From Flavihumibacter profundi (GTDB lineage Bacteria; Bacteroidota; Bacteroidia; Chitinophagales; Chitinophagaceae): a stretch of DNA of 64,000 nucleotides. Position 1 is the stretch's first letter; every line of letters starts with the position of its first letter. The position numbers and the translations under genes are program-made. A model generated the notes under the pieces. It was not told where the DNA came from, made no database searches, and was given only the letters and a program-made list of their open reading frames with translations. Of this stretch, positions 1 through 64,000 are shown piece by piece. The DNA is taken from contig NZ_JAIQXE010000002.1 of assembly GCF_020076305.1 (NCBI RefSeq), forward strand, positions 930,001-994,000. The letters are read 5' to 3'.

Positions 1-93
1 AGTTCGGGTGTAGTTGAGGTGGTGGAAAATGGAATGTTCCTCTTCCTGGTGAAAAATAGAAAGGTCAAGTAGAGAGGTCTTATCTATATCCAT
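1..93 (-). CDS. MutS-related protein, N-terminal fragment (cut by window edge)
   Basis: An open frame begins with ATG at 93 and runs off the left edge of the window. The 31 visible residues begin MDIDKTSLLDLSIFHQ and continue through EEEHSIFHHLNYTRT. This start resembles the opening of the short MutS-related ATPases found in Bacteroidota, in which a DLSIF...FHxLNxTRT pattern precedes the MutS core; that family memory is the only basis for the name. The frame follows the dihydroorotase gene on the same strand after an 83-base gap, so the two may be co-transcribed. The MutS core and the ATPase domain lie outside the window, so the function cannot be confirmed here. Confidence 0.5.
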   Translation of the reverse strand, partial: MDIDKTSLLDLSIFHQEEEHSIFHHLNYTRT

Positions 94-176
94 AGCTTTT
101 CAATTTTTCTGGTATATGGCCTAGTTAGGTCGTAATGGAATAGAATAAGATGCAGGCTGTCTCATATTTCATAAAA

Positions 177-1517
177 CTAGCGGTTAAATAATAAGCGCTG
201 TCCTTTTCTTGTTTCATCAAATTCCCCGTTAGCATAAACAAGGTGGCCATTGACAAATGTATGGGTAATGGCTGCAGGAAACGAACTGCCTTCAAGGGGG
301 CTCCAGCCGCATTTATACAAAATATTGTTTTTATTTACGGTTGAAACCTGGTCCCTGTTTAGCAATACGAGGTCTGCATGGTACCCTTCCCGTATAAATC
401 CCCTTTCCCTGATGTTAAAGCAGCGGGCTACACTATGGCTCATTTTATCGACTACCTGTTCCAGGCTGATGCGGCCATCCTGGACATATTTGAGCATCAG
501 TAACAGAGAATGCTGAACAAGCGGAAGTCCGGCGTGGGCATGCAGGTATTCTTCCTGTTTTTCGGCCCAGGTATGCGGTGCATGATCTGTGGCGATGATG
601 TCAAGCCGGTTATCAAGCAATGCCTTCCAAAGCGCTTCTTTATTGGAAGGCGCTTTAATTGCGGGGTTGCATTTTATCAGGTTACCTAATTGCGGATAGT
701 CATCACTGGTAAAGTGAAGGTGGTGTACACATACTTCAGCTGTAATCCTTTTGTCTTCAAGGGGAAGCAAATTGGAGAATAATTGCAATTCGCGCTCTGT
801 GCTGATATGCAGGATATGTAACCTGGTATTGAATTTCTTTGCCATCTGGATGGCATAAAAAGAGGATTCAAAGCAGGCTTCTTCGTTCCTGATGATGGGG
901 TGATCTGCAGCTGTTATCGGCCTTCCGGAAGCTTTCATTTGTTCGAGGTTCCGCTTTATGATCTTCTCGTCTTCACAATGGGTGGCAATTAAGACCTCGG
1001 ATTCACTGAAGACTTTTTCAAGTGAGAGAGGGTTGTCGACCAATAATCCACCGGTGGAAGACCCCATAAAAATTTTAATGCCACAAACAGACTCTTTCTT
1101 GTCATTGGTTTTTAGCGTTTCCGTGGTATTCTCATTGGAAGTACCCATGAAAAAAGAGTAGTTCGCCAATGAGGTATCTGCACCTATCTGGTATTTTTGT
1201 TCCAGCAGCTCCTGTGTAAAAACCGGAGGTACCGTATTGGGCATTTCCATAAAACTGGTTACCCCGCCAGCAACTGCAGCCTTTGATTCGGTATAAATAG
1301 TTGCTTTGTGTGTGAGTCCGGGTTCCCTGAAATGGACCTGGTCATCTATAGCTCCAGGCAAAAGGAAAAGCCCTTCCCCATTAATCTCGTTGACCGCCCC
1401 TGAAACATTGATCCCTGAGCTTATTTTACTGATACGGCCACCCGAAATAAGTACATCGCCGGCGGTAACCTTTCCTTCGTTTACTATTTGGGTATTCTTT
1501 ATCAGGTATTTTTGCAT
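177..1517 (-). CDS. pyrC: Dihydroorotase (amidohydrolase family)
   Basis: Catalyses the reversible cyclisation of N-carbamoyl-aspartate to dihydroorotate in cytosolic pyrimidine synthesis. The protein is 446 residues, normal for the long class I (PyrC/AllB-like) form. Visible signatures are DDQVHFREPG at about residues 58-67, an ATHCEDE segment, LHILHIS and the C-terminal metal/substrate motif IIATDHAPHT. In most class I enzymes the first motif reads DxHVHxREPG; here the first metal-ligand His is Gln60 while His62 is kept. I chose ATG 1517 (MQKYLIKN) over an upstream ATG at 1556, because the longer form would overlap the start of the divergent gene at 1551. Only 33 bases separate the two divergent starts, so both promoters must be compact or overlap the neighbouring gene. 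Family assignment is secure; the effect of Gln60 is unknown. Confidence 0.9.
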   Translation of the reverse strand: MQKYLIKNTQIVNEGKVTAGDVLISGGRISKISSGINVSGAVNEINGEGLFLLPGAIDDQVHFREPGLTHKATIYTESKAAVAGGVTSFMEMPNTVPPVFTQELLEQKYQIGADTSLANYSFFMGTSNENTTETLKTNDKKESVCGIKIFMGSSTGGLLVDNPLSLEKVFSESEVLIATHCEDEKIIKRNLEQMKASGRPITAADHPIIRNEEACFESSFYAIQMAKKFNTRLHILHISTERELQLFSNLLPLEDKRITAEVCVHHLHFTSDDYPQLGNLIKCNPAIKAPSNKEALWKALLDNRLDIIATDHAPHTWAEKQEEYLHAHAGLPLVQHSLLLMLKYVQDGRISLEQVVDKMSHSVARCFNIRERGFIREGYHADLVLLNRDQVSTVNKNNILYKCGWSPLEGSSFPAAITHTFVNGHLVYANGEFDETRKGQRLLFNR

Positions 1518-1550
1518 AATTTGTTGATTAGCTTTTAAATATTCGAACCT

Positions 1551-3218
1551 ATGCAAGTTATTAAAAGACTGCTGTACATACTCTCTTTATTGGTACCCGT
1601 AGTGGGTTTTTCGCAATCAACCCTTCTTCCGCAAGGATATAAACACCAGCCACTGATGGACAGGCTGGAGATCAGGTTCAGGGACAGTGCCATGTCTTTC
1701 CAGAATTTAAAGCCATTTGACAGGAAATCCTGGGTGGGTGTACTCGAGCGGCTAGATACCACGGCTGTATTTTCGAAGGCAGATGCACATAATATCAACA
1801 GCGCGTTGATGAATAATTCAGAATGGGTAACCGGATCAAAAGAATCCTTCCAGAGCAGGAAGCCTTTTTTGAAAACATTATATATAACAAAGACAGACCT
1901 GGTTCATGTGGATGTCAAGGATTTCTTCCTTACAGTTAACCCTGTTTTTCAGTTCATGGTCGGGAAGGAGTCAGGCACTGATGAAAAGATGTTCCAGAAT
2001 ACAAAGGGGGCTACGGCGAGAGGCTTAATTGCCCATAAGATCGGGTTTGATTTTTACCTGACTGATAACCAGGAGAGGCCGCCCTATTTTGTGAAACAGT
2101 TTGAAGACACTTTTCATGCTGTTCCAGGTAACGGTTTCTATAAAGCATTTAAGGAAACGGCCTACGACTATTTTGATGCAAGGGGATCAGTGTATTTTAA
2201 TGTGACCAAATATATTAATGTGCAGTTTGGTTACGATAAGAATTTTATTGGCGATGGATACCGTAGTTTCTTTTTAAGTGATTTTTCAAGCAATTACCTT
2301 TTCCTCAAACTCAATACGAAAATATGGAAACTGGATTACCAGAATTTGTTTATGGAGTTAACGCCCCAGGAACCTATAAATAATGGCAGTGTGTTACTCG
2401 ATAAAAAATATGCAGCCATGCACCACCTCAGCTGGCAGGCAAACCGATGGCTGAATATCGGGCTGTTTGAATCCATTATTTATGGCCGGGAGAACCATTT
2501 TGAATTTTCCTATCTTAATCCAATTATCTTCCTGCGGTCAATTGAGCAGCAGAATGGCAGCAAGGACAATGCAAATGTGGGATTTGATTTTAAGACCAAT
2601 GTGGCTAAACGCTTTCAGTTTTACGGACAGGTATTGTTTGATGAATTCAAGTTGAGTGAAGTAAAAGGAGGCCAGGGATGGTGGGGAAATAAATGGGCGT
2701 TACAGCTAGGTGGGAAGTATATAGATGCATTTGGAGTGAAGAACCTGGACCTTCAGGGCGAGTTCAATATGGCCAGGCCTTTTACCTATTCCCACAACGA
2801 TTCAGTGTCTAATTACAGCCACTATAACCAGCCATTGGCGCATCCACTGGGTGCGAATTTTCATGAGTTTGTTGGAATTGCCAGGTACCAGCCACATCCA
2901 AAATGGAACATCCAGGGGAAACTGATTGCCTGGAGGCAGGGCCTTGATTCTGCAGGGATTAATTTTGGCAGCAATATATTTCGCCTTTATGACACCCGGC
3001 CAGCAGATTATGGCTGGTCTATTGGTACAGGGAGGAAAGCTACCGGTGTTAATGCCTCTTTATGGATTGGATATGAACTTGCAGAAAATTTATTTATAGA
3101 CGCATCATTGATGGTTCGCAAATATGATGTTCCTGATGATCCCCTGTTAACACGCAACATCACCATGGTTTCCCTTGGATTCCGGATGAATATGTTCAGG
3201 AGAGAGTATGACTATTAA
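1551..3218 (+). CDS. Wzi/RemB-like outer-membrane beta-barrel protein
   Basis: A 555-residue secreted protein with a clear N-terminal signal peptide (MQVIKRLLYILSLLVPVVGF, cleavage probably near FSQS). The rest alternates short hydrophobic and polar stretches rich in Tyr, Phe and Asn, as expected of a large outer-membrane barrel. The segment around YLNPIIFLRSIEQQNGSKDN recalls the central motif of the capsule-assembly protein Wzi and the gliding protein RemB, which is why I use that family name; I have not confirmed it. The gene leads a plus-strand run whose next member begins before its stop codon (11-base overlap if the UbiA gene starts at 3208), so it may be co-transcribed with the polyketide genes. 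A role in surface attachment or export is inference. Confidence 0.6.
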   Translation: MQVIKRLLYILSLLVPVVGFSQSTLLPQGYKHQPLMDRLEIRFRDSAMSFQNLKPFDRKSWVGVLERLDTTAVFSKADAHNINSALMNNSEWVTGSKESFQSRKPFLKTLYITKTDLVHVDVKDFFLTVNPVFQFMVGKESGTDEKMFQNTKGATARGLIAHKIGFDFYLTDNQERPPYFVKQFEDTFHAVPGNGFYKAFKETAYDYFDARGSVYFNVTKYINVQFGYDKNFIGDGYRSFFLSDFSSNYLFLKLNTKIWKLDYQNLFMELTPQEPINNGSVLLDKKYAAMHHLSWQANRWLNIGLFESIIYGRENHFEFSYLNPIIFLRSIEQQNGSKDNANVGFDFKTNVAKRFQFYGQVLFDEFKLSEVKGGQGWWGNKWALQLGGKYIDAFGVKNLDLQGEFNMARPFTYSHNDSVSNYSHYNQPLAHPLGANFHEFVGIARYQPHPKWNIQGKLIAWRQGLDSAGINFGSNIFRLYDTRPADYGWSIGTGRKATGVNASLWIGYELAENLFIDASLMVRKYDVPDDPLLTRNITMVSLGFRMNMFRREYDY

Positions 3219-4098
3219 GTGTAACCGAAATTGTATGCTGAAAAAATCAACCATACAGTTACTGCGCTTTCCATTTGCTTTTTTCCTGCTACCTGTATAT
3301 TTATTTGCTCTTAGCCAGGTTTTGTACACCAATTGGTGGAAAGCTGCTTTGGTCTTTTTTATACTTCATTTACTGGTATATCCTGCGAGTAACGGGTATA
3401 ACAGTTTTATTGACCGGGACGAAAGCCCTGTAGGTGGGATCAGGCATCCCATGCAACCCACCAGGCAACTATTATGGGTAGTGTTAGTAATGGATATAGC
3501 AGCGTTAATACTAAGCCTTTTGGTGAGCTCCTGGTTTACCTTTGGCATCCTTCTTTATATACTTGCTTCGAGGGCCTACAGTAGCAGGGTTACACGGTTA
3601 AAAAAATACCCGGTTTTGGGGTTTTTATTGGTGGTCTTATGCCAGGGCGGACTTGTATTCTGGTTAGTTTATCATGGGGTACATCAGCGGCAGCCGGTTA
3701 TAGTTCCTTTAACCGGTATAATAGCCAGTACCTTATTAATAGCAGGCGCTTATCCTCTAACCCAGGTATACCAGCATGCAGCAGATCAGAAAGACGGAGT
3801 AAGAACCATCAGTATGCTTTTAGGGGTAAAGGGAACATTTAGGTTATCGGCTTTGTTGTTTAATATGGCTTTTGTTGTATTGGGCCTGCATTTTGCGCTT
3901 CAATTGGAGTTGGTGCGGTTTTTTGTCCTGCTCATTTGCTTTTTCCCGGTGTTAATTTATTTTTTGCGATGGGCGAAAAAAGTATGGCAAAACACTGAAG
4001 CCGCCAGTTTCGATAACCTGATGGGCATGAACAAGCTGGCAGCAATATGTTCCAATACCGGTTTTTTGATCTTATTAATATGGAAATTATTTGACTAA
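3208..4098 (+). CDS. UbiA-family membrane prenyltransferase
   Basis: A 296-residue polytopic membrane protein with about eight or nine hydrophobic segments. UbiA-family enzymes attach polyprenyl chains to aromatic acceptors using two Asp-rich motifs that bind Mg-diphosphate. The first is visible as NSFIDRDE (residues 65-72) and the second as DQKDG (193-197), followed by the family-typical RTISMLLG; SRAYSSRVTRLKKYP (121-135) also matches the loop after the first motif. ATG 3208 is preceded by AGGAGAG and overlaps the upstream gene by 11 bases; ATG 3235 (MLKKSTIQ) is a possible alternative. The next gene, a type III polyketide synthase, starts inside this gene's end. Its place among aromatic-polyketide genes suggests that it prenylates a polyketide-derived ring and is not the primary menaquinone enzyme MenA; this is inference. 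Confidence 0.85.
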   Translation: MTIKCNRNCMLKKSTIQLLRFPFAFFLLPVYLFALSQVLYTNWWKAALVFFILHLLVYPASNGYNSFIDRDESPVGGIRHPMQPTRQLLWVVLVMDIAALILSLLVSSWFTFGILLYILASRAYSSRVTRLKKYPVLGFLLVVLCQGGLVFWLVYHGVHQRQPVIVPLTGIIASTLLIAGAYPLTQVYQHAADQKDGVRTISMLLGVKGTFRLSALLFNMAFVVLGLHFALQLELVRFFVLLICFFPVLIYFLRWAKKVWQNTEAASFDNLMGMNKLAAICSNTGFLILLIWKLFD

Positions 4099-5179
4099 GA
4101 TTTTATCAATAGGAACAGCTATCCCAGCTTATCGCCACCGGCAACAGGACATCCTGCAATTTATGCAACGGGTTTATGCCCTTGATTATACTGGTGAAAG
4201 AAAACTAAGGTTTCTCTATCAACATAGTGGTATTGATAGCAGGTATTCAGTACTGCCTGATTACAGCGCACCAATAGCAGAATGGAAATTCTATCCGGCT
4301 ACTGAATCTTTTGAACCCTTTCCTTCATTGGAGTTGCGGATGAGCTGGTACCAGAAATATGCTGCATCACTTTCTGTAGATGCAATCCGTAAATGCCTGG
4401 CAGAGGCAAAGCAAAGTCCCCAGGGTATAACCCACCTGATTACGGTAAGTTGTACAGGGATGAGTGCGCCTGGCCTCGACCTGCAAGTGATGGAGTTAAT
4501 GGAATTGCCGCGTTCCTTAAACAGGAGTTCTATTAATTTTATGGGCTGCTATGCTGCATTGCATGGCCTTAAACAGGCAGATGCCATTTGCCGGTCTGCA
4601 CCGGGCGCAAAAGTTCTGGTCGTTTGTACTGAGCTTTGCACACTGCATTTTCAGAAATCTGCCACTGCGGATAATATCGCCTCATCATTGTTGTTCGGAG
4701 ATGGATCGGCAGCAGTGCTGCTTAGTAATGATGAGCAGCAAAAAGGCCACGCCATCAGGGGATTTTATAGTGAAGTTATTCCCAAGGGAAAGAAAGACAT
4801 GTCCTGGGAGCTGTCATCCTCAGGTTTCCAGATGACATTAAGCGGCTATATTCCGGAACTGATCGCAACCGATTTCTCACCGCTGGTTTCAAGGGCCGTT
4901 AGCGGTTTTGGCCTTCAAATAAATGACATCAGCCAATGGTGTATTCACCCGGGCGGAAAGCGCATATTGCAGGCGGTTGAAAAAAGCCTCGCCTTACCCG
5001 GGCATGCACTTGCTGCAGGGTATGAAGTTTTGAAGCAATACGGAAATATGTCATCACCTACAATTTTGTTTGTGTTGAAGGAAATGCTGGAAATGGGTGC
5101 CAGTGGAAATATGCTGGCTGCAGCATTTGGGCCGGGACTTACGATGGAAACCTGCTGGATGGAGGCAGAGCCGGTATGA
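4091..5179 (+). CDS. Type III polyketide synthase (chalcone synthase-like)
   Basis: Homodimeric ketosynthases of this family condense an acyl-CoA starter with malonyl-CoA units and cyclise the chain to resorcinols, pyrones or phloroglucinols. The 362-residue protein has the full catalytic triad: Cys153 in NFMGCYAALHG, His286 in CIHPGGKR and Asn319 in YGNMSSPT. GDGSAAVLL (about 203-211) and AFGPGLTMET (about 345-354) are further family motifs. The only good start is TTG at 4091, which overlaps the UbiA stop by 8 bases; the next in-frame Met is residue 25, inside the fold. The stop overlaps the methyltransferase start as ATGA. The starter unit cannot be read from the sequence. The methyltransferase and flavoprotein next door recall the srsA-srsB-srsC phenolic-lipid operon of Streptomyces griseus. 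Confidence 0.93.
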   Translation: MTKILSIGTAIPAYRHRQQDILQFMQRVYALDYTGERKLRFLYQHSGIDSRYSVLPDYSAPIAEWKFYPATESFEPFPSLELRMSWYQKYAASLSVDAIRKCLAEAKQSPQGITHLITVSCTGMSAPGLDLQVMELMELPRSLNRSSINFMGCYAALHGLKQADAICRSAPGAKVLVVCTELCTLHFQKSATADNIASSLLFGDGSAAVLLSNDEQQKGHAIRGFYSEVIPKGKKDMSWELSSSGFQMTLSGYIPELIATDFSPLVSRAVSGFGLQINDISQWCIHPGGKRILQAVEKSLALPGHALAAGYEVLKQYGNMSSPTILFVLKEMLEMGASGNMLAAAFGPGLTMETCWMEAEPV

Positions 5180-5874
5180 GCTGGGGCCAGCGTTCATATG
5201 AAAAGGAGCTGCTTGATGGCACTGGGAATTCCTTTGAGGAGATCAGGCAGAACATGGTTGAGTTAAATAATATTAACCATTGGTTAGGCGGTCATAAAAT
5301 AACGATTAACGGGCTTCGTCGGATTGCTTTAAAAAAACAGGTATTGCATGTTTGTGAAATTGGTTGCGGAGGTGGTGATAACCTTGCTGTTATTTACAAC
5401 TGGGCTTTGAAAAACGGGATATCAGTAAAATGCTCCGGAATTGACATTAATGAAGATTGCATCAGTTTTGCCAAGCAGCAGTTTCCGCAGGGAATTTATT
5501 TTACAGGCGATTATAGGAAAGTGCGTTTGCCTGAAATGCCTGATATCGTTTTCTCCTCTTTATTTTGCCACCATTTTTCAGATGATGAAATTGCTGAACA
5601 GCTATCCTGGATGCATGATCATTGCAAAATTGGTTTTTTTATCAATGATTTACACAGGAATGCATTAGCCTATTATTCCATTAAACTATTAACCTGGTTG
5701 TTTTCAAGGTCGCGGTTAGTTAAACACGATGCCCCATTATCAGTCCGGAGAAGTTTTACCCGCAGGGAATGGGAACAGCTTTTCCGGCGTTCTGGCATTG
5801 CCGCCGGAAAGATTCATTGGAAATGGGCTTTCCGATGGCTTATAACCTTTTCAAAGGAGGCACATGAAAATTAA
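5176..5874 (+). CDS. SAM-dependent class I methyltransferase (polyketide cluster)
   Basis: A 232-residue soluble methyltransferase. Motif I is VCEIGCGGGDNLA (residues 59-71), followed by SGIDIN for the acidic residue that binds the SAM ribose, and DIVFSSLFCHHFSD at the position of motif II. The second half, with NDLHRNALAYYSIKLL, resembles small-molecule O- or C-methyltransferases more than rRNA or protein methyltransferases. The start ATG overlaps the stop of the type III polyketide synthase (ATGA), and its own last codons contain AAAGGAGG just before the next gene, so translation of the three genes is probably coupled. In this setting it most likely methylates a hydroxyl or ring carbon of the polyketide product. 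The substrate is inferred from position only. Confidence 0.85.
   Translation: MSWGQRSYEKELLDGTGNSFEEIRQNMVELNNINHWLGGHKITINGLRRIALKKQVLHVCEIGCGGGDNLAVIYNWALKNGISVKCSGIDINEDCISFAKQQFPQGIYFTGDYRKVRLPEMPDIVFSSLFCHHFSDDEIAEQLSWMHDHCKIGFFINDLHRNALAYYSIKLLTWLFSRSRLVKHDAPLSVRRSFTRREWEQLFRRSGIAAGKIHWKWAFRWLITFSKEAHEN
5853..5860 (+). promoter_or_regulatory. Strong Shine-Dalgarno AAAGGAGG before the FAD oxidoreductase start
   Basis: AAAGGAGG lies inside the end of the methyltransferase gene, 3 bases before ATG 5864. Most genes in this window lack a recognisable Shine-Dalgarno sequence, as is usual in Bacteroidota, so a full anti-SD match is unusual. The spacing is shorter than the 5-9 bases usual elsewhere. 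It is also constrained by the codons for SKEA, so chance is possible. Confidence 0.45.
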
Positions 5875-7006
5875 CAATATTGCATATGATGTTGCAGTGG
5901 CGGGCGGTGGACTAGCCGGTCTTGCAGCGGCCATCCAGTTGTCCGGGAAAGGATTTAAAGTAATTCTTTTTGAAAAGAAATTTTATCCTTTTCACAGGGT
6001 TTGCGGCGAATATGTCAGCGAAGAAAGCAGGCCATTCCTGCAAAGCCTGGGAATTTCCCTTGATCAATTAAAACTGCCTTCGATAAGGAAGCTGGTCGTA
6101 AGTGCTCCAGATGGTGAGCTACTGGACGCAGCACTTCAGTCCGGGGGATTTGGTATCAGCAGGTATAGGCTGGATGCATTATTAGCCGGACAGGCAAAGG
6201 CTGCTGGCGTTCATATATTGGAAGGCACCAAAGTACATGATATCCTGTATGAAAAAGGGGCTATGAAAATTTTATCGCAGCATGGTGAAATAAATGCTGC
6301 GGTTGCTATTGGTAGTTTTGGAAAGAGGTCTAACCTTGATGTGCAGTGGAAAAGGGAATTCACTCTGGCGAAGGGAGGAAAGCTGAATAATTTTATTGGT
6401 GTTAAGTACCATATCCGGCTGGATCATCCTCCTGATACCATTGCGTTACATAATTTCGAGGATGGTTATTGCGGCCTTTCACGAATTGAAGACGGGTTAT
6501 CCTGCCTTTGTTATCTAACCACCGCCAATAATCTTGGGCTCAGTAACAATTCCATCGCCCAAATGGAACGCCGGGTACTTTGGAAAAACCCGCATCTGGA
6601 AAAAATATTCAGTGCTGCTGAAATGATCTGGAGCGAGCCTTTGATTATATCCCAGGTTTCTTTTTCAAATAAGCCTTTACTCCACGATCATGTGCTGATG
6701 GCAGGAGACGCAGCTGGAATGATAACGCCATTGTGCGGTAATGGCATGAGCATGGCATTGCATAGCAGTAAGATACTGGCAGGCCATGCAGCCAGGTTTT
6801 TGCGGAATGAAATTTCCAGGGAGGAAATGGAAAAGATGTACCGGGCAGATTGGCGAAAGAATTTCAGCCGGCGGTTATTTGCCGGGAGGTCGATACAGCG
6901 TTTTTTTGGTGATCCGTTACTGTCAAAAATACTGGTCAGGACCGCAAGGATTTTTCCGGGGGTAACCAATTTTTTAGTTCAGCAAACGCATGGCGAACAA
7001 TTTTAA
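5864..7006 (+). CDS. FAD-dependent oxidoreductase, geranylgeranyl reductase / aromatic hydroxylase type
   Basis: A 380-residue flavoprotein of the group that includes geranylgeranyl reductases and para-hydroxybenzoate hydroxylase-like monooxygenases. The FAD-binding Rossmann motif is VAVAGGGLAGLAAA (residues 10-23). FHRVCGEYVS (44-53) and the second FAD motif LMAGDAAGMITPLCGNG (278-294) are intact. It is the last gene of the tight polyketide run and overlaps the methyltransferase by 11 bases. In the comparable Streptomyces srs operon the flavoprotein hydroxylates the alkylresorcinol on the way to a quinone; the same role here is a reasonable guess, but reduction of a prenyl chain added by the UbiA enzyme is equally compatible with the family. 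After the stop there is a 7-base GC-rich inverted repeat (7025-7031 with 7062-7068) with a long loop, and no T tract. Confidence 0.85.
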   Translation: MKINNIAYDVAVAGGGLAGLAAAIQLSGKGFKVILFEKKFYPFHRVCGEYVSEESRPFLQSLGISLDQLKLPSIRKLVVSAPDGELLDAALQSGGFGISRYRLDALLAGQAKAAGVHILEGTKVHDILYEKGAMKILSQHGEINAAVAIGSFGKRSNLDVQWKREFTLAKGGKLNNFIGVKYHIRLDHPPDTIALHNFEDGYCGLSRIEDGLSCLCYLTTANNLGLSNNSIAQMERRVLWKNPHLEKIFSAAEMIWSEPLIISQVSFSNKPLLHDHVLMAGDAAGMITPLCGNGMSMALHSSKILAGHAARFLRNEISREEMEKMYRADWRKNFSRRLFAGRSIQRFFGDPLLSKILVRTARIFPGVTNFLVQQTHGEQF

Positions 7007-7170
7007 ATTTGTGATGTGGATATATTCCCCGACTATTCTCCCCGGAAAGGCTCAATTGCAGCGGGGAAGCGAAAAATAGCTGATTGTCCCAAGTTATGGC
7101 TAGATTTCAGTGTAAAAGAGAATTTGATATTTAGTCACTTCCGTACGGTCTTTTAAAAAATCAATTTCCT

Positions 7171-7539
7171 ATGTTATTCAATAAGAAAACTTTAGTACTG
7201 GGGGCATCAGGCAATACAAACAGGTACAGTTACCTGGCTCTTAAAAGGCTAAGGGCACATGGGTATTCAGTTGAAGGGATTGGTCGTGAAGAGGTAAAGG
7301 TTGGAGACGTACTGATACATACCAACAAGCCGCCATTTGAAGGAATTGATACAGTTACGCTATACCTTTCACCTGCACATCAGCGTGAGTATTATGATTA
7401 CATACTATCCCTTCATCCCCGTAGGATAATCTTTAATCCAGGGGCGGAAAATGATGAACTGGCTGAACTTGCCAGGGCAAATAATATATACCCCCAGGAG
7501 GCCTGCACCCTGGTTTTATTAAGTACCGGGCAATATTGA
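7171..7539 (+). CDS. CoA-binding domain protein (YccU-like)
   Basis: A 122-residue single-domain Rossmann protein of the CoA_binding_2 family. The nucleotide loop is VLGASGNTNRYSYLALKRL near the N-terminus; HPRRIIFNPGAENDEL at about residues 88-103 and the ending with EACTLVLL are typical of YccU-like proteins. Members bind CoA in crystal structures, but no reaction is established. It stands alone after a 164-base gap from the polyketide cluster and 54 bases before the next gene. I see no sign that it belongs to the cluster. Confidence 0.8.
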   Translation: MLFNKKTLVLGASGNTNRYSYLALKRLRAHGYSVEGIGREEVKVGDVLIHTNKPPFEGIDTVTLYLSPAHQREYYDYILSLHPRRIIFNPGAENDELAELARANNIYPQEACTLVLLSTGQY

Positions 7540-7593
7540 CCAGAAAGTTTTATTCATGATTGTGGGAAATTAATTTTTTCATAACAGGTGGAA

Positions 7594-8115
7594 ATGTATG
7601 GGTTGAGCCGGTTTTTTGGTAAATTAGGAAAACCCAATGTTATGTTATGGAGAAAATTTAATGGCGACCCGATCGAATTGCCGATCCGGGACGCCGTAGA
7701 AAGAGCCATCAGGCGTGAAACCGAAAATGGTTATCACCTTAAGGTCTGCATCGGAACAGACTCCCAGGTAAAAGGCGCCGAAACTGAATTTGCCACAGTT
7801 ATTGTATTCCTGAGGGAAGGCCATGGAGGGTTCATGTTCATCCAGAATGAAAAGACCCGCCAGAAATATTCCATTAAGGAAAGGATGCTGGTAGAAGTTG
7901 CGCGCAGCATTGAAATTGCATACGATTTATGCAATTTGTTCACCGCTTATAATGTGGATATGGAAGTACATGCAGATATAAATACCAATCCGCATTTTAA
8001 AAGCAATGATGCATTAAAAGAAGCTATGGGCTATATCCTGGGTATGGGTTTTGCCTTTAAGGCAAAGCCCGAAGCCTTTGCCAGCAGCAGTTGTGCCAAT
8101 AAAGTGGTAAACTGA
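7594..8115 (+). CDS. YkuK-family RNase H-like protein
   Basis: About 173 residues. LKVCIGTDSQVKG and the later MEVHADINTNPHFKSND match the conserved acidic positions of the YkuK/DUF458 family, which is predicted to have an RNase H fold; a nuclease role has not been shown to my knowledge. Three starts are possible: GTG 7588, ATG 7594 (preceded by AGGTGG) and ATG 7642 (MLWRKFNGDP). The conserved part begins near the last one, so the first 16 residues of this call are uncertain. The gene converges with a secreted-protein gene 29 bases further on. Confidence 0.75.
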   Translation: MYGLSRFFGKLGKPNVMLWRKFNGDPIELPIRDAVERAIRRETENGYHLKVCIGTDSQVKGAETEFATVIVFLREGHGGFMFIQNEKTRQKYSIKERMLVEVARSIEIAYDLCNLFTAYNVDMEVHADINTNPHFKSNDALKEAMGYILGMGFAFKAKPEAFASSSCANKVVN

Positions 8116-8144
8116 ACCGGGTCTGTGGAAAACTGTTTGCGGGC

Positions 8145-8585
8145 CTAATTTTTGTAAAAAATGTAAATGGTGGCTTTAGGAGAAGCTTCCAGTTTGATAG
8201 GCTGTGTGTCTTTGCCGCCAATGTCCTTTGTGGTGAATTTCAGGCGCTGTACACGTGCTACTCCAATTTGTCCGATGTCTTCAGGAACTGCTGTGTATTT
8301 AGCTACTATTTTTTTATCGGGGTTCATCAGGTAAGCCTTGAATTTTCCTACAGGATGGTTAGTGTTGTCGTATACAAAATAAACCCGGTACTCAGTTTTA
8401 GGCGACACTGAAAATGAAGCATTTGTCTTTTCTGAATAAGTGATCAGGTACTTGAAATTATTTTTAAAGACATTTTTTTTAATTGTTTCTTCTGCAGATT
8501 TCAGGTCATTCGCATAATTGCCGGTTTGTGCGGAAACACTTGCAAAACAACACATAGCCAACACAATAGTCAGGATGCTTTTCAT
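8145..8585 (-). CDS. Small secreted protein of unknown function
   Basis: A 146-residue protein with a clear signal peptide (MKSILTIVLAMCCFASVSAQ, cleaved after Ala-Gln or just before). The mature part is rich in Lys, Thr and Tyr, has alternating hydrophobic residues and ends in ATIYIFYKN, suggesting a small beta-sandwich in the periplasm or outside the cell. I do not recognise the family and see no catalytic motif or lipobox. It lies 55 bases downstream of engB on the same strand and converges with the YkuK-like gene. An independent promoter is likely but none is clear. Confidence 0.7.
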   Translation of the reverse strand: MKSILTIVLAMCCFASVSAQTGNYANDLKSAEETIKKNVFKNNFKYLITYSEKTNASFSVSPKTEYRVYFVYDNTNHPVGKFKAYLMNPDKKIVAKYTAVPEDIGQIGVARVQRLKFTTKDIGGKDTQPIKLEASPKATIYIFYKN

Positions 8586-8640
8586 ATAGAATAATTAAAT
8601 TATCCCGGAAATCTACAAAAATTATTTTTTTAAAGAAAGC

Positions 8641-9273
8641 TTATTCTGAAATTTCCTTATTCATATCACTGATCATTCCCAGTAGTTTATCACGCCCCTG
8701 CATTTTTACAGCACTTGTAACGACATGTGCGGGAAGAAATTGCCAGGTTTCGCGCATGGCATCAAGGAACATTTTTACGTTCTTCGCCACCACGCGTTGG
8801 GTTTCCTTATCAGCTTTAGTGAAAACCAGCGTGAAGGGGATTTCCCATGATCCAAGTTGATTTACGAAATCAAGGTCAATTTTTTGGGGTTCGTGGCGCC
8901 CATCAATCAAGATAAAGACCATCACCAGGTTTTCCCTTTGGCGGAGGTAGTTTTCTATCATTTTCTCCCATTGCTTTCGCTGGGCCTGGGAAACTTTTGC
9001 AAATCCATATCCGGGTAAATCTACCAGGTACCATTTAAAAAAGTCTTTGGCACCCTCTTTTGAAATGCTGCTGATCTCAAAATGATTGATCATTTGGGTT
9101 TTTCCGGGAGACCTGGAGGTTTTTGCCAGTTTCTGGTTTCGGCAAATCATATTGATCACGGAAGATTTTCCGACATTGCTTCTTCCTATAAAGGCATATT
9201 CCGGCCGGTCTGCAGGAGGGCATTTTTCAACTTCCGGACTACTTATAAGGTAGCTGGCTTTGGTAATGTGCAT
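8641..9273 (-). CDS. engB: Ribosome-biogenesis GTP-binding protein EngB/YsxC
   Basis: An essential cytosolic GTPase that helps mature the large ribosomal subunit. The 210-residue protein has all G motifs: G1 GRSNVGKS (residues 30-37), the switch region with TSRSPGKTQ, G3 DLPGYGFAK (85-93) and G4 TKAD (152-155). Length and motif spacing are standard for the family. The start at 9273 is supported by a TATCTTTG element that ends only 4 bases upstream on the minus strand. It is divergent from the pyruvate dehydrogenase E2 gene. Confidence 0.95.
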   Translation of the reverse strand: MHITKASYLISSPEVEKCPPADRPEYAFIGRSNVGKSSVINMICRNQKLAKTSRSPGKTQMINHFEISSISKEGAKDFFKWYLVDLPGYGFAKVSQAQRKQWEKMIENYLRQRENLVMVFILIDGRHEPQKIDLDFVNQLGSWEIPFTLVFTKADKETQRVVAKNVKMFLDAMRETWQFLPAHVVTSAVKMQGRDKLLGMISDMNKEISE

Positions 9274-9277
9274 ACAG

Positions 9278-9285
9278 CAAAGATA
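9278..9285 (-). promoter_or_regulatory. Bacteroidota -7 element TATCTTTG for engB
   Basis: Read on the minus strand, TATCTTTG is an exact match to TAnnTTTG and ends 4 bases before the engB ATG. With the usual geometry transcription would begin within a few bases of the start codon. No convincing -33 TTTG is seen at normal distance. Confidence 0.55.
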
Positions 9286-9369
9286 GGGAGGGCGAATTCC
9301 ATTTTCTTTTCCTCAATTTGCATTAATTTCGGCCTCACTTAAGAAACGACTAAAAAACATATATATCCA

Positions 9370-10992
9370 ATGGCAGAAGTGATTTTGATGCCCCGTTTGA
9401 GCGATACAATGACAGAAGGTGTCATTGCAGCCTGGCATAAAAAGGTAGGTGATACTGTGAAAAAGGGTGAATTGCTGGCTGAAGTTGAAACGGATAAAGC
9501 AACGATGGACCTTGAAAGCTACAAGGATGGAACCCTGTTGCACATCGGGATTGACAAAGGCGGCAAGCTTCAGGTGAATGATCTTTTAGCAATTATCGGT
9601 AATCCCGGTGAGGATATTTCCAGCCTGGTTGCTGCTAATTCGGGCTCGCCGGTTGCTGCAACTGCGCCAAAAGCTCCTGAAACACCTGTGCCATCTTCTG
9701 CGCCTGCAGCTGCTGCAACAGACCTGAGCAAAATAGAGGAAGTAATATTAATGCCCCGTTTAAGTGACACCATGACTGAAGGCGTAATTGCAGCATGGCA
9801 TAAAAAAGTGGGTGATAAAGTAAGTAAAGGAGACCTTCTGGCTGAAGTAGAGACGGATAAAGCCACTATGGACCTGGAAAGCTATAAAAACGGAACCTTA
9901 TTATATATTGGTGCCCAAAAAGGCGATAAAGTACCAGTGAATTCGCTGCTTTGCGTAATTGGTGAAGAGGGTAAGGTGAACCTGGATGCAATTAAAGCTG
10001 CAGCCGGTGGTGGTATTGCGCAAGTTGCATCAACTGCAACAACAGCTATTGCGGCTCCTGCCGAAAGTGCACTTGCAATCACATCAACTGCCACCACGGA
10101 AAATGGCCGGTTAAAAGTATCCCCGCTGGCACGGAAAATAGCAGCAGAAAAAGGCATTAACCTGAACCAGGTTCATGGTTCAGGTGATGGGGGACGGATT
10201 ATTAAGGCTGATATTGAAACCTTTACCCCTGCGGCCGTTTCAACAACAGCAACTGTTATTGCAGCTCCGGCTGCCCCCGTGGCGACTGTTGCAACTGCCC
10301 CAGCCGGACAAATCAGTTTTGAGGACAAGCCGGTTTCACAAATGCGGAAGATTATTGCCCGCAGGCTGGCTGAAAGTAAATTCACAGCCCCACATTTTTA
10401 CCTGACCATGTCAATCGATATGGACAAGGCCGTTGCAAGCCGGGCGCAGATTAATGAAGTTGCCCCTGTGAAAATATCTTTCAATGATATGGTGCTGAAA
10501 GCTGTGGCAATTGCCCTCAAAAAGCATCCTGCAGTAAATAGCAGCTGGATGGGGGATTCAATTCGTACAAATCATCATGTGAATATTGGTGTAGCTGTTG
10601 CGGTTGAAGATGGCTTACTGGTTCCTGTAGTCCGTTTTGCAGATACGAAGGGCCTTGCACAGATTGCTACAGAAGTAAAAGATTTCGCTGTTAAGGCTAA
10701 AAATAAAAAATTGCAACCTTCAGATTGGGAAGGAAGCACATTTACGATCAGCAATCTTGGAATGTTCGGAATTGATGAGTTCACGGCCATTATTAATCCG
10801 CCTGATAGTTGTATCCTGGCAGTGGGGGCAATCCAACAGGTGCCGGTAGTTAAAAATGGCCAGGTAGTTCCTGGAAATGTAATGAAAGTAACCCTCAGTT
10901 GCGACCACCGTGTCGTAGATGGGGCATCGGGCTCAGCCTTTTTGCAAACACTGAAAGGCCTGCTCGAAGAACCTTTGCGTATGCTGGTTTAA
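9370..10992 (+). CDS. pdhC: Pyruvate dehydrogenase E2, dihydrolipoamide acetyltransferase with two lipoyl domains
   Basis: The core of the pyruvate dehydrogenase complex, moving acetyl groups from E1 to CoA through swinging lipoyl arms. Domain order in 540 residues: lipoyl domain 1 (about 2-80, lipoyl-Lys in ETDKATMD), an Ala/Pro linker, a nearly identical lipoyl domain 2 (about 125-200, again ETDKATMD), another Ala/Thr/Pro linker, an E3-binding domain (VSPLARKIAAEKGINLNQV...GGRI) and the catalytic domain ending DHRVVDG with His513 and Asp517. The two lipoyl domains share long identical stretches at protein level but differ in codons. No E1 or E3 gene is adjacent. A strong terminator follows. 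A 2-oxoglutarate dehydrogenase E2 is less likely because those usually have one lipoyl domain. Confidence 0.92.
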   Translation: MAEVILMPRLSDTMTEGVIAAWHKKVGDTVKKGELLAEVETDKATMDLESYKDGTLLHIGIDKGGKLQVNDLLAIIGNPGEDISSLVAANSGSPVAATAPKAPETPVPSSAPAAAATDLSKIEEVILMPRLSDTMTEGVIAAWHKKVGDKVSKGDLLAEVETDKATMDLESYKNGTLLYIGAQKGDKVPVNSLLCVIGEEGKVNLDAIKAAAGGGIAQVASTATTAIAAPAESALAITSTATTENGRLKVSPLARKIAAEKGINLNQVHGSGDGGRIIKADIETFTPAAVSTTATVIAAPAAPVATVATAPAGQISFEDKPVSQMRKIIARRLAESKFTAPHFYLTMSIDMDKAVASRAQINEVAPVKISFNDMVLKAVAIALKKHPAVNSSWMGDSIRTNHHVNIGVAVAVEDGLLVPVVRFADTKGLAQIATEVKDFAVKAKNKKLQPSDWEGSTFTISNLGMFGIDEFTAIINPPDSCILAVGAIQQVPVVKNGQVVPGNVMKVTLSCDHRVVDGASGSAFLQTLKGLLEEPLRMLV

Positions 10993-11021
10993 AAAGCATT
11001 ATAAAACCATACAATAGAATT

Positions 11022-11050
11022 AAGCCCGCTTTTTCAGAGCGGGTTTTTTT
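11022..11050 (+). terminator. Rho-independent terminator after pdhC
   Basis: A perfect 6-bp stem, CCCGCT (11025-11030) with AGCGGG (11038-11043), and a 7-base loop are followed by seven T (11044-11050). It ends the pdhC transcript just before the convergent rhomboid gene. Confidence 0.85.
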
Positions 11051-11060
11051 GTGAAGGAAT

Positions 11061-11840
11061 TTACCGGCGTGGCTTTCTGCTGATCCATTGTTTATGTTGA
11101 ATTGAGGGTACAGGTTCGCCTTTATCAAAAAGTTTGATTAGTAAAAATCCAGCAGCAAATCCACCAATATGGGCGGCATAGGCAACCCCGTCAGATTCGC
11201 CGCTAATGGCACCAAATCCGCTTACCACCTGTAGGATAATCCACATACCCAATGCAACCCAGCTAGGGATCGCAATAATAAACCAGCCAACTAAAGCATT
11301 TACCCGGCGGGTAGGGTATAAAAGCAGGTATCCGCCAAGTATTCCGGAAATTGCGCCCGATGCACCCATGCTTGGAACTAAAGGATCTGCTCCTATAAAA
11401 CCGGTAAACCAAACATGGCTTAATGAGGCAATTACTCCACAGAACAGGTAAAATACCAGGTAACGGATATGACCGAGCCTGTTTTCGAGGTTATCTCCGA
11501 AAATATAGAGGTAAAGCATATTTCCGGCAATATGTGCAATGCTGCCATGCATGAACATAGATGTAAGCATCGTGAAATAAACCGGTATCGGGGTCATTTG
11601 AAGACCTGGTATTTCAAAACTTTGTCCGCTCGCCAGATCACGAACGATCTTCGATTTTGTGATAATATCTGTATTGGTCAATATTTCAGCCGGAACGGTG
11701 GAGAAGGCATAGGTAAAGCTGGTATTTTCGCCCAGGCCCTGCAGGAAGACAAAAACCAGGATATTAGCAATAATAATTGCCCAGTTAACATAAGGTGTTA
11801 CCCTTCTATCACTATTGTCGTCGCTAATTGGGAATAGCAT
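11061..11840 (-). CDS. Rhomboid-family intramembrane serine protease
   Basis: A 259-residue protein with about six or seven membrane segments. Rhomboids cleave membrane helices within the bilayer with a Ser-His dyad. Visible motifs are HIAGNML (103-109) in the second helix region, the nucleophile GASGAISG with Ser161, and the general base His224 in AAHIGGFAAGF. It converges with pdhC and lies downstream of porT on the same strand, separated from it by 243 bases with three inverted repeats, so it is probably transcribed separately. The substrate is unknown. Confidence 0.92.
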   Translation of the reverse strand: MLFPISDDNSDRRVTPYVNWAIIIANILVFVFLQGLGENTSFTYAFSTVPAEILTNTDIITKSKIVRDLASGQSFEIPGLQMTPIPVYFTMLTSMFMHGSIAHIAGNMLYLYIFGDNLENRLGHIRYLVFYLFCGVIASLSHVWFTGFIGADPLVPSMGASGAISGILGGYLLLYPTRRVNALVGWFIIAIPSWVALGMWIILQVVSGFGAISGESDGVAYAAHIGGFAAGFLLIKLFDKGEPVPSIQHKQWISRKPRR

Positions 11841-11870
11841 ATAAGTTTATTTTTTAGATAAGAAAGAACA

Positions 11871-11892
11871 ACCGTTGGATTTGGCCAACGGT
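11871..11892 (-). terminator. Inverted repeat upstream of the rhomboid gene, possible minus-strand terminator
   Basis: ACCGTTGG (11871-11878) pairs with CCAACGGT (11885-11892) around a 6-base loop. On the minus strand it is followed by TGTTCTTTCT, which is pyrimidine-rich but not a clean T tract. It could end transcripts coming from porT, or form structure in the rhomboid leader. Confidence 0.4.
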
Positions 11893-11935
11893 TTTGTTCC
11901 TGGTTGGAGATACATGCTATACCAGTATTTTAACC

Positions 11936-11968
11936 AATAGTTACCTAAATATCCGATAGGTAACTATT
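11936..11968. repeat. Perfect 12-bp inverted repeat between porT and rhomboid genes
   Basis: The arm at 11936-11947 (AATAGTTACCTA) pairs exactly with 11957-11968 around a 9-base loop. It is AT-rich with no T tract, so it looks more like a protein-binding site or RNA structure than a terminator. Confidence 0.5.
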
Positions 11969-12020
11969 ATTAATTGCCGAATTAACTGTAAAAGCCTTTA
12001 AACTTCAGCATAAAAGAGAA

Positions 12021-12057
12021 TTGGTATCAACAATTTATTTAATCTGGCCGATACCAA
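12021..12057 (-). repeat. 8-bp inverted repeat downstream of porT
   Basis: TTGGTATC (12021-12028) pairs with GATACCAA (12050-12057) across a 21-base loop, 27 bases after the porT stop codon on the minus strand. The minus-strand sequence after it (TTCTCTTTTA) is T-rich, so it may be a weak porT terminator. Confidence 0.35.
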
Positions 12058-12083
12058 AAAAAGTAAATCTTTCAGCCTTCGGT

Positions 12084-12839
12084 TTATCCTTCAAAAATTA
12101 GGGAGAAAATAATTTGCCGGCTCTGAATCTTGTCAATGACATTGGAGAATTTCAGGTTCTCGTCTCGGGAATGGACATTTGTGATGCCATTGCTGATCTT
12201 TATTTCGGGAGATAGGATAAACATCTTGTTATAAAAATTAAACCCGATACCTGCTTCAATGCCGAAATCTGATTTATTCAACTTTATTAAGTTTTCTGCA
12301 TTCCTTGAACTGGCTTTTGAAGACAGGTCGGTTTCGAATTTAAATCCCCCCATCATGTATACCCTGAAATTTCCAATCCGGTCAGACTTCAGCTTAAGCT
12401 GTACGGGAATGCCAAGAAGTATTGATTCCACATTTTGGTCCATTTCGGCAGACTCTCCTTTTGTGGGGTCAGGGTATTGTAAATGATAGTTAATGGATTT
12501 GTTCACAAACAGCAATTGGGGGAAGACTACCCGGGCCTCAAATCGGTTATTAATGCGGAAAGTGTGCATTCCGCCAATGCCGAAGCCGAAATTATTATTA
12601 GGGTTAGATACTAAAACGCTGTCGTATTGAAGGAAGCGCGGGTGCTGGTTTATTTGAAAACGGTTAGCCGTTCCCATAATAACTATACCGATATGATACC
12701 ATTTTTCATCATTATCTGGTAAGTTAGTGGATTCCCTAAGCTGTGCGGAAGCAGTAAGGGAAATACCCATTAAGCTGAATCCAAGCTGAAAAGATAAAAC
12801 TAAGTATGTGGTGATTTTGTTCCGCAATAAATGGTACAT
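12084..12839 (-). CDS. porT: PorT-like protein of the type IX secretion system
   Basis: A 251-residue predicted outer-membrane barrel with a signal peptide (hydrophobic core up to ASAQ, residue 33). PorT is required for type IX secretion in Porphyromonas and Flavobacterium. The mature chain shows amphipathic strands such as FRVYMMGGFKFETDLS and FGIEAGIGFNFYNKMF that are typical of this family, and the gene directly follows ubiE, the usual Bacteroidota arrangement; the name rests on both points. Its start overlaps the ubiE 3' end by 40 bases, so the two are surely co-transcribed and probably translationally coupled. A generic porin-family protein is the alternative. No other type IX gene is in the window. 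Confidence 0.75.
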   Translation of the reverse strand: MYHLLRNKITTYLVLSFQLGFSLMGISLTASAQLRESTNLPDNDEKWYHIGIVIMGTANRFQINQHPRFLQYDSVLVSNPNNNFGFGIGGMHTFRINNRFEARVVFPQLLFVNKSINYHLQYPDPTKGESAEMDQNVESILLGIPVQLKLKSDRIGNFRVYMMGGFKFETDLSSKASSRNAENLIKLNKSDFGIEAGIGFNFYNKMFILSPEIKISNGITNVHSRDENLKFSNVIDKIQSRQIIFSLIFEG

Positions 12840-13558
12840 ATTCCTAAGCTCAGCGTTTTTAAATAGGTATTGGTATACCCGGTCTCCTGTAAAATGGTTA
12901 TAAAATTTTCTCCCTCGGGGAAGGCCTGTACGGAATCATTCAGATATTGGTAGGCAACTTTGTTTTTTGAAACCAGTTTACCAATACCCGGTGCAACCAG
13001 TTTCATATACATTTTATATAAGCCCTTAAAACCCGTTTGCTTTGGGCGGGAAAATTCCAGTACAACCAGTTTTCCCCCAGGCTTCAGTACACGCAACATT
13101 TCTGCTAATCCGGTTCGAAGGTGTTCGAAATTTCGGACACCGAAGGCAACGGTTACCGCATCAAACGAGTTGTCCGGGAAGTTTATTGTTTCACTATCAC
13201 CTTCCAGAAGCTCAATCCGATCGTTTAACATTGCCTTGGCAATTTTCTTCCTTCCGAGGTCAAGCATACCTGTAGAAATATCTATGCCAATTATTTTCTC
13301 TGGAGTTAAATATTTCATAGTAATCAGCGCCAGGTCAGCGGTTCCGGTTGCTACATCCAGTATTTTCATGGGCATGATAGGGCGCAGTTCTGCAATTGCC
13401 TTCTTCCGCCAGTAAAGGTCTATGCCACCACTCAAAAACCGGTTCAGGAAATCGTAGCGGAATGCTATCTGGTCGAACATATCGGCGACCTGCTCTTTTT
13501 TACTGCGTTTCTCATCGCCGAAAGGTACTATGCTATCGTGTGGTAACGGGTTACTCAT
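12800..13558 (-). CDS. ubiE: Demethylmenaquinone methyltransferase UbiE/MenG
   Basis: Methylates the ring of demethylmenaquinone in the last step of menaquinone synthesis. The 252-residue protein has SAM motif I ILDVATGTADLAL, DISTGMLDLGRKK, and the family signatures FPDNSFDAVTVAFGVRNFE and LRVLKPGGKLVVLEFSRP. DQIAFRYDFLNRFLSGGID near the N-terminus is the UbiE signature. Bacteroidota make menaquinone, so menG is the likely physiological role. Transcription runs from dnaX into ubiE and porT on the minus strand; 24 bases separate dnaX and ubiE. A near-consensus TAACTTCG lies 6 bases upstream of the ATG. Confidence 0.94.
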   Translation of the reverse strand: MSNPLPHDSIVPFGDEKRSKKEQVADMFDQIAFRYDFLNRFLSGGIDLYWRKKAIAELRPIMPMKILDVATGTADLALITMKYLTPEKIIGIDISTGMLDLGRKKIAKAMLNDRIELLEGDSETINFPDNSFDAVTVAFGVRNFEHLRTGLAEMLRVLKPGGKLVVLEFSRPKQTGFKGLYKMYMKLVAPGIGKLVSKNKVAYQYLNDSVQAFPEGENFITILQETGYTNTYLKTLSLGICTIYCGTKSPHT

Positions 13559-13582
13559 GGTGCGCGAAGTTAATAGATCGCA

Positions 13583-15349
13583 TCAATAATCCAGCTCAAG
13601 CCTGAGGCGGTCTTTCAGTTCTTTTACCAGCGGGAATTGGCTGGAGAGTTGCTGATATCTTTCTCTTGAATTCAGCGGGGCTTCGAATTTTATCTGCAAA
13701 TCTTCCCTCTGTTCAACAATAACCTGGTACGTAAGTAGGTTATTATGGAATCTTTTTTGCATGTATTCGGATAGCGGGATGCGTTCTCCTTCTATGAATT
13801 TCTGTTGCAGGTTATTTGGTGTAATAATACAGAAGCTGCTGTCATTTTTTACCTGGAGTGCGGCCATTTCAAAACTCTGTGCAGCCGGATTACGGGATAA
13901 CTTCAATTGCTCGATAAATTCCTGCCAGGCTTTTTGCAGTAATTCATCGGTAAGGCAAATGGCATGCGTCTTTTTTTCAGACTGGCTGTTATTGCTAACC
14001 CTTTCCCTTAATTTTTGCAGTGATCCAAGTTTTCCTGCCTGCGTTTTCTCCTTTTGGGCAATGGCCTTGTCTTCTATAATGAGCACGGGGCCAGGCTGAG
14101 GAGCTGATACTGGCTGCGGTACAGGGATAGGCCTGGGAGAAGTGGCAGGTTGAATGGTTTTTTCCTGCGGTTGCCTAACTGGCTGCAGTACCCGAAAATT
14201 TAATGGCTTTAATTCAGTTATTTTTTTTTTGCTGGAATCACTTACTATTTCAAGTGCCTGATGCAGGTAGCAAAGCCTGATCAATGCAAGTTCCACATGC
14301 AGTTTTTTATTCCGGGCTGATTTATAGTTGATCTCTGCTTCGGCCAGGATATTCAGGGCGCTGACCAGATAACCGGCACTTAGTTTAGCTGCCATTTTTA
14401 TGTAACGGTGCCGGAAACTTTCCACTACTTCCATCAGCGATGCTACTTTTTCATCTTTGCTGAGCAGAAGGTTACGGATGAATTCCGCAAATCCATTCAA
14501 TACCATGTCGCCTTCGAAACCTTTTCGGTTAATGTCGTCATACAGCAGCATGGCGCTGGAAAGATCCTGGTTCAGCATATGTTCCATCATCCTGAAATAA
14601 TAATCTGCGTCGAGAATATTCAGGTGTTCGAGGGTGTTTTGGTAAGTCAGCTCACCATTTGTAAAGCTTACAATTTTGTCGAGAATGCTGAGGGCGTCAC
14701 GCATACAGCCCTCGCTTTTCTGGGCAATTATCTGTAATGCTGCTTTTTCTGCACGGATGGATTCTTTACTGCAGATATCTTCCAGGTGTTCCACCGTATC
14801 ATTTGTCGTAATTCTCTTAAAATCGAAAATCTGGCATCTTGATAAAATTGTTGGGAGGATCTTATGTTTTTCTGTGGTGGCAAGTATGAAAATGGCATAT
14901 GGCGGCGGTTCTTCCAGGGTTTTAAGAAAGGCATTAAAAGCACTGGCGCTTAACATATGCACCTCATCCACTATATAAACTTTGTATTTTCCTGCCTGCG
15001 GCGCGAAACGAACCTGATCAACCAGTGCCCGGATATCATCTACTGAGTTATTGCTCGCGGCATCGAGTTCGTGGATATTCAGCGAACTGCCTTCATTAAA
15101 GGAAACACAGGAGTGGCAGGTATTACAGGCTTCCCCGTCTTCAGAGGGGTGCTCGCAATTGATAGTTTTAGCCAGAATCCTGGCGCAGGTTGTTTTTCCC
15201 ACTCCCCGCGGACCGCAAAATAAGAATGCGTGGGCCAGCTGCTGGTTGCGAATGGCATTTTTAAGCGTTGTAGTAATATGTGACTGTCCTACTACCGTTG
15301 AAAAATTCTGTGGCCTATACTTCCTGGCCGAAACAATAAACTGCTCCAT
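13583..15349 (-). CDS. dnaX: DNA polymerase III subunits gamma and tau
   Basis: The clamp-loader ATPase of the replisome; tau also couples polymerase and helicase. The 588-residue full-length product has an N-terminal AAA+ domain with Walker A GPRGVGKT (46-53), a four-Cys zinc module (C65, C75, C78, C81), DEVHMLS for Walker B, and the sensor region ATTEKHKILPTILSRCQ. Domain III follows to about residue 370. At codons 374-376 there is a run of ten A, immediately followed by TAACTGA. Losing one A would give stop after KKK; gaining one would give KKKNN then stop. Both products end right after domain III, which is where gamma ends in other bacteria. The rest is a Pro/Gln-rich linker and a tau-specific C-terminal domain. 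Confidence 0.96.
   Translation of the reverse strand: MEQFIVSARKYRPQNFSTVVGQSHITTTLKNAIRNQQLAHAFLFCGPRGVGKTTCARILAKTINCEHPSEDGEACNTCHSCVSFNEGSSLNIHELDAASNNSVDDIRALVDQVRFAPQAGKYKVYIVDEVHMLSASAFNAFLKTLEEPPPYAIFILATTEKHKILPTILSRCQIFDFKRITTNDTVEHLEDICSKESIRAEKAALQIIAQKSEGCMRDALSILDKIVSFTNGELTYQNTLEHLNILDADYYFRMMEHMLNQDLSSAMLLYDDINRKGFEGDMVLNGFAEFIRNLLLSKDEKVASLMEVVESFRHRYIKMAAKLSAGYLVSALNILAEAEINYKSARNKKLHVELALIRLCYLHQALEIVSDSSKKKITELKPLNFRVLQPVRQPQEKTIQPATSPRPIPVPQPVSAPQPGPVLIIEDKAIAQKEKTQAGKLGSLQKLRERVSNNSQSEKKTHAICLTDELLQKAWQEFIEQLKLSRNPAAQSFEMAALQVKNDSSFCIITPNNLQQKFIEGERIPLSEYMQKRFHNNLLTYQVIVEQREDLQIKFEAPLNSRERYQQLSSQFPLVKELKDRLRLELDY
14221..14230 (-). promoter_or_regulatory. Likely programmed slippage site in dnaX (A10 tract)
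   Basis: On the coding strand ten consecutive A are followed directly by TAACTGAATT. In the zero frame this reads KKK-Ile-Thr-Glu. One base fewer puts TAA in frame straight after KKK (376 residues); one base more gives KKKNN and TGA (378 residues). Known parallel: Thermus thermophilus dnaX uses transcriptional slippage on an A9 run, and Escherichia coli dnaX uses a -1 frameshift on A6G, to make gamma. The function here is inferred. Confidence 0.65.
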
Positions 15350-15372
15350 AGGCGGCTAAATTAGCGAATAGT

Positions 15373-15405
15373 TTTCACCCGGCGGGTACTACCCGCCGGG
15401 TGAAA
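15373..15405. repeat. REP-like GC palindrome, copy 1
   Basis: A perfect 15-bp stem, 15373-15387 (TTTCACCCGGCGGGT) with 15391-15405, and a 3-base loop. Each arm holds an odd palindrome of the form ACCCG-S-CGGGT. It lies between the GNAT-like gene stop and the dnaX start, both on the minus strand. Copies 2 and 3 occur at 28218-28244 and 36567-36599. At this site it could also act as a terminator for the GNAT-like gene. Confidence 0.8.
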
Positions 15406-15408
15406 TTT

Positions 15409-16569
15409 TTATAGAATAGGGTGTCGGTGGAAGGGTTTCTCCCGGTCGAAAAGAAAGCGATAGGTGGTGAGGATACGACTCCTTATTGGGGTCAGGTTTT
15501 CGGCCAGCGCTATCATTTTAGGGTTAAAATCGCCAATCCATTGCATTTCGTATTCCTCATATTTCAGGTTTGCCTGAACAACTTTGGCTGCTTCCACTAT
15601 TATATAGCTGTCAATTCCCTTTCCATGCCATTCCGGCACAACACCAAAGACGATACCAACGAAACGCGGATTTTTCCGGGTAGCCTTAATCCATAGAAAT
15701 TTGAGTTTTTGCCAAAGGCCAAATTTTCCATTGAGGTATTTGAACCATTGGTTCAGGTCTGGAAGGTTGATAAAGATGGCGATAGGATCTTTGCCATGGT
15801 AGGCAAACCAAACGATCTTTTCATCCATGACCGGTTTCATTTGTTTGAATATTTTGCGGCAGTGTTCCAGGCTAAGCTCTTTAATGCCACCATGACCAGC
15901 CCAGGCTTTATTGTACACGGTATGAAAATCTGCGGCAAAGGCATCAAGCTGGTTTTTTCGGATATGCCTTGCAGATAGGGCAGGGTCTGCAGCGATCCTT
16001 GCATGGCGTTCAAGGAATTTTGGTAATAATTGTTCTTTGGGATGCATTCCAAAACAAACCTGGTTAAAAAATAGCCTAAAACCATAAGATTCAAACAAGT
16101 CTTTGTAGTAAGGCGGATTGTAATTCATGCAATATAATGGTGACTGGAAGCCTTCGGTTACCAATCCCCACCATTTATCCCGTTCCCCGAAATTAATGGG
16201 GCCGTCCATCGCCTGCATACCTTGCGCCTTAAGCCATTCCCGCGCTGTATCAAAGAGCAGATTTGCGGCAGGCTGGTCATTGATGCATTCGAAAAAGCCG
16301 ATCCCCCCTACGGGAACGTCATCCCCTTTATTCTTATATTTTTTGTTAGTGAATGCGGCAATCCTCCCGATAGTCACATGATTTTCGTCATATAGTATCC
16401 AGCGAATTGCGGTTCCATGACGGAATGTTTTATTCCCGGATTTGTCAAATACCTCTTCAATATCTTTATTAAGCGGACGAATCCAATTCGGATATTGCTT
16501 ATAGATAGCTATGGGAACTTCCAGAAAGGTAAGGGCTTGCTCTGGCGTATTTACTGCTTCAATAGTCAT
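15409..16569 (-). CDS. GNAT-like acyltransferase-fold protein (YghO-like)
   Basis: A 386-residue cytosolic protein. The C-terminal half has features of a GNAT fold, such as PRFVGIVFGVVPEWHGKGIDSYIIVEAAK, where the Gly-Lys-Gly stretch sits at the position of the acetyl-CoA pyrophosphate loop, followed by EEYEMQWIGDFNPKM. The N-terminal half carries WIRPLNKDIEEVFDK and DGPINFGERDKWWGLV, conserved in a large group of uncharacterised proteins related to YghO. No substrate is known to me. A TAATTTTG element 11 bases before the ATG gives it its own promoter; a GC-rich palindrome follows the stop. Confidence 0.65.
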   Translation of the reverse strand: MTIEAVNTPEQALTFLEVPIAIYKQYPNWIRPLNKDIEEVFDKSGNKTFRHGTAIRWILYDENHVTIGRIAAFTNKKYKNKGDDVPVGGIGFFECINDQPAANLLFDTAREWLKAQGMQAMDGPINFGERDKWWGLVTEGFQSPLYCMNYNPPYYKDLFESYGFRLFFNQVCFGMHPKEQLLPKFLERHARIAADPALSARHIRKNQLDAFAADFHTVYNKAWAGHGGIKELSLEHCRKIFKQMKPVMDEKIVWFAYHGKDPIAIFINLPDLNQWFKYLNGKFGLWQKLKFLWIKATRKNPRFVGIVFGVVPEWHGKGIDSYIIVEAAKVVQANLKYEEYEMQWIGDFNPKMIALAENLTPIRSRILTTYRFLFDREKPFHRHPIL

Positions 16570-16580
16570 GGGCTTGATTT

Positions 16581-16588
16581 CAAAATTA
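16581..16588 (-). promoter_or_regulatory. -7 element TAATTTTG for the GNAT-like gene
   Basis: Exact TAnnTTTG match on the minus strand, ending 11 bases before the start codon at 16569. No clear -33 TTTG was seen at the usual distance. The divergent YtxH gene starts at 16763. Confidence 0.5.
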
Positions 16589-16762
16589 TTCCCGAATATT
16601 TATTTATTACTTGAAATTAGATAAGGCAAGTTAAAGCGAACAGGGTTATTTTGGGCAGGTACGGGTTTTGGCAACAACCTGATTTCCGTCAGGCAGGGTT
16701 TTTATTCGGATTGGATGCCGTAATTTTAATAGGCAGATTTATTCCCGAAAAAACTCAATATT

Positions 16763-16969
16763 ATGTCTGATAATTCAAAATTTTTATTTGGTGTTTTACT
16801 AGGTGCAGCTGCCGGTGCAGCCATTGGATACCTGCTTACAACAGAAAAGGGCCGTGAAATAATAGAAGACCTTAAGTCTGCAGCAGCTAATGCCGCAGGT
16901 GAAGTGAAAGAAACCGTGAACAAATGGGCAAGTGACGTTGAAGAAACGGCTAATTCAGTTAATTCCTGA
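16763..16969 (+). CDS. YtxH-domain small membrane-associated protein
   Basis: A 68-residue protein with a Gly/Ala-rich membrane helix (FLFGVLLGAAAGAAIGYLLT) followed by an amphipathic helix ending in WASDVEETANSVNS. This is the classic YtxH layout: a glycine-zipper-like helix, then TEKGREIIEDLK. Family members are linked to general stress in Bacillus, but their action is unknown. It begins a three-gene plus-strand run; the next gene starts 12 bases after its stop codon. Confidence 0.8.
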   Translation: MSDNSKFLFGVLLGAAAGAAIGYLLTTEKGREIIEDLKSAAANAAGEVKETVNKWASDVEETANSVNS

Positions 16970-16980
16970 TATGCAAATTT

Positions 16981-17367
16981 ATGGAACAGCAAGAACCTGG
17001 ATATTTTGAGCAAACAGAAGCGATGCTGCGGCAATATGTTAATGACAGAATATTGTTGTTAAAATTGAAGGCATCACAGCAATCTGCGAAACTGGCTGCT
17101 CAGGTGTTTGTTTTGATGATTATGGTCTTACTTGGATTGCTGGTACTGCTGTTTCTCAGTCTCACGGCAGCTTATTATTTTGCCGACCTGACGGGAAGCC
17201 TGTTATATGGATTTGGCATCGTTGCGGGCTTCTATCTCCTGCTATTAATTATTGTATTACTAGTCAGGAAAAAATACCTCAGTCCTTATCTTACAAACAT
17301 GGTTATCCGTATAATTCTTGATAAAACTCATGATGATGAAAGCGTTGACACCAACCAGCCAAACTAA
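16981..17367 (+). CDS. Phage-holin-family-like inner-membrane protein (two TM segments)
   Basis: A 128-residue protein: an N-terminal amphipathic helix (about 1-40), two membrane helices (about 42-68 and 76-98) and a basic RKKYLSPYL segment after them. It matches the actinobacteriophage holin III superfamily profile that often annotates such chromosomal proteins, although no lysis genes are present, so holin is a family label and not a function. It sits between a YtxH gene and an unknown gene, the third of which starts inside its 3' end. The set probably acts in the envelope. Confidence 0.7.
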   Translation: MEQQEPGYFEQTEAMLRQYVNDRILLLKLKASQQSAKLAAQVFVLMIMVLLGLLVLLFLSLTAAYYFADLTGSLLYGFGIVAGFYLLLLIIVLLVRKKYLSPYLTNMVIRIILDKTHDDESVDTNQPN

Positions 17368-17713
17368 ACTTTCACCGATCAGGAATATCGGCGAACTGCA
17401 GGCTGAGGCAAGGCGCATCAGTGACAGCCTGAAAGTGCAGGAAACAGCACTTCGTGCGCATCTGAAAAAACTTCCCAAAGAAGCGGTGAAAGCCGGAATG
17501 GGTGGAGCGGTACCGTCTTTCCTGAATAATAAGGTTGCGGGATTGGTATTGACTGTAGGATCAGCCGCACTGGGTAATTATTTGCTTCCCAAAGCCGCTG
17601 TTAATGTGGCAGGCCTGCTGGGCGGTTCCTCAAGGAAAGAAGGAATAGCAGCCCTTGCCGATATGGCCGTAAAATGGTTCCAGAACAGGAAAAAGAAAAA
17701 GGCAGGTAAGTAG
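17330..17713 (+). CDS. Uncharacterised protein of the YtxH/holin-like operon
   Basis: About 127 residues. The start is one of three consecutive ATG codons at 17330, 17333 and 17336, overlapping the previous stop by about 30-38 bases, so coupling is likely. An N-terminal amphipathic helix (LQAEARRISDSLKVQETALRAHL) is followed by a Gly/Ala-rich hydrophobic stretch (NKVAGLVLTVGSAALGNYLLP) that may be a membrane hairpin, and a very basic tail ending FQNRKKKKAGK. I do not recognise the family. The layout suggests an inner-membrane-associated protein acting with its two neighbours. Confidence 0.7.
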   Translation: MMMKALTPTSQTKLSPIRNIGELQAEARRISDSLKVQETALRAHLKKLPKEAVKAGMGGAVPSFLNNKVAGLVLTVGSAALGNYLLPKAAVNVAGLLGGSSRKEGIAALADMAVKWFQNRKKKKAGK

Positions 17714-17924
17714 CCAGTATTAAAAACCGGAAATTAACCAGTCTCTTTGAGCATCTGCGGTTTACTCGATTATTTCTCCTATTTTCATGAGACTTTTTTA
17801 TAATGGGTAGATAATTTTCGATCCATTTGGGTGGTCCGAGTTTCAAAACATCCGGCAAAATCACTCCTGTAAAATCCCCAATACTCCTTCAAAAAAGCCA
17901 TTTGCGTAGTTCAAACTGAAAAAA

Positions 17925-19088
17925 ATGAAGATTATCGGAAACCATGCCTGGATATTGGCCCCAGGATTATTTTGTTTGCTCTTTTCCTCCTGCAAGGAGA
18001 AGAAAAACGAACAGCAGGTCATTAATCCGGAAGTAAATATAGTAGCAGCAGGCCAAAGGGATATTCCGGTCTTTTCGGAATATACGGGCCAGACACTTGG
18101 TGAATCTGATATTGAGATCCGGGCCCGCGTGGATGGATGGATCACCGGAATTCATTACAAGGAAGGCGATGTGGTCAGGAAAGGACAGTTGTTATATACA
18201 ATAGATGACCTCCCAATAAGAAGCCGGATTGATGCGGCCGCAGCACAGGTTGGCCGTGCCAAAACCCTGATGTCTAAAGCAAAAGCAGATCTTGACCGTG
18301 TAAAGCCCCTGGCAGATATGAATGCGCTCAGTAAGCGCGACCTGGATGCTGCTGTTGCCTCCTATGAAGCAGCGCGTGAAGAGGTGAATATTTCTGAGGC
18401 AGCTTTGCACACCGCCAACATTGAACTGAGTTATACCAGGATTACAGCGCCGGTTTCTGGTATTATTGGCATTTCTAAAGTACAGATCGGTGATTATGTG
18501 GGCAAGGTTCCGGGCGTTGGCGAGCCTTTGAATACCATTTCTTCCACCGGCAGCATGAGGGTAAGGTTCCCTGTTGCGGAAGATGAGATGCTCAAGTTTT
18601 TTAAAGCGAGACAGACGGGAGGCCAGGCCATGCTTGCTAATAAGGACCTGCCCGTGAACCTGGTATTGAGTGACGGAACACTATATCCTGTAGCGGGCCG
18701 GCTTGACCTGGCCAACAGGCAGGTGGATCCTGAAACTGGTTCGATCCTTATCCAGGCTGTGTTTGAAAACAAGCTGGGTTTGCTCAGGCCCGGGCAATAT
18801 GTAAAGGTTCGATTCAAAACCAATGAATACAAGGGAGCAATAGTTGTTCCCCAGCAGGCTGTCAACCAAATGCAGAGCATTTACCAGGTTTACCTGGTGA
18901 ATGACAGCAATAAAGTTGTGCCAACTGTTGTGAAGGCTGGAGCCAGGGTGGGAAGCAACTGGATCATTACAGAGGGATTGAAAGATGGCGACAAAGTTGC
19001 CATTGTAGGTAATGCGGTGGTTAATCCGAAAGTACCCATAAAGCCCATCCAGATGAAGTGGAACTACGATTCCACGATCACGAATTAA
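17925..19088 (+). CDS. RND efflux periplasmic adaptor (AcrA/MexA family lipoprotein)
   Basis: A membrane-fusion protein bridging an RND pump and an outer-membrane channel. The 387-residue chain begins with a lipoprotein signal, lipobox LFSSC with Cys23. The lipoyl-like half motif DIEIRARVDGWITGIHYKEGDVVRKGQLLYTID, a coiled-coil hairpin (about 90-170) with KRDLDAAVASYEAAREEV, the second lipoyl half SYTRITAPVSGIIG and the membrane-proximal barrel RPGQYVKVRF are all present. The permease gene follows after 36 bases. No regulator gene is adjacent; the 211-base upstream gap holds no exact TAnnTTTG element. Likely substrates are hydrophobic drugs or detergents, by family only. Confidence 0.93.
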   Translation: MKIIGNHAWILAPGLFCLLFSSCKEKKNEQQVINPEVNIVAAGQRDIPVFSEYTGQTLGESDIEIRARVDGWITGIHYKEGDVVRKGQLLYTIDDLPIRSRIDAAAAQVGRAKTLMSKAKADLDRVKPLADMNALSKRDLDAAVASYEAAREEVNISEAALHTANIELSYTRITAPVSGIIGISKVQIGDYVGKVPGVGEPLNTISSTGSMRVRFPVAEDEMLKFFKARQTGGQAMLANKDLPVNLVLSDGTLYPVAGRLDLANRQVDPETGSILIQAVFENKLGLLRPGQYVKVRFKTNEYKGAIVVPQQAVNQMQSIYQVYLVNDSNKVVPTVVKAGARVGSNWIITEGLKDGDKVAIVGNAVVNPKVPIKPIQMKWNYDSTITN

Positions 19089-19124
19089 AGTTCTATCTAA
19101 TCGAACCAACTAACTGCCCCAGAT

Positions 19125-22100
19125 ATGAGTGAGTTTTTTATACGACGACCGATAGTAGCAATGGTCATTTCCATTTTTATCATTTTACTTGGGTTGCTAA
19201 CCCTGAGGAAAATCCCTATTGCCCAATATCCGGAGATCGTACCACCCATGATCAAAATCACGGGAACCTATAATGGAGCCAATGCGGTAAACGTAGAGCA
19301 GACAACAGCAACACCCATAGAGCAGCAGGTGAATGGTGTAGAGGAAATGTTGTACATGCAATCCATCAATGCGAATGACGGCACCACTACCATCCAGGTT
19401 TCATTTGAGGTCGGTACCAACCTGGATAATGCCAACATGCTTACACAGAACAGGGTGGCGATGGCAAATCCCTTCCTGCCGGCAGACGTTAAGAATATGG
19501 GGGTTAATACAAAGAAAGCATTGTCTTTTCCACTGGTGCTGGTTTCCGTGTATTCTCCTAAAAACTCTTATGATGCACAGTTTGTAAGTAACTATGTATA
19601 CATTAACATCCTTGACCAGATCAAGCGCATCAAGGGCGTGGGTGATGTGACTGTATTTGGTGGTGCTGAATACGCCATGCGGGTATGGTTGAAGCCCGAC
19701 AAGATGACTTCACTGGGTATAACGGTGAACGATGTAAAAAATTCATTGAATGAATACAACAATATTTTCCCCGGGGGTAGTTTTGGTAATAATCCTGCCC
19801 TTCCCGGAGTACAGAATACTTATACCGCCCAGTTGCAGGCACGCCTGGTGAGTCCTGAAGAATTTGGTAAGATCATCCTGAAATCGAATACAAGCGGAGC
19901 CGTGGTTCGCCTGAGTGATATTGCCCGCATTGAACTTGGAACAGAGAATTATTTCCAGAACAGCCGCCTGAATGGCCAGACAGCCGCTACCATGGCCGTT
20001 TACCAGATTCCAGGCAGTAATGCCATTGAAGTAGCAGAATCTATCCGAAAGGTAATGGAGGAAATGAAGGAACGCTTTCCTAATGACCTGAACTACCGTT
20101 TTTCCCTCGATACAACTTTGCCTATTGAAGCTGGTATTGAAGAGATCCTGCATACCCTGTTCGAGGCTATACTGCTGGTGATCCTGGTGGTATTCATCTT
20201 CCTGCAGGACTGGCGTGCAACCCTGATTCCATTGCTTACTGTTCCGGTATCACTGATTGGTGTGTTCATCTTCTTCCCTTTACTGGGATTCTCTGTTAAC
20301 GTACTATCCCTGCTGGGCCTGGTTTTGGCTATTGGCCTGGTAGTGGATGATGCAATAGTGGTGGTGGAAGCGGTGATGCATCATATAGAGCATGGGCTTA
20401 GTCCAAAAGAAGCTACACAAAAAGCGATGAAAGAAGTGGCCGGACCGGTAGTGGCAATTGCCATCATCCTGGCTGCGGTATTCATTCCGGTGGCCATGAC
20501 AGGTGGTATCACTGGAAGGCTCTATCAACAGTTCGCCATTACAATTGCAGTATCGGTATTGCTTTCTGCCTTTAACGCCCTGACCCTGAGTCCGGCATTG
20601 GCTGCCCTGATCCTGAAACCCAAGAAAGAGAGCAATAACCTCCTGGCGAAGTTTTTCCGTGGTTTCAATAAAATGTTTGACAAGTTCACGAATGGCTATA
20701 TGGGAATAGCAGGGTTCTTTGCCCGAAAAGTAGTTATGAGCCTGCTGGTATTGGGTATAATTGTTGTTACGATGGTTGTCCTGGGCAAGAAAGTGCCTGG
20801 TGGGTTCGTGCCGGAAGAAGATAACGGCTACTTCATAATGGGGGTTATCCTTCCGGATGCAGCTTCCTTTGAAAGGACCGATGCGGTTTCCAAAAAAGTG
20901 GAAGCATTGCTGAAGAATGTTGAGGGCATTGAATCCTATACTTTAATCAATGGATTTAATATCCTGTCAAATACTGTTGCCCCCAATACGGCTACCGTAT
21001 TCGTGCAATTGAAGAAATGGGATGAGCGGTCCAGGACAGACAAGGAGATCATCCGCGAAGTGAATGCAATTACCAACAGGGAGATCACGGATGCTACTGT
21101 TATTGCTGTGGGGCCTCCGCCAATTCCGGGCCTCGGTAATGCATCAGGATTTACATTACAATTGCAGGACAGGGCAGGTAACTCGCCCCAGTTCCTTTCT
21201 GAGCAATCACAACGTTTTATTGCTGCCGCCCGCCAACGCCCGGAAATCGGCAATATTTATACCCTTTACCGCTCTAATGTTCCTCAGAAAAGTATTGAAG
21301 TTGATAAAGAGAAAGTGGAGAAGCTGGGATTGCAGCTAAGTGACGTTAACAGTTCCATCTCAGCAATGCTGGGAGGTGTTTTCGTCAACAACTTCAACGC
21401 CTTCGGACGTCAGTACCGAACCTACGTGCAGGCAGATGCACCTTACCGGATGAAACCGAATGACCTGGAGCAACTATTCATCAGGGATGCCAAAGGTAAC
21501 ATGGTTTCATTGGCAACTCTGGCGGTTGTTAAGGATACTACCGGTCCGCAATATACGAACCGTTTCAACCTTTACCGGGCGGCTGAAATTTCAGGTTCCC
21601 CTGCCCCGGGCTATAGTTCCGCACAGGCACTGGATGCATTGGAAGAAGTCGCTAAATCAACCCTTCCGAATACTATGGGTTACCAATGGAGCAATATGAG
21701 TTACCAGGAAAAGGCTGCATCAGGGCAGAGCGCTTCGGTATTTGCTATGGCGTTGCTATTCGTTTTCCTGATCCTGGCTGCACAATATGAAAGCTGGAAA
21801 CTCCCGTTCAGTGTTCTGCTGGGTACACCATGGGCTGTTATGGGTGCGATGCTGGGATTGTTCCTGGCAAGGATGTACTCTGAGAGTTATGTGAACAACG
21901 TATTCGCACAGATTGGATTGGTCATGCTGATTGGTCTTAATGCAAAGAACGCCATCCTCATCGTGGAGTTTGCCAAGATGAAAATGGAAGAAGGAGTGCC
22001 AGTGCTGGATGCAGCGTTGGATGGTGCCAGGCTTAGATTTCGTCCCATCCTGATGACTTCCTTTGCATTCATCCTTGGCGTAGTTCCCCTGCTTACTGCA

Positions 22101-22283
22101 GCCGGGGCTGGCGCCGAAGCCAGGAAGGTAATGGGCATGGCCGTATTTGCAGGTATGATCACCGCAACTGTGATCGGATGTATCCTGATCCCATCCTTCT
22201 TCGTATTGATCGAAAGGAGCAAAAAACAGAAGGATAAAAAAGTTAATTCTTCACCTGAACCTGCAACCAACCATGAAGCATAA
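19125..22283 (+). CDS. RND multidrug efflux permease (AcrB/MexB, HAE-1 family)
   Basis: The proton-driven inner-membrane pump of the tripartite system; 1,052 residues, the normal size. It opens MSEFFIRRPIVAMVISIFI, has 12 predicted membrane helices and two large periplasmic loops. LVVDDAIVVVEAV in the fourth helix carries the Asp-Asp proton relay, GFVPEEDNGYF starts the second loop, and LIGLNAKNAILIVEFAKM in TM10 has the relay Lys. These mark a drug-type (HAE-1) pump and not a heavy-metal type. Its last bases overlap the outer-membrane factor start by 11 bases. Confidence 0.96.
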   Translation: MSEFFIRRPIVAMVISIFIILLGLLTLRKIPIAQYPEIVPPMIKITGTYNGANAVNVEQTTATPIEQQVNGVEEMLYMQSINANDGTTTIQVSFEVGTNLDNANMLTQNRVAMANPFLPADVKNMGVNTKKALSFPLVLVSVYSPKNSYDAQFVSNYVYINILDQIKRIKGVGDVTVFGGAEYAMRVWLKPDKMTSLGITVNDVKNSLNEYNNIFPGGSFGNNPALPGVQNTYTAQLQARLVSPEEFGKIILKSNTSGAVVRLSDIARIELGTENYFQNSRLNGQTAATMAVYQIPGSNAIEVAESIRKVMEEMKERFPNDLNYRFSLDTTLPIEAGIEEILHTLFEAILLVILVVFIFLQDWRATLIPLLTVPVSLIGVFIFFPLLGFSVNVLSLLGLVLAIGLVVDDAIVVVEAVMHHIEHGLSPKEATQKAMKEVAGPVVAIAIILAAVFIPVAMTGGITGRLYQQFAITIAVSVLLSAFNALTLSPALAALILKPKKESNNLLAKFFRGFNKMFDKFTNGYMGIAGFFARKVVMSLLVLGIIVVTMVVLGKKVPGGFVPEEDNGYFIMGVILPDAASFERTDAVSKKVEALLKNVEGIESYTLINGFNILSNTVAPNTATVFVQLKKWDERSRTDKEIIREVNAITNREITDATVIAVGPPPIPGLGNASGFTLQLQDRAGNSPQFLSEQSQRFIAAARQRPEIGNIYTLYRSNVPQKSIEVDKEKVEKLGLQLSDVNSSISAMLGGVFVNNFNAFGRQYRTYVQADAPYRMKPNDLEQLFIRDAKGNMVSLATLAVVKDTTGPQYTNRFNLYRAAEISGSPAPGYSSAQALDALEEVAKSTLPNTMGYQWSNMSYQEKAASGQSASVFAMALLFVFLILAAQYESWKLPFSVLLGTPWAVMGAMLGLFLARMYSESYVNNVFAQIGLVMLIGLNAKNAILIVEFAKMKMEEGVPVLDAALDGARLRFRPILMTSFAFILGVVPLLTAAGAGAEARKVMGMAVFAGMITATVIGCILIPSFFVLIERSKKQKDKKVNSSPEPATNHEA

Positions 22284-23655
22284 TCGAATAATAATATTAC
22301 TGTTGATCCTGGCACTGGGTTGGACAGCCTGTATGGTGGGGCCCAAGTACAGTCGTCCGAATACCGATGTGGCTATTGATTACCGGGAAAAACCGGGTAC
22401 AGACACATCCGCACTGGTGGCCTGGTTCGACCTGTATAAGGATACTGTTCTACAGCATTATATCCAACGCGTACTGGACAGCAACCGCAACCTGATGACG
22501 GCTGCTGCAAGAATTGAAGAAGCAAGGGCTATTTCCGGTGTTGTGAAAGCAAACCTCTATCCCAAATTTGATTACCAGTTATCCGGCGGTGGTGGTTCTG
22601 CCGGTACCGAAGCGCAAAAGGTTTCCGGTGGTTATGATGGTGGGGTATTGAATGCATTTGGTGTGCTTAGCTGGGAGATCGATATCTGGGGAAAAGTTCG
22701 CCATGCAAACAGGGCTGCAATTGCAGAGATGCTTTCAGCAGAAGATAGCCGGAATGCTTTAAAGGTGAGCCTGGTGGCTGAAACAGCTACTCTGTATTTC
22801 CTGCTCAGGGATCTTGATAACCGCCTGGAGATCGCCAAAAGAACATTGGAATCCAGGAAGGAAAATACCCGGATCCTGACCAATCGTTTTGATACGGGGT
22901 ATGTTTCTGAACTGGATAAGCTGCAAGCTATAAACCAGCAGGCGGCGGCAGCTGCGCTGATCCCTAATATTCAGCGACAGATTGTCCAGACAGAAAACGC
23001 ACTCAGGGTTATGATGGGAATGGGGCCCGGACAACTGAATCGCGGATTGTCAAATTATGACCAGGCCATTACCCCCGATATCCCTGTGGGACTGCCTTCC
23101 CAATTGCTGGTTCGGCGCCCGGATATCCGTTCAGCGGAGAACAGCCTGCAGGCCCAGTTTGAACGGATTGGGGTAGCGGAGGCCAACCGGTTTCCGTCGT
23201 TTAGCCTGACTGGTTTATTGGGTTTCGCCAGTCCGCAATTGTCAACATTCCTGGGGACACAGGGCCTGGTGGCCAATGGTTTTGCCAACCTTGCCGGACC
23301 AATCTTCAACTTTGGACAGAACAAGCGGTTGGTCGAAGTACAGCGTAAACGGACAGAACAATTGATCTACCAGTACCAGCAGACAGTGCTGGGAGCATTT
23401 TCGGATGTGGATTATTCCCTAACTGCCTATCGTACCCTGGTGGAAGAACACGAACAAAGGAAGATCCAGGTGGAAGCTTCCCGTAAAGCCCTGGAATTAT
23501 CCATGGCCAGGTATAATTACGGTTATACTTCTTACCTCGAAGTGATTGTCCAGGAGAATTCACTTTTCGATGCTGAATTACAGGAGTCGACAACGCTGCA
23601 GCAAAAGCTTAATGCTGTTGTGTTGTTGTACAAGGCGCTAGGGGGCGGATGGTAA
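22273..23655 (+). CDS. Outer-membrane efflux lipoprotein (TolC/OprM/NodT family)
   Basis: The channel component of the efflux system. The 460-residue protein starts with a lipoprotein signal and lipobox WTAC (Cys20), followed by VGPKYSRPNTDV, the typical OprM-type opening. The two repeated OEP domains show the signatures ARIEEARAISGVVKANLYPKFDYQ and GVAEANRFPSFSLTGLLGFAS, with long helical barrel segments and RRPDIRSAENSLQAQFERIGV between them. Its stop lies 4 bases from the stop of the convergent L,D-transpeptidase gene, so there is no room for an intergenic terminator. Confidence 0.95.
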   Translation: MKHNRIIILLLILALGWTACMVGPKYSRPNTDVAIDYREKPGTDTSALVAWFDLYKDTVLQHYIQRVLDSNRNLMTAAARIEEARAISGVVKANLYPKFDYQLSGGGGSAGTEAQKVSGGYDGGVLNAFGVLSWEIDIWGKVRHANRAAIAEMLSAEDSRNALKVSLVAETATLYFLLRDLDNRLEIAKRTLESRKENTRILTNRFDTGYVSELDKLQAINQQAAAAALIPNIQRQIVQTENALRVMMGMGPGQLNRGLSNYDQAITPDIPVGLPSQLLVRRPDIRSAENSLQAQFERIGVAEANRFPSFSLTGLLGFASPQLSTFLGTQGLVANGFANLAGPIFNFGQNKRLVEVQRKRTEQLIYQYQQTVLGAFSDVDYSLTAYRTLVEEHEQRKIQVEASRKALELSMARYNYGYTSYLEVIVQENSLFDAELQESTTLQQKLNAVVLLYKALGGGW

Positions 23656-23659
23656 GCAA

Positions 23660-25249
23660 TTATTTTTCGAACATTTTTTCAGCCATTCTCCTATCATGGC
23701 CATAAATGTCATCCCTGAAATTCAGGTTGCCATCCCGATCCACCCATGCAGTGAAATAGCCCACGAATACTGTTATGTCTTTTTTTATAGTAACGAATTT
23801 TTCCTTTCCGGAATACATGGCATTATCGATAGCAGGATCTGTCCAGCTGCTTTCATCCCTTAGTATCCATTTGGCTAGTTTCCTGGCATCTGAAATTCTT
23901 ATGCAGCCATGGCTGAATGTTCTTTTAGTTTCGTTGAACAGGTTTTTTGAGGGGGTATCATGCAGGTAAATATTATAACTGTTCGGGAAAAGAAATTTAA
24001 TATAACCCAAAGGATTTTGGGGTCCGGGCCTTTGTCTTAACTGGTCACCATACCATTCCATGTCATTTTTTTCGAGGTAATCCGGATTCCTTTTCATGGC
24101 AGGTAATATTTCCTTTTTCAGGATGCTCGGTGGAACGTTCCAATATGGGCTAAATACTACATATTTCAATTTGCCGGTAAAAATCACGGTGTTATTTTGG
24201 GTTGTGCCTACCACAACATTCATATTGAAAGCCGGTTTGCCTTCTTCAAAAACGTGAAGTTTGAATTGCGGGATATTTACCAGGATAAAATCGCCTGCTG
24301 GTTCTGCCGGGACCCACCTCATCCTTTCCATATTTACCAGGATCTGCCGGATCCTGAAATCGATTGGTTTGTTCATTTCACTGAGAGTGCCACCTCCAAT
24401 AGCCCCGTCTTCCTTTATTCCGTAACGGCGTTGAAAGTTTTTCACACCCAATTCCAAAGACTTATTAAATACTATGCCAGTGTCTTGGGTTTTGAGGTCC
24501 CCAGTCATGAACAGGCGGCTTTTAATTTGCCTTATTTCCGGCAGGCTATCTCCCAATATATATTTTTTCTTACTAGGGTTGAGTGTTTTCCAGCCGCCAT
24601 TCGCCCTGATACCATAATATTTCATAAGCTGGTCGCGTAATAACCTGTACTGTTGGTTTACCGGTTCATAGGAACTGATGCTTTTCCCCTTTTCTTTCAC
24701 TAGGGTATCCAGAACAGACAGGTAATCGATTTTTTTTCGGGGGATAAACCATTCCAGGCTGCGGGCATCCAGTTTCCGGTTACCCGCATATGCTTTGTCT
24801 GCGTAACGGAAGAATTGGATGGTGAGCTGCCATTCTATGTTTAGCCTTGCCGAATCAGGAACTACCCTGGGTCCGTTTGCCCTGATTGAATCAGCCCATC
24901 TTTGTATATATGGGTTAAAAATGGTGCTGTCGCCTGAATAAGCGATGTAATTTTCCTGGAGGTTCCAGAAATTAACAGCCTGTTCTGCCACACCTGTGCT
25001 ATCGAACCAGGCATATTCATAATTCCGCTGAATGTAAAAGTTTCGGAACAGGTTTTTTGCTGTATCAGTTGCTTTTAGCGAGGACAGGTATTGTTCCATG
25101 GCTGCACTGTCGAAGAACAGGCTGGAAAAAGAATTGGAGGGGTTAATAGCAGTATCCCTGAAAGGTTTGGCCGTGTGACCATTGGAATTTCCCTGCTTGC
25201 AGCCGTAAAATACAAGGGTGAGGTATAAAAAAAGAGTGAATAACTTCAT
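23660..25249 (-). CDS. L,D-transpeptidase lipoprotein (YcbB/LdtD type)
   Basis: Forms 3-3 peptidoglycan crosslinks or attaches proteins to peptidoglycan in the periplasm. With the start at ATG 25249 the protein is 529 residues and begins with a lipoprotein signal, lipobox FYGC with Cys17. It has a scaffold domain, a peptidoglycan-binding repeat (NFQRRYGIKEDGAIGGGTL) and a YkuD domain with HDTP and the catalytic SHGCIRISDA (Cys449). A longer frame from 25291 is rejected, because a TATTTTTG promoter element at 25273-25266 would then lie inside the gene. MurE in this window has the DNPR motif for meso-DAP, the residue that L,D-transpeptidases join. Confidence 0.92.
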   Translation of the reverse strand: MKLFTLFLYLTLVFYGCKQGNSNGHTAKPFRDTAINPSNSFSSLFFDSAAMEQYLSSLKATDTAKNLFRNFYIQRNYEYAWFDSTGVAEQAVNFWNLQENYIAYSGDSTIFNPYIQRWADSIRANGPRVVPDSARLNIEWQLTIQFFRYADKAYAGNRKLDARSLEWFIPRKKIDYLSVLDTLVKEKGKSISSYEPVNQQYRLLRDQLMKYYGIRANGGWKTLNPSKKKYILGDSLPEIRQIKSRLFMTGDLKTQDTGIVFNKSLELGVKNFQRRYGIKEDGAIGGGTLSEMNKPIDFRIRQILVNMERMRWVPAEPAGDFILVNIPQFKLHVFEEGKPAFNMNVVVGTTQNNTVIFTGKLKYVVFSPYWNVPPSILKKEILPAMKRNPDYLEKNDMEWYGDQLRQRPGPQNPLGYIKFLFPNSYNIYLHDTPSKNLFNETKRTFSHGCIRISDARKLAKWILRDESSWTDPAIDNAMYSGKEKFVTIKKDITVFVGYFTAWVDRDGNLNFRDDIYGHDRRMAEKMFEK

Positions 25250-25265
25250 ATAGATTGGTAATAGA

Positions 25266-25273
25266 CAAAAATA
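25266..25273 (-). promoter_or_regulatory. -7 element TATTTTTG for the L,D-transpeptidase
   Basis: Exact TAnnTTTG match on the minus strand, ending 16 bases before ATG 25249. It supports that start over one at 25291. Confidence 0.5.
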
Positions 25274-25274
25274 A

Positions 25275-26888
<1,614 letters not shown>

Positions 26889-26918
26889 TTTTCAATTGAT
26901 AACCCTTAGAATTATTAC

Positions 26919-27188
26919 ATGAATCTCGAAATACTGACTCCCGAACGTAAGTTATATAATGGCGAAGTGTACGGTGTACAATTGCCAGGTGTTGATGGTT
27001 TATTTGAAGTGCTGGAAAAGCATGCGCCGATGGTAAGTGCTTTGAAAGCTGGAAAGCTTAAAGTACTGAAGGATAAAAGCATGTCAGATACGACATCCTA
27101 TGCCATCCAGGGAGGTTTTGTAGAAGTATTCCATAACAAAGTAACCGTGTTGGTAGAAGGAGCTGTTCCCGCTGAAGCTGGCCGGTAA
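26919..27188 (+). CDS. atpC: ATP synthase F1 subunit epsilon, short form
   Basis: Part of the central stalk. Only 89 residues: the N-terminal beta-sandwich is present (MNLEILTPERKLYNGEVYGVQLPGVDG... GGFVEVFHNKVTVLVEGA), while the C-terminal helical hairpin that inhibits ATP hydrolysis in other bacteria is missing. The gene begins 30 bases after atpD and ends before a strong terminator, so the short form is not a window or frame artefact. Short epsilon subunits are known in Bacteroidota and green sulfur bacteria. Confidence 0.93.
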   Translation: MNLEILTPERKLYNGEVYGVQLPGVDGLFEVLEKHAPMVSALKAGKLKVLKDKSMSDTTSYAIQGGFVEVFHNKVTVLVEGAVPAEAGR

Positions 27189-27268
27189 TGAAGTTTATCC
27201 TGTACCCGGGAACAAAGTAAGAATACAAATTCAATAGCCGACACGGTCCAGAACCTTTAGAATAACTA

Positions 27269-27300
27269 TCCCGCAGTGATTTCACTGCGGGATTTTTTTT
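27269..27300 (+). terminator. Rho-independent terminator after atpC
   Basis: An 11-bp stem, TCCCGCAGTGA (27269-27279) with TCACTGCGGGA (27282-27292), is followed by eight T (27293-27300). Confidence 0.9.
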
Positions 27301-27474
27301 AGCCGTTAATTCACCCTTTCAATTACCGTTAAAAAACGCTGGCGGGAGCTGGTAAACCTTAGTAACATTGCAGTAAGAATCTCTGGTGGCAAGCATTGCA
27401 GACAAGCAGGAAATGTAGGGTGTTGATAAAAGCTTGTCATCCCAGAGGTTCTGGGTAAGGGTAGTAAGTGGAAC

Positions 27475-27510
27475 AAAAAACCGGTCTCCAATGGGATGAA
27501 CCGGTTTTTT
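27475..27510. terminator. Bidirectional terminator-like hairpin downstream of yqgE
   Basis: A6CCGGT (27475-27485) pairs with ACCGGT6 (27500-27510) around a 14-base loop. Because the A run and T run flank a GC core symmetrically it can work on either strand; yqgE (minus) ends 75 bases away. Confidence 0.65.
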
Positions 27511-27584
27511 GCTTTTAAGTTTTTTCTTTTTTCCTTAATATGTTATAACTACCTTCTTATCATCTTTTATAAGTGTATGCTGTT

Positions 27585-28142
27585 TTAATTTAATTGCGGG
27601 TCGATGGGATAGTTTATAAGTTGTTCATATTCACCACCCAAATCCAGTAAGGCATCTTTCCAAATGGCGTTCATGTTTTCATGAAAGATTAATTTACTCG
27701 TTCCTTTGGAAGTGATCCATGATTTCTCTTTGAGTTCATCCTGTAACTGACCTTCTGACCAGCCGGAGTAACCAATAAAAAACCGGATGCCCGTGCTTTT
27801 AATAGTGCCTTTTTTCAGCAAATCCACTGCGGTTTCAAAATCCCCTCCCCAATAAATTCCATTCGCAACTTCGAATCCGCCAGGAATCAGATCGGGATAC
27901 CTGTGCAGGAAGTGAACGGTATCCATCTGTACAGGACCTCCATAAAAAACAGGAATGGGCATCCCTTCAGCACTGGCCATTAACTGGTCGAGTGTATATT
28001 CGTATGGCCGGTTCAGGACAAATCCAAAGCTTCCCTCATCCTGGTGTTCACAAAGAAAGACTACGGTCCGTTTAAAATTCGGATCCTTAAGGAAGGGATC
28101 TGCGATCAACAATACCCCGGCAGCCGGTAATATTTGTGTCAT
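27585..28142 (-). CDS. YqgE/AlgH-family protein (UPF0301)
   Basis: A 185-residue cytosolic protein of the YqgE/AlgH family. Recognisable segments are GVLLIADPFLKDPNFKRTVVFL near the start, FGFVLNRP, FYGGPVQMDTVHFLHR and FFIGYSGWSEGQLQDELKEKSW. The family was tied to alginate control in Pseudomonas, but its biochemical role is unsettled. It stands alone, divergent from a histidine kinase gene, with one copy of the GC palindrome in the 181-base space between them. Confidence 0.9.
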   Translation of the reverse strand: MTQILPAAGVLLIADPFLKDPNFKRTVVFLCEHQDEGSFGFVLNRPYEYTLDQLMASAEGMPIPVFYGGPVQMDTVHFLHRYPDLIPGGFEVANGIYWGGDFETAVDLLKKGTIKSTGIRFFIGYSGWSEGQLQDELKEKSWITSKGTSKLIFHENMNAIWKDALLDLGGEYEQLINYPIDPQLN

Positions 28143-28217
28143 ACCATTAATTTATAGAATATTGAGGAATAGAACAAGATTTGTTTTACCGGTTTTACAA
28201 TTTTGCCTGCCGGTTGG

Positions 28218-28244
28218 CACCCGCCGGGTATTACCCGGCGGGTG
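28218..28244. repeat. REP-like GC palindrome, copy 2
   Basis: CACCCGCCGGGT (28218-28229) pairs exactly with 28233-28244 around ATT. It lies between two divergent genes (yqgE and a histidine kinase), so it cannot be a terminator for either of them. Confidence 0.8.
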
Positions 28245-28310
28245 GTGATAAACTCCTGTTAATTCAGGGGCTTTGGGGCGGTACAGGCCGGAATAAACAT
28301 TAACCAAAGC

Positions 28311-28318
28311 TATTTTTG
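28311..28318 (+). promoter_or_regulatory. -7 element TATTTTTG for the histidine kinase
   Basis: Exact TAnnTTTG match ending 5 bases before ATG 28324. With standard geometry transcription would start at or within two bases of the start codon. Confidence 0.5.
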
Positions 28319-28323
28319 CGCTG

Positions 28324-29664
28324 ATGAAGAGAATTTTTCCACTAATTATCATACTGGTTTCGCTATCTCTGATTGGGATCATACTGATCCAGGTATCCTG
28401 GTTCAGGTCTATGCTGGAAGTTCGGGAAGAACAATTGGCGGAAAAAGTGGTAAAGGCGATGCAGGTTACCGCCGATGACCTGATTCAGCAGAAAGGTACC
28501 ATGCCCTCTCTGAAAAACAATCGCATCAGGCCAAACCTGAACTGGCCTTCAGACCAGCTGATGATGGAAATGATGAAACCTTCAACTATATCCCAGAAGT
28601 TTACTGCTTTCGAGGTTGAAGAGAAACTCCGGAAAAATTTCAATGATATTGGACTAAGAGATACCCGCTTTGAATTTGTTATAACTTCCGATGCGGGATT
28701 TTTATCTTATGATGAACTAAGGTCAAAGGGCTTCGATAAAGAAGTTGAAGACACAATCAGAAACCGCAGTTTCATCTTTCCCCTGCAGGTTCCAGCCGGC
28801 AGTAGCCTGGAGGGCCTGGTTCCGGAAGAGGTTATGGTTGTGGTTGTGCCTAATATTAAGCATATTGTTTTTCGCGAGCTTCGATGGATGATAGCGGGAG
28901 CGGTTTTGTTTACACTTATTCTGCTTGCAGCATTTTATGTAACTGTTAGTGCCTTGCTGAACCAGAAAAAATTAAGTGAAATCAAGAATGATTTTATAAA
29001 CAATATGACACATGAATTTAAGACGCCATTAGCTACAATATCTCTTGCGGTGGATGCATTAAGGACAGAAAAAGTGGCCAATGACCGGGAGAAGGGGCAG
29101 TATTTTACCGGCATTATCAAAGAAGAAAACAAGCGGATGAATAAGCAGGTGGAAACAATTCTTCAAGCGGCTTTAATGGATCGGCAGGAAATCCAGTTAA
29201 GTAAACGCCCCATACGGGTACATGCTGTGATTGAGCAGGTTCTGGAAAACTTCGACCTGCAATTGCAGAGTAAAGGTGGCCATGCAGATATTCAACTTAA
29301 TGCTGTCAATGATGAGATCATGGCCGATGAAGTTCATTTCACAAATCTTATCAGCAACCTGGTTGACAATGCGGTGAAATACTCTAAAGATAATCTCCTG
29401 CTGAAAATCAGCACTGTGAATACTTCCAAAGGTATACTGATTAGAATTGAAGACAACGGGATTGGGATGACGAAAGAAAATGTCAAAAAGATTTTTGAAA
29501 AATTTTATCGTGTTCATACCGGCAACCTGCACAATGTAAAAGGATTTGGGCTCGGTTTAAGTTATGTAAAGACCATAGTGGATGCGCATAATGGAAAGAT
29601 AAAAGTAGACAGCACACCCGGGAAGGGGACTTCATTCACAATTGATATGCCTGCCGGAAAATAA
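28324..29664 (+). CDS. Orphan membrane sensor histidine kinase
   Basis: A 446-residue two-pass sensor. The first membrane helix is about 5-25, a periplasmic domain follows to about 185, and the second helix is about 188-210. The HisKA H-box is FINNMTHEFKTPLA with His230; the N-box SNLVDNAVKYS, the G1 box IRIEDNGIGM, the F-box KIFEKFYRV and the G2 box GFGLGLSYVK are all intact, so the kinase should be active. There is no receiver or response-regulator gene beside it: the downstream gene is convergent queA with a 2-base gap. The periplasmic domain has no motif that I recognise, so the signal is unknown. Confidence 0.92.
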   Translation: MKRIFPLIIILVSLSLIGIILIQVSWFRSMLEVREEQLAEKVVKAMQVTADDLIQQKGTMPSLKNNRIRPNLNWPSDQLMMEMMKPSTISQKFTAFEVEEKLRKNFNDIGLRDTRFEFVITSDAGFLSYDELRSKGFDKEVEDTIRNRSFIFPLQVPAGSSLEGLVPEEVMVVVVPNIKHIVFRELRWMIAGAVLFTLILLAAFYVTVSALLNQKKLSEIKNDFINNMTHEFKTPLATISLAVDALRTEKVANDREKGQYFTGIIKEENKRMNKQVETILQAALMDRQEIQLSKRPIRVHAVIEQVLENFDLQLQSKGGHADIQLNAVNDEIMADEVHFTNLISNLVDNAVKYSKDNLLLKISTVNTSKGILIRIEDNGIGMTKENVKKIFEKFYRVHTGNLHNVKGFGLGLSYVKTIVDAHNGKIKVDSTPGKGTSFTIDMPAGK

Positions 29665-29666
29665 TC

Positions 29667-30914
29667 TTAAGAAGCGGTTACCCATATCAGTGACCCATCA
29701 CCATAACTCAGGAACCTGAATTCATGCTCCAGTGCGTAGTTGTAAATTTTTTTCCAATCGGAACCGATCAGGGCAGACACCAGCAATAATAAAGTCGATT
29801 GAGGTTGGTGGAAATTGGTGATGAGTGCTTTCACCATTTTTACCTTATACCCAGGTGCGATCATAATTTGAGTTTTGCATAAAATACGATCCGTTGACTG
29901 TTGATCCATTCGTGATAATAAAGCAAGTAATGCTTCTTCAACAGGTTTTGCATGCTGTAGTAGTTCATCATACACTTCCCATTGCCCGATAGCCAGGCTG
30001 TCGAGTTTTTTCCCCGCATAAAGAATTGCTTTCACACCCATCCAGTAAAGGCTTTCCAGGGTCCTTAATGAAGTAGTGCCTACTGCTATTATTTTTCCAT
30101 TTGCGGCCAGTAAAGATGAAATGGTATTCCGATCCACATCTATAAATTCTGCATGCATTTCGTGGTTGGCGATCAATTCCGATTTAACGGGTTTAAAAGT
30201 GCCTGCACCTACATGAAGGGTTACATATGCAGCATGGATATTCTTTTCGCGCAGTTTTGTAAAAACCTCATCGGTGAAATGAAGTCCGGCAGTTGGTGCA
30301 GCTACAGATCCTTCCTGTTCGGCATAAATGGTCTGGTATCTTTCGAGATCGTCCCTGGTACTTGCCCTTTTAAGGTAAGGCGGAATAGGAATTACCCCCA
30401 TGTAATGCAATATTTCAGCAAAGGAAAGGCCTGCCGGGGTCCATTCAAAAAGGATGGTAAAATTGTCTCCGTTGCGGGATTGTAGAGAGGCTTTCAAAAC
30501 AAAATTGCCGGATTCCCGGGGCAGGGTTTTCTCCAAAACCTGGCCGGTTTTCCATTTAGCCGCGCCACCAACCAGGCAATTCCATTTTACAGAATGGGTT
30601 TGGCCCATAGCGGAAGAAATATCGGGGTATTGGGGATGGGGTTCCAGGCAGAAAATCTCAATAACCGCACCTGTTGATTTGGTAAAGAAAAGCCGGGCTT
30701 CTACTACGCGGGTTTTATTAAAAACCAGCAGGTAGTTTTCGGGGATGAATTGAGCAAGATTGCGGTATGTGCTTTCTGTTATTTGCCCACCGGAATAAAC
30801 CAGCAATTTGGAGGCATCCCTTTTATTCAATGGAAAATTGGCAATGCGGTGCTCCGGCAGGTCATAAATAAAGTCCGCGATGGCAATATCACGCGGATGC
30901 GGGGGTGTTGTCAT
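29667..30914 (-). CDS. queA: S-adenosylmethionine:tRNA ribosyltransferase-isomerase
   Basis: Transfers the ribosyl moiety of SAM to 7-aminomethyl-7-deazaguanine in tRNA during queuosine synthesis. Key segments are LPEHRIANFPLNKRDASKLLV near the N-terminus, LVFNKTRVVEARL, the signature GSVAAPTAGLHFTDE, HVGAGTFKPV and TNFHQPQSTLLLLVSALIG near the end. At 415 residues it is longer than the ~350-residue enterobacterial enzyme, with an insertion before APTAGLHF, as in other Bacteroidota. I prefer ATG 30914 (MTTPPHPRD) to a TTG three codons upstream. Confidence 0.94.
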   Translation of the reverse strand: MTTPPHPRDIAIADFIYDLPEHRIANFPLNKRDASKLLVYSGGQITESTYRNLAQFIPENYLLVFNKTRVVEARLFFTKSTGAVIEIFCLEPHPQYPDISSAMGQTHSVKWNCLVGGAAKWKTGQVLEKTLPRESGNFVLKASLQSRNGDNFTILFEWTPAGLSFAEILHYMGVIPIPPYLKRASTRDDLERYQTIYAEQEGSVAAPTAGLHFTDEVFTKLREKNIHAAYVTLHVGAGTFKPVKSELIANHEMHAEFIDVDRNTISSLLAANGKIIAVGTTSLRTLESLYWMGVKAILYAGKKLDSLAIGQWEVYDELLQHAKPVEEALLALLSRMDQQSTDRILCKTQIMIAPGYKVKMVKALITNFHQPQSTLLLLVSALIGSDWKKIYNYALEHEFRFLSYGDGSLIWVTAS

Positions 30915-30927
30915 GGTTTGCAAATTA

Positions 30928-30963
30928 GCAATTCACAGGTTATCCACCGCAATTCACAGGTAA
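30928..30963 (+). repeat. 13-bp direct repeats GCAATTCACAGGT around a DnaA-like box
   Basis: GCAATTCACAGGT occurs at 30928-30940 and again at 30949-30961, a 21-base period (two helical turns). Between and overlapping them lies TTATCCACC (30940-30948), 8 of 9 bases of a DnaA box. The position is just upstream of queA and 180-210 bases upstream of mraZ. Confidence 0.45.
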
Positions 30964-31009
30964 CTAACATTTAATCTAAAAAATTAGGGCTCATAAAACT
31001 ATCAAACGT

Positions 31010-31051
31010 ATATCCACGGTGTATCTGGACGTAGTTATCCTGTGTGGAAAA
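31010..31051. promoter_or_regulatory. DnaA-box-like motifs upstream of mraZ
   Basis: ATATCCACG (31010-31018), TTATCCTGT (31035-31043) and, on the minus strand, TTTTCCACA (31051-31043). The last matches the relaxed DnaA consensus TTWTNCACA exactly. With the box at 30940 there are several candidates within about 110 bases. Confidence 0.35.
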
Positions 31052-31063
31052 AATAAAGCTTCC

Positions 31064-31071
31064 TAAATTTG
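31064..31071 (+). promoter_or_regulatory. -7 element TAAATTTG of the mraZ/dcw promoter
   Basis: Exact TAnnTTTG match 66 bases before the mraZ ATG. Its predicted start of transcription is near 31077-31079, immediately upstream of four decamer repeats. No clear -33 TTTG is visible. Confidence 0.55.
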
Positions 31072-31080
31072 TCCCGTAAG

Positions 31081-31115
31081 TGGGAAAAAGTGTTATTTTG
31101 TGGTAATAAATGTCA
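31081..31115 (+). promoter_or_regulatory. MraZ operator: four decamer-spaced boxes
   Basis: TGGGA (31081), TGTTA (31091), TGGTA (31101) and TGTCA (31111) recur with an exact 10-base period, each within an A/T-rich spacer, giving a consensus near aagTGKKA. MraZ of other bacteria binds direct repeats of TGGG or AAAGTG type at 10-base spacing upstream of its own gene, so this is very probably the autoregulatory operator. It lies in the transcribed leader, just after the promoter. Confidence 0.7.
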
Positions 31116-31137
31116 ATATCGCGGCATATACGTGTAA

Positions 31138-31599
31138 ATGAAAGGTTTTCTAGGCGAATACGAAGCAACACTGGACGCCAAAGGGCGCTTCCTTCTCCCT
31201 GCAGGGCTTAAAAAGCAACTGCCGGAAGGAGAATTGCAATTCGTCATTAACCGGGGATTCGAGAAATGTCTCACCCTGTATCCGATGAAAAGCTGGGAAC
31301 CCATATATGCAGAAATCAGCAAGCTGAACGATTTTGACCCCAAAGTTCGGGAATTCAGAAGGTATTTCATGAACGGTGCCATGGAAATAGAACCAGATAC
31401 AGCCGGTCGCCTTTTACTTCCGCCCAATCTGAAAGAGCATGCAGCCCTGGAGAAAGATATTGTGCTTGTTTCGGCGGTTAATAAAATTGAGATCTGGGAT
31501 GCGGGTATTTATAAAAAGTTCTTTGAATCATTCTCATCTGAAGCATTCAGTACACTTGCCCAGGCGGTTATGGCCAGGGCCAATGAAACGGGCGCATAA
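31138..31599 (+). CDS. mraZ: Transcriptional regulator MraZ
   Basis: A DNA-binding repressor/regulator of the division and cell-wall cluster. The 153-residue protein carries two AbrB-like swapped-hairpin domains, each with the DxxGR motif: DAKGR at 13-17 and DTAGR at 87-91. It is the first gene of the cluster, 3 bases from rsmH, and has candidate operator boxes 23 to 57 bases upstream of its start. Autoregulation is established in the family and suggested here by those boxes. Confidence 0.95.
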   Translation: MKGFLGEYEATLDAKGRFLLPAGLKKQLPEGELQFVINRGFEKCLTLYPMKSWEPIYAEISKLNDFDPKVREFRRYFMNGAMEIEPDTAGRLLLPPNLKEHAALEKDIVLVSAVNKIEIWDAGIYKKFFESFSSEAFSTLAQAVMARANETGA

Positions 31600-31602
31600 A
31601 TA

Positions 31603-32556
31603 ATGGCAAAAAAAAGCACTATACCAAAAGGTGAAGATTTAGCCCGCCAGATGGAAAGTGACTATCATATTCCAGTGTTACTGAAAGAATCGGTCGATGC
31701 TTTAGGCATTGTGCCAGATGGGATTTATGTTGATTGCACATTTGGGGGAGGTGGCCATTCGAGGGCTATTTTGGCTAAACTTGGACCTGCTGGTAAGCTC
31801 GTCGCATTTGACCAGGATGCAGCCGCACAGAATAACCTGCCTGATGATCCGCGGATAATTTTTGTACCGCACAATTTCAGACACCTGCAAAGGTTCCTTC
31901 GATTGCACCGTATTGAAAATGTGGATGGTGTTTTGGCTGACCTGGGCGTTAGCAGTCACCAGTTTGATGAGGCCGACCGTGGGTTTTCCATCCGTTTTGA
32001 TGCAGACCTGGACATGAGGATGGATCAGCGTGGTACACTTAAGGCTGCGGATATTATTGCCTCTTATAGTGAACAGGAATTGCACAAGTTATTTGAACAA
32101 TACGGGGAAGTAACCAATGCAAAAACACTTGCCAGAACGATAGTGGAACTAAGAAACAAATTGCCCATGCGCACCATTAGCCAGTTCAAAGCTGCATTAC
32201 AGGGTGTGGTAAAGGGTAATCCGAATAAATATTTCGCGCAGGTTTTTCAGGCCTTGAGAATTGCAGTGAATGATGAGTTGGGTGCATTGAAAGAAATGCT
32301 GCAACAATTACCCCAGGTATTAAAACCAGGTGGAAGGGCTGCAATCATCACGTTCCATTCACTGGAAGACCGGTTGGTGAAAGTTTTTTTTAAGTCCGGC
32401 AGCTTTGACATAGTGGATGACCATCCATTTGAAAACCGGGTTGTTGTAACACCCATGGCGGTTATCAGCAAGAAGCCGGTTGTGCCGACAGAACAGGAAA
32501 TGAAAAAAAATCCGAGGGCCAGGAGCGCCAAGTTGAGAGTAGCAGAAAGAAGATAG
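31603..32556 (+). CDS. rsmH: 16S rRNA (cytosine-N4)-methyltransferase
   Basis: Methylates C1402 of 16S rRNA at N4. The 317-residue protein has HIPVLLKESVDAL at the N-terminus, the SAM motif YVDCTFGGGGHSRAIL, DLGVSSHQFDEADRGFSIRFDADLDMRMD and the C-terminal ITFHSLEDRLVK, all diagnostic for RsmH/MraW. It is the second gene of the dcw cluster. About 30 N-terminal residues precede the core, slightly more than usual. Confidence 0.97.
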   Translation: MAKKSTIPKGEDLARQMESDYHIPVLLKESVDALGIVPDGIYVDCTFGGGGHSRAILAKLGPAGKLVAFDQDAAAQNNLPDDPRIIFVPHNFRHLQRFLRLHRIENVDGVLADLGVSSHQFDEADRGFSIRFDADLDMRMDQRGTLKAADIIASYSEQELHKLFEQYGEVTNAKTLARTIVELRNKLPMRTISQFKAALQGVVKGNPNKYFAQVFQALRIAVNDELGALKEMLQQLPQVLKPGGRAAIITFHSLEDRLVKVFFKSGSFDIVDDHPFENRVVVTPMAVISKKPVVPTEQEMKKNPRARSAKLRVAERR

Positions 32557-32643
32557 TAGAATAGGGTTAGTTTTTTTGATTTCGTAGTATCGTTTGATAT
32601 CGTTGTGAAATGTTAATGTCCAAATGAATGACCAGTTTTGCTT

Positions 32644-32970
32644 ATGGAACCAGTGATCACCAAAAAAGGTAAAAGAAAAAGGATCAATTACCAGCTAATG
32701 GTAAAGAACCTGCCATTTTTTTTATTCCTGAGCGCCCTTGCAGTAATCTATATCTATAACGGTCATTATTCTGATAAGCTGATCAAATCGATCAGCAGAA
32801 CGAATAAAGAATTGCGGGAATTGCAATTTGAGTATAAGACGCTGAAGAGTGAAGTGATGTTTCGCAGCAAGCAGACAGAACTGGCGAAAGCGGTAGAGCC
32901 ACTGGGATTGAGGGAGCTGATTACTCCGCCGGTTATTTTAATTGATAGTGCCAGTACAAATAATAATTAG
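32644..32970 (+). CDS. ftsL: FtsL-like cell-division protein
   Basis: A 108-residue bitopic protein: a basic cytoplasmic stretch (KKGKRKRINYQLMVKN), one membrane helix (LPFFLFLSALAVIYIY) and a periplasmic coiled coil (SISRTNKELRELQFEYKTLKSEVMFRSKQTEL). This is the FtsL layout, and position between rsmH and the penicillin-binding protein gene is the FtsL position. Sequence identity to enterobacterial FtsL is not visible, as is normal. ATG 32644 is preferred over TTG 32638. Confidence 0.85.
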   Translation: MEPVITKKGKRKRINYQLMVKNLPFFLFLSALAVIYIYNGHYSDKLIKSISRTNKELRELQFEYKTLKSEVMFRSKQTELAKAVEPLGLRELITPPVILIDSASTNNN

Positions 32971-32989
32971 AACCTAATCAACGGGCGCT

Positions 32990-35098
32990 TTGGAAATAAA
33001 ACGCGACATACTATGGAGAGTTTATCTCTGTTTTCTGGGCATAGTTGTATTGTCGGTGATTGTATTAGGCAGAGCTCTTTACATACAGGATGTTGAAGGT
33101 AATTACTGGAGAAGCAAGAGTGATAGTTTGCATACCCGGATAGTAAACCTGGATGCAGATCGGGGAACAATTTACAGCGAAGATGGGAGCATGCTCAGCA
33201 CGTCAATTCCGTATTTCAATATATATATTGATTTCGGTGCAGAGGGTTTACAGGAAAAGAATGGTAAAAGATTTCGTGAAAATGTAGATTCTCTCAGTAT
33301 TTCACTGGCTGGCTTATTCCAGGATCAATCTTCACAGGCATACAAAAAAATGCTGCAGGAAGGTTTCCGCAAAAAGGACCGTTATTTTCTCCTGCGAAAA
33401 GATATAAGTTTTCAGCAGTATAAACAATTGAGAGATTTTCCATTGGTCAGGCAGGGGCGGAACAAAAGTGGTTTTATAGCAGATGTAAAAAGTAAAAGGC
33501 TCAATCCATTTGGGTTGCTCGCTAACAGAACAATCGGACTGGCCAGGGAAAATGCGCAAAACGTAGGATTGGAGAGGACTTATGATAGTCTGCTTCGGGG
33601 TGAGACAGGAAAGAGGCTGGTACGGTTTATTTCCGGTGGTGTGGCTGTTCCGGTTGAGGGTTATGAAGTTGAGCCCGAAAACGGTAAGGACCTTATTACT
33701 ACGCTGGATGTAAATATCCAGGATATAGCTGAAAATGCATTGTTGAAGACGATGATTGAAAATGAAGCAGAGCACGGCACCTGCATAGTAATGGAAGTAG
33801 CCACCGGTAAAATTAAAGCTATGGCCAACCTGGGAAAAAGAGGCGAAGGTGAATATTGGGAAGATCTTAATTATGCGATCCGTGCGAGCGAACCAGGATC
33901 AACCTTTAAACTGGCAACGCTTTTAGCGGCACTTGAAGATAAAAAAATAGATATCGGCAGCCATGTAAACCTTGAGACCGGAGTTTGGAAAGTGAATGGC
34001 AGGACGGTGTATGATAGTGAAAAGCATAACCGCACCGATGTAACCGTGCAACAGGCTTTTGAACTGAGCAGTAATGTAGGGATGGCAAAACTGGCGATGA
34101 CTTATTACGCAAAGAACCCAATGCAATATATTGATCATTTAAAGCGGTTACGACTAAACGAATTTTCAGGAATTGGCCTCGTCGGGGAAACCCAGCCGGT
34201 GATCAAGAGTCCCAGGTCGAAAACCTGGAGTGCAACTTCATTGCCATGGATGGCTTTTGGCTACGAGGTTTTGGTTAGTCCGCTGCAAACTTTAATGGTA
34301 TACAATGCGGTAGCCAACAACGGGAAAATGATGAAGCCTTACCTGGTTGAAGAAGTTCGTAAAGGCGGATTAACAGTGAGTGAAAACCATCCCGAAGTAT
34401 TGGAGGAGAAGATTTGCGGCGAAGCAACTTTGAAACAATTGAAAACCTGCCTGGAAGGTGTTGTGGTGAATGGAACAGGAAAAACCCTCCAGTCTCCTTA
34501 TTACAGGTTCGCAGGAAAAACTGGTACTGCACTGGTGGCAAATGGTAGCCACGGGTACAGCGATCATATATACCAGTCATCTTTTGCAGGGTATTTCCCC
34601 GCAGAAAAACCTGCATATAGCTGCATCGTGGTAATAAAGAATAAGTCGCATGCTGTTAAATATTATGGCGCAGCTGTAGCAGGACCGGTTTTCAGAGAAA
34701 TAGCAGATAAGCTCTTTGCTATTCAGGCGCAGGAGGTTCCGGCAAAATCGGTTTCGCTTCTCATGAAGGATAGTACGGCATTTTATTATACAGGCACTGC
34801 AAAAGATGTCCGGACGGTTTTTGATAGGCTTAAAGTGCCTTACCAGGATAGTGTAAAGGAAAATGTGTGGGCCAATGTTCAGGCAGCAGAAAATTTTGAC
34901 CCGGTTTTGCAGCGAAGGGAAATGGCCGCCAATATGATGCCCGACCTGCAGGGCATGGGACTGAAAGATGCTTTATTCCTGCTGGAAGAAATGAAACTTA
35001 AAGTGTTGGTAAAAGGTACAGGAAAAGTAAAGACGCAATCAATAGAAGCCGGTAAGCCGGTTGTGAATAATCAAACTATCGTGTTAGCCCTGAATTGA
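32990..35098 (+). CDS. ftsI: Division-specific penicillin-binding protein (FtsI/PBP3) with C-terminal PASTA domain
   Basis: A septal peptidoglycan transpeptidase anchored by an N-terminal helix (residues 11-31). The active-site motifs are S304-TFK307, S360-S-N362 and K510-T-G512. A PBP dimerisation domain precedes the catalytic part. The last 60 residues (from about MMPDLQGMGLKDAL) form a PASTA domain, uncommon outside Gram-positives but usual in Bacteroidota. The only start is TTG 32990: an in-frame TAA lies at 32975-32977 and the next Met is residue 68, beyond the membrane helix. The stop overlaps murE as TGATG. Confidence 0.95.
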   Translation: MEIKRDILWRVYLCFLGIVVLSVIVLGRALYIQDVEGNYWRSKSDSLHTRIVNLDADRGTIYSEDGSMLSTSIPYFNIYIDFGAEGLQEKNGKRFRENVDSLSISLAGLFQDQSSQAYKKMLQEGFRKKDRYFLLRKDISFQQYKQLRDFPLVRQGRNKSGFIADVKSKRLNPFGLLANRTIGLARENAQNVGLERTYDSLLRGETGKRLVRFISGGVAVPVEGYEVEPENGKDLITTLDVNIQDIAENALLKTMIENEAEHGTCIVMEVATGKIKAMANLGKRGEGEYWEDLNYAIRASEPGSTFKLATLLAALEDKKIDIGSHVNLETGVWKVNGRTVYDSEKHNRTDVTVQQAFELSSNVGMAKLAMTYYAKNPMQYIDHLKRLRLNEFSGIGLVGETQPVIKSPRSKTWSATSLPWMAFGYEVLVSPLQTLMVYNAVANNGKMMKPYLVEEVRKGGLTVSENHPEVLEEKICGEATLKQLKTCLEGVVVNGTGKTLQSPYYRFAGKTGTALVANGSHGYSDHIYQSSFAGYFPAEKPAYSCIVVIKNKSHAVKYYGAAVAGPVFREIADKLFAIQAQEVPAKSVSLLMKDSTAFYYTGTAKDVRTVFDRLKVPYQDSVKENVWANVQAAENFDPVLQRREMAANMMPDLQGMGLKDALFLLEEMKLKVLVKGTGKVKTQSIEAGKPVVNNQTIVLALN

Positions 35099-36564
35099 TG
35101 GTCATTTTACAAGATATATTGTACCAGGTTAAGATCCGTTCTGTGAATGGAAACCTGCAGACAGGAGTAAAAGACCTGCAGATAGATTCTAGGAAAGTCA
35201 GTAATGGTTCTTGTTTTATAGCGATTAAAGGAGTTCAGTCAGATGGGTATGAATTTATTGAAAAGGCTATTTCAGCAGGAGCGAACGTGGTTATCTGTGA
35301 AAAACTTCCTGCTAAGTTGAACGGGGATGTTACATATATAGAAGTTGAAAACAGCAGTGAGGCCGCAGGTTGGATGGCGAATCATTATTATGGCCGGCCT
35401 TCACAAAAGTTGAAATTAATTGGGGTTACCGGCACAAATGGAAAAACAACGGTAGCTACTTTATTATATAAGCTCTTTACAGCGTTGGGATATGATTGCG
35501 GATTGGTTAGTACCGTGCAGAACATTATTGTTACGAAACCAATTGCTGCAACACATACCACACCGGATGCCATAAGCATCAATGCCTTGCTGCAACAAAT
35601 GGTTAATGCAGGATGCCGGTTTGCCTTCATGGAAGTTAGCTCTCATGCTGTTCACCAGCAGCGCATAGCCGGACTTGAATTTGCAGGTGGGATTTTCACC
35701 AATATTACCCATGATCATCTCGACTATCATAAAACATTTGACGAGTATATCAGGGTGAAGAAGTCTTTTTTCGATAACCTGCCTCCAGCGGCTTTTGCCA
35801 TCAGTAATATGGATGACAAGCGGGGAGCAGTGATGCTGCAGAATACCAATGCGCAGAAATATTATTATAGCCTGCGTACAGTTGCAGAATTTAAGGGAAA
35901 GATCCTGGAAAACGGATTGACAGGCCTGGTGATGACGGTTAACGAAAAGGAAGTCCATTTCAGGCTGATTGGCGAATTCAACGCATATAATCTTTTGGCT
36001 GTTTATGGAGCTGCGGTTTGTCTTGGTGAAAAGAGTGATGAAGTGCTGCGTTGTTTAAGTATTCTAAGCGGCGCAGAGGGAAGGTTCGACTACCTTATTT
36101 CACCCGTTGAAAAGATCATTGCCATAGTGGATTACGCGCATACTCCCGATGCATTGGTTAATGTGCTGAAGACAATCCGGGAATTGAGGAGAGGGGACGA
36201 AAAAATAATTACTGTGGTTGGGTGTGGCGGTGATAGGGATAAAAGTAAAAGGCCCGTAATGGCACAGGCGGCATGTGATTATAGTGATAAGGCAATTTTT
36301 ACTTCAGATAACCCACGTAGCGAAGATCCACACCAGATTTTGAGGGAAATGGAAACCGGATTAAACACTGCGGCCCGGAGGAAACATCTCTCCATTGAAG
36401 ACAGGCATGAAGCAATTAAAACGGCGTTTAGCCTGGCTGGTCCTGGTGATATTATCCTGGTTGCTGGAAAGGGGCACGAGAAGTACCAGGAAATTAAAGG
36501 AGTGAAACATCATTTTGATGATAAGGAAGAAATGGTAAAAGTGATTGCATTATTAGGAAAGTGA
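35098..36564 (+). CDS. murE: UDP-MurNAc-tripeptide synthetase MurE (meso-DAP adding)
   Basis: The cytosolic ligase adding the third amino acid of the peptidoglycan stem. The 488-residue protein has the ATP-binding GVTGTNGKTTVATLL, the carbamoylated-Lys region and the specificity motif DNPR in TSDNPRSEDP, which predicts meso-diaminopimelate as substrate. VVGCGGDRDKSKRP and VAGKGHEKYQE are further MurE signatures. The start at ATG 35098 overlaps the ftsI stop. A REP-like palindrome sits in the 123 bases before mraY. Confidence 0.96.
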   Translation: MVILQDILYQVKIRSVNGNLQTGVKDLQIDSRKVSNGSCFIAIKGVQSDGYEFIEKAISAGANVVICEKLPAKLNGDVTYIEVENSSEAAGWMANHYYGRPSQKLKLIGVTGTNGKTTVATLLYKLFTALGYDCGLVSTVQNIIVTKPIAATHTTPDAISINALLQQMVNAGCRFAFMEVSSHAVHQQRIAGLEFAGGIFTNITHDHLDYHKTFDEYIRVKKSFFDNLPPAAFAISNMDDKRGAVMLQNTNAQKYYYSLRTVAEFKGKILENGLTGLVMTVNEKEVHFRLIGEFNAYNLLAVYGAAVCLGEKSDEVLRCLSILSGAEGRFDYLISPVEKIIAIVDYAHTPDALVNVLKTIRELRRGDEKIITVVGCGGDRDKSKRPVMAQAACDYSDKAIFTSDNPRSEDPHQILREMETGLNTAARRKHLSIEDRHEAIKTAFSLAGPGDIILVAGKGHEKYQEIKGVKHHFDDKEEMVKVIALLGK

Positions 36565-36566
36565 CA

Positions 36567-36599
36567 TTTCACCCGCCGGGTATTACCCGCCGGGTGAAA
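36567..36599. repeat. REP-like GC palindrome, copy 3
   Basis: The arms 36567-36581 and 36585-36599 pair over 15 positions with one central C-C mismatch, around ATT. Both arms carry the same CCCGCCGGG core, so this copy is also a direct repeat. It lies between murE and mraY, inside the dcw cluster, where full termination would cut off ftsZ. Confidence 0.8.
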
Positions 36600-36687
36600 A
36601 TAAAGGATATTAATTTTTTAGGACGGTTACAAACACAAATCTGCCTGGCTGGACACCAGGTGGAAAGCCAGTACGAAAAAAACCATC

Positions 36688-37962
36688 ATGCTGTACCACT
36701 TAATTGATTGGTTGAAAGAATTGGGGATCAGGTTCCCGGGAAGTGCGCTGTTTCAGTTCATCACTTCCCGGGTGTTACTGGCCGTGATTTTGTCCCTGAT
36801 TATTACAACTGTATTTGGAAAACAACTGATTAAATACCTGTTGAAGCGGCAGGTAGGTGAAAGTGTGCGTGATCTCGGTTTGCAGGGAGAGCAACAAAAG
36901 AAGGGAACACCAACAATGGGCGGGCTGATCATCATCCTTGCAATATTGCTTCCAACATTATTGCTGGCAGACCTTACAAAAGCCTATGTGCGGTTAATGA
37001 TTTTTAGTACGATCTGGCTAGGAATTATTGGTTTTATAGATGACTTCCTCAAGTTGCGTGCAAAGAAAATAGCGCAGCAGCAGGGAGTGGCTTACAGGAA
37101 AGGTGATAAAGACGGATTGGCAGGATGGTTTAAGATCCTTGGACAGGTTGGACTTGGACTGGTTATAGGAATTACGCTTTTGTTTAATGGCAATACTAAA
37201 GTATGGCGGGAATATACGGGAACACCTGATGCCGGAGCAACGGTAAAGACTGTTAAATTCCAGGGAAAGCAGCGATATTTTGTTGAAGCGAATGAACCGA
37301 TTACTACAATTCCATTTGTGAAGAGCCATGAGTTCAACTATTCGAAATTGTTGCCACAGGCACTCAGGGGAGGTACTTCTGTGTTATATGTACTGATTGT
37401 GATTTTTATTGTAACCGCTGTTTCCAACGGTGCAAATATCACCGATGGACTGGATGGTCTGGCGACTGGTGTCAGTGCGGTTATTGGTATTTGTTTGGGG
37501 GTATTTGCCTATGCAAGCGGAAACCTGTTGCTTGCAGATTACCTCAATATTATGTATATACCCAACCTTGGTGAATTGTCAATTTTCATCGGAGCCATGT
37601 GCGGGGCCTGTGTTGGATTCCTTTGGTATAATGCTTATCCCGCGCAGGTTTTTATGGGTGATACTGGCAGCCTGATGCTGGGTGGGGTAATTGCTGCCCT
37701 GGCCATCATTGTCAGGAAAGAATTGCTGATACCCATTTTTTGTGGCGTATTCCTTGTTGAAAACCTCAGTGTGATGTTGCAGGTGAGTTATTTTAAATAC
37801 ACCCGTAAAAAGTATGGGGAAGGAAGGAGGATATTTCTGATGAGCCCGTTGCATCATCACTATCAGAAATTGGGTTATCATGAAAGTAAGATTGTTACAA
37901 GATTCTGGATCGTTACAATATTCTGCGTGATTTTTTCCATCGTTACATTGAAAATCCGCTAG
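36688..37962 (+). CDS. mraY: Phospho-MurNAc-pentapeptide transferase MraY
   Basis: Makes lipid I on the inner membrane. The 424-residue polytopic protein has GTPTMGG, the Asp pair in GFIDDFLKLRAK (118-119), NGANITDGLDGLA (248-260) and the C-terminal MSPLHHHYQKLGY with the catalytic-site His cluster. It is about 60 residues longer than the E. coli enzyme: an extra region at about 168-225, NTKVWREYTGTPDAG to NYSKLLP, sits between two membrane helices. Such an insert is common in Bacteroidota MraY. Confidence 0.97.
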   Translation: MLYHLIDWLKELGIRFPGSALFQFITSRVLLAVILSLIITTVFGKQLIKYLLKRQVGESVRDLGLQGEQQKKGTPTMGGLIIILAILLPTLLLADLTKAYVRLMIFSTIWLGIIGFIDDFLKLRAKKIAQQQGVAYRKGDKDGLAGWFKILGQVGLGLVIGITLLFNGNTKVWREYTGTPDAGATVKTVKFQGKQRYFVEANEPITTIPFVKSHEFNYSKLLPQALRGGTSVLYVLIVIFIVTAVSNGANITDGLDGLATGVSAVIGICLGVFAYASGNLLLADYLNIMYIPNLGELSIFIGAMCGACVGFLWYNAYPAQVFMGDTGSLMLGGVIAALAIIVRKELLIPIFCGVFLVENLSVMLQVSYFKYTRKKYGEGRRIFLMSPLHHHYQKLGYHESKIVTRFWIVTIFCVIFSIVTLKIR

Positions 37963-38062
37963 ATCATTATTGAAAAACCAACCGGCTCGTTGAACGCATT
38001 TGTGGTGCAGAAATCCAATACTGTTGAAGAACCCCCAATCCGTGGAAAACACTTTTAATGAC

Positions 38063-39403
38063 ATGAATGGACCAGTTATCATATTAGGTGCAGGTGAAAG
38101 TGGAATTGGAGCAGCATTGCTGGCAAAGCAAAAGGGATACTCCTGCTTTGTAAGTGATGGCGGGAAATTGAAAGAGGATCACCGGGCTGAATTGATTGCC
38201 AATGGAATTGAGTGGGAGGAAGGTAAGCATAGCATTGAGCGCGTTCTTTCCGCCGCATTGGTGATAAAAAGTCCGGGCATTCCTGAAAAGAATGAATTGG
38301 TGAAAAAAATCAGGGAAAAGGGAATTCCCGTGATTAGTGAAATAGAATGGGCATATCGCTTTATTGGAAACAGTAAGGTTGTTGCAATTACCGGAAGTAA
38401 TGGTAAAACAACCACCACTGCGCTTACCTATCATATTTGTAAACATGCAGGATTGAATTGTGCACTGGTTGGCAATATCGGGTACAGCTTTGCCCGCCAG
38501 GTCGCATTGAATCCGAAGGCCTGGTATATCGCAGAGATCAGCAGTTTTCAGTTGGATGACATATCGACTTTTCGTCCTTATATAGCCATCCTCACCAATA
38601 TCACAGAAGATCACCTCGACCGTTATGACTACCAGTTCAGGAATTATATCAATAGCAAGTTCAGGATTACGATGAACCAGCAACCAGGCGATTATTTCAT
38701 TTATTGTGAAGATGATGAAGTAACCGTAAAGTATATCAAGGAATTTTCGATCCTATCTAACCCATTACCATTCAGTATGAGAAAAGAATTACACCCGGGC
38801 GCATTTGTTAAAGACCATGAAATGACCGTCGCAGCAAAAGACGAGAAATTTCAAATGAGTATTTATGATTTTGCGCTGAAGGGTAAACACAATCAATATA
38901 ATACCATGGCAGCAGGGTTAGCCGCATCCGTTATTGGGTTGCGGAAAGACAAGATCAGGGAGGCTATTCAATCTTTTGAGGCTCTTGAACACAGGATGGA
39001 GCATGTTGCTACGGTAAGGGGAGTTGAATTTATAAATGACAGCAAAGCGACCAATGTAAACAGCACATGGTATGCGCTCGAAAGCCTTAACCAGCCTACA
39101 ATACTTATACTGGGTGGTGTTGATAAGGGAAATGATTATTCATTGATCCTGGAACTGGTAAAGGAAAAGGTTAAAGCAATTGTTTGTATGGGCACAGATA
39201 ACCGGAAAATACACGAGGCTTTCCAGAACGATGTGGCCGTAATTGTAAATACTTCCAGTGCGGCTGAAGCAGTGCATTCTGCCTATCAGTTGGCTAACAA
39301 AGGAGATGTTGTGTTGTTGAGTCCGGCTTGTGCCAGTTTTGACCTGTTTAAAAATTATGAAGACCGTGGAAAACAGTTTAAAGATGCAGTGAAGGCATTA
39401 TAG
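38063..39403 (+). CDS. murD: UDP-MurNAc-L-Ala:D-Glu ligase MurD
   Basis: Adds D-glutamate to UDP-MurNAc-L-Ala. I place the start at ATG 38063 (MNGPVIILGAGESGIG), directly before the Rossmann-like UDP-binding motif; a TTG 21 codons upstream would add residues with no family support. ATP motif AITGSNGKTTTTALTYHI, NITEDHLDRYD and FINDSKATN match MurD. Length is 446 residues, as usual. It follows mraY after 100 bases with no visible terminator or exact promoter. Confidence 0.96.
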   Translation: MNGPVIILGAGESGIGAALLAKQKGYSCFVSDGGKLKEDHRAELIANGIEWEEGKHSIERVLSAALVIKSPGIPEKNELVKKIREKGIPVISEIEWAYRFIGNSKVVAITGSNGKTTTTALTYHICKHAGLNCALVGNIGYSFARQVALNPKAWYIAEISSFQLDDISTFRPYIAILTNITEDHLDRYDYQFRNYINSKFRITMNQQPGDYFIYCEDDEVTVKYIKEFSILSNPLPFSMRKELHPGAFVKDHEMTVAAKDEKFQMSIYDFALKGKHNQYNTMAAGLAASVIGLRKDKIREAIQSFEALEHRMEHVATVRGVEFINDSKATNVNSTWYALESLNQPTILILGGVDKGNDYSLILELVKEKVKAIVCMGTDNRKIHEAFQNDVAVIVNTSSAAEAVHSAYQLANKGDVVLLSPACASFDLFKNYEDRGKQFKDAVKAL

Positions 39404-39424
39404 TGAATGGCGAATTAAACAAAA

Positions 39425-40651
39425 ATGAATCAGTTACTTAACAAAACAAAGGGTGATAAAGTGATCTGGACACTTGTTGTGTTGCTGGCACTGATGTCAT
39501 TGCTTGTTGTGTACAGTTCCACAGGATCCCTGGCTTATAAAATGTATCGGGGAAATACTGAGGTATACCTGTTTAAGCAGGTGGCGTTTATAAGTATCGG
39601 CATCATGATGATCTATTTTGCACACATGGTGAATTATACCCTCTATTCGAGAATCGCACAAATCGTTTTTCTCCTGACCATACCCCTTTTAATTTATACT
39701 TTATTTTTTGGGGTTAAGTTGAATGAGGGAAGCCGTTGGATCAGGCTCCCGATTATTAACCTTACTTTCCAGACTTCAGACCTGGCTAAGTTGGCTTTAT
39801 TCATGTATATCAGCAGGATGTTGTCGAAAAAACAGGATGTGATAAAGGATTTTAAAAAAGGCTTTCTCCCTGTTATTATACCTGTAGGTATTACCTGCGT
39901 ACTTATTGCACCTGCAAATTTATCTACCGCATTGCTGGTGGGGGCAACCAGTATGATGTTGTTGTTTATCGGCCGGGTTAGCATGAAGCATCTTTTGCTA
40001 ACCGGTTTAATTGCCCTTGTGCCCATTATTTTTTTAATACTCACCGCGGTTATTCAACACAACAGCGGGAATGGCATAAAATCAAAAACAGAAGGTAAAT
40101 CCAGGTTGACTGCCCGTTTCACTACATGGGTTAACAGGGTAGAAGCTTTTGTTTATGGTGGAAAGGAACAGGAAGACGATGATAATAATTACCAGGTTAA
40201 CCAGGCCAAGATTGCCATTGCAAAAGGTGGATTTTTCGGGTTAGGTCCGGGTAACAGCGAGCAAAGGAATTTCCTGCCACATCCCTATTCGGATTTTATT
40301 TACGCGATAATAATAGAAGAGTATGGAATACTGGGTGGCGCAATCGTGATATTGGTTTACCTGGTTTTTTTGTACCGGAGTATACAGTTATTCCGCAAGT
40401 GTCCTTATGCATTTGGCGCCTTTCTTGCCCTTGCATTAAGTTTCACCCTGGTGATCCAGGCCATGGCCAATATGGCAGTAAATGTAAACCTGTTTCCTGT
40501 TACCGGCGTTACACTTCCCCTGGTGAGTATGGGAGGCAGCTCATTTTTATTTACCTGTATAGCAATAGGCATCATTTTAAGTGTATCCCGTTATGTGGAG
40601 AAGAATGAATTGTTGAAAATGGAAGAAGCAGTAGAAAAAACGGAAGAATAA
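39425..40651 (+). CDS. ftsW: Septal peptidoglycan polymerase FtsW (SEDS family)
   Basis: The SEDS glycosyltransferase that works with FtsI at the division septum. The 408-residue protein has about ten membrane helices. Key segments include YSSTGSLAYK near the N-terminus, LNEGSRWIRLP in the second loop, the conserved GLGPGNSEQRNFLPHPYSDFIYAIIIEEYG and VTLPLVSMGGSSFLFTCIAIG, all diagnostic for SEDS proteins. Its stop overlaps the murG start by one base (TAATG). Position between murD and murG favours FtsW over RodA. Confidence 0.95.
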   Translation: MNQLLNKTKGDKVIWTLVVLLALMSLLVVYSSTGSLAYKMYRGNTEVYLFKQVAFISIGIMMIYFAHMVNYTLYSRIAQIVFLLTIPLLIYTLFFGVKLNEGSRWIRLPIINLTFQTSDLAKLALFMYISRMLSKKQDVIKDFKKGFLPVIIPVGITCVLIAPANLSTALLVGATSMMLLFIGRVSMKHLLLTGLIALVPIIFLILTAVIQHNSGNGIKSKTEGKSRLTARFTTWVNRVEAFVYGGKEQEDDDNNYQVNQAKIAIAKGGFFGLGPGNSEQRNFLPHPYSDFIYAIIIEEYGILGGAIVILVYLVFLYRSIQLFRKCPYAFGAFLALALSFTLVIQAMANMAVNVNLFPVTGVTLPLVSMGGSSFLFTCIAIGIILSVSRYVEKNELLKMEEAVEKTEE

Positions 40652-41742
40652 TGGCCAGAAGAATAATTATAGCGGGAGGCGGTACCGGCGGGCATATATT
40701 CCCGGCAATAGCCATTGCCAATGCGTTGAAAAAAATGGATCCGCAGGTTGAATTATTATTTGTGGGTGCAAAGGGTAAAATGGAGATGGAGAAAGTACCG
40801 CAGGCTGGTTACCAGATTGAAGGATTGGATATAGCAGGTTTTAACCGAAGCTCTTTGATAAAAAATATTGGGTTGCCTTTTAAACTTATAAGGAGTTTTT
40901 TCCAGGTCAGGAAAATATTTGACAGGTTTAAGCCTGATGCAGCAATAGGGGTTGGTGGATATTCCAGTTTCCCGGTTCTCAGGCTGGCTCAACAACGTGG
41001 CATTTATAGTTTTCTGCATGAGTCCAATTCATTTGCAGGGAAATCTAACCAGATGCTTGGAAGGAAAGCTACTGTGATTTTTGTTGCATCAGACGGCATG
41101 GAAAAATTTTTCCCCAAAGACAAGATCATGGTAACCGGTAACCCGGTCCGTTCAAATATTGTGCATGCTGCGATTGACCGCGAAACTGCCATTAAATTTT
41201 TCGGTCTTGATCCGGCCCGCACCACCATTTTGTCAGTTGGTGGCAGTTTAGGTGCAAAAAGTATAAATGAAGCGATAGAAAGCGGTTTGCCATTGCTGGA
41301 GCACAATAACCTGCAACTGATTTGGCAAACCGGAAAGCCTTTTGCAGAACAGGGAAAAAAATCTGCTGAAGGAAGAAAAGGGGTTTGGGTAAGCGAATTT
41401 ATTACCCAAATGGAATATGCTTATTCAGCGGCAGATATTATTATTTCTAGGGCGGGCGCAATGGCCATAGCTGAAATTTGTGTTGTCAGGAAACCGGCCA
41501 TTCTGGTGCCATATCCTTTCGCTGCAGAAGATCACCAGACAGTTAATGCAATGCACCTTGCAGATAAGAATGCCGCACTGATGATTATGGATAAAGAAGC
41601 GGCAGGAAGGTTGGTGGAAACCGCGGTTTCCCTTGCAAAAGATCCATTGAAGCAAAAGGAACTGGTCAATAATTTAGCACCACTTTCTGTTGGGGATGCA
41701 GATGAAACCGTGGCGCGTGAAATTTTAAAAAGAATAAATTAA
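40651..41742 (+). CDS. murG: UDP-GlcNAc:lipid I transferase MurG
   Basis: A peripheral membrane glycosyltransferase making lipid II. The 363-residue GT-B enzyme begins with the glycine-rich GGGTGGHIFPAIAIANAL, has VGGYSSFPVLRLAQ, HESNSFAGKSNQML, the donor-site loop SVGGSLGAKSINEA and the RAGAMAIAEICVVRKPAILVPYPFAAEDHQ region. Start and stop are tightly coupled with ftsW and murC. Nothing is unusual in it. Confidence 0.97.
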   Translation: MARRIIIAGGGTGGHIFPAIAIANALKKMDPQVELLFVGAKGKMEMEKVPQAGYQIEGLDIAGFNRSSLIKNIGLPFKLIRSFFQVRKIFDRFKPDAAIGVGGYSSFPVLRLAQQRGIYSFLHESNSFAGKSNQMLGRKATVIFVASDGMEKFFPKDKIMVTGNPVRSNIVHAAIDRETAIKFFGLDPARTTILSVGGSLGAKSINEAIESGLPLLEHNNLQLIWQTGKPFAEQGKKSAEGRKGVWVSEFITQMEYAYSAADIIISRAGAMAIAEICVVRKPAILVPYPFAAEDHQTVNAMHLADKNAALMIMDKEAAGRLVETAVSLAKDPLKQKELVNNLAPLSVGDADETVAREILKRIN

Positions 41743-41750
41743 CTCAGCAA

Positions 41751-43136
41751 TTGCTTTCAGTTAAAGACATACAAAGTGTTTATTTTATCGGTATCGGTGG
41801 AATTGGTATGAGTGCCCTGGCCAGGTATTTTTTATCGCTGGGTAAGGAAGTGGGCGGTTATGATAAAACACCAACACCATTGACGCGTGCATTGGAAAAT
41901 GAGGGCGTGAATATTCATTATGAAGAGAATATCGCCTTAATACCCAGGCAGGTTGGGTTGGTAGTATATACGCCGGCTGTGCCATCAACACATGCAGAGC
42001 TTGTTTTTTATCAGCAAGGCGGCTATCCTGTAAAGAAAAGAAGTGAGGTTTTAGGAATTATCAGCAATAGTTCTTTTAACATATGTATAGGTGGGACCCA
42101 TGGGAAAACGACTACTACCAGTATGACTGCACATATTTTGCGGCATACCGGCTATGGTTGTAATGCTTTCCTGGGTGGTATTGCCGTAAACTACCAAACC
42201 AATTTCTGGAGTGACCCTAGAAATGTTGCGGTAATTGAAGCGGACGAGTATGACCGCAGTTTTTTGAGGCTGCATCCCGATATCGCAGTGATCAGCTCCA
42301 TGGATCCCGACCATCTCGATATCTATGGCACGGAAGAAGCTTTGCAGGAAGCTTTCGTGGATTTTAGTAAATGTATTAAGCCCCAGGGAACACTTTTTAG
42401 TAAATATGGTCTTCCTAAATCTAATGAACTGAGGGCAGGGCATCATTTGACCTATAGTCTGGATAATACTGCGGCGGACATCTATGCTTCAGATATTAAA
42501 ATGCAGGATGGCAGTTACGAATTTTCTGTTGTGATGCCTGCTGCAAAAATATCGCGCATTGTTTTGCATATGGGTGGGTTGCATAATGTAGAGAATGCTG
42601 TAGTGGCTGTTGCTATAGCTCATCAACTTGGTATAAACGAAGATAAAATAAAGTCTGCGGTAGAGGCATTTCGCGGCGTAAGGCGTCGGTTTGAATATGT
42701 GGTTAAAAAGACCGGACTGATTTTTGTTGATGATTATGCACACCATCCACAAGAATTAAAGGCACTGATTACCGGAGCGAAAGCATTGTTCCCTGGTAAA
42801 AAATGCACCGTCATTTTTCAGCCACATCTTTTTTCGAGAACCCGTGACCTGGCTGCCGGGTTTGCAGCAAGCCTTGATCTTGCAGATGAAGTTGTTTTGC
42901 TGCCGATTTATCCGGCAAGGGAATTACCGATGGAAGGTGTTACCAGTAAGATAATCAGTGACCAGATGAGACCAGGTCATGTTGTGTTACTGGAAAAGGA
43001 CGAACTGGAAAATTATATACGGCAACATATTCTGGATAATGCAGGTAGTCGCCAGGGGAATTTACTGATTTCAGCCGGGGCCGGAGATATTGACACCCTG
43101 GTTCAACCTATAAAACGTTTGATCGAAGAAGCATGA
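41751..43136 (+). CDS. murC: UDP-MurNAc:L-alanine ligase MurC
   Basis: Adds the first amino acid of the stem peptide. The 461-residue protein opens with VKDIQSVYFIGIGGIGMSALARY, has the ATP motif GGTHGKTTTTSM, EADEYDRSFL, MDPDHLDIYG and DDYAHHPQELKA. The start is TTG at 41751, because no ATG exists between the end of murG and the conserved core, and the predicted N-terminus then has normal length. It overlaps ftsQ as ATGA. Confidence 0.96.
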   Translation: MLSVKDIQSVYFIGIGGIGMSALARYFLSLGKEVGGYDKTPTPLTRALENEGVNIHYEENIALIPRQVGLVVYTPAVPSTHAELVFYQQGGYPVKKRSEVLGIISNSSFNICIGGTHGKTTTTSMTAHILRHTGYGCNAFLGGIAVNYQTNFWSDPRNVAVIEADEYDRSFLRLHPDIAVISSMDPDHLDIYGTEEALQEAFVDFSKCIKPQGTLFSKYGLPKSNELRAGHHLTYSLDNTAADIYASDIKMQDGSYEFSVVMPAAKISRIVLHMGGLHNVENAVVAVAIAHQLGINEDKIKSAVEAFRGVRRRFEYVVKKTGLIFVDDYAHHPQELKALITGAKALFPGKKCTVIFQPHLFSRTRDLAAGFAASLDLADEVVLLPIYPARELPMEGVTSKIISDQMRPGHVVLLEKDELENYIRQHILDNAGSRQGNLLISAGAGDIDTLVQPIKRLIEEA

Positions 43137-44116
43137 GTAAGGGCCGCATCAATATCAGGAAGATTTTAGTGGCCTGCGCGTGGCTGCTGGCTGGTGTTTC
43201 CCTGCTGGTTATTTTAATTGCTGCCATTCGCAAAACTAATGATGCCAGCTGCAAAGGGGCAAAGGTTGAAATCAACGGTGCGCACAATTACCTGTTTATT
43301 GATAAATCGGATATCTGGAAATTGATTGGTCCAAACGGATCTGCGTCTTTTAAGGGAATGCCGGTAGCAAGTTTCGATTTGCGTGGTATGGAGTCAAAGT
43401 TGCGCCAGCAAAGCTGGGTCAGTGATGCGGAATTGTTTATTGACCAGGATAGGGTTTTACAGATCAGGATACAGGAAAGGGAGCCATTGGCCCGGGTTTT
43501 TACCGCAGCCGGAAATTCTTATTATATAGACAGCACCGGTAAATACCTGCCGCTTGCACCTGGAAAGCCCCCGGTTAAACTGCCTGTTTTTACGGGAATG
43601 CCGGAAAAACTAAAAATAAGGCAGGCTGCAGACAGTGTATTGCTTTCGGGTGTGAAGGGTATTAGCAGGATTATGAATACGGACCCTTTCTGGATGGCAC
43701 AGATAGCACAAGTGAATTTGAATGTTAACCAGAAGTTTGAGATAATACCCCTGATTGGCAATCATATTATCCTTTTTGGTGATGGGGAAAATATTGAGAA
43801 CAAGTTCAACAAATTGCAGATTTTTTATAAACAAGTGCTTTCGAAAACAGGCTTTGATTATTACCAGGCAATTGATGTGCAATTTGACAAGCAGGTTATA
43901 GGTATAAAAGGAAATACAATATCCACATCCGTGGATAAAAAAATAGTGTGGAGGAATTTTGCTGATACATCTTTATTGGTTAATAGTAATGTTCAAAACC
44001 TTGCTGTTACTGCATCTCCAATATCCCAATCCGAAAGAAAACCCGGTCCCGATCCATCCCCTGTGCAAACGAATACTGGCAAGCAGCCGAAGGCTGTGAT
44101 GAAGAAAAAATTGTAA
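43133..44116 (+). CDS. ftsQ: Cell-division protein FtsQ (POTRA domain)
   Basis: A 327-residue bitopic protein: a short cytoplasmic N-terminus, a membrane helix (VACAWLLAGVSLLVILIAAI) and a periplasmic region with a divergent POTRA domain (YLFIDKSDIWKLIG) and beta domain (QSWVSDAELFIDQDRVLQIRIQEREPLARVF). These last segments match the FtsQ pattern. The C-terminus is Pro/Ser-rich and ends in a basic KKKL. Its place between murC and ftsA fits. Confidence 0.9.
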   Translation: MSKGRINIRKILVACAWLLAGVSLLVILIAAIRKTNDASCKGAKVEINGAHNYLFIDKSDIWKLIGPNGSASFKGMPVASFDLRGMESKLRQQSWVSDAELFIDQDRVLQIRIQEREPLARVFTAAGNSYYIDSTGKYLPLAPGKPPVKLPVFTGMPEKLKIRQAADSVLLSGVKGISRIMNTDPFWMAQIAQVNLNVNQKFEIIPLIGNHIILFGDGENIENKFNKLQIFYKQVLSKTGFDYYQAIDVQFDKQVIGIKGNTISTSVDKKIVWRNFADTSLLVNSNVQNLAVTASPISQSERKPGPDPSPVQTNTGKQPKAVMKKKL

Positions 44117-44139
44117 CAACAACTAAAAACATATAACTG

Positions 44140-45516
44140 ATGAACCATGAACAACCCATTATTGTAGGGCTCGATATAGGGACAACAAAAATTGCAGCAA
44201 TAGCAGGCAGGAAAAATGAATTTGGAAAATTGGAGATACTGGGATTTGGTCGTGCGAACAGCAATGGTGTAAAACATGGCCAGGTGCTGAATATCGATGA
44301 AACGATCAAGGCGATTGCCTGTGCTTTGGAAAATTGCTATGCGTCCAATCCAAACCTTGAGATCAGTGAAGTATATGTTGGTATAGCCGGCCATCATATT
44401 AAAAGCTTACAAACCAGGGGAGATATAGTCCGGCAAACCACTGATGAAGAAATCACGCAGCGTGAAATTGACCAGCTCGTTGCAGACCAGTATAAAACAT
44501 ATATTCCTGCCGGAGACCAGATCATTGATGTAATACCGCAGGAGTTTACAGTGGATAATTTTCAGAATATTCCCAACCCGATTGGTTATGGCGGGGTGAA
44601 AGTGGGCGCCAATTTCCACATCATTACAGGCGATAAAAATGCGATAAGGAATATTAACCGTGCTGTTGAAAAAAGCGGGTTACATACCAAAGACCTGGTG
44701 CTGCAACCACTTGCTTCAGCGGCGGCTGTAATGGGCCAGGAAGACATTGAAGCTGGTGTTGCAATTGTTGATATCGGTGGCGGAACCACTGACCTGGCTG
44801 TTTTTTATGAAGGTATCCTTAAGCACACTGCTGTAATTCCGTTTGGTGGTGAAAATATTACAAATGATATCAAAACCGGACTTGGTGTTTTGAAAACACA
44901 GGCAGAGCAAATGAAAGTCCAGTTCGGTTCAGCGTTGGCTAATGAAGCCAAAGCAAATGCCTTTATAACTATTCCGGGTATGCGCGGATTGCCCCCTAAG
45001 GAAATCAGCGTGAAGAACCTGGCCAACATCATCCAGGCCAGGATGAGCGAAATCATGGATTTTGTGACCTATCATTTGAAACAGGTAGGGATGGATAGCA
45101 GGATGTTGAATGGTGGGATTGTATTAACTGGGGGAGGTTCCCAGTTGAAACACCTGATCCAGTTAACTGAATATGTAACAGGGTTGAATGCCAGGATCGG
45201 TTATCCCAACGAGCACCTGGCATCCGGGCATATTGATGAGCTTACCAAGCCTATGTATGCAACCTGTATCGGTTTAATCCTGAAAGGATATGATGACTAT
45301 GAGCGCAACAGAAAGCAGTTCGATCGCCATTTCAGGCCTGTTGAAATTCCAAGGGAATTGCAAAAGGAAAAAGAAATTGAAAGGGTTGCTTCTGTTGAGG
45401 CGGAATCAGTACCTGTTGGAAACAGAAAAACTGAACTTGGCATCAACAGGTTCTGGAGCAAGTTTAAAGACAACCTGATTGATTTATTTAAGGAAGAAGA
45501 AGATCAGCATTTATAG
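44140..45516 (+). CDS. ftsA: Cell-division actin-like protein FtsA
   Basis: Anchors FtsZ to the membrane. The 458-residue protein has the actin-type phosphate-1 loop VGLDIGTTKIAAI, the 1C domain with YVGIAGHHIKSL, VAIVDIGGGTTDLAVF (phosphate 2) and VLTGGGSQLKHL (adenosine motif). The C-terminus ends with an amphipathic helix (FWSKFKDNLIDLFKEEE) after a charged linker, the expected membrane-targeting sequence. An 82-base gap separates it from ftsZ. Confidence 0.97.
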   Translation: MNHEQPIIVGLDIGTTKIAAIAGRKNEFGKLEILGFGRANSNGVKHGQVLNIDETIKAIACALENCYASNPNLEISEVYVGIAGHHIKSLQTRGDIVRQTTDEEITQREIDQLVADQYKTYIPAGDQIIDVIPQEFTVDNFQNIPNPIGYGGVKVGANFHIITGDKNAIRNINRAVEKSGLHTKDLVLQPLASAAAVMGQEDIEAGVAIVDIGGGTTDLAVFYEGILKHTAVIPFGGENITNDIKTGLGVLKTQAEQMKVQFGSALANEAKANAFITIPGMRGLPPKEISVKNLANIIQARMSEIMDFVTYHLKQVGMDSRMLNGGIVLTGGGSQLKHLIQLTEYVTGLNARIGYPNEHLASGHIDELTKPMYATCIGLILKGYDDYERNRKQFDRHFRPVEIPRELQKEKEIERVASVEAESVPVGNRKTELGINRFWSKFKDNLIDLFKEEEDQHL

Positions 45517-45598
45517 GATTCTTACTAACCAAACGATTTTATAACCCATTATTCTTAACAACCTGCTGGAAACAGCGAGTCGAAAACAATTTGTGAAT

Positions 45599-47473
45599 AT
45601 GATACACTTTGATTTACCGAAGGAAAAATCATCCATAATTAAGGTGATTGGTGTTGGAGGCGGCGGAAGCAATGCAGTTAACCATATGTTCAGTCAAAGT
45701 ATTGACGGCGTGAATTTTATTATTTGTAATACGGATGCACAGGCAATTGCACTTAGCCAGGTTCCCAATAAAATACAATTGGGGCCACATCTTACACAGG
45801 GCCTGGGTGCCGGTGCGAATCCGGAAATTGGCAAGCAGGCCACAGAGGAGAGCCTCGAAGAAATCAAGCGCATATTGGAAGTTAACACCAAAATGGCTTT
45901 TATCACTGCTGGCATGGGCGGTGGTACCGGAACCGGCGGTGCCCCGATCATTTCCAGGATTTGTAAGGAACTTGGCATCTTGACTGTCGGTATTGTTACT
46001 ACACCTTTTTCCTATGAAGGTCGGAAAAGGCAAATCCAGGCGGAAGAAGGCATCCAGCAATTAAAAGGATATGTTGATACCCTGCTGGTGATCAGTAATG
46101 ATAAGTTGCGCCACCAGTATGGTAACCTCAAAATGAAAGAAGCTTTTGCAAAAGCTGACAATGTACTGGCTACTGCTGCAAAATGTATTACCGATGTAAT
46201 CAGCAGCACCGGACAGATAAATGTCGATTTTGCCGATGTATGCACTGTTATGCGCAATGGCGGTGTGGCAATTTTGGGAAATGCTGCCGCTTCCGGTGAA
46301 AACCGCGCGCAGCAAGCCATTGAAGAAGCCCTCAATTCACCATTACTGAATGATAACGATATCAGGGGCGCACGATGGATTTTGATAAATATTAATTCAG
46401 CTGAAGGTCAGCATGAATTCACGATGGATGAAGTTGATACTATCCAGAGTTACCTGCTTAGCCAGGCAGGTGAAGATTCTGATGTGATACTCGGGTTGGG
46501 TTATGATAATACATTGGAGGATAAAATAGGTATTACGCTTATTGCTACCGGATTTGAGTATAAGGACCCATTTGACAGAAAGACTGAGAGAAAACCCGAG
46601 GCTAAAAAGGAAGAAAAAATCCTGATGACTCTTGGTGCGCGTAATGAAGAAGCTAAAATATATGATCAACCGGTTTTGCCATTTTTCCAGGAAGAAAAAA
46701 GGGTAGTGCCACAAGCACCTGTTGTAGAAAAGCCTTCTGCCATGCAACCTGTGCTGGTAGAAGAGCAGCCTGAATCCATTGTGTATTTTACGGATGATTC
46801 AGACCGTAATATTACGGTTGATAACTTATCAGATAGAAATAGCATTGCTGACCTAGATTCGCAAAGCAATTTCGATAGTACCACTGAAGAAAGAATTGAA
46901 TTAAAGATAGTTGAAACGAATTCTCCGGTGTCTGCAGCATCCGGGGGATACTTGGCCAAGCCTTCCAATATTTATGCAGAACCGGCTAGTCGTCCGGAAA
47001 TCAATTCCAAAATGGAATTTGCGACTCCTCCTGTGAATGAACCCATCCCTCAACAGTTGCCGGCATTGCCACAGAAAGAAGATGAACCTTCGTTCGATAT
47101 GCAACTGGTGATTAAAGATGTTTCTCCTGCGGCGGATCAGCCTGGGGCACCATCAACTCTACCTTCTTATTCCGATAACAATCGGACCTCTCCTGCTGAG
47201 GAGCCGGCGATGCCGGACGAAGCGGAGGAACAGAAACGGAAAGCCGCTGAAAGGATACAGAAACTACGGAATCTGTCATTCAACATCAATGCTGCAGACC
47301 CTAATAACGAGTTTGACACTGTGCCGGCCTATATCCGCCGCAATCTTGAACTTTATAACACTGTTTCACCGGCTGAAAACTTTTATAGCAATTATACGGT
47401 GAAAACAGATGAGCACAATAATTCCCAGATCAGCACCATTAATACTTTCCTGGACGGCAAAAAGCCCGACTAG
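45599..47473 (+). CDS. ftsZ: Cell-division tubulin-like GTPase FtsZ
   Basis: Forms the Z ring. In the 624-residue protein the tubulin signature GMGGGTGTGG is at 105-114, the N-terminal nucleotide loop is GVGGGGSNAVNHM, and the T7 catalytic loop is NVDFADV. After about residue 325 comes an unusually long acidic, low-complexity linker of roughly 250 residues, ending in the conserved peptide DTVPAYIRRNLEL, and then about 40 further residues. ATG 45599 (MIHFDLPKEK) is preferred over GTG 45593. A terminator follows. Confidence 0.97.
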   Translation: MIHFDLPKEKSSIIKVIGVGGGGSNAVNHMFSQSIDGVNFIICNTDAQAIALSQVPNKIQLGPHLTQGLGAGANPEIGKQATEESLEEIKRILEVNTKMAFITAGMGGGTGTGGAPIISRICKELGILTVGIVTTPFSYEGRKRQIQAEEGIQQLKGYVDTLLVISNDKLRHQYGNLKMKEAFAKADNVLATAAKCITDVISSTGQINVDFADVCTVMRNGGVAILGNAAASGENRAQQAIEEALNSPLLNDNDIRGARWILININSAEGQHEFTMDEVDTIQSYLLSQAGEDSDVILGLGYDNTLEDKIGITLIATGFEYKDPFDRKTERKPEAKKEEKILMTLGARNEEAKIYDQPVLPFFQEEKRVVPQAPVVEKPSAMQPVLVEEQPESIVYFTDDSDRNITVDNLSDRNSIADLDSQSNFDSTTEERIELKIVETNSPVSAASGGYLAKPSNIYAEPASRPEINSKMEFATPPVNEPIPQQLPALPQKEDEPSFDMQLVIKDVSPAADQPGAPSTLPSYSDNNRTSPAEEPAMPDEAEEQKRKAAERIQKLRNLSFNINAADPNNEFDTVPAYIRRNLELYNTVSPAENFYSNYTVKTDEHNNSQISTINTFLDGKKPD

Positions 47474-47533
47474 TCAGGTATTATGTGCCTTGAAAATGAG
47501 TTTGTTTTTAGTTGTTATCCATAAAGGATAGTC

Positions 47534-47563
47534 GGCCCTTCGCATTTGCGAGGGGCCTTTTTT
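47534..47563 (+). terminator. Rho-independent terminator after ftsZ
   Basis: GGCCCTTCGCA (47534-47544) pairs with TGCGAGGGGCC (47547-47557) with one G-T wobble, followed by six T (47558-47563). It closes the dcw cluster. Confidence 0.85.
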
Positions 47564-47617
47564 GTTCACTATTAACCAGGCTTCAAACTACCTGGTCAAT
47601 TATTTGTTAGTATCAGT

Positions 47618-48538
47618 ATGGCTACGATTTTAATTACAGGTGGCACCGGGCTTATTGGCCGTGCCATGACAGAATTTTTACTGCAAAATAATCACCAGGT
47701 TATTGTACTTACAAGGACGCCTTCAAACTATACCAGTACAGATAAAATGCGCTATGCCGCCTGGGATATTCAACGCGGTACAATCGACCGCGAAGCAATA
47801 GCAGTTGCCGACCATATCATCCACCTGGCAGGCGCCGGCGTTGCAGAAAAAAGATGGTCAGACCGCAGGAAAGCAGAAATCCGGGACAGCAGGGTGGAAA
47901 GCGGTGCTTTACTGTGTAAAGCTTTGAAAGAAATCCCGAACCAGGTAAAAACAGTTGTTTGCTCCTCGGCTATTGGTTGGTATGGCCCTGATCCGGTAGT
48001 TCCGAATCCTGCACCATTTACAGAAAATCAGCCGGCTGCCAGTGACTTCCTGGGCAATACCTGCAGGGAATGGGAGGAAAGCATGCAGGAAGTAACAGCA
48101 ATGGGTATTCGATTGGTTATCTTAAGGACAGGAATCGTATTGTCCGAAAAGGGCGGTGCTTTAAAGGAATTCATTAAGCCCATCAGGCTTGGTATTGCAG
48201 CTATTCTGGGAAGCGGTAACCAGGTAATCAGCTGGATTCACCTGGCTGATTTAATCCGTTTGTACAACACTGCCATTGAGAATGATAGTTGGAGTGGGGT
48301 GTTTAATGCTGTTGCACCCAAGCCTGTCAGCAACAAAGAATTGACTTTGGCACTGGCAAGGAAAATCAAAGGCAATTTGTTCCTGCCAGTTCATGTTCCT
48401 GAATTTATGCTTAAAATGGTTTTGGGAGAAATGAGTATTGAAGTTTTGAAAAGTACTACTGTAAGTGCTGCTAAATGCCGGCAAGCCGGCTTTCAGTATA
48501 CTTATCCCACTATTGAAAGCGCTTTCGGTTCATTATAA
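47618..48538 (+). CDS. TIGR01777-family NAD(P)-binding epimerase-like protein
   Basis: A 306-residue short-chain dehydrogenase-like protein. The N-terminal Rossmann motif is LITGGTGLIGRAMTEFLL, followed by HLAGAGVAEKRWSDRRKAEIRDSRV, SSAIGWYGP and RTGIVLSEKGGALKE, which define the TIGR01777/YfcH group. A short DUF1731-type domain follows at the end. The reaction is unknown. Its stop codon TAA abuts the stop of the convergent ABC permease gene in a TTATAA palindrome. Confidence 0.9.
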   Translation: MATILITGGTGLIGRAMTEFLLQNNHQVIVLTRTPSNYTSTDKMRYAAWDIQRGTIDREAIAVADHIIHLAGAGVAEKRWSDRRKAEIRDSRVESGALLCKALKEIPNQVKTVVCSSAIGWYGPDPVVPNPAPFTENQPAASDFLGNTCREWEESMQEVTAMGIRLVILRTGIVLSEKGGALKEFIKPIRLGIAAILGSGNQVISWIHLADLIRLYNTAIENDSWSGVFNAVAPKPVSNKELTLALARKIKGNLFLPVHVPEFMLKMVLGEMSIEVLKSTTVSAAKCRQAGFQYTYPTIESAFGSL

Positions 48539-49354
48539 ATCACGCTTCTGGTATACCCGGTAATTTATACCCCAGGTTACAATCACAAGTATAATTGTAT
48601 ATACTACATGCCTGGAAACAGCATCCAGCGCTGCCTGGTATTCTTTTTCATCAATACCCTTCATAAAAGCCGGGGCAGGTATAATGCGGTCAGAAATTTC
48701 AAAGGGGAAAAACCGGCCTATATCATTTTTGAAATATTTATAACGCAATAGGCCTACTCCGATTGGTTCGGCTACCATTGAATAAAACAGGAAAACGCCA
48801 AGTGCTATAAATGATTTTCGCACAACCAAACCCACCAGGAAGGCAATTGATAATTGCGAAAAAGTTTGCAGGGCAAATAAACCAACATAATATACCAGGG
48901 TCCATTTTCCTTCTGTGGGAGCACTGGTATAAGTTATGCCGATTATTAATGCAACAGTGGCATACAGCGCTGTTACAAGCAGGGAAACAATGATAACATC
49001 AATCAGTTTGGCCAACATGAAATCCTGCCTGCTCCAGCCATCAATAATATTTTGCCGGTGTGTTTTGTAAGTGAATTCATTGGTGATGAGCATGATCACT
49101 AATACAGCCGGAATAAAAATAAACAAGGATGAAAAATAGGCGGTGGTCCTCCAGACTTCAGGAAATGAAAATGGTTCGCCAAGGAGTATGCTCAACACCT
49201 GGCCGGCAGCAGATTTTTTTTCAATAATGTTCTGGTAAATATTTATCGCCATAATATTTATACCCGGATATGACAAAACACAAAGCCCCAGTAAAAGCCA
49301 GAATGCAGGATAGTTTCGCATCTTGAGCCATTCCGTTTTCAGCAGTGATATCAT
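48533..49354 (-). CDS. ABC-2 type transporter permease
   Basis: A 273-residue protein with about six membrane segments, starting MISLLKTEWLKMRNYPAFW, the usual opening of ABC-2 permeases of the bacitracin/antibiotic or Gld type. Segments such as LLVTALYATVALIIGITY and AFLVGLVVRKSFIALGVFLFY are hydrophobic helices. It lies 11 bases downstream of the ATPase gene on the same strand, so the two form one exporter. The substrate is unknown; candidates include lipids, peptides and drugs. Confidence 0.88.
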   Translation of the reverse strand: MISLLKTEWLKMRNYPAFWLLLGLCVLSYPGINIMAINIYQNIIEKKSAAGQVLSILLGEPFSFPEVWRTTAYFSSLFIFIPAVLVIMLITNEFTYKTHRQNIIDGWSRQDFMLAKLIDVIIVSLLVTALYATVALIIGITYTSAPTEGKWTLVYYVGLFALQTFSQLSIAFLVGLVVRKSFIALGVFLFYSMVAEPIGVGLLRYKYFKNDIGRFFPFEISDRIIPAPAFMKGIDEKEYQAALDAVSRHVVYTIILVIVTWGINYRVYQKRDL

Positions 49355-49365
49355 GATTTTTTTTG

Positions 49366-50259
49366 TTAATTATTGGTCAGTTCGAAAAATCTGGTTTCCA
49401 GTCTCTTCTTTTTTATTGCCAGGTGCTGCAAAACATACCCATTCTTAAAACAGAAATTATTGATGGCCGCAGCATCGGCTTTACCTTTTTCAAATCCAAG
49501 TAATAGTAGTTTGCCTTCAGTTTTGCAATGCAGCAATCCCGGATAATCTTGCAGCAACCTGAATAACGCAGGGTTATCAGCACTTCCCAATTCAATGGTG
49601 TCTTCATCAGAAAGCACTTCATCCACTTCGCCGGTTGCAATGATATTACCGGTTTTAAGTATGGTAACATGGGTGCAGATTTTTTCCACTTCATCAAGTA
49701 AGTGGCTTGCCATAATGATAGTATGCCCTCTTTTATGCAGGTTTTTAATCAGGTCCCTGATTTCTGCAATGCCAACCGGATCAAGGCCATTGGTTGGCTC
49801 ATCTAAAACCAGTACCCTCGGGTCGCCCAGCAGGGCTGCTGCAATTGCCAGTCGCTGTTTCATGCCAAGGCTGAAACTGCTGAAACGACTGTTGCGCCGG
49901 TCAAATAGGTCAACAGTCTTTAGCGCATTTTCAATATCAGCCACCATGCCACGGCCACTAATGCTTTGCGTGATCTTTAGATTGCTGACAGCCGATAAAT
50001 AATGGTAAAAATTGGGGGTTTCAAGCAGGGACCCAATTTGCTTTCGCTGCTCTTTACTGCCCTTTTGGCCAAACCATTTATATTGCCCGTTGTCGGCTGA
50101 CAAAACATCTAATATGATACTTAGTAATGTTGTCTTTCCGCTGCCATTTGGGCCAAGTATGCCGAAAATTGCACCTTCTGGCACAGCCAGGCTGATACCA
50201 TTGAGGGCTTTTACCTTACCATAGGATTTAGTGATATTAGTAAGCTCCAATACATCCAT
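49366..50259 (-). CDS. ABC transporter ATP-binding protein
   Basis: A 297-residue ATPase. Walker A is GPNGSGKTTLL (about 36-46), the Q-loop is in IGSLLETPNF, the signature motif reads FSLGMKQRLAIA, Walker B is RVLVLDEPTNGLD and the switch His lies in IMASHLLDEVEK. The C-terminal 80 residues form the accessory domain common in drug- and lantibiotic-immunity-type ABC-2 exporters. It pairs with the permease downstream. No exact TAnnTTTG precedes it. Confidence 0.94.
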   Translation of the reverse strand: MDVLELTNITKSYGKVKALNGISLAVPEGAIFGILGPNGSGKTTLLSIILDVLSADNGQYKWFGQKGSKEQRKQIGSLLETPNFYHYLSAVSNLKITQSISGRGMVADIENALKTVDLFDRRNSRFSSFSLGMKQRLAIAAALLGDPRVLVLDEPTNGLDPVGIAEIRDLIKNLHKRGHTIIMASHLLDEVEKICTHVTILKTGNIIATGEVDEVLSDEDTIELGSADNPALFRLLQDYPGLLHCKTEGKLLLLGFEKGKADAAAINNFCFKNGYVLQHLAIKKKRLETRFFELTNN

Positions 50260-50485
50260 GGTTTTTTTATCAAGTTAAGCTGGGATTGGCGCCCGCCGAA
50301 ATGAATTTTATAAGTGGTAAAAAACGGCGAAATTTCCCCGCAACTTTTTCATTTTACCAACCTGGTATAGCATTAAATAACTTAAATTAAATCGGCAAAT
50401 TATCTGTCAAAAAAGATTGCCTTGCCCGGAATGATACCAAACAGGTTGTTTCCTGCAAATAACCCAAACACTTAATTAATTGTCC

Positions 50486-51673
50486 ATGAAAATTGCGATG
50501 CTGGGCTCTGGTTTTATTGCCCGCTTTTATGCCAGTTCACTTCATGCCCAAAGAAGAAAAGACTCAATTTGTACGGTGTATTCCAGAAATATCAGGAATG
50601 CAAAAAGATTTGCGGATGATTACCATTTACCTCATTTTACTGACGACATGGAATTGGCCATCAGCCATCCTGATGTTGAAGTGGTATTGATTTCACTGCC
50701 CAACCATCTGCATGAAATGGCTGTTGAAGCTTGCGCCAGGGCTAAAAAACATGTGTTGTGCACGAAGCCATTGGGCCGCACCGCTGCAGAAGCAAAAAAG
50801 ATGTTGCAGATGGTTGAAGATTCGGGAATTTTTGGCGGGTACCTTGAAGACCTTTGTTATACGCCCAAGTTCCTGAAATCAGTAGAAAGTATACAAAGCG
50901 GGGCAATAGGGCGGGTCTTGTGGACAAAATCCAGGGAAGCCCATCCAGGCCCGCATAGCGATTGGTTCTGGGACAAGGAAAAAAGCGGAGGCGGGGCTAT
51001 AATTGATCTGGGTTGCCACTGCGTGGAAATTGGCAGGGGGTTTATTGGTAAAAATATAAGGCCTGTTGAAGTGATGTGCTGGTCCGCGACGCAGGTGCAT
51101 CCCATTGAGGCTGAAGACCACGCAATTGGCCTTGTAAAATATGCCAATGGCGCCATCAGCCAGTTTGAAGTGAGCTGGAACTTCAGGGGCGGGATGGATT
51201 TGCGCGATGAAGTGATGGGTACGGAAGGTACCATCTGGATCAATGGTTTTTTAAGGACTGGTTTTGAAATGTTCAGCACGGGCAAAGGAGGATATGTAGC
51301 GGAGAAAGCGGAAAGCAATAGCGGGTGGCTTTTTCCTGTGGGCGATGAAGCGCATGAACTGGGATACCCGAATATGTTTACCGATATGTTTGAGGCAATC
51401 GAAACAGGACGTAAACCATTGGAAAGCTTTTACGACGGTTATATTGTTAATGCTATTTTGGACGCTGCATTTTTATCTGCCTCAACCAAAAACTGGGAAC
51501 CAGTAGTGATTGATGATTGGCGGGGGGATGAAATAGCGGAGAGCGGCGAAAAATTCACCTCTTATAATGAACAGTATTACCTGATTAAGGAGGAAATATT
51601 ACCCAATGGCGATATCAGCCTGATTTTAAAAGATAAGAAAACTGGTGAAATTGTAAAGCAGAATAGAAAGTAA
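50486..51673 (+). CDS. Gfo/Idh/MocA-family oxidoreductase
   Basis: A 395-residue NAD(P)-dependent dehydrogenase of the sugar/inositol type. The Rossmann motif is IAMLGSGFIARFYASSL, the EKP-type motif of the family reads CTKPLGRTAAEA (Lys94-Pro95 region), and the C-terminal alpha/beta domain carries GGGAIIDLGCHCVEIGRGF with a catalytic His. ATG 50486 is preferred over TTG 50480 because the Rossmann strand begins straight after it. It stands alone and ends at a strong bidirectional terminator. The substrate cannot be inferred. Confidence 0.92.
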   Translation: MKIAMLGSGFIARFYASSLHAQRRKDSICTVYSRNIRNAKRFADDYHLPHFTDDMELAISHPDVEVVLISLPNHLHEMAVEACARAKKHVLCTKPLGRTAAEAKKMLQMVEDSGIFGGYLEDLCYTPKFLKSVESIQSGAIGRVLWTKSREAHPGPHSDWFWDKEKSGGGAIIDLGCHCVEIGRGFIGKNIRPVEVMCWSATQVHPIEAEDHAIGLVKYANGAISQFEVSWNFRGGMDLRDEVMGTEGTIWINGFLRTGFEMFSTGKGGYVAEKAESNSGWLFPVGDEAHELGYPNMFTDMFEAIETGRKPLESFYDGYIVNAILDAAFLSASTKNWEPVVIDDWRGDEIAESGEKFTSYNEQYYLIKEEILPNGDISLILKDKKTGEIVKQNRK

Positions 51674-51693
51674 CTTCGCATGTGAAAAAATAT

Positions 51694-51721
51694 GAGGCTG
51701 CCTTTTCGGGCAGCCTCTTTT
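51694..51721. terminator. Bidirectional terminator between the oxidoreductase and fadB-type genes
   Basis: GAGGCTGCC (51694-51702) pairs exactly with GGCAGCCTC (51709-51717) around TTTTCG. Four T follow on the plus strand; on the minus strand TATTTTTT follows, so it serves both convergent genes. Confidence 0.9.
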
Positions 51722-51762
51722 CTCAAGTGTGCAGGCAAGCTGTTTATATCAATCGTTAATTT

Positions 51763-54141
51763 TTAATTCCTTATTGGTTTTCCCGATTTTAATACGCTTT
51801 GTATCCGCTCAAGTGTTTTCTTTTCTCCGCAAAGGGAAAGAAAAGCCTCTCTTTCGAGGTCAAGCAGGTACTGCTCTGAAACTAATGTTGGTTCGCTAAG
51901 GTCCCCGCCACACATTACATATGCTAATTTCCGGGCTACCAAAGCATCGTGGTCGGTAGCATAGTTAGCCCGCCACATACCATTGATGCCTGCAAGTAGT
52001 GCTCCTAGTGCCGACCTGCCAAGTACTTTTACATCAGTGCGTTGTACCGGCAATACATAACCGCTGTCATAAATTTCCACGACCGATTTTTTAGCTTCAC
52101 TGATCCTTCTGCCTGGGTTTAATACCACTTCATCAAGGCCTTTCCTTAAAATACCCAGTTCGAAGGCCTCATGGGCTGACGTGGCCACTTTAGCCGTGGC
52201 AATAGTCAGGAAACGGTTTTTCAGGGTAATTGTTTCCGGTTCATCTTCATGCATTTCATCTGCAGCACGCAAAGCGAATTCCTTGGTGCCGCCGCCACCC
52301 GGAATAAGGCCAACGCCTAACTCTACAAGGCCGATATACGTTTCTGCAGCCGCACAAGCCTTATCGGAGTGAAGGGTTAGCTCGCATGCCCCACCCAATG
52401 CAAGGGCATGTGGCGCTATTACAACTGGTACAGACGAATAACGGGCCCTCATCATGGATTGCTGGAATTGCCTGATGGCCATATCCAACTCATCATATTC
52501 CTGTTCAACAGCAAACATGAAAATCATACCCACATTTGCACCGGCACTGAAGTTCGTCGTATCGTTGGCGATCACCAGGCCTTTATATTTTTCTTCTGCC
52601 AGCGAGATGGATTTATTTATACCTTCCAGCACTTCGCCGCCGATACTTCCCATTTTAGTATACCATTCAAGTCCTAGTACATCATCACCCAAATGGTAAG
52701 TCCGGCAGGCACTGTTTTTCCAAACGGTCTGGCCTTCGAAATTCTTCATTACAATAAATGCTTCTCCACCTGGCAATGGCTTATATGTTTTGCTGGTTAC
52801 GTCATAGTATAAACGCTTCCCATTTTCTATCCTGTAAAAGGTTTTTGCCCCGGATGCAATCATTTCATCTATCCATGGTGCAGGTGTATAGCCTGCTTCT
52901 TTCATCTTCGCGGCTGTTTTCTCTACCCCCAGAACATCCCAGCTTTCAAAGGCGCCGATCTCCCAGCCAAAACCGGCCATCATGGCATCATCCACACGGT
53001 AAATTTCATCTGAAATTTCAGGTATCCGGTGCGAGATATAAGAGAATAAACCATAGTGGAACAACCGGTAAAATTCACCGGCCTTATCAGTTCCCTGCAC
53101 CAGCATCTGCAACCTGGTTTTTAGGTCTTCAACTGGTTTTGCAGCTTCAAGTGAAGCAAATTTTGGCCGCTGCCTTGCGCCATATTCCAGGGTGGCCAGG
53201 TTCAGGGTAAGTATTTCCTTATCGCCACCTGCACCTTTGGTCTTCTTGAAAAAGCCCTGCCCGGTTTTATCGCCCAGCCAATTGTTCGTAATCATTTTAT
53301 CAAGCCAGCCAGGTATTGTAAAAGTTGCCCGTTGCTCATCTGCGGGACAATTTTCTGCGACTCCTTTTGCAACTTTAACCAGTGTGTCAATTCCTACAAC
53401 ATCCGCTGTCCGGAAAGTGGCAGATTTCGGGCGACCGATTACCGGTCCGGTTAACGCATCAATTTCATCAATTGACAATCCCAGTTTCTCCACCAGCCCG
53501 AATATGGCCATAATGCCATAAACACCAATACGGTTTGCAATAAATGCGGGAGTGTCTTTACAAAGTACCGTGGTCTTGCCTAACTGCAGGCTGCCATAGC
53601 TCATCAGGAAGTCTATAACATCAGCACTTGTGTCAGGTGTAGGAATTATTTCCAATAGTCGCAGGTAGCGTGGCGGATTAAAAAAATGGGTGCCGCAAAA
53701 ATGCTTTTTGAAATCATCTGAACGGCCTTCTGCCATCATATGGATGGGTATTCCGGATGTATTGGAAGTAATCAGGGTTCCGGGTTTACGGTATTGTTCT
53801 ACCTGCTCGAAAATGATTTTCTTTATATCCAGCCGCTCTACCACAACTTCAATGATCCAGTCGCATCCGGCAATGTCTTTCATGTTGTCGGTGAAATTTC
53901 CGGTGGATATCTTCTTCACCACATCTTTCGTGTATACCGGGGAGGGATTGCTTTTTATTGCCGCCTGCAATGCATCATTTACCAGTTTATTGCGCATAGC
54001 CTTATCTGTACTTTCAACTGCTTCTTTTGGCACCATGTCGAGCAATAAAACGGGAAGTCCAACTCCTGCGAAATGACAGGCGATCCGGGATCCCATTACC
54101 CCACTGCCAAGCACCGCAATTTTTTTTATTGTTCTTTTCAT
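51763..54141 (-). CDS. 3-hydroxyacyl-CoA dehydrogenase / enoyl-CoA hydratase fusion (FadN/FadB type)
   Basis: Carries out two steps of fatty-acid beta-oxidation. In the 792-residue protein the dehydrogenase is N-terminal (NAD motif IAVLGSGVMGSRIACHFAGVG at 8-28; NTSGIPIHMMAEG; FFNPPRYLRLLEIIPTPDT) and the crotonase domain is C-terminal (GANVGMIFMFAVEQ, ALGGACELTLHSDKACAAAETYIGLVELGVGLIPGGGG). This order is that of Bacillus FadN, the reverse of E. coli FadB. The thiolase and acyl-CoA dehydrogenase genes often found beside it are absent, and a terminator follows, so it appears monocistronic. Confidence 0.94.
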   Translation of the reverse strand: MKRTIKKIAVLGSGVMGSRIACHFAGVGLPVLLLDMVPKEAVESTDKAMRNKLVNDALQAAIKSNPSPVYTKDVVKKISTGNFTDNMKDIAGCDWIIEVVVERLDIKKIIFEQVEQYRKPGTLITSNTSGIPIHMMAEGRSDDFKKHFCGTHFFNPPRYLRLLEIIPTPDTSADVIDFLMSYGSLQLGKTTVLCKDTPAFIANRIGVYGIMAIFGLVEKLGLSIDEIDALTGPVIGRPKSATFRTADVVGIDTLVKVAKGVAENCPADEQRATFTIPGWLDKMITNNWLGDKTGQGFFKKTKGAGGDKEILTLNLATLEYGARQRPKFASLEAAKPVEDLKTRLQMLVQGTDKAGEFYRLFHYGLFSYISHRIPEISDEIYRVDDAMMAGFGWEIGAFESWDVLGVEKTAAKMKEAGYTPAPWIDEMIASGAKTFYRIENGKRLYYDVTSKTYKPLPGGEAFIVMKNFEGQTVWKNSACRTYHLGDDVLGLEWYTKMGSIGGEVLEGINKSISLAEEKYKGLVIANDTTNFSAGANVGMIFMFAVEQEYDELDMAIRQFQQSMMRARYSSVPVVIAPHALALGGACELTLHSDKACAAAETYIGLVELGVGLIPGGGGTKEFALRAADEMHEDEPETITLKNRFLTIATAKVATSAHEAFELGILRKGLDEVVLNPGRRISEAKKSVVEIYDSGYVLPVQRTDVKVLGRSALGALLAGINGMWRANYATDHDALVARKLAYVMCGGDLSEPTLVSEQYLLDLEREAFLSLCGEKKTLERIQSVLKSGKPIRN

Positions 54142-54278
54142 ATTACAAGACTTTATTCAGAGCGCGCGATGATATAAATAATAGTTAGCTAAACAACTAA
54201 TTTGCTCGAAGTTAAGGAATTTTGATATTCCGGAATGAATTTGGGGGAATTATTGTCCGGGATTTTAGGCCGTGGGTT

Positions 54279-57200
54279 TTACTCTTCAAGGAGGTCTGGA
54301 GGCAGGTTCAGTGTTTTCATTTGTTGCTTATATTTTTTAGCGTATTTCCTGTTTTTTTGTACGCCTATATTTGTCAATAACCCGCTTAACGCGATTTTAC
54401 CCCAAAAATTAAACATCGATTTGTTTCTTAACCGCTCCTTATAAACCATTCCGGTTTTATCATTCTTCCCTTTTAATAAAGTATTGATCAGGAAACTCGT
54501 GAATTTCTTTTTACTGCCCGAATCATCTAACAGGCTTAGTTTAAGGTTGCGATAGTCCATTTCCATTTTTCCTAATGCCAGGTAATCATTTGCTTTTGCC
54601 TTCAGCCATAAACTATCAATAGTTCCCCTTTCAACCCTGATGTTGACAAGCGGTAATAACAATGGTGATAAGGCATTAAATTCCATGTTTCCCATCCTGG
54701 CCAGCATGAAAAAACCCTGCAGGCTATCAGTGTACGATTCCCTGAACGCCAGGCGAAGATTTCCCTTATCCATCAGTTTTGCCCTTGCGTTCAGGGAAAG
54801 ACTGTCTGTTGGCCTGATATCAATATTCCTTACATTCCCGATTGTTGCATTTATATCTGAAAACCAAATGCTGGCTTCTTTTCCTTTCTTCTCACTGATT
54901 TCATTATAGCGTATTGCAGCATGGTCGAGGATTATTTTCCCCATGGAAAACCGGAGTGGTAAATTTTGCAGCATGCCTGTCAGTAATGGCCGGTAATTGA
55001 TGCTGTCTGCAGGAAATCTTTTATCTCTTTCCAGTAACATTCCCAGGTTCGACAGGTTGAACTGTTCAATGGCCCATACAGTGTCTTTGCCTCTTTCCAC
55101 CATCTTGTATCCATTCAGCAAACTTTTGCCGGCATGCAGCTGTATAAAATCTTTCTGCACTTTCGCTGCTTTAAAAAAACTGTCCCTCGAAATAGTGCCT
55201 ACCCACTTCAGGCTGTCGAAACTTATTTGTTTTTTATCTGACGCTACCCGCAATTGGTCAACACTTATTTGCCGGCCTCCTGTTTCATAAAACAGGTTAT
55301 TGGTATGGAAGGTTAGGTGGGGTAATGTGGTTAGCAATCTTTTCAGGGAATCTTTTGCAGTATTTAGCCTGAAACTTTTGTCAATGCTGGTATTTATTCC
55401 ATTTAGGGATAATTGCCTGCTGCTGTCGTGAAAGTCAAACCTGCCATCTTGCACTGACAGTGCATTTATATTGGTTTGTATGGGTTCATCTTTTTTTACA
55501 GTGATGTTACCGGTATGCAACTTCAGGTATGGTACCCGCACAGCATATTTTTCCTGGTTTGAAACAATGTTTTTAAGATCCAGTTCGAGACTGTTTGTTG
55601 CAAATGCCTCCGGATCAATGCGCATCCGGCCTACAGCCATTTTGCCCCCATCCACGCCGGCAATTTCTATAATACTGTCCCCCTTATGTTTACTGATATT
55701 TATCCTTGGGTCCTGCAAACTGATGGCTGGTAGTTCTGTGTATTTAGTTTTATTCCCTTTGGGATTTGCCACTCCCGATTGTTTAAGGAGTACTGTAATG
55801 ACAGGGTCTTTCAGTGAAATTTGCTGTATGTCGTTCAAAGGTTTTTTTGTAGAGATGATGTCATTGGTGACTTGCATCGAAGGTAATTGTGCAGTTGCCA
55901 TTAGCTTCGGATGGTTAATTTCCCAGTGGCTGTTATATATTACTGCGTCATGGTTCGATGCAAATTCAAAAGATCCTGAATTGCCTTTTATCAGCGGGTG
56001 ATTTATTTTCAGGTTATTCCCCTTTAACAGGTATTCCTGCCATGTCCATATACCTTCCTGTTTTTTCAGGCGCTCTATATAAATGCTGTCGAACTCTGTT
56101 TCCAGTGACCAGGCTTTAGCGAAAATGTGGAATTTTAATGGTCCGCTATTGATTGTACGAACTAGTTCTGAAGTGGCGCTATTATTGTCTTCCGCCTTTC
56201 TTTCGGGTATGCGGATTACTATATCACCATTGCCAATATCCAATAACCTCAACAAACCGGAATCTTTTTGGTGTATTATGCTTGCGGGATTGATATCCCG
56301 GGCAAAAATGTTATTGAGTTTGAATTTTACAGTTCCATTTTTTGTTTCCCCGCTGGCAGATGCGGCATGAAAATTCTTTTTATCGTATGCTGCATTTTGG
56401 AAATCGATATTTATAAGCGGTGTCCTGACTGCTAATTTTGGCATACTAAAAGAGCCCTGGCCTTCAAAAATTTCTTCCAGTGTTTTCGACCTGAGTATAT
56501 TGCGGCTTCCTATTATCGCAAAAAAAGAATCTGTTTTAACGAGGGGCGTTTCACGACCTGCCTGTTTAATTATGACAGAAGCATTGTTAATCCTGATAAT
56601 ACCGATATCCAATTTCTTCCTGATATTGGCTTGTAGTTTTTGCCAGTCGGTATTCTTCCCTTTCTTTTTAGCAGCCGGCAGGTTAATATGCACAAGCGGT
56701 GTTGTTAGTACTAATTCCCTGGCTTTCAGTTTTCCATTGATCAGGTCCTGAATGGAGAGTTCTTCAAGGGTTAATTCCCTTACATCAATCTTATTCTCTC
56801 CCAGGCGGTTATTCTTTAAAGAGTGCAGGTAATAATTTTTTAAGGTGAGGTTGTTTTTCCGGATCAACACTTCATCAAAGCCGGCCTGGAAAGTTTTGCT
56901 GCTGTCATTTTCCATAAAGGCCCTTACTTTCAGGCTCAGTTCCTGCAATTCGACTTTATTCTTCAGTGATTTATCGATGACCAGGTTTTCTACCTCAAGC
57001 TGGTCTCCATTAATCTGAATGGTTTCTTTGCCCCGGGCTGTATGTGTATTGCCTGCAAACTTAATTTCATGAATAGACAGGCGCTTAATCAGTATGGGTC
57101 CGATCACATCAAGCAGGTTGCCATTTTTGGCAATATTAAGGCTGTCTTTTACTTTCTTTTTAAAGGAGAAGTCGTTGCTTGTAAAACTGCCTCTGCTGGC

Positions 57201-58058
57201 TTTTAGTTCGCCTAGTTCAACTACACCCTGGGTGAGTAATTTGTTCCAGTTCATTGAATCCAATTCTATATCCTCTAATTCAAATCCAGAGGTATCACCT
57301 TTTGTTACGAGAGATTTATGAAATCCAAGTCCGGTTATATCGAAATGCCTGTTTTTCGTGTTCCAGTCGAAATGCTTCAGGTCGACAGTTATAGAAGAGT
57401 CAGGATATTCTATTTTGGGATCCAGCAATTCCAGGTGTATTGCGGCTTTATTCTGGCGTTTGCCGGATGTGAATTTTTCCAGTAAATGTAGGTTGTCTAT
57501 TGACAGGTTTATATTGTCCAGGTAGTAGCGGCCGTTGCTGACATTTAGTTCGGGATAATAGGCAATATTGCCCTGGGCTAACCTGAACTTCTTCACTTTC
57601 AGGGACTCCAGTACTTCGAAAAAAACCGTTTGTATCCTGGCCACCTGCTGGTGTAATGGAACCGGCGCTTTTTTTTCGCGGTCATTTTTTTCATATACAC
57701 GCAACTCCAGGGATGGGTTGGCAATGGAAAAATTGTCAACATTCAGCTTTTTGAACAAAAGCAATTCGAAAATATGGCTCAACTCCAGCGAAAGGCTATC
57801 TGCCTTCAATTCGAACTCACTGTTGCTGCTGCCTTTATGAACTGGATAAATGTAAATTTTTTTGGCATTGAATTTCATGTGGAAAGGGTCAACCCTTATT
57901 GAGCTTGCCCTGAGCGCATATTTCCCATCGGATAAATTAGCCACTAACTCCTGTACTGCAGACACTGTCCTTAATCGGATCCAGAGACCAATAGACAGCG
58001 TGAGGATCAGTAAAATCCCGCTAATTGCAATTATGCCCCATTTTATCCATTTTCTCAT
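54279..58058 (-). CDS. Large AsmA-like envelope protein with N-terminal anchor
   Basis: About 1,259 residues. One N-terminal membrane helix (WIKWGIIAISGILLILTLSIGL) is followed by a very long periplasmic region of repeated short beta-strand units, with patterns such as LxLxxINxSIDNLHLL and ELxLDLKNI, and no enzymatic motif. This layout resembles AsmA/TamB/YhdP proteins, which form long grooves that move phospholipids between membranes; I assign it to that group by layout only. The C-terminus is basic (KNRKYAKKYKQQMKTLNL). ATG 58058 and ATG 58064 are both possible starts. A TAATTTG, one base short of the consensus spacing, lies just upstream. Confidence 0.6.
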   Translation of the reverse strand: MRKWIKWGIIAISGILLILTLSIGLWIRLRTVSAVQELVANLSDGKYALRASSIRVDPFHMKFNAKKIYIYPVHKGSSNSEFELKADSLSLELSHIFELLLFKKLNVDNFSIANPSLELRVYEKNDREKKAPVPLHQQVARIQTVFFEVLESLKVKKFRLAQGNIAYYPELNVSNGRYYLDNINLSIDNLHLLEKFTSGKRQNKAAIHLELLDPKIEYPDSSITVDLKHFDWNTKNRHFDITGLGFHKSLVTKGDTSGFELEDIELDSMNWNKLLTQGVVELGELKASRGSFTSNDFSFKKKVKDSLNIAKNGNLLDVIGPILIKRLSIHEIKFAGNTHTARGKETIQINGDQLEVENLVIDKSLKNKVELQELSLKVRAFMENDSSKTFQAGFDEVLIRKNNLTLKNYYLHSLKNNRLGENKIDVRELTLEELSIQDLINGKLKARELVLTTPLVHINLPAAKKKGKNTDWQKLQANIRKKLDIGIIRINNASVIIKQAGRETPLVKTDSFFAIIGSRNILRSKTLEEIFEGQGSFSMPKLAVRTPLINIDFQNAAYDKKNFHAASASGETKNGTVKFKLNNIFARDINPASIIHQKDSGLLRLLDIGNGDIVIRIPERKAEDNNSATSELVRTINSGPLKFHIFAKAWSLETEFDSIYIERLKKQEGIWTWQEYLLKGNNLKINHPLIKGNSGSFEFASNHDAVIYNSHWEINHPKLMATAQLPSMQVTNDIISTKKPLNDIQQISLKDPVITVLLKQSGVANPKGNKTKYTELPAISLQDPRINISKHKGDSIIEIAGVDGGKMAVGRMRIDPEAFATNSLELDLKNIVSNQEKYAVRVPYLKLHTGNITVKKDEPIQTNINALSVQDGRFDFHDSSRQLSLNGINTSIDKSFRLNTAKDSLKRLLTTLPHLTFHTNNLFYETGGRQISVDQLRVASDKKQISFDSLKWVGTISRDSFFKAAKVQKDFIQLHAGKSLLNGYKMVERGKDTVWAIEQFNLSNLGMLLERDKRFPADSINYRPLLTGMLQNLPLRFSMGKIILDHAAIRYNEISEKKGKEASIWFSDINATIGNVRNIDIRPTDSLSLNARAKLMDKGNLRLAFRESYTDSLQGFFMLARMGNMEFNALSPLLLPLVNIRVERGTIDSLWLKAKANDYLALGKMEMDYRNLKLSLLDDSGSKKKFTSFLINTLLKGKNDKTGMVYKERLRNKSMFNFWGKIALSGLLTNIGVQKNRKYAKKYKQQMKTLNLPPDLLEE

Positions 58059-58080
58059 CGCCATGCACTACAAATTACTC

Positions 58081-58118
58081 AAAAAAAAGGAGGTTGCAAC
58101 TTGTGTGTGGCAACCTCC
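58081..58118 (-). terminator. Rho-independent terminator after metG
   Basis: On the minus strand GGAGGTTGC (58118-58110) pairs with GCAACCTCC (58097-58089) across a 12-base loop and is followed by eight T (58088-58081). It separates metG from the downstream AsmA-like gene. Confidence 0.9.
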
Positions 58119-58145
58119 AGGAATATGCGAAATTGTATTTAATTT

Positions 58146-60299
58146 TTAACTGACACCTGCACCTGCATTAATCACAGTTTCAGGGCGAACGAAATGCAGT
58201 TTTCCATTTCCGTCTTCTGCCATCAGGATCATGCCATTGCTTTCTATACCGCGCATTTTCCGCGGTGCTAAATTTACAACAACCACAACTTGTTTGCCGG
58301 TAATTTCCTCTGGTTTAAAATGCAGTGCTATGCCACTCACAATTGTCCGGGTTTCGAAACCCAGGTCTACGGATAGTTTTAATAGTTTATCTGCCTTTTC
58401 CACTTTCTCAGCTGATATAATTGTGCCAACCCTTAAGTCGATTTTTGCAAAATCGTCAAAAACGATCTCCTGTTTAACCGGATTTGAAACCTCCTTTGCC
58501 GGCTCACCTGCGGGAACTGCAGCTTCTGCTGTTTCACCAGGGGCTGGCACACTGTTGTTTTTTAATTTGTCTATCTGTTCCTGTATTTCCATGTCTTCAA
58601 TTTTTCTGAATAATAGTTCCGGTGCCCTGAGGCTGTAACCAACACTTAATAATTTAATTTTCCCGCCATTTTCCCATTCCAGCATTTTATCTACAACCTT
58701 CATCAGGTATATCATTTTCTTTGCCGTATTGGGCAGGAATGGATTCATGAAAATAGCCAGGTTGGCACAGAGTTGCAGGCAAATGTGTAAGGTATTGTCT
58801 ATTTCCTGTTGTGCCTTTTGTTGTTCATCTGCAGTTGCGGCGCCATCGGCAAGTTTTTTCGCTTTTATCCAGGGTTCTTTCTCCTGCATGTATTTATTGC
58901 CTTTCCTTGCAAGGTCTATCACCTCGAATTGCGCTTCGCGGAATTTATAGGCTTCCAGCAGGCTCTCAATCCTGTTTTTTGCGAGCTGGATATCAGCAAT
59001 CAGGCCCTGGTCTTTATCATCCAGCAGGTCCTGGTGCAATGGCGGCACTTTCCCTGATGTCAGTTTATGCATCAGTACAAAAGCCCGGTTTACAAAATTT
59101 CCAAAAATTGCCACCAGTTCATTATTCACGGCATCCTGGAAACCCTTCCAGGTGAATTCGCTGTCCTTCGTTTCCGGGGCAATCTGGGTAAGGTAATATC
59201 GTAATGCATCAACCAGTGGGGCGCCACCATTTTCCTTTTTTACAAAATCATCTATATAATCCTGCATGTCGAGTTTCCAGTTCCTGCTGGTACTCATCTT
59301 GTCGCCTTCCAGGTTCAGGAATTCATTGCTGGGAACATTGTCAGGCAGGATATAGCCATGAAGCTTCAGCATAACCGGGAAAATGATGCAATGGAAAACA
59401 ATATTGTCTTTCCCGATAAAATGGACCAGCTTGGTGTCCTTATCCTGCCAGTATGGTTCCCAGTTTTTTCCGCTGTCTGTTGCCCATTGTTTGGTTGCGC
59501 TGATATAGCCTATAGGTGCATCAAACCAAACATAAAGCACTTTGCCGGCTGCTGATTCAAGGGGCACTTTTATACCCCAGTCGAGGTCGCGCGTAACTGC
59601 CCGGGGCTGAAGCCCGCCATCTATCCAGCTTTTACACTGTCCTACCACATTGGCCCGCCAGTCCTGGCTATGATCCCCAATGATCCATTGCCGCAGGAAC
59701 GCTTCATGCCTGTTAAGCGGCAGGTACCAATGGGTGGTTTTCCTTTTTACCGGGGGCTGCCCGCTTAGGGTACTCACCGGGTTGATTAGTTCATCCGGAC
59801 TAAGTGCTGTTCCGCATTTTTCGCACTGGTCGCCATAAGCGCCGGGGAAACCGCAATTCGGGCAGGTGCCTTTAATATACCGGTCAGCCAGGAAGGTTTT
59901 GGCAGACTCATCAAAATATTGTTCTGTTTCCTTTGTTTCCAGTTCGCCGGCATTGTTCAGCACGGTAAAAAACTCCCGGGAGGTTTCGTGGTGCAGCGGT
60001 GAACTGGTGCGGTGATATATGTCAAAAGAAATGCCCATGTCCTCAAAATTCGATTTAATGATGCCATGGTACTTGTCTATTATCGCCTGCGGGGTAGTAT
60101 TTTCCTTCATTGCCTGGATCGGGATTGCAGTGCCATGCTCATCGCTGCCACATACAAAAACAACATCCCTTTTCTGGCTGCGGAGGTAACGCACATATAT
60201 ATCCGCTGGCAGGTAGGCGCCGGCCAGGTGACCAATATGTTTCAGCCCGTTGGCGTAGGGAAGGGCCGCTGTAATCAGGTATCTTTTTGGTGCTAACAT
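58146..60299 (-). CDS. metG: Methionyl-tRNA synthetase with C-terminal tRNA-binding domain
   Basis: Charges tRNA-Met. With ATG 60299 the protein has 717 residues and opens MLAPKRYLITAALPYANG. It carries the HIGH motif (GLKHIGHLAG), a four-Cys zinc knuckle (CPNCGFPGAYGDQCEKCG), DKMSTSRNW as the KMSKS loop and a C-terminal OB-fold tRNA-binding domain (FDDFAKIDLRVGTIISAEKVEKADKLL). A frame extended to 60347 is rejected because the promoter element TATCTTTG lies at 60311-60304, inside it. The linker before the OB fold is Ala/Pro/Glu-rich. Confidence 0.97.
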   Translation of the reverse strand: MLAPKRYLITAALPYANGLKHIGHLAGAYLPADIYVRYLRSQKRDVVFVCGSDEHGTAIPIQAMKENTTPQAIIDKYHGIIKSNFEDMGISFDIYHRTSSPLHHETSREFFTVLNNAGELETKETEQYFDESAKTFLADRYIKGTCPNCGFPGAYGDQCEKCGTALSPDELINPVSTLSGQPPVKRKTTHWYLPLNRHEAFLRQWIIGDHSQDWRANVVGQCKSWIDGGLQPRAVTRDLDWGIKVPLESAAGKVLYVWFDAPIGYISATKQWATDSGKNWEPYWQDKDTKLVHFIGKDNIVFHCIIFPVMLKLHGYILPDNVPSNEFLNLEGDKMSTSRNWKLDMQDYIDDFVKKENGGAPLVDALRYYLTQIAPETKDSEFTWKGFQDAVNNELVAIFGNFVNRAFVLMHKLTSGKVPPLHQDLLDDKDQGLIADIQLAKNRIESLLEAYKFREAQFEVIDLARKGNKYMQEKEPWIKAKKLADGAATADEQQKAQQEIDNTLHICLQLCANLAIFMNPFLPNTAKKMIYLMKVVDKMLEWENGGKIKLLSVGYSLRAPELLFRKIEDMEIQEQIDKLKNNSVPAPGETAEAAVPAGEPAKEVSNPVKQEIVFDDFAKIDLRVGTIISAEKVEKADKLLKLSVDLGFETRTIVSGIALHFKPEEITGKQVVVVVNLAPRKMRGIESNGMILMAEDGNGKLHFVRPETVINAGAGVS

Positions 60300-60303
60300 G
60301 GCG

Positions 60304-60311
60304 CAAAGATA
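60304..60311 (-). promoter_or_regulatory. -7 element TATCTTTG for metG
   Basis: Exact TAnnTTTG on the minus strand, ending 4 bases before ATG 60299. A TTG on the minus strand (CAA at 60334-60336) lies 22 bases further upstream and may be the -33 element. Confidence 0.6.
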
Positions 60312-60416
60312 AGGAGGGAGGCCGCGTGGCAGGCAATCCAAACGCATTTGATTTTACCCGGACTATTTTTTTCCTGGCTAAACCGGTATAAATGCTGATA
60401 TCTGTTGGGTAGGATG

Positions 60417-60424
60417 TAGATTTG
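60417..60424 (+). promoter_or_regulatory. -7 element TAGATTTG for the Nudix regulator
   Basis: Exact TAnnTTTG match ending 3 bases before ATG 60428. A TTG start at 60422 would fall inside it, which argues for the ATG. The message would be almost leaderless. Confidence 0.6.
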
Positions 60425-60427
60425 GGA

Positions 60428-61198
60428 ATGGCGTTTAACCAGGAGATAAAACAGCTTTTTGCCAAAGGGCATGAATCTTACCTGCGCAACATTTCCATTG
60501 ACTGTATCATATTTGGCTTTAATGCCGGGGAACTGAAGATATTGTTGCTGAAGGCTAAATTCGCCAGGGGCTGGGCTTTACCCGGCGGACTGATTGGCCG
60601 TGAGGAAGATATTGACAGTGCTGCCCACCGTACCCTGGAAGAACGGACCGGCCTGGTTGACATCTACATGCAACAATTTAAAGTATTTGGCCAGGCAGAC
60701 CGGGCTACGCAGGTTGTAAATAAAAAATTATGGGAGGAAGCCGGTATCAAAAATGATAAGGGCTGGTTGTTTGAAAGGTTCATTACCGTTGGATATTATG
60801 CCCTGGTTGATTTTAATAAAGCAACGCCCAGCTTTGATGGATTTTCCACCGAGGCGGAATGGTTTAATGTGTATGAATTGCCGGAAATGATCATGGACCA
60901 TGCCAGCCTGGTTGCAGATGCGCTGGAATTCCTCCGCCTTCAATTGAATTACCGCCCGGTTGGCTACAGCCTTTTGCCCGAAAAATTCACCATGCCTGAG
61001 CTGCAAAAATTGTACGAAACAATTTTGGGTAGAACGCTCGACCGCCGGAATTTCCAGCGAAAGATACTTGGCGTAGGCATCTTAAAAAGACTAAAGGACA
61101 GAAAGGTTGGGGTTACCCCTAAAGCGCCTTATTATTACAGGTTCGATATGAAAAAATACCAGCAGGCCCTGAGCAATGGAATGGGATTTCAATTGTAA
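60428..61198 (+). CDS. NrtR/AraR-like Nudix-winged-helix transcriptional regulator
   Basis: About 256 residues: an N-terminal Nudix domain (ISIDCIIFGFNAGELKILLLK..WALPGGLIGREEDIDSAAHRTLEERTGL) and a C-terminal winged helix (PEKFTMPELQKLYETILGRTLDRRNFQRKI...YRFD), the design of NrtR and of Bacteroides AraR. The Nudix box should read GX5EX7REUXEEXGU; here RE is RT (HRTLEERTGL), so a metal-binding Glu position is altered and the domain is probably a ligand sensor, not a hydrolase. The gene is divergent from metG and 4 bases from the S66 peptidase gene, a possible operon partner. The ligand is unknown; sugars or ADP-ribose are known for relatives. Confidence 0.85.
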   Translation: MAFNQEIKQLFAKGHESYLRNISIDCIIFGFNAGELKILLLKAKFARGWALPGGLIGREEDIDSAAHRTLEERTGLVDIYMQQFKVFGQADRATQVVNKKLWEEAGIKNDKGWLFERFITVGYYALVDFNKATPSFDGFSTEAEWFNVYELPEMIMDHASLVADALEFLRLQLNYRPVGYSLLPEKFTMPELQKLYETILGRTLDRRNFQRKILGVGILKRLKDRKVGVTPKAPYYYRFDMKKYQQALSNGMGFQL

Positions 61199-61202
61199 GA
61201 AT

Positions 61203-62222
61203 ATGGAAAGGAAAGATTTTATCTGGCAGGGACTGCTTGCAACGGCAGCCTTACCGCTTAAAGCATTAGGAGACCTGGCGGATGAGGATAGCATGGGTAC
61301 CCATATTCCGCCCTACCTTAAACCGGGTGATACAATCGCTGTTACAGCGCCCGCCGGTTTTATTACCCCTGAAGAAATTCAACCTGCACTAAGCCAAATG
61401 CAATCCTGGGGCCTGACTGTAAAAGTTGGGTCAACTATTGGAAAAAGGGATGGTACATTCGGGGGCACAGACCTTGAACGGGTTAGTGATTTTCAGCAAT
61501 TGATCAATGACCGCGAAGTGAAAGCCATTATGTGCGCCAGGGGCGGATATGGAATGGTCAGGATCATCGACCAGCTTGACTTTAGCGGGTTGAGGCATCA
61601 CCCGAAATGGCTGATCGGGTTTAGTGATGTTACTGTTCTGCATGCACACCTTAACAGGGTGGTAAAAATAGCGTCCATCCATTCTAAAATGTGTAATAGT
61701 TTTCCCGATAACTGGCTGTTCGCCGAGCCCATGGTCCAGGACACTATCCTTTCTATCCGCGACGCACTTTTTGGGAAACCCATGTCCTTCAGCATCCCTC
61801 CCCATGAAAGCAATCGGCTGGGTAAGGCAAGGGGTGAACTCATCGGCGGGAATTGTAAAACTATTGAATCGATTGCAGGATCTGCTTCCGACATCAAAAC
61901 AAAAGGGAAAATTCTGTTCCTGGAAGACACGGGCGAATACCTGTACAGCATCGACCGGATGTTCTGGAGCCTGAAAAGAAGCGGCAAACTGGAAAACCTT
62001 GCCGGCCTGGTTATCGGAGGGTTTAAAATAAAGCCTTCAGAAGATCCCGCTGAAGAGTTTAACCGGAGCCTTTACCAGATTGTACTGGAAAAAGTTGGCG
62101 ATTGCGGATTCCCGGTTTGCTTCGATTTTCCTGTTGGCCACCAGCGGAATAATTATGCCCTGAAATGCGGGATAAAAGTACAAATGGTCGTTAAAGAGGA
62201 TGGAGTGACCCTGGTGGAATAA
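61203..62222 (+). CDS. LD-carboxypeptidase (S66 family, LdcA/MccF-like)
   Basis: A 339-residue serine peptidase. LdcA trims D-Ala from murein tetrapeptides during recycling; the related MccF degrades microcin C. Visible: PGDTIAVTAPAG near the N-terminus, ARGGYGMVRI, the nucleophile region IGFSDVTVLHAH, the Glu in LEDTGEYLYSIDRMFW and the His in DFPVGHQRNNY. The N-terminus (MERKDFIWQGLLATAALPLKAL) resembles a signal or anchor sequence, which would place it outside the cytosol, unlike E. coli LdcA. It follows the Nudix regulator by 4 bases. Confidence 0.88.
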   Translation: MERKDFIWQGLLATAALPLKALGDLADEDSMGTHIPPYLKPGDTIAVTAPAGFITPEEIQPALSQMQSWGLTVKVGSTIGKRDGTFGGTDLERVSDFQQLINDREVKAIMCARGGYGMVRIIDQLDFSGLRHHPKWLIGFSDVTVLHAHLNRVVKIASIHSKMCNSFPDNWLFAEPMVQDTILSIRDALFGKPMSFSIPPHESNRLGKARGELIGGNCKTIESIAGSASDIKTKGKILFLEDTGEYLYSIDRMFWSLKRSGKLENLAGLVIGGFKIKPSEDPAEEFNRSLYQIVLEKVGDCGFPVCFDFPVGHQRNNYALKCGIKVQMVVKEDGVTLVE

Positions 62223-62231
62223 TTTCCTTTG

Positions 62232-62239
62232 TAACTTTA
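62232..62239 (+). promoter_or_regulatory. Near-consensus -7 element TAACTTTA before the small membrane-protein gene
   Basis: TAACTTTA matches 7 of 8 positions of TAnnTTTG and ends 4 bases before ATG 62244, the same geometry seen for engB, metG, the histidine kinase and the Nudix regulator. Confidence 0.35.
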
Positions 62240-62243
62240 TGTC

Positions 62244-62435
62244 ATGTTTACATTCCTGCTTTGGATATTATTATTTATCATCTCCTGGCCCATAGCCTTG
62301 CTGGCTTTGGTCCTGTATCCATTGGTCTGGATTATTCTTTTGCCATTCAGGATTCTTGGGATTGCTGTAGGGGGCGTGTTGGCCCTCATAAAAGGTATTG
62401 TATTTTTACCTGCAAGGTTGCTTCGGTCCGTATAA
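62244..62435 (+). CDS. Small hydrophobic membrane protein
   Basis: A 63-residue protein made almost entirely of hydrophobic residues, with two or three possible membrane segments (LLWILLFIISWPIALLAL, LYPLVWIILLPF, ILGIAVGGVLALI) and a basic end (ARLLRSV). It begins 21 bases after the S66 peptidase stop. The short length, clean start and membrane pattern support a real gene, but I recognise no family. Confidence 0.65.
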   Translation: MFTFLLWILLFIISWPIALLALVLYPLVWIILLPFRILGIAVGGVLALIKGIVFLPARLLRSV

Positions 62436-62446
62436 ATGGTAACTTC

Positions 62447-62896
62447 TTACCTTCTCCTGTTGCCCATTTTCAGGATCACAGTATCCAGCTTTATTTGTTG
62501 CTCAGGTGAACAAATGGCTCTTACTTTACCAAAATGGATATTGTTATTCAACACCACTTGTTTTTCAAATTCACCAATGCGATCTGCCAGCCGGATAGCC
62601 AGGGAATCGGGCTGGCTGCCTGTTTTAAGGCGGTTATACAAATCCGCCCTGTACAATTTCAGGGAATCATAAAGCGGTTTGTTGGTTTGTTTGTTCTCTT
62701 CCCACATGGCAGTAAATTTGGCTGCCTGGTCTTTATTTAATTGTAATTCACGAGTCATGAATTCAGTGGGTGAACGCATTTCCCGGGGACCTTTTTTCCG
62801 TGGAAAAACTCTTAAGCCCATGCCTAATAAGACCAGGTTGGAAACCAGCAACACGGCGATTATTACAATTAATGTTTTATTATTGATTTGCTTCAT
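62447..62896 (-). CDS. CpxP/Spy-like periplasmic stress protein
   Basis: A 149-residue protein with an N-terminal helix (TLIVIIAVLLVSNLVLLGMGL) and a helical periplasmic region containing RELQLNKDQAAKFTAMWEE, a version of the LTxxQ-type motif of CpxP/Spy and metal-sensor (CnrX-like) proteins, and ICSPEQQIKLDTVILKM near the end. It is the third gene of a minus-strand operon with an ECF sigma factor and a small membrane protein; the overlaps (4 and 11 bases) point to one transcript. It probably senses or buffers envelope or metal stress. Nothing shows which stress. Confidence 0.7.
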   Translation of the reverse strand: MKQINNKTLIVIIAVLLVSNLVLLGMGLRVFPRKKGPREMRSPTEFMTRELQLNKDQAAKFTAMWEENKQTNKPLYDSLKLYRADLYNRLKTGSQPDSLAIRLADRIGEFEKQVVLNNNIHFGKVRAICSPEQQIKLDTVILKMGNRRR

Positions 62897-63225
62897 GGCT
62901 GGATGGGATTTTGTTCTGGTAAGGCAGGTGTTTCAAAATGGTATTCCAGCGCCAGGTCATTTAACTGTTCTGCCCTTTCATCAACCCGCGAAGAAATCAC
63001 AGATAAGAGGATCCAGGTGTTGAGCAATAGTAAAATCAGGCATACAGATATTGCTACCTTAGGCTGCGATATAAAGCGGCCCAGGGCTGACCATGCACTT
63101 CTGTCTTCTTTTAATTTTACCTGGACTTTAGTATACAGAAATGGTGAAGCGGCTGCCCGCTGCAGCCCATCCAGGCTATTGAGTGCTGCATCTGTTTTTG
63201 ATTCAATGTCCCCTTTATCTTTCAT
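62893..63225 (-). CDS. Small membrane protein, possible anti-sigma factor
   Basis: A 110-residue protein: an N-terminal cytoplasmic part of about 50 residues starting MKDKGDIESKTDAALNSLDGL, one membrane helix (VAISVCLILLLLNTWILLSVI) and a short periplasmic end. It overlaps both the sigma-factor gene (11 bases) and the CpxP-like gene (4 bases). Position and topology fit a small anti-sigma factor, but the zinc-binding HxxxCxxC motif of ZAS proteins is absent, so the role is inferred. Confidence 0.65.
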   Translation of the reverse strand: MKDKGDIESKTDAALNSLDGLQRAAASPFLYTKVQVKLKEDRSAWSALGRFISQPKVAISVCLILLLLNTWILLSVISSRVDERAEQLNDLALEYHFETPALPEQNPIQP

Positions 63226-63796
63226 GACGATTATTTTGGTAATAACTGAGCAGTGATTTTCTTAAATTTTGTTTCGCCCTTTGCAGTAATGATTCTACTG
63301 CGCCTTCCGAAAGGTTTAAAATTTTTCCGATTTCTGCCATAGGCAATCCTTCAACTTTATGCAAACTATAAGCTATCCTTTGCTGTTCAGGCAATTTCCG
63401 GATAGCTGAAAATAATATTGCTGCTTCCTGTTTCTTTTCCAGTTGCACCCCCGGGTGAATAAAATCGGGGTTGTCATTTTCCTGCCCGCCATTTTTCCCC
63501 CGGATCAACAGTACCAGGCCAAATAGCTTCTTCCGTTTCTTCTTCCGGAGGTGGTCAATAGATTTATTCACCGTGATCCTGTATAGCCAGGTGCTGATGC
63601 CCGATTCAGCCCGGAATTCACCTATCGATCCCAGGGCAGTAACAAATACATCCTGGGTAATGTCCTCCGCATCTTCAGCCTGTTGTATCAATCCAAGAGC
63701 CGTATTGTATATCCGGTCTTTCCAGCCTTCCACCAACTGGCGAAAGGCTGCTTCTTCTTTTTGCTGCAGTCTTACAATTAATTCGGTCTCGTTCAA
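63215..63796 (-). CDS. ECF-family RNA polymerase sigma factor
   Basis: A 193-residue sigma-70 family protein. Region 2 is DRIYNTALGLIQQAEDAEDITQDVFVTALG, with STWLYRITVNKSIDHLRKKKR after it; region 4 is LPEQQRIAYSLHKVEGLPMAEIGKILNLSEGAVESLLQRAKQNLRK, a clear helix-turn-helix. The linker (about 90-125) is basic and longer than usual. The only usable start is TTG 63796 (MNETELIV), because there is no in-frame ATG before region 2. It leads a three-gene operon with a membrane protein and a CpxP-like protein. Confidence 0.92.
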   Translation of the reverse strand: MNETELIVRLQQKEEAAFRQLVEGWKDRIYNTALGLIQQAEDAEDITQDVFVTALGSIGEFRAESGISTWLYRITVNKSIDHLRKKKRKKLFGLVLLIRGKNGGQENDNPDFIHPGVQLEKKQEAAILFSAIRKLPEQQRIAYSLHKVEGLPMAEIGKILNLSEGAVESLLQRAKQNLRKSLLSYYQNNRHER

Positions 63797-63850
63797 TGTT
63801 TCCGGTTGATACCTTGAAAACTGCTAATTTACTGATTGACCGGTACCAAA

Positions 63851-64000
63851 TTACATTCCTCCAGATCCACCCTGCATTCCGCCAGGTCCGCCTGGCATTC
63901 CACCCGGACCACCAGGCGCTCCCGGTGGCGGCCCCCAAGGACCTTCCATCCTCCGTTGTTGTTGTGCCGGCGCCTTGCCAAAATTTTTGATCTTATAGGT
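63851..64000 (-). CDS. C-terminal fragment of a probable outer-membrane protein with a Gly/Met/Pro-rich tail
   Basis: An open frame enters from the right edge in frame and ends at TAA 63853-63851. The 49 visible residues are TYKIKNFGKAPAQQQRRMEG, then PWGPPPGAPGG followed by four short glycine-rich units ending in Met. TYKIKNF looks like the last strand of an outer-membrane barrel, which normally ends in an aromatic residue; a ~42-residue Gly/Pro/Met-rich tail follows it. It lies 54 bases upstream of the sigma-factor gene on the same strand. Family (TonB receptor or OMP barrel) cannot be fixed because the rest lies outside the window. Confidence 0.65.
   Translation of the reverse strand, partial: TYKIKNFGKAPAQQQRRMEGPWGPPPGAPGGPGGMPGGPGGMQGGSGGM

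Follow-up and report, generated by a model that had tools for sequence, protein, structure and literature searches.

Four adjacent genes of Flavihumibacter profundi, encoding a UbiA-superfamily membrane enzyme, a type III polyketide synthase (T3PKS, here also PKS), a class I SAM methyltransferase (MT) and an FAD-dependent oxidoreductase, serve a single pathway, a conclusion that is well supported because their order is conserved, they co-occur across genomes and their gene trees run parallel. We are inclined to regard them as a single operon directing the synthesis of a modified phenolic lipid that would be built and prenylated as proposed below. A prenylated phenolic lipid is the most economical reading of the set, and the product would most likely be a C-methylated, prenylated and hydroxylated alkylresorcinol. 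The genes are located in a DNA stretch of 64,000 nucleotides, which will be referred to as the window (Table 1).

Table 1. Genes of the four-gene set (3208-7006 from the opening of the first ORF) in the window.
Gene product	Position	Strand	Remarks
UbiA-superfamily membrane enzyme	3235..4098	+	ORF 3208-4098, 3235 being the more likely start; assigned by PF01040, AlphaFold2 and Foldseek
Type III polyketide synthase (T3PKS)	4091..5179	+	TTG start; Cys153-His286-Asn319; probable alkylresorcinol (or alkylpyrone) synthase
Class I SAM methyltransferase (MT), PRK06202 kind	5176..5874	+	Probable ring C- or O-methyltransferase
FAD-dependent oxidoreductase	5864..7006	+	Geranylgeranyl-reductase/halogenase/hydroxylase superfamily; probable ring hydroxylase

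Gene set and domain assignment

The overlaps of 8, 4 and 11 bases between the four genes, described in the first-pass annotation, were borne out by the ORF coordinates. Judged by the Pfam curated cut-offs, the UbiA gene scored 54.8 with PF01040 (cut-off 34.2), the synthase 97.2 with Chal_sti_synt_N (PF00195) and 76.8 with Chal_sti_synt_C (PF02797; 27 in both cases) and the MT 35.6 with Methyltransf_25 (cut-off 27); the oxidoreductase exceeded the cut-offs of FAD families. The key motifs had been described as intact in all four proteins. This proved correct for three of them: the triad C153, H286 and N319 together with the A345-F346-G347-P348-G349 loop of the synthase (81 aligned homologue rows), the E-x-G-x-GGG motif of the MT (75 rows) and both GGGLAG and GD of the FAD enzyme (74 rows) were found in 97% or more of the rows in every case. 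It did not hold for the UbiA-family enzyme, in which both Asp motifs are altered. The true start of the UbiA gene is probably the ATG at 3235 rather than 3208, as judged from the position where most homologues and the profile match begin, and the gene therefore probably does not overlap with the gene upstream.

Conservation of order and co-occurrence

The search of Bacteroidota for the four-gene order, proposed in the first-pass annotation, showed that 72 of the 80 named loci, most of them from Chitinophagaceae, keep the arrangement on one strand (in one of the 72, L059, the UbiA and FAD matches are each in two pieces), and scattering of the genes was not seen. Six of the other eight loci are cut by a contig end and two are without the methyltransferase. 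Since the order is conserved at approximately 50-70% protein identity, the arrangement is more than chance. Among 33 sampled loci from seven GTDB families the synthase was found in 32, the MT in 28, and the FAD and UbiA genes in 26 each; only these four genes were shared broadly across families. It speaks against the proposed prenylation that no broadly shared fifth gene, and so none for a prenyl diphosphate synthase, was detected in these neighbourhoods. In other families UbiA adjoins the synthase in inverted or divergent arrangements, so the link survives rearrangement. The flanking genes were rejected as members of the operon: the outer-membrane-type gene upstream (1551-3218) adjoins the set only in Flavihumibacter-like loci, being located 1.2 and 2.9 kb away beside a dihydroorotase gene in L043 and L068, and the CoA-binding and RNase H-like genes downstream are shared, among the 33 loci, only within one family (f1).

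Co-occurrence was counted in genomes, those of one family not being independent of each other: at the family level (147 genomes), 66 carry a class-A synthase, 65 the UbiA gene and 64 both. The synthase count refers to matches of at least 243 bits, the next genome scoring 168, whereas a fuller tally of 101 out of 147 includes FabH-level matches; one genome with the synthase only as fragments (G033) was counted as UbiA-only. At the phylum level (395 genomes), the 26 genomes with a strong UbiA match are exactly the 26 top-ranked synthase genomes, which is a statement on ranks, as the synthase cut of 298.9 bits was drawn after the ranks had been seen and the next genome, belonging to family f24, scored 293.5. 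The cut for strong UbiA matches falls in a wide gap between 329.3 and 159.1 bits. UbiA matches were obtained in 139 genomes, comprising the 26 strong ones, 34 of a second tier and 79 weak ones, which we read as background UbiA genes. All 34 second-tier genomes belong to family f24 and contain a T3PKS; the second-tier UbiA is absent from 11 of the 45 f24 genomes carrying a T3PKS.

In a quick tree the synthases that are accompanied by UbiA group into a single clade (SH-aLRT 97). Against a strict pairing, two genomes carrying a synthase of this clade (G062 and G069) showed no UbiA match, and the synthase of a Psychrobacter plasmid also falls in the clade, with no UbiA gene within the 13 kb read. 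The tree of the UbiA relatives, likewise a quick one, has long paralogue branches. Gene-tree distances correlate with Spearman coefficients of 0.64-0.83 (78 loci). The UbiA gene is an addition to the other three genes, marking one T3PKS clade.

Nearest known systems

The set had initially been compared with the srs operon of Streptomyces griseus, which reportedly joins a T3PKS, a methyltransferase and an FAD hydroxylase and in this respect resembles the genes analysed here. SrsB, however, is said to be a membrane methyltransferase of the ICMT type, unlike the class I enzyme in this set, and the srs operon is not known to contain a UbiA gene. As the nearest known system srs is not supported as written; the MT-FAD-T3PKS trio of hierridin producers and planctomycetes fits better, and it had been overlooked that three of the four genes belong to this already known and, according to the published parts covered here, partly tested set (PMC8086630, PMC10896814). 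Going by the published descriptions of srs and hid, the nearest known system is probably this trio and not srs.

The trio is known from cyanobacteria (hierridins) and from Planctomycetota, and the synthases tested yielded alkylresorcinols (PMC10896814, PMC8086630). In hidABC of cyanobacteria the genes for the T3PKS, the methyltransferase and the oxidoreductase are adjacent, as they are on one strand in the window, and the published order hidC>hidA>hidB corresponds to the order PKS>MT>FAD found here; hierridin-like clusters contain no UbiA gene as a rule, a single Raphidiopsis cluster with a prenyltransferase being reported as unique in the portion of the source considered (PMC8086630). The planctomycete operon comprises the same three kinds of enzymes, but its order is MT-FAD-PKS, no UbiA gene is seen in the description as far as covered, and the proteins encoded here are distant from it. 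That study tested four strains carrying the trio or a variant of it, and their synthases all produced alkylresorcinols, while for two synthases without the trio no product was detected; the strains tested belonged to Gimesia, Rhodopirellula, Stieleria and others, not to Paludisphaera (PMC10896814).

The trio of Paludisphaera (Planctomycetota, locus L202) is homologous to the one described here for all three proteins, with identities of 37% for the PKS, 26% for the MT (E 2e-21) and 27% for the FAD enzyme (E 4e-21); MT and FAD homologues are also present in the trios of Roseomonas, Novosphingobium and Paenibacillus. Trio homologues were further found in Deinococcus (the FAD enzyme by profile only, 24 bits), Psychrobacter and Methylobacterium. 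Eight of 110 matching plasmid records were examined, and the UbiA-family protein gave no match in plasmid records at 1e-6. A type III polyketide ring subsequently modified by a UbiA-type aromatic prenyltransferase is known from the olivetolic acid/cannabigerolic acid route of plants. That route consists of plant enzymes and has no such operon, and no sequence relation is claimed.

A UbiA-family enzyme with altered motifs

Counting residues from the start at 3208, the two motifs of the UbiA-family enzyme read N65-S66-x-x-D69-x-D71 and Q189-x-x-x-D193. Motif 1 is NSxxDxD in place of NDxxDxxxD in 117 of 119 non-redundant relatives, none of which carries the canonical form (N[DQN]xxDxxxD), and motif 2 is QxxxD in place of DxxxD (Y/F-Q-xxx-D) in 116. 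Thus the first Asp of both motifs is replaced and the third Asp of motif 1 is shifted in nearly all relatives, and with motifs so degenerate prenyl transfer cannot be assumed. Six residues, namely N65, D69, D71, D193, R130 and K132, do not vary among 31 aligned rows. A second, unlinked UbiA group in another family shows the same changes; its neighbours include thioredoxin-like, aminotransferase and aldehyde dehydrogenase genes, and no link was seen among them.

The predicted structure (AlphaFold2, pLDDT 95.8) was matched best by AfUbiA in Foldseek (4tq4; E 1.9e-6, TM 0.69) and more weakly by 8j8k, a membrane phosphoribosyltransferase of similar fold (E 1.3e-3). Profile searches against the PDB yielded DGGGP synthase, ApUbiA and ChlG as best matches; the single sequence gave no match at E 1. 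The fold is still that of UbiA, and together with the PF01040 score it places the enzyme in the UbiA superfamily. ChlG, a prenyltransferase, likewise lacks the first Asp of motif 2 in the alignment.

Proposed pathway

We propose that the T3PKS would elongate a long-chain fatty acyl starter by three malonyl-CoA units and close the ring to yield a 5-alkylresorcinol, as has been shown for synthases of the planctomycete trio, and that the MT would methylate this ring, more likely on carbon, in line with the trio of Gimesia maris, for which the methyl group is stated to be "probably" on carbon (PMC10896814, as far as covered). By analogy with hierridin B, which is hydroxylated, the FAD enzyme would introduce a hydroxyl group and thereby give a hydroquinone- or quinone-type nucleus. 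Prenylation of the ring would take place in the membrane and fall to the UbiA-family enzyme, which accompanies a single synthase clade and would use a metal/diphosphate site modified through the Asp changes described above. A long acyl starter is plausible from the sequence, because T122, A126 and C183 of the synthase correspond to T144, A148 and C205 of the long-acyl enzyme PKS18, presumably positions of the acyl tunnel, and are conserved among the homologues.

Alternative readings

The altered motifs might also be explained by a single pathway in which the UbiA-family enzyme is not a ring prenyltransferase but moves a different group, catalyses a cyclisation, or takes part in handling or flipping the phenolic lipid within the membrane. 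The Asp changes and the weak match to 8j8k are consistent with this, as are the NCBIfam models for UbiA subfamilies (the respiratory prenyltransferases MenA, UbiA, MqnP and CtaB), of which seven matched at E 0.001 and none above its cut-off, the best scoring 37.5 against 212.3. We nevertheless consider such a function rather unlikely in view of the six invariant residues, the same missing Asp in ChlG and the best profile matches, all named above. Far less probable still is a bystander role, in which the enzyme would be carried along by the operon and function in making menaquinone or haem. UbiA-family enzymes are indeed common, and the genome contains six of them, but the housekeeping roles are fitted by other paralogues, the remaining five including one above the TIGR01475 cut-off and CtaB. 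In addition, the strong matches track the synthase clade rather than genomes at large, co-occurrence persists in the 6 of 26 genomes in which the UbiA gene is located elsewhere, and no NCBIfam menaquinone or haem model scored above its cut-off. As paralogues for those roles exist, assignment as a menaquinone or haem enzyme was rejected.

Doubts about the ring itself arise from the solved relatives closest in sequence to the synthase, which include, among others, mycobacterial PKS18, presumably a pyrone maker, and from its best NCBIfam model, DpgA, at 164.9 far under the cut-off of 425. Type III enzymes switch products easily, and the synthase might make an alkylpyrone or another polyketide that the other enzymes decorate. 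Given the alkylresorcinols obtained from all four tested trio strains and, in our judgement, the better fit of an MT and an FAD enzyme to a resorcinol, this appears unlikely. A somewhat stronger case, albeit still a tentative one, can be made for an FAD enzyme that reduces the prenyl chain, similar to geranylgeranyl reductases, or halogenates instead of hydroxylating the ring. Its best NCBIfam model is TIGR02032 of the geranylgeranyl-reductase family, with 93.6 below the cut-off of 158.8, and its top fold matches are the flavin halogenases ChlB4, PltA, Mpy16 and Bmp2. However, 3-hydroxybenzoate 6-hydroxylase is also among these matches, the nearest folds comprising halogenases, hydroxylases and reductases. 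Trios without UbiA carry the same FAD family, and action on a prenyl chain is therefore not required. WxWxIP is the motif of flavin-dependent halogenases; it was absent from all 165 FAD ORFs, a number that counts duplicates and incomplete ORFs, and assignment as a halogenase by motif was rejected. For the tested planctomycete trio the role of the FAD enzyme is not settled either, according to the part of the study considered (PMC10896814).

Significance

The trio occurs in at least six phyla, namely Bacteroidota, Deinococcota, Pseudomonadota, Planctomycetota and Bacillota, in which loci were read, and Cyanobacteria (PMC8086630); hierridins are the only fully decorated product of it named in the literature as far as covered. 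In agreement with the first-pass annotation, no described product of the quartet in Bacteroidota was found in the literature searched, including papers on T3PKS products of this phylum. Across the sampled genomes an entire clade of synthases is paired almost perfectly with an additional UbiA-type enzyme, which predicts a defined, testable lipid in many Chitinophagaceae and suggests a UbiA subfamily whose active site has changed and for which no curated NCBIfam model scores above its cut-off. We would go further only as a speculation of low probability: many Chitinophagaceae and other Bacteroidota might make a kind of membrane redox lipid not described before. This would be a methylated hydroquinone with its ring derived from a fatty acid and malonate instead of chorismate and with a long alkyl tail and a prenyl tail, the latter being attached by a new UbiA subfamily whose diphosphate site has been rebuilt, and alongside menaquinone the lipid would serve as an electron carrier or antioxidant. 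Trios with and without UbiA provide a clean comparison for the role of the lipid.

Organization and conservation of the operon

The four ORFs were found where the first-pass annotation had placed them, and reading of the ORFs confirmed overlaps of 8, 4 and 11 bases, the ATG at position 3235 being the likely UbiA start. Pfam assigned them to UbiA, type III polyketide synthase (PKS), class I methyltransferase (MT) and FAD oxidoreductase (FAD). The genome holding the window comprises 4.87 Mb with a completeness rating of 100%, and the closest named relatives of the synthase are Flavihumibacter records (62-71% identity).

The order of the four genes, for which a prenylated phenolic-lipid or quinone pathway had been proposed, proved to be conserved in relatives. 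A closely related synthase was present at 80 named loci, mainly Chitinophagaceae going by record titles. UbiA, PKS, MT and FAD follow one another in that order on one strand in 72, with UbiA and PKS overlapping in 53 of these, and six of the remaining eight end at a contig boundary (loci L074, L076, L087, L092, L095 and L106). UbiA, PKS and FAD are kept and MT is absent at L100 and L103 (2 of the 80), so that some lineages may do without methylation. More distantly, in other GTDB families, these genes are clustered in different arrangements, UbiA often being divergent from the synthase (L139-L141, L145, L147-L149); such an altered arrangement also occurs within the window's own family (L178), and in another family genome (G028) UbiA adjoins PKS with the FAD gene ~328 kb away. 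When 33 loci were sampled across seven families, PKS (32), MT (28), FAD (26) and UbiA (26) were the only broadly shared neighbours, the next commonest gene occurring at eight loci, all of one family. Gene-tree distances among the four genes were correlated (0.64-0.83, 78 loci).

The gene upstream encodes a 555-aa protein, read as outer-membrane-type, for which no Pfam or NCBIfam match was obtained. It is paired with dihydroorotase in several loci and adjoins the operon in Flavihumibacter-like loci only.

Coordinates of the operon and of further features
Feature	Location	Remark
UbiA-PKS-MT-FAD	window 3208-7006	
Upstream gene	window 1551-3218	555 aa
Psychrobacter urativorans synthase locus (L201)	plasmid 5, 5995-8818	
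UbiA-superfamily gene, own genome C1	L197:1426-2271	
EboC-type UbiA-like gene, own genome C1	L196:1351-2238	394.8 vs cut-off 250
UbiA match, whole-genome search	G008:C5:98749-99600	one stop codon
UbiA match, whole-genome search	G127:C69:87391-88245	one stop codon
UbiA match, whole-genome search	G088:C29:50179-51039	one stop codon

Pairing of UbiA with one synthase clade

UbiA-partnered synthases form one clade in the synthase tree (SH-aLRT 97), whose 43 rows comprise 35 with UbiA adjacent, six with UbiA elsewhere, one without UbiA (L177) and one Psychrobacter plasmid. The tree also holds another, distant class of synthases, which at some loci (L165-L167, L171, L172, L179-L181) is part of a FAD-MT-PKS trio; cluster-type UbiA was not found beside the synthases of this class, and their genomes are absent from the strong UbiA matches. 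The placement of the gammaproteobacterial plasmid synthase inside the Bacteroidota clade suggests, as far as the tree goes, transfer between phyla. At that locus FAD and MT lie on the strand opposite to the synthase, and no UbiA was detected within the 13 kb read.

Across 147 family genomes, a window-type synthase (243 bits or more) was detected in 66, the cluster-type UbiA (A1 profile) in 65 and both in 64; G062 and G069 carry the synthase without UbiA, and in G033, which has UbiA, the synthase is fragmented. The FAD protein was found in 71 of the 147 at E 1e-50 or better. In G008, G127 and G088 a single stop codon falls within the UbiA match, and may either lie close to the end of the gene or mark a broken copy. 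At phylum level (395 genomes), UbiA scored at least 329 bits in 26 genomes, the same 26 that hold the top-scoring synthase (at least 298.9 bits). Since UbiA is on a different contig or distant on the same contig in six of them (G215, G287, G298, G306, G330, G523), linkage alone does not account for the pairing. Within f24, another Bacteroidota family, a more distant UbiA (125-159 bits) is present in 34 further genomes, all with a type III PKS; in 10 of 10 examined it has the same motif 1 and is separate from the synthase. In a further eleven f24 genomes the PKS occurs without the distant UbiA. At L213-L222 the distant UbiA lies in a conserved neighbourhood with thioredoxin-like, aminotransferase and aldehyde dehydrogenase genes, away from the PKS.

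Relation to known gene sets

According to PMC10896814, synthases of three strains with the planctomycete MT-FAD-PKS operon or a two-gene form of it, as well as that of 'S. ferox', make pentadecyl- and/or heptadecylresorcinols; no product was detected for two synthases that are not encoded in such an operon. When the methyltransferase and oxidoreductase of G. maris were supplied as well, the product gained one extra methyl, probably C-linked, and that study leaves the role of the oxidoreductase unresolved. Hierridin-like clusters are ordered hidA>B>C or hidC>A>B, and a Raphidiopsis cluster with a prenyltransferase is called unique (PMC8086630). PMC7587189 lists a cloned fragment on which losA and a UbiA gene are three genes apart.

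PKS, MT and FAD homologues occurred together in seven of eight plasmid records sampled out of 110 matching (Deinococcus, Roseomonas, Psychrobacter, Paludisphaera, Methylobacterium, Novosphingobium and Paenibacillus), the Deinococcus FAD homologue being detected by profile only (24 bits); the Rhizobium record showed PKS alone. UbiA was absent from the stretches read of all eight. Because the trio is described in papers and found on plasmids, the srs operon, previously chosen as comparison, is probably not the nearest system, hid and srs being judged here by description. No product of this quartet was found in the literature covered, chiefly open-access papers.

Active sites and proposed pathway

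The catalytic triad of the synthase is conserved in the homologue alignment. T122, A126 and C183 align with T144, A148 and C205 of PKS18, which are tunnel positions there, and this match favours a long acyl starter. The methyltransferase is PRK06202-like, at 126 bits against a cut-off of 243. For the FAD enzyme (AlphaFold2 model, pLDDT 90.2), flavin halogenases are the nearest folds, with a geranylgeranyl-reductase-like protein and hydroxylases lower in the list. None of 165 FAD ORFs, duplicates and partial ORFs included, contained the WxWxIP motif of halogenases. Given these fold and motif results, ring hydroxylation by this enzyme would be predicted from hierridin only.

The UbiA model (pLDDT 95.8, pTM 0.92) is closest to AfUbiA among solved folds (TM 0.69) and, by profile, to DGGGP synthase, ApUbiA and ChlG. 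Among 119 non-redundant cluster-type sequences, motif 1 reads N-S-x-x-D-x-D in 117 and fits N[DQN]xxDxxxD in none, and motif 2 reads Q-x-x-x-D in 116; the f24 group shows the same motifs (10/10 and 9/10). As the first Asp of motif 2 is missing in aligned ChlG too, the UbiA may still be catalytically active.

The operon, its conservation, the UbiA-synthase pairing, the folds and the motifs are established here. The quartet is a real, conserved pathway and, because three of its four enzymes come from a described, partly tested set, a variant of that set, to which UbiA, an enzyme whose active site is unusual, has been added consistently. By analogy with the trio, the synthase would form an alkylresorcinol core, which the methyltransferase may C-methylate as in G. 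maris; prenylation is suggested by the fold of the UbiA enzyme and by its confinement to one synthase clade.

Five more UbiA-family genes occur in the genome, including CtaB and one above the TIGR01475 cut-off, so that the cluster UbiA is probably not required for their tasks. A UbiA-superfamily gene (L197) without NCBIfam match at 1e-8 adjoins an M42-type aminopeptidase-like gene, and the EboC-type gene (L196) adjoins a 3-dehydroquinate-synthase-like gene, forming a second UbiA-containing neighbourhood.
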